DNA of 10,165 nucleotides from Desulfonatronospira sp. (GTDB lineage: Bacteria; Desulfobacterota; Desulfovibrionia; Desulfovibrionales; Desulfonatronovibrionaceae). Under the pieces are notes generated by a model. The model was not told the origin of the DNA. It did not search any database and worked only from the letters and a program-made list of their open reading frames with translations. Shown here in pieces: positions 1-10,165 of the stretch (positions are counted from its first letter, which is position 1; each line of letters starts with the position of its first letter). The translations under genes were made by a program, and so were the position numbers. Location of the stretch: contig PWGS01000289.1 of NCBI GenBank assembly GCA_003554505.1, positions 1 through 10,165 on the forward strand. Direction: 5' to 3'.

Positions 1-255
1 CTGACAAAATGGACAGGTTTTCCCTATATAGCTTTGATTTAAATATCTATTAGACTGCTTGAAATATGGCGGAGCAGTAAATAAAGCATCCTTAAATTGC
101 TCTACTTTGGAAAGAAGGGTCCACTCTTTTAAATGTTTAGACCATATATAAGTATCCCCATCAATAATATTACTTTTTATCATTGCTTCAATATTACTAG
201 TTGTAAAAGGTCCTATAGCTTTTTTATATTTATGATTATAATACCAAAATTCCAT
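1..255 (-). CDS. GYF_2 domain + RING-type zinc finger protein, N-terminal part (cut by window edge)
   Basis: An open frame starts at ATG 255 and runs off the left edge after 85 codons without a stop. Residues 1-50 look like a GYF_2 (DUF4339) domain: WYY at 4-6, GP at 15-16, the hydrophobic T-x-x-W at 35-38 and a second W at 45. GYF_2 domains usually bind proline-rich peptides or act as adaptors in bacterial membrane proteins. After a linker, residues 75-85 read SYIGKTCPFCQ, nearly matching the start of the RING finger encoded at 8004-6430 (SYVGITCPYCQ), so C81 and C84 are probably its first two zinc ligands. A GGGAGG ribosome binding site lies about 12 bases upstream of the ATG. The gene follows the JAB-LysM gene after a 141-base gap on the same strand. 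The domain calls come from motif recognition and the rest of the protein is unseen. Confidence 0.8.
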   Translation of the reverse strand, partial: MEFWYYNHKYKKAIGPFTTSNIEAMIKSNIIDGDTYIWSKHLKEWTLLSKVEQFKDALFTAPPYFKQSNRYLNQSYIGKTCPFCQ

Positions 256-396
256 CTATGATTTAGCCCTCCCTTTTAATATGAACCCAAAGTAGCAAAC
301 TATAAATCAAGCAATCCGCATAAATTAGCCATTAATGGTTGAAAACTACTCTTTTTAAAAAAAGTATTCCATGAACTTAAAGTAAAATATCTAAGT

Positions 397-1422
397 TTAC
401 CGGTCTATGTCAACGAGTTTTTCTGGTATTAAGAGTTTTTGCCCGGGTTTTATTAGATCGGGATTATCTATATTATTTAAACTAGCTAGCACTGGATATA
501 ATTCAGCGTCATCTAAATACTTTTCACTTATTGTAGATAATCTATCACCATCTCCAACAGTATACACAAGGTAGGTGTCCGTGGCTTCAGCTTGTTCTAA
601 TTCTTCTTCTAATTTATCCACTTCATCTTGCATATATGTTATTTCTTCCTCGGCAAACATAACACTTTCTTGCTCTTTGGAAACTTTATCCTGAGATACA
701 GCTAGAGCAGCTTCTAATTCATCAATTCGTTTATTCGCTTCCTGATTAGTAATAAACAAATAACCACTAATCAATAATAGAGCTGCTATTGCAGCAGCAG
801 ATACTACATTGCTAAGCGCTTTAGGCTTTTTCTTTTCAGTATCCAGTGGCATTGTGGGGGGAACTGGCGGTTTTGGCTGGATAGTGGTTTCAGTTTCAAA
901 TGGAATCTTGACAATACTACCACTATGCCATCCAAAATAGCCATGCTGCCCGGCTAAAGGATCAACTACATAAGCAACTTGCCAAAGCAAATTAAAAAAA
1001 TACTGGTGTATAAACTTATCGTATCCAGATAAAAATATTCCAAAACCAGGATGAGTATGGAACCAGCCAACGATAGTATAATCAGGATACTTTTCATCTT
1101 TAACTTTATTAATATAGTCCCAGGTATTGTGCGTAAAAGTAACGCTTCCTTTTGCTGCTTCAGTATAGCGCGCTTCTATTGCAGCTTTTACAAATATGCG
1201 ATAATGGCCATCCTTCTCCTCATAACTACCTAAAAGCACCCCGGCTAACTCTTGAGAAGTATCGCTTAAAGAATAGTCATATATAAACTTGGCTGAAGCT
1301 TCATTCATATATGCAAAAATCTTGTTACCGTTTTTATCTTCAGCAGGTTGTTCATGCTTCTTTCCAGATAATTCTATCTCAGAATCTAAATCTTCATTAT
1401 CATATTCTCTTGAATCGCTCAA
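397..1422 (-). CDS. JAB/JAMM isopeptidase fused to TM helix, coiled coil and LysM
   Basis: Counting from TTG 1422 (341 residues): an acidic tail at 1-30, a JAB/MPN metalloprotease domain at about 35-175, a Pro-rich linker, one membrane helix at about 203-224, a coiled coil at about 226-280 and a C-terminal LysM at about 285-332 (YTVGDGDRLSTIS ... IKPGQKLLIP). The JAMM zinc site is complete: E58, H122-x-H124, S132 and D135. JAB enzymes cleave isopeptide or peptide bonds after the C-terminus of ubiquitin-like proteins. The helix should leave the protease in the cytoplasm and place the LysM outside on peptidoglycan; that topology is inferred from positive charges (KKKPK) before the helix. Start choice: the AGGAG at 1431-1435 abuts the GTG at 1431 but sits 8 bases before TTG 1422, so TTG is preferred; GTG would add three residues. 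It is the last gene of a run beginning with the RDD gene. A clear homologue lies at 8158-8799. Confidence 0.88.
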   Translation of the reverse strand: MSDSREYDNEDLDSEIELSGKKHEQPAEDKNGNKIFAYMNEASAKFIYDYSLSDTSQELAGVLLGSYEEKDGHYRIFVKAAIEARYTEAAKGSVTFTHNTWDYINKVKDEKYPDYTIVGWFHTHPGFGIFLSGYDKFIHQYFFNLLWQVAYVVDPLAGQHGYFGWHSGSIVKIPFETETTIQPKPPVPPTMPLDTEKKKPKALSNVVSAAAIAALLLISGYLFITNQEANKRIDELEAALAVSQDKVSKEQESVMFAEEEITYMQDEVDKLEEELEQAEATDTYLVYTVGDGDRLSTISEKYLDDAELYPVLASLNNIDNPDLIKPGQKLLIPEKLVDIDR

Positions 1423-1430
1423 ACCAATCA

Positions 1431-1438
1431 CTCCTCTT
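1431..1438 (-). promoter_or_regulatory. Ribosome binding site that decides the JAB-LysM start
   Basis: On the minus strand this reads AAGAGGAG. It overlaps the first base of the upstream GTG candidate and lies 8 bases before TTG 1422, so spacing favours TTG as the initiation codon. Confidence 0.6.
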
Positions 1439-1472
1439 TTTAAATTACTCGGCCCGGGCTACCTCCTAACCT

Positions 1473-4469
1473 TTAATCATTGCTTAAAAACAAACATTCC
1501 ACGGGTGTGTTTCTGTTTGTTTCTGTACCATCACCAAGGCGACCGTAGGTATTGGAACCCCAGGCCCAAAGAGTTCCATCTTCTGTTAAAGCATGACCAT
1601 GGTAACCGCCAGCACTAATAGCTATGGCGTTTTGCAATCCCTCAACTTGTACCGGACTAGTTTTATTTTCGGTAGTCCCATCACCTAAACGGCCATCGCT
1701 ATTAGAGCCCCAGGCCCAAACAGTACCATCACCTTTTAGGGCATAGGAGTGATAATCACCGGCACTAACAGCTACCACATTGTTTAACTCGCTCACCTGC
1801 AGCGGTTCGCTTCTACTTTGGGTGGTGCCATCACCTAATTGGCCAAAAGTATTGCTTCCCCAAGACCAAACTGTGCCACCATTCTTTACAGCCAAAGCAT
1901 GGCCGCTACCAGCGCTGATCACTTTTACATTATTAAGTCCATCAACCTGTTCGGGACTGGTTACAGAAGACCAAGACTTTTCACCTTTTCCAACCTGGCC
2001 TTGACTATTAGAACCCCATGCCCAAACTCTTCCATCATTGGTTAAAGCAAGCGAAAACGAACTCCCTCCACTAACTGTCTTGACATCACCAAGACCGCTT
2101 ACTTGAACCGGCACATTTCTATCTGTCTGGGAGCCATCACCCAATTGTCCATGTGCATTGTAACCCCAAGCCCAGAGGGTTCCATCATTTTTCACAGCTA
2201 AAGAATGGGAATTACCGGCACCAAGTGACTTAACATTACTTAGGGTATGAACTTTTACCGGATTACCCTTGTCCTTGGCACTACCATCACCCAGCTGTCC
2301 TTTAGAATTATTTCCCCAGGCCCAAACATAGCCCTCATTCGTTACTGCCAGGGAATGAAACCGGCCAGATTTAACAGTTTCAGTTACATCTAAGTCGGGA
2401 ACCTGGATGGGTTCAAGATAACGATCTTTCATTAATCCATCTCTATTCCAATTACCTAGCTGGCCTTGATTATTGCTTCCCCATGCGCTGATTTTACCAT
2501 CTTCTCTTAAAGCAAGCGTATGTGATTCCCCACTACTAATCATTACCTCTGTTAAATCATCTATTTCTTTATCAGGTACCAGTTCTGGTTCCGGCTCTGG
2601 TTCAGGTTCTGGTTCTGGTTCAACTTCGGTTTCTTCTTTTGTAACCTTAACCACCGCCGAATCCTCAAGGGGCTCCATCATGCCCCCATGTTTCATAATC
2701 ATAGTACTTGCTGTAACTTCATACTCGCCTTCAATATCACTATCACTACGATAGAAGCCATCTTCATCAATATTACCGCCACCTGATACTTCCCAGTTAA
2801 TCTTGTTTATACTAAGCGATTCACCTTCCTTGTTTTCAACAATTGCATCAAACTGAGTACTTTCCCCGGATGCAATTTCAGCTTCTTCAGGCATAACACT
2901 CAGTTGTGGAGCGGTACGTACGTAAAAAACTTTCTCATGTTCAGTTTCATCAGCAATAGCATATATGACTTGAGCAACAAATAATTCGGCAGTACGGGCA
3001 AATCTCCACCATATATTGCCAAGCAGGTCAATTAAAAACTGCTCTCCTTGTTTTGCGGCCCATTCTCGAGTTATATCCCAAAAATAGCCGGCAAGTCTAT
3101 AAGCACCCCCCATATAACTGGCTTCTTGCCACTCTTCTTCTTCCAAACGTTGAGAATCTTCCCGCAAGTATTCATAAAGAGATACTAAAGCTGCCAATTC
3201 ATCACGTTCCTCCAATAATTCCGGACCGATTGGCCAAGGCAAAGGGTCCCCCGTCGCCAAGCGGTGCAATGCATCTATCCAAGTCATAGCTATAGCATCC
3301 CAACTGGAAGCTGATAACATTAACGAGCTTTCGCCGCCAACACCATAAAAAGTATAAACTAGATCTTTTTGCTCATTAGGCGCAAGATACCCCTGCCGAG
3401 AAGTAAAACGGTTGAAATGCCAATCACCGGGTGCTTCCACAGAAAGCTGGTTTACCCCTGAAGAGGCCTCCAAAGAATACCAGGGGCTACTACCAAATCC
3501 CATAATTAAGCCCTCTACTGCCTCCAATTTAACTATTACTTCTGCATGCCCCTCTTCGGTTATAGAGGTCTCTTGCGAATCGGAAAACAAAGGGGAATTT
3601 TCGTCTATTTTATGAAAGACCGCCACTACAAAGCTGCTCAATTCTTCAACTTGTAATTGAATCTCTTGATCGGAAACTTCTACAAGTCCACCAGGCAAGC
3701 CAAAACCGTCTTGCCCCTCATAGAGGATCATAGTTTTCTCAGTATCAAGATCAGCAGGAATTAAAAAGTTAAGTTCAACCGGCGGGTGTTCAGGTAGCTC
3801 AGCTTCGGTATAAATCTCAATATCATAAGCACCATGTATTTCAAGGATGCCATCTTTTTCCGGTTCTTCATAGGAAGTTGCTTTCAATCGAAGTTCAGCA
3901 TCCATATCTTGCTCTATTGGCCTAACCTCAATCTCTAATCCAGCAGGAGAAGTATATGCAACACCTTCAGCAGTAGAAAAATTTATATGTTCATGGTCTT
4001 CTGCAGCAGACTTTTGCTCTGTAAAAAAATCACCAAAAAGAAAAACTCCGGCGCCCCCACCTACAAAAAGGATAACAAGTACAGCTACAACACCTGCAAG
4101 TAAACCTTTTCTATTTTTTCTCTTTTTAGTTGATGAATATTCGGGAGGGGTGCCAGCTATATCGAAAGTTGATCGGTTATCCACACCCTGGTAATTATAA
4201 CTATGTTGGCGAGCAGATTCCGAAAATGTTCTTTTATTAGAAGTTGACCAGGATCCTGATTTAAGGGTTATTCCTTCTTGCTCTTCCGGTGATAAAGCTT
4301 CGTAGTCTAGATTTATGCTAACCTCTTTTTGGGCTTGATCAGAATTCGCCTCTTCTGATAGGTCTTTTACCTCAAGTTTTTCTTTCTTGTTTCTTTCTTT
4401 TTCAGAGTCGTCTGTATCCAAATCCTCAAGGTTGATTTCAATTTTTTTACGCTTTTTGGGATCTTCCAT
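1473..4469 (-). CDS. Large single-pass membrane protein with extracellular Ig-like domain and seven-bladed RCC1 propeller
   Basis: About 998 residues from ATG 4469. Residues 1-120 are a charged cytoplasmic tail with KIEINLEDLD at 9-18 and a weaker copy (VSINLD) near 50-55. A basic stretch (KKRKNRK) precedes one membrane helix at about 122-146. Outside follow a beta-rich region (about 165-390), a Trp-rich helical region (about 395-515), an Ig-like domain (about 520-610, resembling bacterial Big domains), a Pro-Glu linker (615-629), and seven RCC1 repeats (about 640-992), each with the S-G/A-G...H-S-L-A-L...DG...WAWG-x-N-x-x-G-Q-L-G pattern. Seven repeats are enough for one closed beta-propeller, in bacteria usually a protein-binding scaffold. 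The regions between 165 and 515 are unassigned. Start choice: a GTG at 4481 is in frame, but ATG 4469 has the GGTGGGG stretch upstream and aligns the tail motif with that of the RDD protein. Its stop is about 50 bases before the JAB-LysM start. Confidence 0.87.
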   Translation of the reverse strand: MEDPKKRKKIEINLEDLDTDDSEKERNKKEKLEVKDLSEEANSDQAQKEVSINLDYEALSPEEQEGITLKSGSWSTSNKRTFSESARQHSYNYQGVDNRSTFDIAGTPPEYSSTKKRKNRKGLLAGVVAVLVILFVGGGAGVFLFGDFFTEQKSAAEDHEHINFSTAEGVAYTSPAGLEIEVRPIEQDMDAELRLKATSYEEPEKDGILEIHGAYDIEIYTEAELPEHPPVELNFLIPADLDTEKTMILYEGQDGFGLPGGLVEVSDQEIQLQVEELSSFVVAVFHKIDENSPLFSDSQETSITEEGHAEVIVKLEAVEGLIMGFGSSPWYSLEASSGVNQLSVEAPGDWHFNRFTSRQGYLAPNEQKDLVYTFYGVGGESSLMLSASSWDAIAMTWIDALHRLATGDPLPWPIGPELLEERDELAALVSLYEYLREDSQRLEEEEWQEASYMGGAYRLAGYFWDITREWAAKQGEQFLIDLLGNIWWRFARTAELFVAQVIYAIADETEHEKVFYVRTAPQLSVMPEEAEIASGESTQFDAIVENKEGESLSINKINWEVSGGGNIDEDGFYRSDSDIEGEYEVTASTMIMKHGGMMEPLEDSAVVKVTKEETEVEPEPEPEPEPEPELVPDKEIDDLTEVMISSGESHTLALREDGKISAWGSNNQGQLGNWNRDGLMKDRYLEPIQVPDLDVTETVKSGRFHSLAVTNEGYVWAWGNNSKGQLGDGSAKDKGNPVKVHTLSNVKSLGAGNSHSLAVKNDGTLWAWGYNAHGQLGDGSQTDRNVPVQVSGLGDVKTVSGGSSFSLALTNDGRVWAWGSNSQGQVGKGEKSWSSVTSPEQVDGLNNVKVISAGSGHALAVKNGGTVWSWGSNTFGQLGDGTTQSRSEPLQVSELNNVVAVSAGDYHSYALKGDGTVWAWGSNSDGRLGDGTTENKTSPVQVEGLQNAIAISAGGYHGHALTEDGTLWAWGSNTYGRLGDGTETNRNTPVECLFLSND
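2583..2621 (-). repeat. Hexanucleotide repeat encoding the Pro-Glu linker
   Basis: Six and a half copies of a 6-base unit (GAACCA with synonymous variants such as GAGCCG and GAACCT on the minus strand) encode alternating Glu-Pro between the Ig-like domain and the RCC1 propeller. Such a tract gives a stiff extended spacer. Its copy number could change by slippage without breaking the frame, because each unit is two codons. Confidence 0.85.
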
Positions 4470-4530
4470 CCGCCCCACCACCCGATTATCATCTAGCTAT
4501 CCTAAGCTTCTTTACACTTCATGCGTCACA

Positions 4531-4929
4531 TTATTCAATTTGTTTTGTTACCCTGCCATCTTTTAAAGTTTTATAAAGATATCCATCAACATCATCATTT
4601 TGGTAGTAAACCCACTCATCAATAACATTTATTGCCCGGAATCCATCGTTGTTAACCCTGACTTTATCACTGCCATCAGTCCTTATTTTGAATATTCTTT
4701 TATCACTATCGTAGTTTCGATAATAAATCCAATCTCCTTTTCGAGCAACCAATCCATCATTTACTACATTTTCAGTTGTGTTGCCAACTATATATTCCAT
4801 AGTAACGAGGTGTAAATTTTTGGAGAATTCTTCAACTAAGTAATTCCCTCCTAAAAGAATCAGGCAAAAAATAATTAACAAAAATAAGGTAGTTTTAGTG
4901 AAGCTAAAAACTACCTTGTCGATATTCAT
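4531..4929 (-). CDS. Small membrane-anchored protein with two DUF5050-like repeats
   Basis: 132 residues from ATG 4929. A membrane helix at about 8-29 is followed by a linker and two tandem repeats of roughly 38 residues with the pattern W-I/V-Y-Y...Y/I-F/Y-K...DG (WIYYRN...IFKIRTDGS, then WVYYQN...LYKTLKDG). This is the repeat style of DUF5050/TolB-like propeller proteins, which normally carry more repeats; with only two it cannot close a propeller alone, so it may oligomerise or dock on a partner such as the RCC1 protein next door. The repeats probably lie outside the cell. The start overlaps the end of the RDD gene by 26 bases in another frame, suggesting translational coupling. A TTG at 4938 is a possible earlier start adding three residues; neither has a strong ribosome binding site. 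Function unknown. Confidence 0.72.
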   Translation of the reverse strand: MNIDKVVFSFTKTTLFLLIIFCLILLGGNYLVEEFSKNLHLVTMEYIVGNTTENVVNDGLVARKGDWIYYRNYDSDKRIFKIRTDGSDKVRVNNDGFRAINVIDEWVYYQNDDVDGYLYKTLKDGRVTKQIE

Positions 4930-5575
4930 CAACTTCAATGACTTGCGTATTCATAAGCATATCACCAAGCCGGTGCCCCTTCCCATGAAATAGGACTATT
5001 GTTTCATCGATTCCACTAAGCACACTACCTATTAAATTACGAACTACAGAATTGCCTTTTGTACAAGGGCGATTATCCTCTATCCTTACCACCATTAAGC
5101 CCAACATTTTTTTGCCTATGCTTTGGCCGTTACCTAAACCATCACGAATTAAAAACCATATCAATGGTATAAAGAAAAATAATACTGAAAATATAAAAAT
5201 CATTATATAGCTTCCTGATCCTGCTCTTCCATAGATTATTTGGGGCAATGATGAATATATTATCACCACGCCAATACCTGCCACAATAAATAGAATAAAG
5301 CTATCCACAAGATATGCCAAAATACGTTTGCCAATATTTGATTTGGGATAATCAAGGGCACCACTTGAAGCAACCCTTGATCCTGATTGATAAGAACGCG
5401 AGCTTGATGGGCTTGCTACTCCTGATTGAGAATAACTATAACTGGACACAGATCTTTTAGGTCGATCTTGTTCTTTAGGTAAATCAATATCTATCTTACT
5501 TGATTTTTGTGATGATTCATCATCTAAATCCTCCAGGTCAATGTCGATTTTATCTGACCTTTTACGTTTATCCAT
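4904..5575 (-). CDS. RDD family membrane protein with tandem tail motif
   Basis: 223 residues from ATG 5575, with GAGGTG six bases upstream. Residues 1-80 form a hydrophilic Ser-rich tail with two copies of a short motif: KIDIDLEDLD at 9-18 and KIDIDL at 27-32. Residues 81-215 match the RDD family: R84...D91 in the first helix (about 83-108), a second helix (about 121-144), the conserved GQSIGKKMLGL at 150-160, and HRLGDMLMNTQVI at 201-213. RDD proteins are small integral membrane proteins; some have been proposed as transporters, but here the tail shared with the RCC1 protein argues for a structural or docking role. The RDD domain is of normal length and appears intact. It is the first gene of the run RDD - DUF5050-like - RCC1 - JAB-LysM. 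Confidence 0.88.
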   Translation of the reverse strand: MDKRKRSDKIDIDLEDLDDESSQKSSKIDIDLPKEQDRPKRSVSSYSYSQSGVASPSSSRSYQSGSRVASSGALDYPKSNIGKRILAYLVDSFILFIVAGIGVVIIYSSLPQIIYGRAGSGSYIMIFIFSVLFFFIPLIWFLIRDGLGNGQSIGKKMLGLMVVRIEDNRPCTKGNSVVRNLIGSVLSGIDETIVLFHGKGHRLGDMLMNTQVIEVDEYRQGSF

Positions 5576-5662
5576 TCTTTACACCTCACTTTAAAATTTG
5601 ATTTGACAGTATGTACCGTTCTGGAAGATATATGACTGTTTCTTCTTTTTTTCCACTTGCCA

Positions 5663-5691
5663 ATTATATGCTCAATATACTTCATCAAACG
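5663..5691 (-). promoter_or_regulatory. Weak candidate promoter for the RDD-RCC1-JAB run
   Basis: On the minus strand a perfect TATAAT (5663-5668) lies 17 bases after CGTTTG (5686-5691), a poor -35 match. It would start RNA near 5656, about 80 bases before the RDD start codon. The -10 is good but AT-rich sequence makes chance matches common. Confidence 0.3.
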
Positions 5692-6224
5692 AGACAGCTT
5701 GATTGCTCACCTCCTCAGGCACTTCAATGCTATCTATGGGATCAAACTCCAAATAATCAAATACCATTATTTGGTTCATGCTAAAGTCTTCACCTTCACT
5801 TACCGCGTCAATGTTGAAATACATTTTACTTTCCGTTGGTAAATAGGTGTCCTGATCAACTGTTATGCTATAGGTTATATCTGATATATTCATTCCTCTT
5901 ATGAACCCCTCCATCTCAGGATCATGCAAAAACTCCGCACCGATTTGCACTTCAAATTCTTCTTCAATCTGTTTAGCAAAATCACCGTTTTCATCTTTAT
6001 AAGTCAACTCATAATGTTCATCTTCTATTTTCATGTTTACATCTTTTTTGTTTGCCAAACGTAGCATATAAATATATTCAAAAGGATCCTTATAAAATTT
6101 CAGTAAGGGTAACATCTACAAATAAATCTTCTTTAACCCAACCGTAATCTGGTAGATCCATATATAGAGTGTCGTCAGCTATGTACATTATTGTATCCAC
6201 TTTCACATCTGCGACATTCACAAA
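5672..6224 (-). pseudogene. Frameshifted, 5'-truncated remnant resembling a DUF6612-type lipoprotein
   Basis: Two reading frames carry consecutive parts of one protein. The upstream frame (6224-6090) includes DTLYMDLPDYGWVKEDLF and ends at TAA 6092-6090; the downstream frame (open from about 6115 to the stop at 5672) continues with LKFYKDPFEYIYMLRLANKK and then about 120 residues ending in an acidic, Pro-rich tail. The Y-M-x-x-P-x-x-G-W-V-K pattern followed by YxDPxEY resembles DUF6612-type surface lipoproteins of Firmicutes (LppX-like fold); that assignment is from memory of the family. The join needs a net +1 frame change near 6092-6110. Upstream there is an in-frame TAG at 6227-6225 and no signal peptide or lipobox, so the 5' half is missing. 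The reading frame opened at ATG 6115 has no convincing ribosome binding site, so the 147-residue product is probably not made as such. Confidence 0.75.
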
Positions 6225-6395
6225 CTACACCACTCTCATCATAAAATAAATTGCAATCTCAATTTCACATATTGACTCAAATATTGAACCTAAATTCGAG
6301 CGATAAAAAAGTAAGCTAAGATGGGTGTTAATAATTCTTGATGCATTAGTCTAAGTGCAGATAAAAATTTTTTCTATATTAAAGCTTAATTTCCT

Positions 6396-6425
6396 TTAAA
6401 AAATCAGGTTTACTTTATCATTCAT
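6396..6425 (-). pseudogene. Stranded translation start: 9-codon stub after the RING gene
   Basis: AAGGAG (6433-6438) lies 7 bases before ATG 6425, an ideal initiation site overlapping the last codons of the RING gene. The frame gives only MNDKVNLIF before TAA at 6398-6396. It most likely marks the original start of the gene whose 3' remnant lies at 6224-5672. A translated nonapeptide or leader is possible but less likely. The stretch 6395-6225 holds no long open frame on either strand. Confidence 0.5.
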
Positions 6426-6429
6426 AATA

Positions 6430-8004
6430 TTACTCCTTTTTATAAATTCTATCAGGGGTGTTATTTTCATAGCTATTATTATCAGGGGAAGATAATACTA
6501 TCGAGGAATCATCGTCCACCCAAATAGCCCCGCCTTTATTTGACGCAATGTTGCCTTGAAATATGTTTTTTTCTATAGTTGCCATTGCACCCTCATTAAC
6601 ATGAATACCGCCGCCATCTGCATCTGCCTTATTGTTATTAATTTTGTTTTCTGTAATAATTACATTTTCGTTTTGGCGAGCAAAGATTCCTGCCCCCATG
6701 TAGGCATGATTAGAAGCTATCTTATTTCTACTAATCTTGGCATCTGACATGTGAGCTACATATATTCCTCCGCCCCAATTGCCTGAATAGTTTTCTATGA
6801 TCTGGTTATCTTTTATATCAGTTGAGCACATCATTGCAACCATAATTCCTCCTCCAATATCAGAGGCGCTGTTATTTTCAATTAAATTAGCTGTAATTTG
6901 TGGGTTAGAGCGGTACCAAACAAGGATGCCACCGGCAAAGGTATCTGAGTAATTATTGATGATGGCATTGTTTTTTATAATAGGAGATGAATTGTCCAAA
7001 ATAGCAATACCACCCCCTGCTCCTAAAACATCTGATGTGACATCTTCAACCTTATTTTCTACAATAATGTTATTAGTTATTGTAGGATCGCTATTACCGG
7101 TTATATAAATACCACCACCGTACTGCCTTTCAAATTCAAGTTGTGAGCCACCATAGGAGGTTATTTGATAGCTATCTTGAGTTCCTATTCCACCAGTTAT
7201 GGTGAGACCAGCTAAATATGAATTATTGCTCTCTCCATTCTCGAAAGTAACCACCGAACCTTCTCCATCCCCTTTAATAACTGTGTTAGCTACAACTTCA
7301 GGACTTTCTGGATCCTTACTTCGAAGTATAATATCTTTGCCCTTAAAATCAATTGTTTCTTCATAAACACCTTCTGAGACCACAATAATATCTCCATTAG
7401 AGGCATTATCTATTGCAGATTGGATGTTGTTGTAATCATCTGGAACTTTGATATTGCCATTATCTTGAATAGCCCTATCGTCTGTTGTATCTGCCATGCT
7501 GAGTCCGGCAAAAATAATAAGTATTAAGGAACCCATTAACCCAAAAATAGCAAAATTTCTTTTACAACGAACTTGAAACAGGCCTATAATTGCCAAGAAT
7601 AGCGTAAATAAAGGAGCTAATATAATAATCCCGTAATCTACATCATTTAACAAAAAAAGCAAAGCACCAATGATAACACCAAAAAAAGATAAAATACCTG
7701 TTGTAGTTTCATTCTTATTATCATCAAAAGAACCTTCATTAGAATGGTCTTCAACTCCATGAATATCTTCCGTTTCTAGATTAATTTTTTTATTTTGATG
7801 ACTATTCTCACTAAAAGCAACTTCCCCATTTTCAATTAGCGAATACTTTTTGCTATCACAGCCAAAAGTAGTACACTGGGTATTTTCATTCCAACAATCT
7901 TTATGGTGGGGGATCTTACAATCAACGCAAATAACTATATCAGAGTGCTGTTTAATGGGAAACTGACAATACGGACAAGTTATACCCACATAACTCTTAG
8001 ACAT
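6430..8004 (-). CDS. RING-type zinc finger - three TM helices - extracellular parallel beta-helix protein
   Basis: 524 residues from ATG 8004 (GAGGGG 10 bases upstream; an in-frame TTG at 8022 overlaps that site and is rejected). Residues 8-50 are a prokaryotic RING-type treble clef: C10-x2-C13, C26-x2-C29, H33/H34, C37, C44, C49. Such domains bind two zincs and in bacteria can act as E3-like adaptors, though not all do. An acidic linker with KKINLETED (72-80) leads to three helices (about 103-119, 124-145, 151-170), placing the finger inside and the C-terminus outside. Residues 183-505 form a right-handed parallel beta-helix of the NosD/pectate-lyase type: IQSAIDNASNGDIIVVSEGVYEE at the cap, then about nine coils with GGGI and N-x-I-x-x-N patterns. 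Such helices usually bind or cleave polysaccharide; no catalytic residues can be assigned. It lies 153 bases after the JAB gene at 8158. Confidence 0.88.
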   Translation of the reverse strand: MSKSYVGITCPYCQFPIKQHSDIVICVDCKIPHHKDCWNENTQCTTFGCDSKKYSLIENGEVAFSENSHQNKKINLETEDIHGVEDHSNEGSFDDNKNETTTGILSFFGVIIGALLFLLNDVDYGIIILAPLFTLFLAIIGLFQVRCKRNFAIFGLMGSLILIIFAGLSMADTTDDRAIQDNGNIKVPDDYNNIQSAIDNASNGDIIVVSEGVYEETIDFKGKDIILRSKDPESPEVVANTVIKGDGEGSVVTFENGESNNSYLAGLTITGGIGTQDSYQITSYGGSQLEFERQYGGGIYITGNSDPTITNNIIVENKVEDVTSDVLGAGGGIAILDNSSPIIKNNAIINNYSDTFAGGILVWYRSNPQITANLIENNSASDIGGGIMVAMMCSTDIKDNQIIENYSGNWGGGIYVAHMSDAKISRNKIASNHAYMGAGIFARQNENVIITENKINNNKADADGGGIHVNEGAMATIEKNIFQGNIASNKGGAIWVDDDSSIVLSSPDNNSYENNTPDRIYKKE

Positions 8005-8014
8005 AAATAATATA

Positions 8015-8020
8015 CCCCTC
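8015..8020 (-). promoter_or_regulatory. Ribosome binding site fixing the RING-beta-helix start
   Basis: GAGGGG on the minus strand, 10 bases before ATG 8004. The upstream TTG candidate at 8022-8020 overlaps this site and so cannot use it, which sets the start of the 524-residue protein. Confidence 0.6.
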
Positions 8021-8077
8021 AATAATTAGTATTGCAGATTTTTTTGCCAGTCTTCCAGAATATTGGATATGCAATCG

Positions 8078-8101
8078 AAAATTAAACAAAGCAGCACTTT
8101 G
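8078..8101 (-). terminator. Weak candidate terminator after the soluble JAB gene
   Basis: On the minus strand CAAAG-TGCTG-CTTTG (8101-8087) can fold into a 5-bp stem, extended by one G-T pair, and is followed by TTTAATTTT. It lies 56 bases after the JAB stop. The stem is short and the T-tract interrupted, so leaky or no termination is likely. Confidence 0.25.
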
Positions 8102-8157
8102 CAAAATCAGGTTAGAGCAATATACAAAAATATGCATATCCGTTATATTTATTGGAT

Positions 8158-8799
8158 TTATAATGTTAAATAATAATTTATAATTCTACCGACAAACTGT
8201 TCTTTATAGGCAATAATTTTACCCTTTTCACTTTCATTATTTTTCTCAGTTTCAATTCTACTCCACTTAGGAATTCTAACAATCCGACTTCCATACCATC
8301 CAAAGAAAGCTTTTTCAGCTATTATAGGATCTACAACATATGCAACCTGCCACGGAAAACTAAAAAAGTTTTTCTGAATGAATAAGTCCGACTTTGAGAG
8401 AAATACTCCCAGTCTAGGATGAGTATGAAACCAACCAATTACTTTTTTATCAGGAAAGTCATTATCTCTAATGTTATTTATATGCTCCCAAGTTTTGTGG
8501 GTGAATTTTAAATTAAACTTCGTACTCTCGGTAAAAGTAGCTATTATGCCAATATCTATTGATAATTGGTAGGAATCACTATATTCAAAATAACTACCCA
8601 TTAATATGCCACCAAGTTCACGCGAAGTATCACTTCGAGCATATTGGTCTATTTTTTTCTCAAGATCATAATTAATATTAACTATAGGCTTCTTCTTTTT
8701 ACAGGCATCTTTACTAACCTGGCCTTTTTGTCCACGATTATTTTTTAAAACAATATCTAGGTCTAAATTGTCATCTAGGTTATGAAAGTTATTTTCCAC
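8158..8799 (-). CDS. Soluble JAB/JAMM isopeptidase
   Basis: 213 residues from GTG 8799, supported by AAAGGTG ending 7 bases upstream. A short acidic tail (NLDDNLDLDIVL at 7-18) and a basic patch (CKKKKP, 33-38) precede a JAB/MPN domain at about 38-178. The JAMM residues are complete: E61, H125-x-H127, S135, D138. It aligns without gaps to the JAB domain encoded at 397-1422 from DTS[RQ]EL through GWFHTHP, WQVAYVVDP and FGW to RIVRIP, so the two are paralogues. Unlike its partner it has no membrane helix or LysM and ends soon after the protease domain. Expected activity is removal or maturation of a ubiquitin-like modifier in the cytoplasm; the substrate is not visible here. It stands first after a promoter-bearing gap and may be transcribed with the RING gene downstream. 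Confidence 0.9.
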   Translation of the reverse strand: MENNFHNLDDNLDLDIVLKNNRGQKGQVSKDACKKKKPIVNINYDLEKKIDQYARSDTSRELGGILMGSYFEYSDSYQLSIDIGIIATFTESTKFNLKFTHKTWEHINNIRDNDFPDKKVIGWFHTHPRLGVFLSKSDLFIQKNFFSFPWQVAYVVDPIIAEKAFFGWYGSRIVRIPKWSRIETEKNNESEKGKIIAYKEQFVGRIINYYLTL

Positions 8800-8858
8800 A
8801 GATTATCACCTTTAGAAACATATTATGCATGCAGGAGTTACATTTATTTTAAGGCATT

Positions 8859-8887
8859 ATTCTAAATTTTCCGTTTAAACTTTGCAA
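8859..8887 (-). promoter_or_regulatory. Candidate sigma-A promoter for the soluble JAB gene
   Basis: On the minus strand TTGCAA (8887-8882), a 17-base spacer and TAGAAT (8864-8859) match the -35 and -10 consensus at 4 and 5 of 6 positions. RNA would start near 8852, leaving about 50 bases before GTG 8799. It is the best promoter match I found in the window. Confidence 0.5.
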
Positions 8888-8905
8888 TCAACAATTACAT
8901 ATCCG

Positions 8906-8944
8906 TATGAATTCTATTAATTCTTGTTGTTTGTTGAATTCATA
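8906..8944. repeat. 9-bp inverted repeat upstream of the JAB promoter
   Basis: TATGAATTC at 8906-8914 and its exact reverse complement GAATTCATA at 8936-8944 are separated by 21 bases. No T-tract follows on either strand, so it does not look like an intrinsic terminator for the metalloprotease gene. It sits just upstream of the candidate promoter, where a dimeric regulator could bind. Confidence 0.55.
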
Positions 8945-8980
8945 ATCACAAATCACCTAATTTCTCGCAGCTTATATTTT

Positions 8981-10165
8981 TTAATTTATGCCTTTACTAC
9001 GCGAGATAGCCAATATAACCGAAAATAAAATGATCAATAGAACAGCAATTATAAAGTAATAAATATGGCTATCATCAATTAGATCGAGTGGAATAGTTTG
9101 TTCATCAGTAATCGCTTTATCACCATGTTCATTTATATTAACTTTTTGCAATTCAACCTGTAGGTGTACCTCTTTTAACCCGATTGCGCTCATCCTCTGC
9201 TTTGCTGGCGTTGTATCGATCATATATTCTATTTCGATATCATCTGGAACAGAAATCCACTCAGGACCACCACCGGGAATATTACCACTTGCCCTGGCTC
9301 CTGGGATTTCAATAAGATATTCTCCTGATTTATAATCCATCCCCACTTTTTCACCACTGGTAGAATATACTTTTAAATCAACATCAAAAATTTCATTGAT
9401 AAAATCATAATTTAATAAAGCATCTTTACCATTAACAAATGAATCAGGAGTGGTTAAAAACATTCGGTAAATATTCCTGCTTTTTGGCTTATGCTTCTTG
9501 ATCTCAATCTCCATCCCCGTATCACTTTTTCTTGCTGAATATTTAGCTCCAGCCAGATCACAAACATAACTTTCTCCTGTAGTCAGGGTTGGAGTGAAAG
9601 CATTGGTTTGCTTTTTGTGTAAATATTTTTTTTGATCATAAATTGCATACATTTCCGAACGTCCGTTAATATCCTTTTGCACATAAATCAAAACTCCTGG
9701 CTCATCAGCTAGCTGATTTTCAGATACATACCATGCAGGCCACCGGTCTTTTTGTTCAACCTCATGAGAAGGATGTCTTCCCTCAAATATATAATACGGT
9801 TGCAGTTTATCATCAGTCTCGTGCCGTAATACTGAATCACCTGCTTCAAGGTTATTAATAACATCAATTGTGTACAACCCGTAAGCATTATTATTTATAG
9901 TTTTCCAGTTAAGCCATCCCGCATCAACTTTATTATAGGAGATAATTGATGGAGGTGGATTAATGTTACTACCTGCACCCATTACCCCCCATGGTCCAAC
10001 TTCACCTCTAGACCATTCATAATCGGCCTCACTATAATAATCAGCCCACTTAAAGAGCGCATGTCCAAGCTCGTGTGCCCAAACAGAAAATGGTTCACTG
10101 TCAGAAGTAAAAACCATATTTGTAGGACTAATACCTTCGTCGCTAGCACCACTCTGAGGAACAAA
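8981..10165 (-). CDS. M6-type (immune-inhibitor-A-like) metalloprotease with C-terminal membrane anchor, 5' end missing
   Basis: The frame is open from the right edge to the stop at 8981: 394 codons visible, so the true start lies outside. Counting from the edge, HELGH at 31-35 is the zinc-binding catalytic motif, followed by D42 in FKWADYY and by GPWGVMGAG at 57-65, the arrangement of M6 peptidases (HExxH...D, then W-x-x-M-G-x-G), a secreted family including Bacillus InhA. After the protease comes a beta-rich region (about 170-360) of unknown function. A membrane helix at about 369-387 with a short basic tail (SRSKGIN) anchors the C-terminus, so the catalytic domain should face outside. The N-terminal signal peptide and propeptide cannot be seen. 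It is separated from the JAB gene by 181 bases containing a promoter candidate, so co-transcription is uncertain; shared function is inferred from position only. Confidence 0.85.
   Translation of the reverse strand, partial: FVPQSGASDEGISPTNMVFTSDSEPFSVWAHELGHALFKWADYYSEADYEWSRGEVGPWGVMGAGSNINPPPSIISYNKVDAGWLNWKTINNNAYGLYTIDVINNLEAGDSVLRHETDDKLQPYYIFEGRHPSHEVEQKDRWPAWYVSENQLADEPGVLIYVQKDINGRSEMYAIYDQKKYLHKKQTNAFTPTLTTGESYVCDLAGAKYSARKSDTGMEIEIKKHKPKSRNIYRMFLTTPDSFVNGKDALLNYDFINEIFDVDLKVYSTSGEKVGMDYKSGEYLIEIPGARASGNIPGGGPEWISVPDDIEIEYMIDTTPAKQRMSAIGLKEVHLQVELQKVNINEHGDKAITDEQTIPLDLIDDSHIYYFIIAVLLIILFSVILAISRSKGIN

Follow-up and report, generated by a model that had tools for sequence, protein, structure and literature searches.

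A candidate accessory segment of a ubiquitin-like conjugation system tethered to the membrane, with a tail motif shared among its proteins

The contig analysed here (positions 1-10165, 10,165 nucleotides; referred to in full as the window) is probably an accessory part of a membrane-tethered conjugation system for a ubiquitin-like protein (Ubl), with a probable docking motif shared among protein tails; we put the probability of this reading at about 0.6. The window codes for a RING protein and for two JAB proteases with intact catalytic residues, relatives of which occur beside Ubl, E1, E2 and RING genes, and a short linear motif recurs in the tails of several of these families. Open frames run past both ends of the window, and its features are as follows.

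1..255, (-): GYF_2 domain (1.3e-11, the one domain here above the cut-off), then the first cysteines of a second RING-type finger, a type assigned from the few residues GKTCPFCQ; gene cut by the contig end.
397..1431, (-): JAB1, with disordered N-tail carrying the motif, Rpn11-like JAMM peptidase domain, transmembrane (TM) or long helix, and LysM (Pfam, model).
1363..1389, (-): motif in the JAB1 N-tail (LDSEIELSG), its minimal core shared in the best records.
1473..4469, (-): RCC1-type putative receptor, with predicted cytosolic tag tail, one TM segment (by eye), large ectodomain and C-terminal RCC1 propeller (Pfam, homologues).
4293..4322, (-): second tag-like stretch of the RCC1-type protein (VSINLDYEAL), read from the sequence.
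4407..4448, (-): tag 1 of the RCC1-type protein (KKIEINLEDLDTDD).
4531..4938, (-): TM segment and DUF5050, mini-protein or fragment (Pfam).
4904..5575, (-): RDD membrane protein, N-tail with two tag copies (Pfam, sequence).
5471..5500, (-): RDD tag 2 (SKIDIDLPKE), read from the sequence.
5516..5554, (-): RDD tag 1 (DKIDIDLEDLDDE).
5672-6115: DUF6612 gene, half-size and decayed-looking (Pfam).
6430..8004, (-): RING-TM-beta-helix protein, with Prok-RING_1, about three TM segments (by eye) and right-handed beta-helix (Pfam).
8158..8799, (-): JAB2, with N-tail carrying the motif and JAMM peptidase domain (Pfam, profile scores).
8746..8778, (-): motif in the JAB2 N-tail (LDDNLDLDIVL), read from the sequence.
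8981-10165: M6-type metalloprotease, 5' end beyond the contig.

The gene content proposed in the first-pass annotation, which was made from the sequence alone, is borne out. Both JAMM/JAB genes are present (Pfam JAB, E=5.4e-10 and 1.8e-9), as are one complete RING finger (Prok-RING_1 at 7858-7977, E=6.6e-12, with eight C/H ligands by visual count), the start of a second, read by eye behind GYF_2, and the RDD (2.1e-18), RCC1 (8.3e-86), right-handed beta-helix (3.1e-21) and LysM (4.7e-9) modules; the JAB, RING, GYF_2, RDD, RCC1, beta-helix and LysM genes all lie on one strand, (-). The DUF5050, DUF6612 and M6-type genes are additions to that annotation, and so are the motif-bearing tails. Topology read by eye predicts a position inside the cell for RING, JAB domain and motif-bearing tails, and outside it for LysM, RCC1 and the beta-helix. 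The open frame of the RCC1-type gene begins at 4481, and the ATG giving MEDPKKRKK agrees with its homologues; that of the RING protein begins at 8022, and the ATG at 8004 has the likelier ribosome site, as judged by eye.

The JAMM sites of JAB1 (HTHPGFGIFLSGYD, 1018-1059) and JAB2 (HTHPRLGVFLSKSD, 8386-8427) are intact, each with its upstream Glu, and the JAMM residues are present in 120 of 120 JAB homologues among the matches listed. JAB1 probably starts at a TTG a few codons inside its open frame, because P0001 has 341 residues. In the predicted model the nearest solved structure to the JAB is Rpn11, and the JAB1 N-tail, the one motif-bearing tail for which disorder was modelled, is disordered (tail pLDDT about 37-42).

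The linkage of JAB and RING genes with a conjugation pathway, suggested in the first-pass annotation, is kept in homologous loci. Among the 44 collected loci of at least 15 kb that hold JAB relatives, 42 have a Ubl, 42 an E1, 43 an E2 and 42 a RING; for all 80 loci the counts are 64, 67, 71 and 67, with Ubl, E1 and E2 together in 61 and a RING at most 3 kb from the JAB in 59. One locus, on the complete chromosome of Singulisphaera acidiphila (L067), also keeps JAB, RING, Ubl, E1 and E2 together. The patterns that would have spoken against the proposal, JAB and RING genes never adjacent or Ubl, E1 and E2 missing, did not arise for the JAB-RING pair in the collected loci.

Pfam matches of 42 chosen members identified the core families: the Ubl belongs to the YukD family (PF08817), the E1 is ThiF, and the E2 has the HPN/Cys signature, invariant in the 26 aligned E2s and found in 66 of the 77 proteins that make up the E2/FHA cluster. 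All 45 Ubls contain PE[IV][TV]AG, and 21 are extended by 1-107 residues past it; by structure comparison, the predicted Ubl model is nearest to ubiquitin, NEDD8 and SUMO. Many parts of the system carry TM segments, as do most Prok-RING_1 proteins. An FHA profile matches 37 of the 80 loci, a loose count because its seeds included some E2-FHA fusions.

A search of the window's own genome gave a different result. No Ubl, E2 or system E1, for which the first-pass annotation had advised a search, was found by profiles in the window or in its bin, which is 82.6 per cent complete and probably the wrong one; the sole E1-type match in the bin is a weak ThiF relative (71 bits). None of 150 relatives (G000 included) has a Ubl, and the JAB-model matches listed for them outside the window all start at model position 159 or beyond, in the coiled-coil/LysM half. 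The GC content of the contig is 0.372, against 0.416-0.576 in 20 of the 306 contigs of the bin, and its mean tetranucleotide correlation, 0.329, is the lowest of 21 (the next being 0.359). The contig is thus probably misbinned or foreign, and for this reason we do not take the absence from the bin as evidence of absence. The window would be an outlying or accessory part of the system, its host presumably holding the core.

The same absence fits a second reading, that the window's JAB and RING genes are a decoupled remnant of a former Ubl system and the JABs now act as envelope-linked peptidases without Ubl. In 398 sampled genomes (counting the centre, G171), a JAB match occurs in 30, a Ubl in three and an E2 match in five, and JAB-TM-LysM relatives occur without Ubl; G359, one of the five best JAB genomes, lacks both Ubl and E2. 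The row nearest to JAB2 by identity, L042 (46%), and one of JAB2's fork partners in a quick tree, L137, are both from outside Ubl loci, the forks around the window rows being weak, and the DUF6612 gene looks decayed. We nevertheless consider a remnant unlikely: the contig spans only 10 kb and is probably misbinned, tags and catalytic residues are conserved among homologues, and each window JAB obtains a higher score from the system-JAB profile, built on more sequences, than from the sister profile (184 and 162 bits against 131 and 129). Searches of mobile elements gave one distant JAB on plasmids and, in an IMG/VR scan, no relative encoded by any of 94 pattern matches.

The accessory reading draws further on the envelope proteins. 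A long form of the motif, of the type KIDIDLEDLD, opens the RCC1-type protein and six of six close homologues (P0121-P0126), as well as the RDD protein and three of 12 RDD homologues (P0132-P0134); RDD tag 1 has a nine-residue identity with the RCC1-type homologue P0122, in which DUF5050 replaces RCC1. Over the RDD and RCC1-type N-tails, homologues included, the longest shared word averages 4.96, whereas none of 300 shuffles exceeds 3.39; the maximum over all tails, nine residues against eight in shuffles, is less telling. When the long tag was sought with a strict DNA pattern, there was no match in 50 genomes holding a JAB locus (50 of the first 55 named, from 80 loci), so this form is lineage-specific.

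Whether RDD, RCC1 and beta-helix genes stay adjacent to the JAB and RING genes was a further point of the first-pass annotation, and the outcome is mixed. The RDD is tied to the RING by fusions (RDD in two of 88 RING proteins, P0136 being RING-RDD) and by the shared tag; RCC1 genes were not found in the 80 homologous loci by a pattern screen, RCC1-type proteins being seen only as six database homologues, and the beta-helix is absent from the listed 25 of 48 families among the 88 RING proteins. These two absences would suit a neighbourhood formed by chance, which we regard as very improbable given the common N-terminal tag of the RDD and RCC1-type proteins and their homologues, and the fusion of RING with RDD and with beta-helix in single proteins. 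Moreover, the RCC1-type homologue P0121 and the close JAB homologue P0002 seem to share one 16,665-base contig, and P0124 and P0011, again RCC1-type and close JAB homologues respectively, also have longest contigs of matching length (11,089 bases).

The motif itself, acidic-Phi-x-I-x-Phi ([DE]-Phi-x-I-x-[LFI]), is well supported across the system. It is found in the N-terminal tails of JAB (39/128; shuffle mean 3.9, max 9) and E1 (18/58; 1.9, max 5), in the C-terminal tails of E2 (16/63; 2.6, max 7) and of a membrane trypsin-like (S1) protease (26/33; 0.9, max 4), and in tails of some FHA-type proteins; most JAB (89/128), E1 (40/58) and E2 (47/63) tails have no match to the rule, and the shuffle statistics count related sequences as independent. 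Control tails are at background (N 6/902, shuffle mean 4.7; C 11/910, 8.2), as are the RING proteins (N 1/89, C 0/89), and no Ubl tail of 45 has the motif. The rule was written after the tails had been seen, its controls being shuffles, the 900-odd other open frames (crude gene caller) and three new genomes. In stretches of the latter without blastn similarity to the 80 loci, a slightly wider rule with 50-residue N-tails finds the motif in S1 C-tails (3/3), E2 C-tails (2/3) and full-length E1 N-tails (1/2), with no match in the E1 and E2 tails of G287 or in the two JAB N-tails read, G441's JAB having no gene call. We relied on the stricter rule, since a relaxed one also lifts control C-tails slightly (57/910; shuffle mean 38, max 54). 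The JAB1 motif would fail this stricter rule, which demands one extra hydrophobic residue; the minimal core is present in N-tails of 24 of the best 27 JAB1 records, JAB1 included (shuffle mean 3.2, max 9). Different tails have at least five residues in common in 7 of 382 pairs within a locus (0.35 in shuffles, max 2) and in 191 of 26,823 across loci; the sharing within loci could be due to phylogeny.

The likeliest receptor of the motif would be the Ubl. Its beta2 strand and alpha1 helix, taken without the acidic loop, have a net charge of +2 to +4 in 29 of 29 Ubls; with the loop it averages +1.4, varies between -1 and +4 and is above zero in 24 of 29. Lys15 of the Ubl is invariant. In two loci, L040 and L011 (the second truncated shortly past its JABs), Ubl and motif persist where neither RING nor FHA was detected, which disfavours the RING as receptor. 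A doubtful though serious alternative is a general assembly tag for another hub, such as an FHA protein, a zinc-ribbon protein or a folded part of E1, E2 or JAB, with no Ubl recognition: every core family tested bears the motif except the Ubl and, in all but one of 89, the RING; FHA domains and zinc ribbons recur; and the charge argument carries little weight when the acidic loop is taken in. Against such a hub are the same two loci, the requirement that E1, E2 and JAB, which bear the motif, would bind their own kind, and the resemblance of the acidic, strand-like motif to SIMs.

With the Ubl as receptor, we propose the following mechanism from sequence comparisons. The core in relatives comprises a YukD-family Ubl, an E1 of ThiF type, an E2 with HPN and Cys, Rpn11-like JABs and Prok-RING_1 proteins, which would serve as E3s; JAB probably trims the Ubl precursor after PE[IV][TV]AG, and JABs may also remove the Ubl. 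The motif in E1, E2, JAB, the trypsin-like protease and some FHA tails would form a common dock. The window's RDD and RCC1-type proteins may be clients or receptors, because the same tag sits on their predicted cytosolic N-tails. An ectodomain (RCC1 or DUF5050 propeller, beta-helix, LysM) would sense or bind something at the wall, the tag would draw the Ubl or a Ubl-charged enzyme to that membrane site, and the RING protein would promote conjugation nearby, to be reversed by the JABs. The most specific form, in which one Ubl-interacting tail motif on E1, E2, JAB, a serine protease of the envelope and interchangeable surface receptors (RCC1, DUF5050, RDD) recruits a YukD-type Ubl to the inner membrane face upon cell-wall events, as a counterpart of SIM and LIR motifs, is offered tentatively, at somewhat less than even odds. 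Of the intracellular Ubl cycle coupled to the wall that the first-pass annotation had envisaged, the core set stands in relatives' loci, Ubl, E1 and E2 were not found in window or bin, and a recognition or removal cycle at this locus is putative.

A literature search on bacterial E1-E2-RING-JAB systems outside phage defence gave no substrates or purpose. The shared docking motif offers a sequence handle for finding clients and would set the cycle at the membrane; its presence in core enzymes and otherwise unrelated membrane proteins hints at how the Ubl could be brought to the cell envelope. Should the motif bind the Ubl, bacteria would have a counterpart of the SIM/LIR logic that eukaryotic modifiers follow. 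SIMs dock SUMO and LIR/AIM motifs dock ATG8, in both cases as short motifs in disordered parts of enzymes, proteases and receptors. Excerpts of published accounts cover short SIMs, including those of SENPs (PMC12687455), and ATG8/LIR-AIM systems (PMC7198486). The present motif, known from sequence, resembles them in make-up, being short, hydrophobic and acidic and placed in tails of conjugation enzymes; no common descent is claimed.

The first-pass annotation did not recognise the combination with RCC1, beta-helix, RDD and LysM partners as a described system. The E1/E2/RING/JAB/Ubl set is an already described kind; for the shared tail motif, no printed account was found. Burroughs et al. reportedly described in 2011 prokaryotic E1-E2-RING-JAB systems with YukD-like Ubls, with the same enzyme families in one neighbourhood as here (Ubl, ThiF E1, E2, Prok-RING_1, JAB), and we know of no shared tail motif or tagged RCC1, RDD or trypsin-like partners in that work. 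It is cited for such Ubl systems in an excerpt of PMC7159879. Bil, Bub (PMC13373217, PMC11354881) and type II CBASS (PMC10097602) operons, according to excerpts, have the Ubl, E1, E2 and JAB logic in common with the present loci, which differ in their many TM segments and added RING, S1 protease and FHA proteins. PADLOC gave generic JAB matches only for the window JABs, with no defence system assigned, and no match for the Ubl, E2 and FHA protein of L031; the E1 of that one locus has partial E1-E2 and BilD matches and is the sole one of nine proteins to touch a Bil model, its partial BilD match of 33.5 bits ranking under several E1-E2 models. The ubiquitin cascade of Caldiarchaeum, with its Rpn11 homologue (PMC5654768, PMC6043591), has a similar E1/E2/RING/Rpn11 set, and the solved structures closest to our models include those of its JAB and Ubl; the system is archaeal, and the excerpts of these two papers do not mention a LysM/TM JAB or a tail motif.

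A crude regular-expression screen of the window and the 80 loci found no FtsK-like protein and three weak WXG-like small open frames. The YukD/EsaB (TsxB) protein of type VII secretion, described in an excerpt of PMC11217815 as being without a C-terminal Gly-Gly, belongs to the same family (PF08817); type VII YukD loci differ from the present ones, in which the Ubl has PE[IV][TV]AG and adjoins E1 and E2.

The window takes up the whole of contig G000:C293 (positions 1–10165), and the genes named in it all lie on the minus strand. The first-pass annotation had listed JABs, RINGs, RDD, RCC1, beta-helix and LysM modules there, and this list is right. In transcription order the genes are:

8981–10165, minus strand: M6-type metalloprotease, 5'-truncated (TIGR03296, 6.3e-15, below the model cut-off)
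second, minus strand: JAB2, a JAMM peptidase
third, minus strand: RING-TM-beta-helix protein
5672–6250, minus strand (fourth): DUF6612 protein of half size, matched by the profile in its C-terminal half only
fifth, minus strand: RDD membrane protein
4531–4938, minus strand (sixth): TM-DUF5050 mini-protein
seventh, minus strand: RCC1-type membrane protein
eighth, minus strand: JAB1 (JAB-TM-LysM)
ninth, minus strand: GYF_2 domain and the start of a second RING

By eye and by the positive-inside rule, the tails and the JAB and RING domains are predicted to be cytosolic, and the propellers, beta-helix and LysM to lie outside. The DUF6612-family gene looks decayed. The metalloprotease, which adjoins JAB2, has a HELGH site and a C-terminal hydrophobic stretch.

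Of 8000 candidates scored in a search with JAB1, 595 proteins reached E ≤ 1e-3; in the best 120, which were listed, the JAMM site is always intact. An alignment of 41 of these 120 was used to scan genome contigs, where 367 of 379 pattern matches encoded relatives. The best 80 loci were kept, from Bacillota, Armatimonadota, Chloroflexota, Planctomycetota and a few others. Clustering of their proteins, with Pfam searches on 42 chosen members, revealed a recurrent operon with these members:

YukD-family ubiquitin-like protein (Ubl), about 89 residues
ThiF E1, about 395 residues
E2 (UQ_con); a simple hydropathy count gives 22 of 63 at least four TM segments
JABs, Prok-RING_1 proteins, a trypsin-like S1 protease and an FHA protein

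By six-frame profile searches, Ubl was found in 64 of the 80 loci, E1 in 67, E2 in 71, RING in 67, S1 in 38 and FHA-type proteins in 37, the FHA profile being loose; when only the 44 loci that span 15 kb or more are counted, the first four were found in 42, 42, 43 and 42. Ubl, E1 and E2 were all missing by these searches in six of the 80, three of which are contigs shorter than 6 kb. All 26 aligned E2s keep HPN and Cys, as do 66 of the 77 members of the E2 cluster, which includes FHA proteins. One member of the S1 protease cluster (L081:6367–7653, plus strand) starts with a RING-type finger and is likely a RING-trypsin fusion.

The enzyme set of this system is already published; RINGs and YukD-like Ubls in such systems are reportedly covered by Burroughs et al. 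2011. A passage of PMC7159879 cites that paper for such systems, and part of Iyer et al. 2006 (PMC1779556) treats the Ubl/E1/E2/JAB set. Searches of an open-access library, which leaves aside subscription papers and above all Burroughs et al. 2011, listed none that describes a tail motif common to the parts of such a system.

Such a motif, D-Phi-x-I-[DE]-[LF], is the point where the JAB N-tails align, their surroundings being barely alignable. S1 proteases (DDLEIELK, DFEIEIE) and E2s (DDLGIELL, DDIEIEFN) end in this pattern, and some E1s (DDLGIELI) and some FHA-type proteins (MNDKIEINFDGED) begin with it. At L009, nine identical residues, TDFEIDILE, are common to the C-tail of S1 and the N-tail of JAB. 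Under one fixed rule for 40-residue tails, the motif was counted in 39 of 128 JAB N-tails (shuffle mean 3.9, maximum 9), 18 of 58 E1 N-tails (1.9, 5), 16 of 63 E2 C-tails (2.6, 7), 26 of 33 S1 C-tails (0.9, 4) and 3 of 12 FHA-type N-tails (0.6, 3; a small and mixed group). It was never counted at the opposite ends of JAB, E1, E2 or S1, nor at either end of 45 Ubls; among 89 RING proteins it occurs at one N-end (L064) and no C-end. Other ORFs of the loci gave 6/902 (N) and 11/910 (C), similar to their own shuffles. Most JABs, E1s and E2s are missed by this strict rule, and the sequences counted are related, not independent. A minimal core of the motif is kept in 24 of the 27 best JAB1 records, JAB1 included (shuffle mean 3.2, maximum 9), and in 68 of the 120 listed homologues (16.2, 25). 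In the JAB1 model, pLDDT is below 50 over residues 1–30, so there the motif belongs to a tail rather than to any strand in the JAB fold. An M48 peptidase gene within one Ubl operon (L031:4498–5334, plus strand) also has a motif-like N-tail.

The rule was framed after examples had been viewed, and genomes outside the 80 loci are therefore a better test. In stretches of three genomes (G441, G302 and G287) without blastn similarity to these loci, a slightly wider rule found the motif in 3/3 S1 C-tails, 2/3 E2 C-tails, 1/2 full-length E1 N-tails and 0/2 JAB N-tails. In G287, a run of similar short ORFs (L155:14265–15469) that looks like a repeat array lies between the Ubl locus and E2.

A long form of the motif, the tag (of the kind KIDIDLEDLD), is found in the N-tails of the RCC1-type and RDD proteins. 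Residues 1–600 of the RCC1-type protein, used as a query, gave ten matches, six of them close (P0121–P0126, 47–59% identity over 99–100%), and all six start with the tag, e.g. MRDSKKPRKIDIDLEDLELDD. Their C-terminal propeller is RCC1 in two and DUF5050 in one, none being seen in three. In P0122 DUF5050 replaces RCC1 on the same tagged stem, and DUF5050 also occurs at window positions 4531–4938; a DUF5050 propeller (TsgL) is reported in T7SSg in a passage of PMC11217815. Among 12 RDD homologues, six were read (P0132–P0137): three carry the tag (P0132–P0134), P0135 and P0137 are without it, and P0136 is a RING-RDD fusion. RDD and RCC1-type N-tails have up to nine residues in common; the longest word shared averages 4.96, a value that never exceeded 3.39 in 300 shuffles, while the longest word of all (9 vs 8) tells less. 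The longest contigs match in size for P0121 and the JAB P0002 (16 665) and for P0124 and P0011 (11 089), which hints at linkage within these pairs without proving it. The short end of the window's metalloprotease is, by eye, without the motif.

The make-up of the motif is that of SUMO-interacting (SIM) and ATG8-interacting motifs. In the SUMO system, SIMs sit in disordered extensions of SENP proteases (part of PMC12687455), and here, similarly, the JAB1 motif lies in a low-pLDDT N-tail. Ubl appears the likeliest receptor, because it and the RING proteins, one excepted, are the core parts without the motif, and because no RING was detected at L040 and L011, which retain both Ubl and motif. SUMO receives SIMs at strand beta2 and helix alpha1. 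The corresponding stretch of Ubl is net positive in 29/29 when the intervening acidic loop is omitted (mean +1.4 and positive in 24/29 when it is counted), and residues 39–89 are never net positive; this pattern is consistent with SIM-like uptake but is not proof of it. Ectodomain receptors would then bring Ubl, or enzymes charged with it, to sites at the membrane, where RINGs might promote Ubl transfer and JABs reverse it.

Searches of the window's own bin found neither a Ubl nor an E2 or a system E1, and those of 150 relatives, this bin counted, found no Ubl; among the matches listed for these, none outside the window spans the JAB domain. The window has a GC content of 0.372 vs 0.416–0.576 in 20 of the bin's 306 contigs, and of 21 mean tetranucleotide correlations its own is the lowest (0.329, followed by 0.359). 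We take the contig to be misbinned or foreign, and the missing core therefore tells little.

The presence of a JAB alone does not imply Ubl. Among 398 genomes sampled evenly across the phylum of G171, itself counted, JAB was matched in 30 (at 1e-12), Ubl in three and E2 in five (at 1e-8; one weak). Among the five genomes with the best JAB matches, Ubl occurs in three and E2 in four; in G359 neither was matched, and the surroundings of its JAB (L137, L157) look like housekeeping genes. In 15 of the remaining 25, viewed over stretches of about 3.4 kb (L139–L153), Ubl, E1, E2 and RING are absent, and several of the JABs are, by eye, JAB-TM-LysM. With a profile made from Ubl-locus JABs, the two JABs of the window reach 184 and 162 bits, and with a sister profile, built on fewer sequences, 131 and 129. 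In a quick tree with weak forks, the rows nearest by path to both are mostly Ubl-locus JABs; JAB2 groups with L137 (without Ubl) and L138 (from a Ubl genome) with support 81. The row most identical to JAB2, L042, is outside the Ubl loci.

The nearest structures to the JAB1 model are Rpn11 and the homologue of Rpn11 from Caldiarchaeum. Ubl is modelled with confidence (pLDDT 90.7) as a beta-grasp that resembles ubiquitin variants, NEDD8, SUMO, Caldiarchaeum ubiquitin and a bacterial Ubl. All 45 Ubls contain PE[IV][TV]AG; 24 terminate there and 21 continue by 1–107 residues, the appearance expected of a precursor that JAB would trim. The longest extension, in the Ubl encoded at L008:3740–4330 (plus strand), runs 107 residues past AG, with a zinc ribbon and a hydrophobic stretch at its end, as if this Ubl were made as a membrane-anchored precursor.
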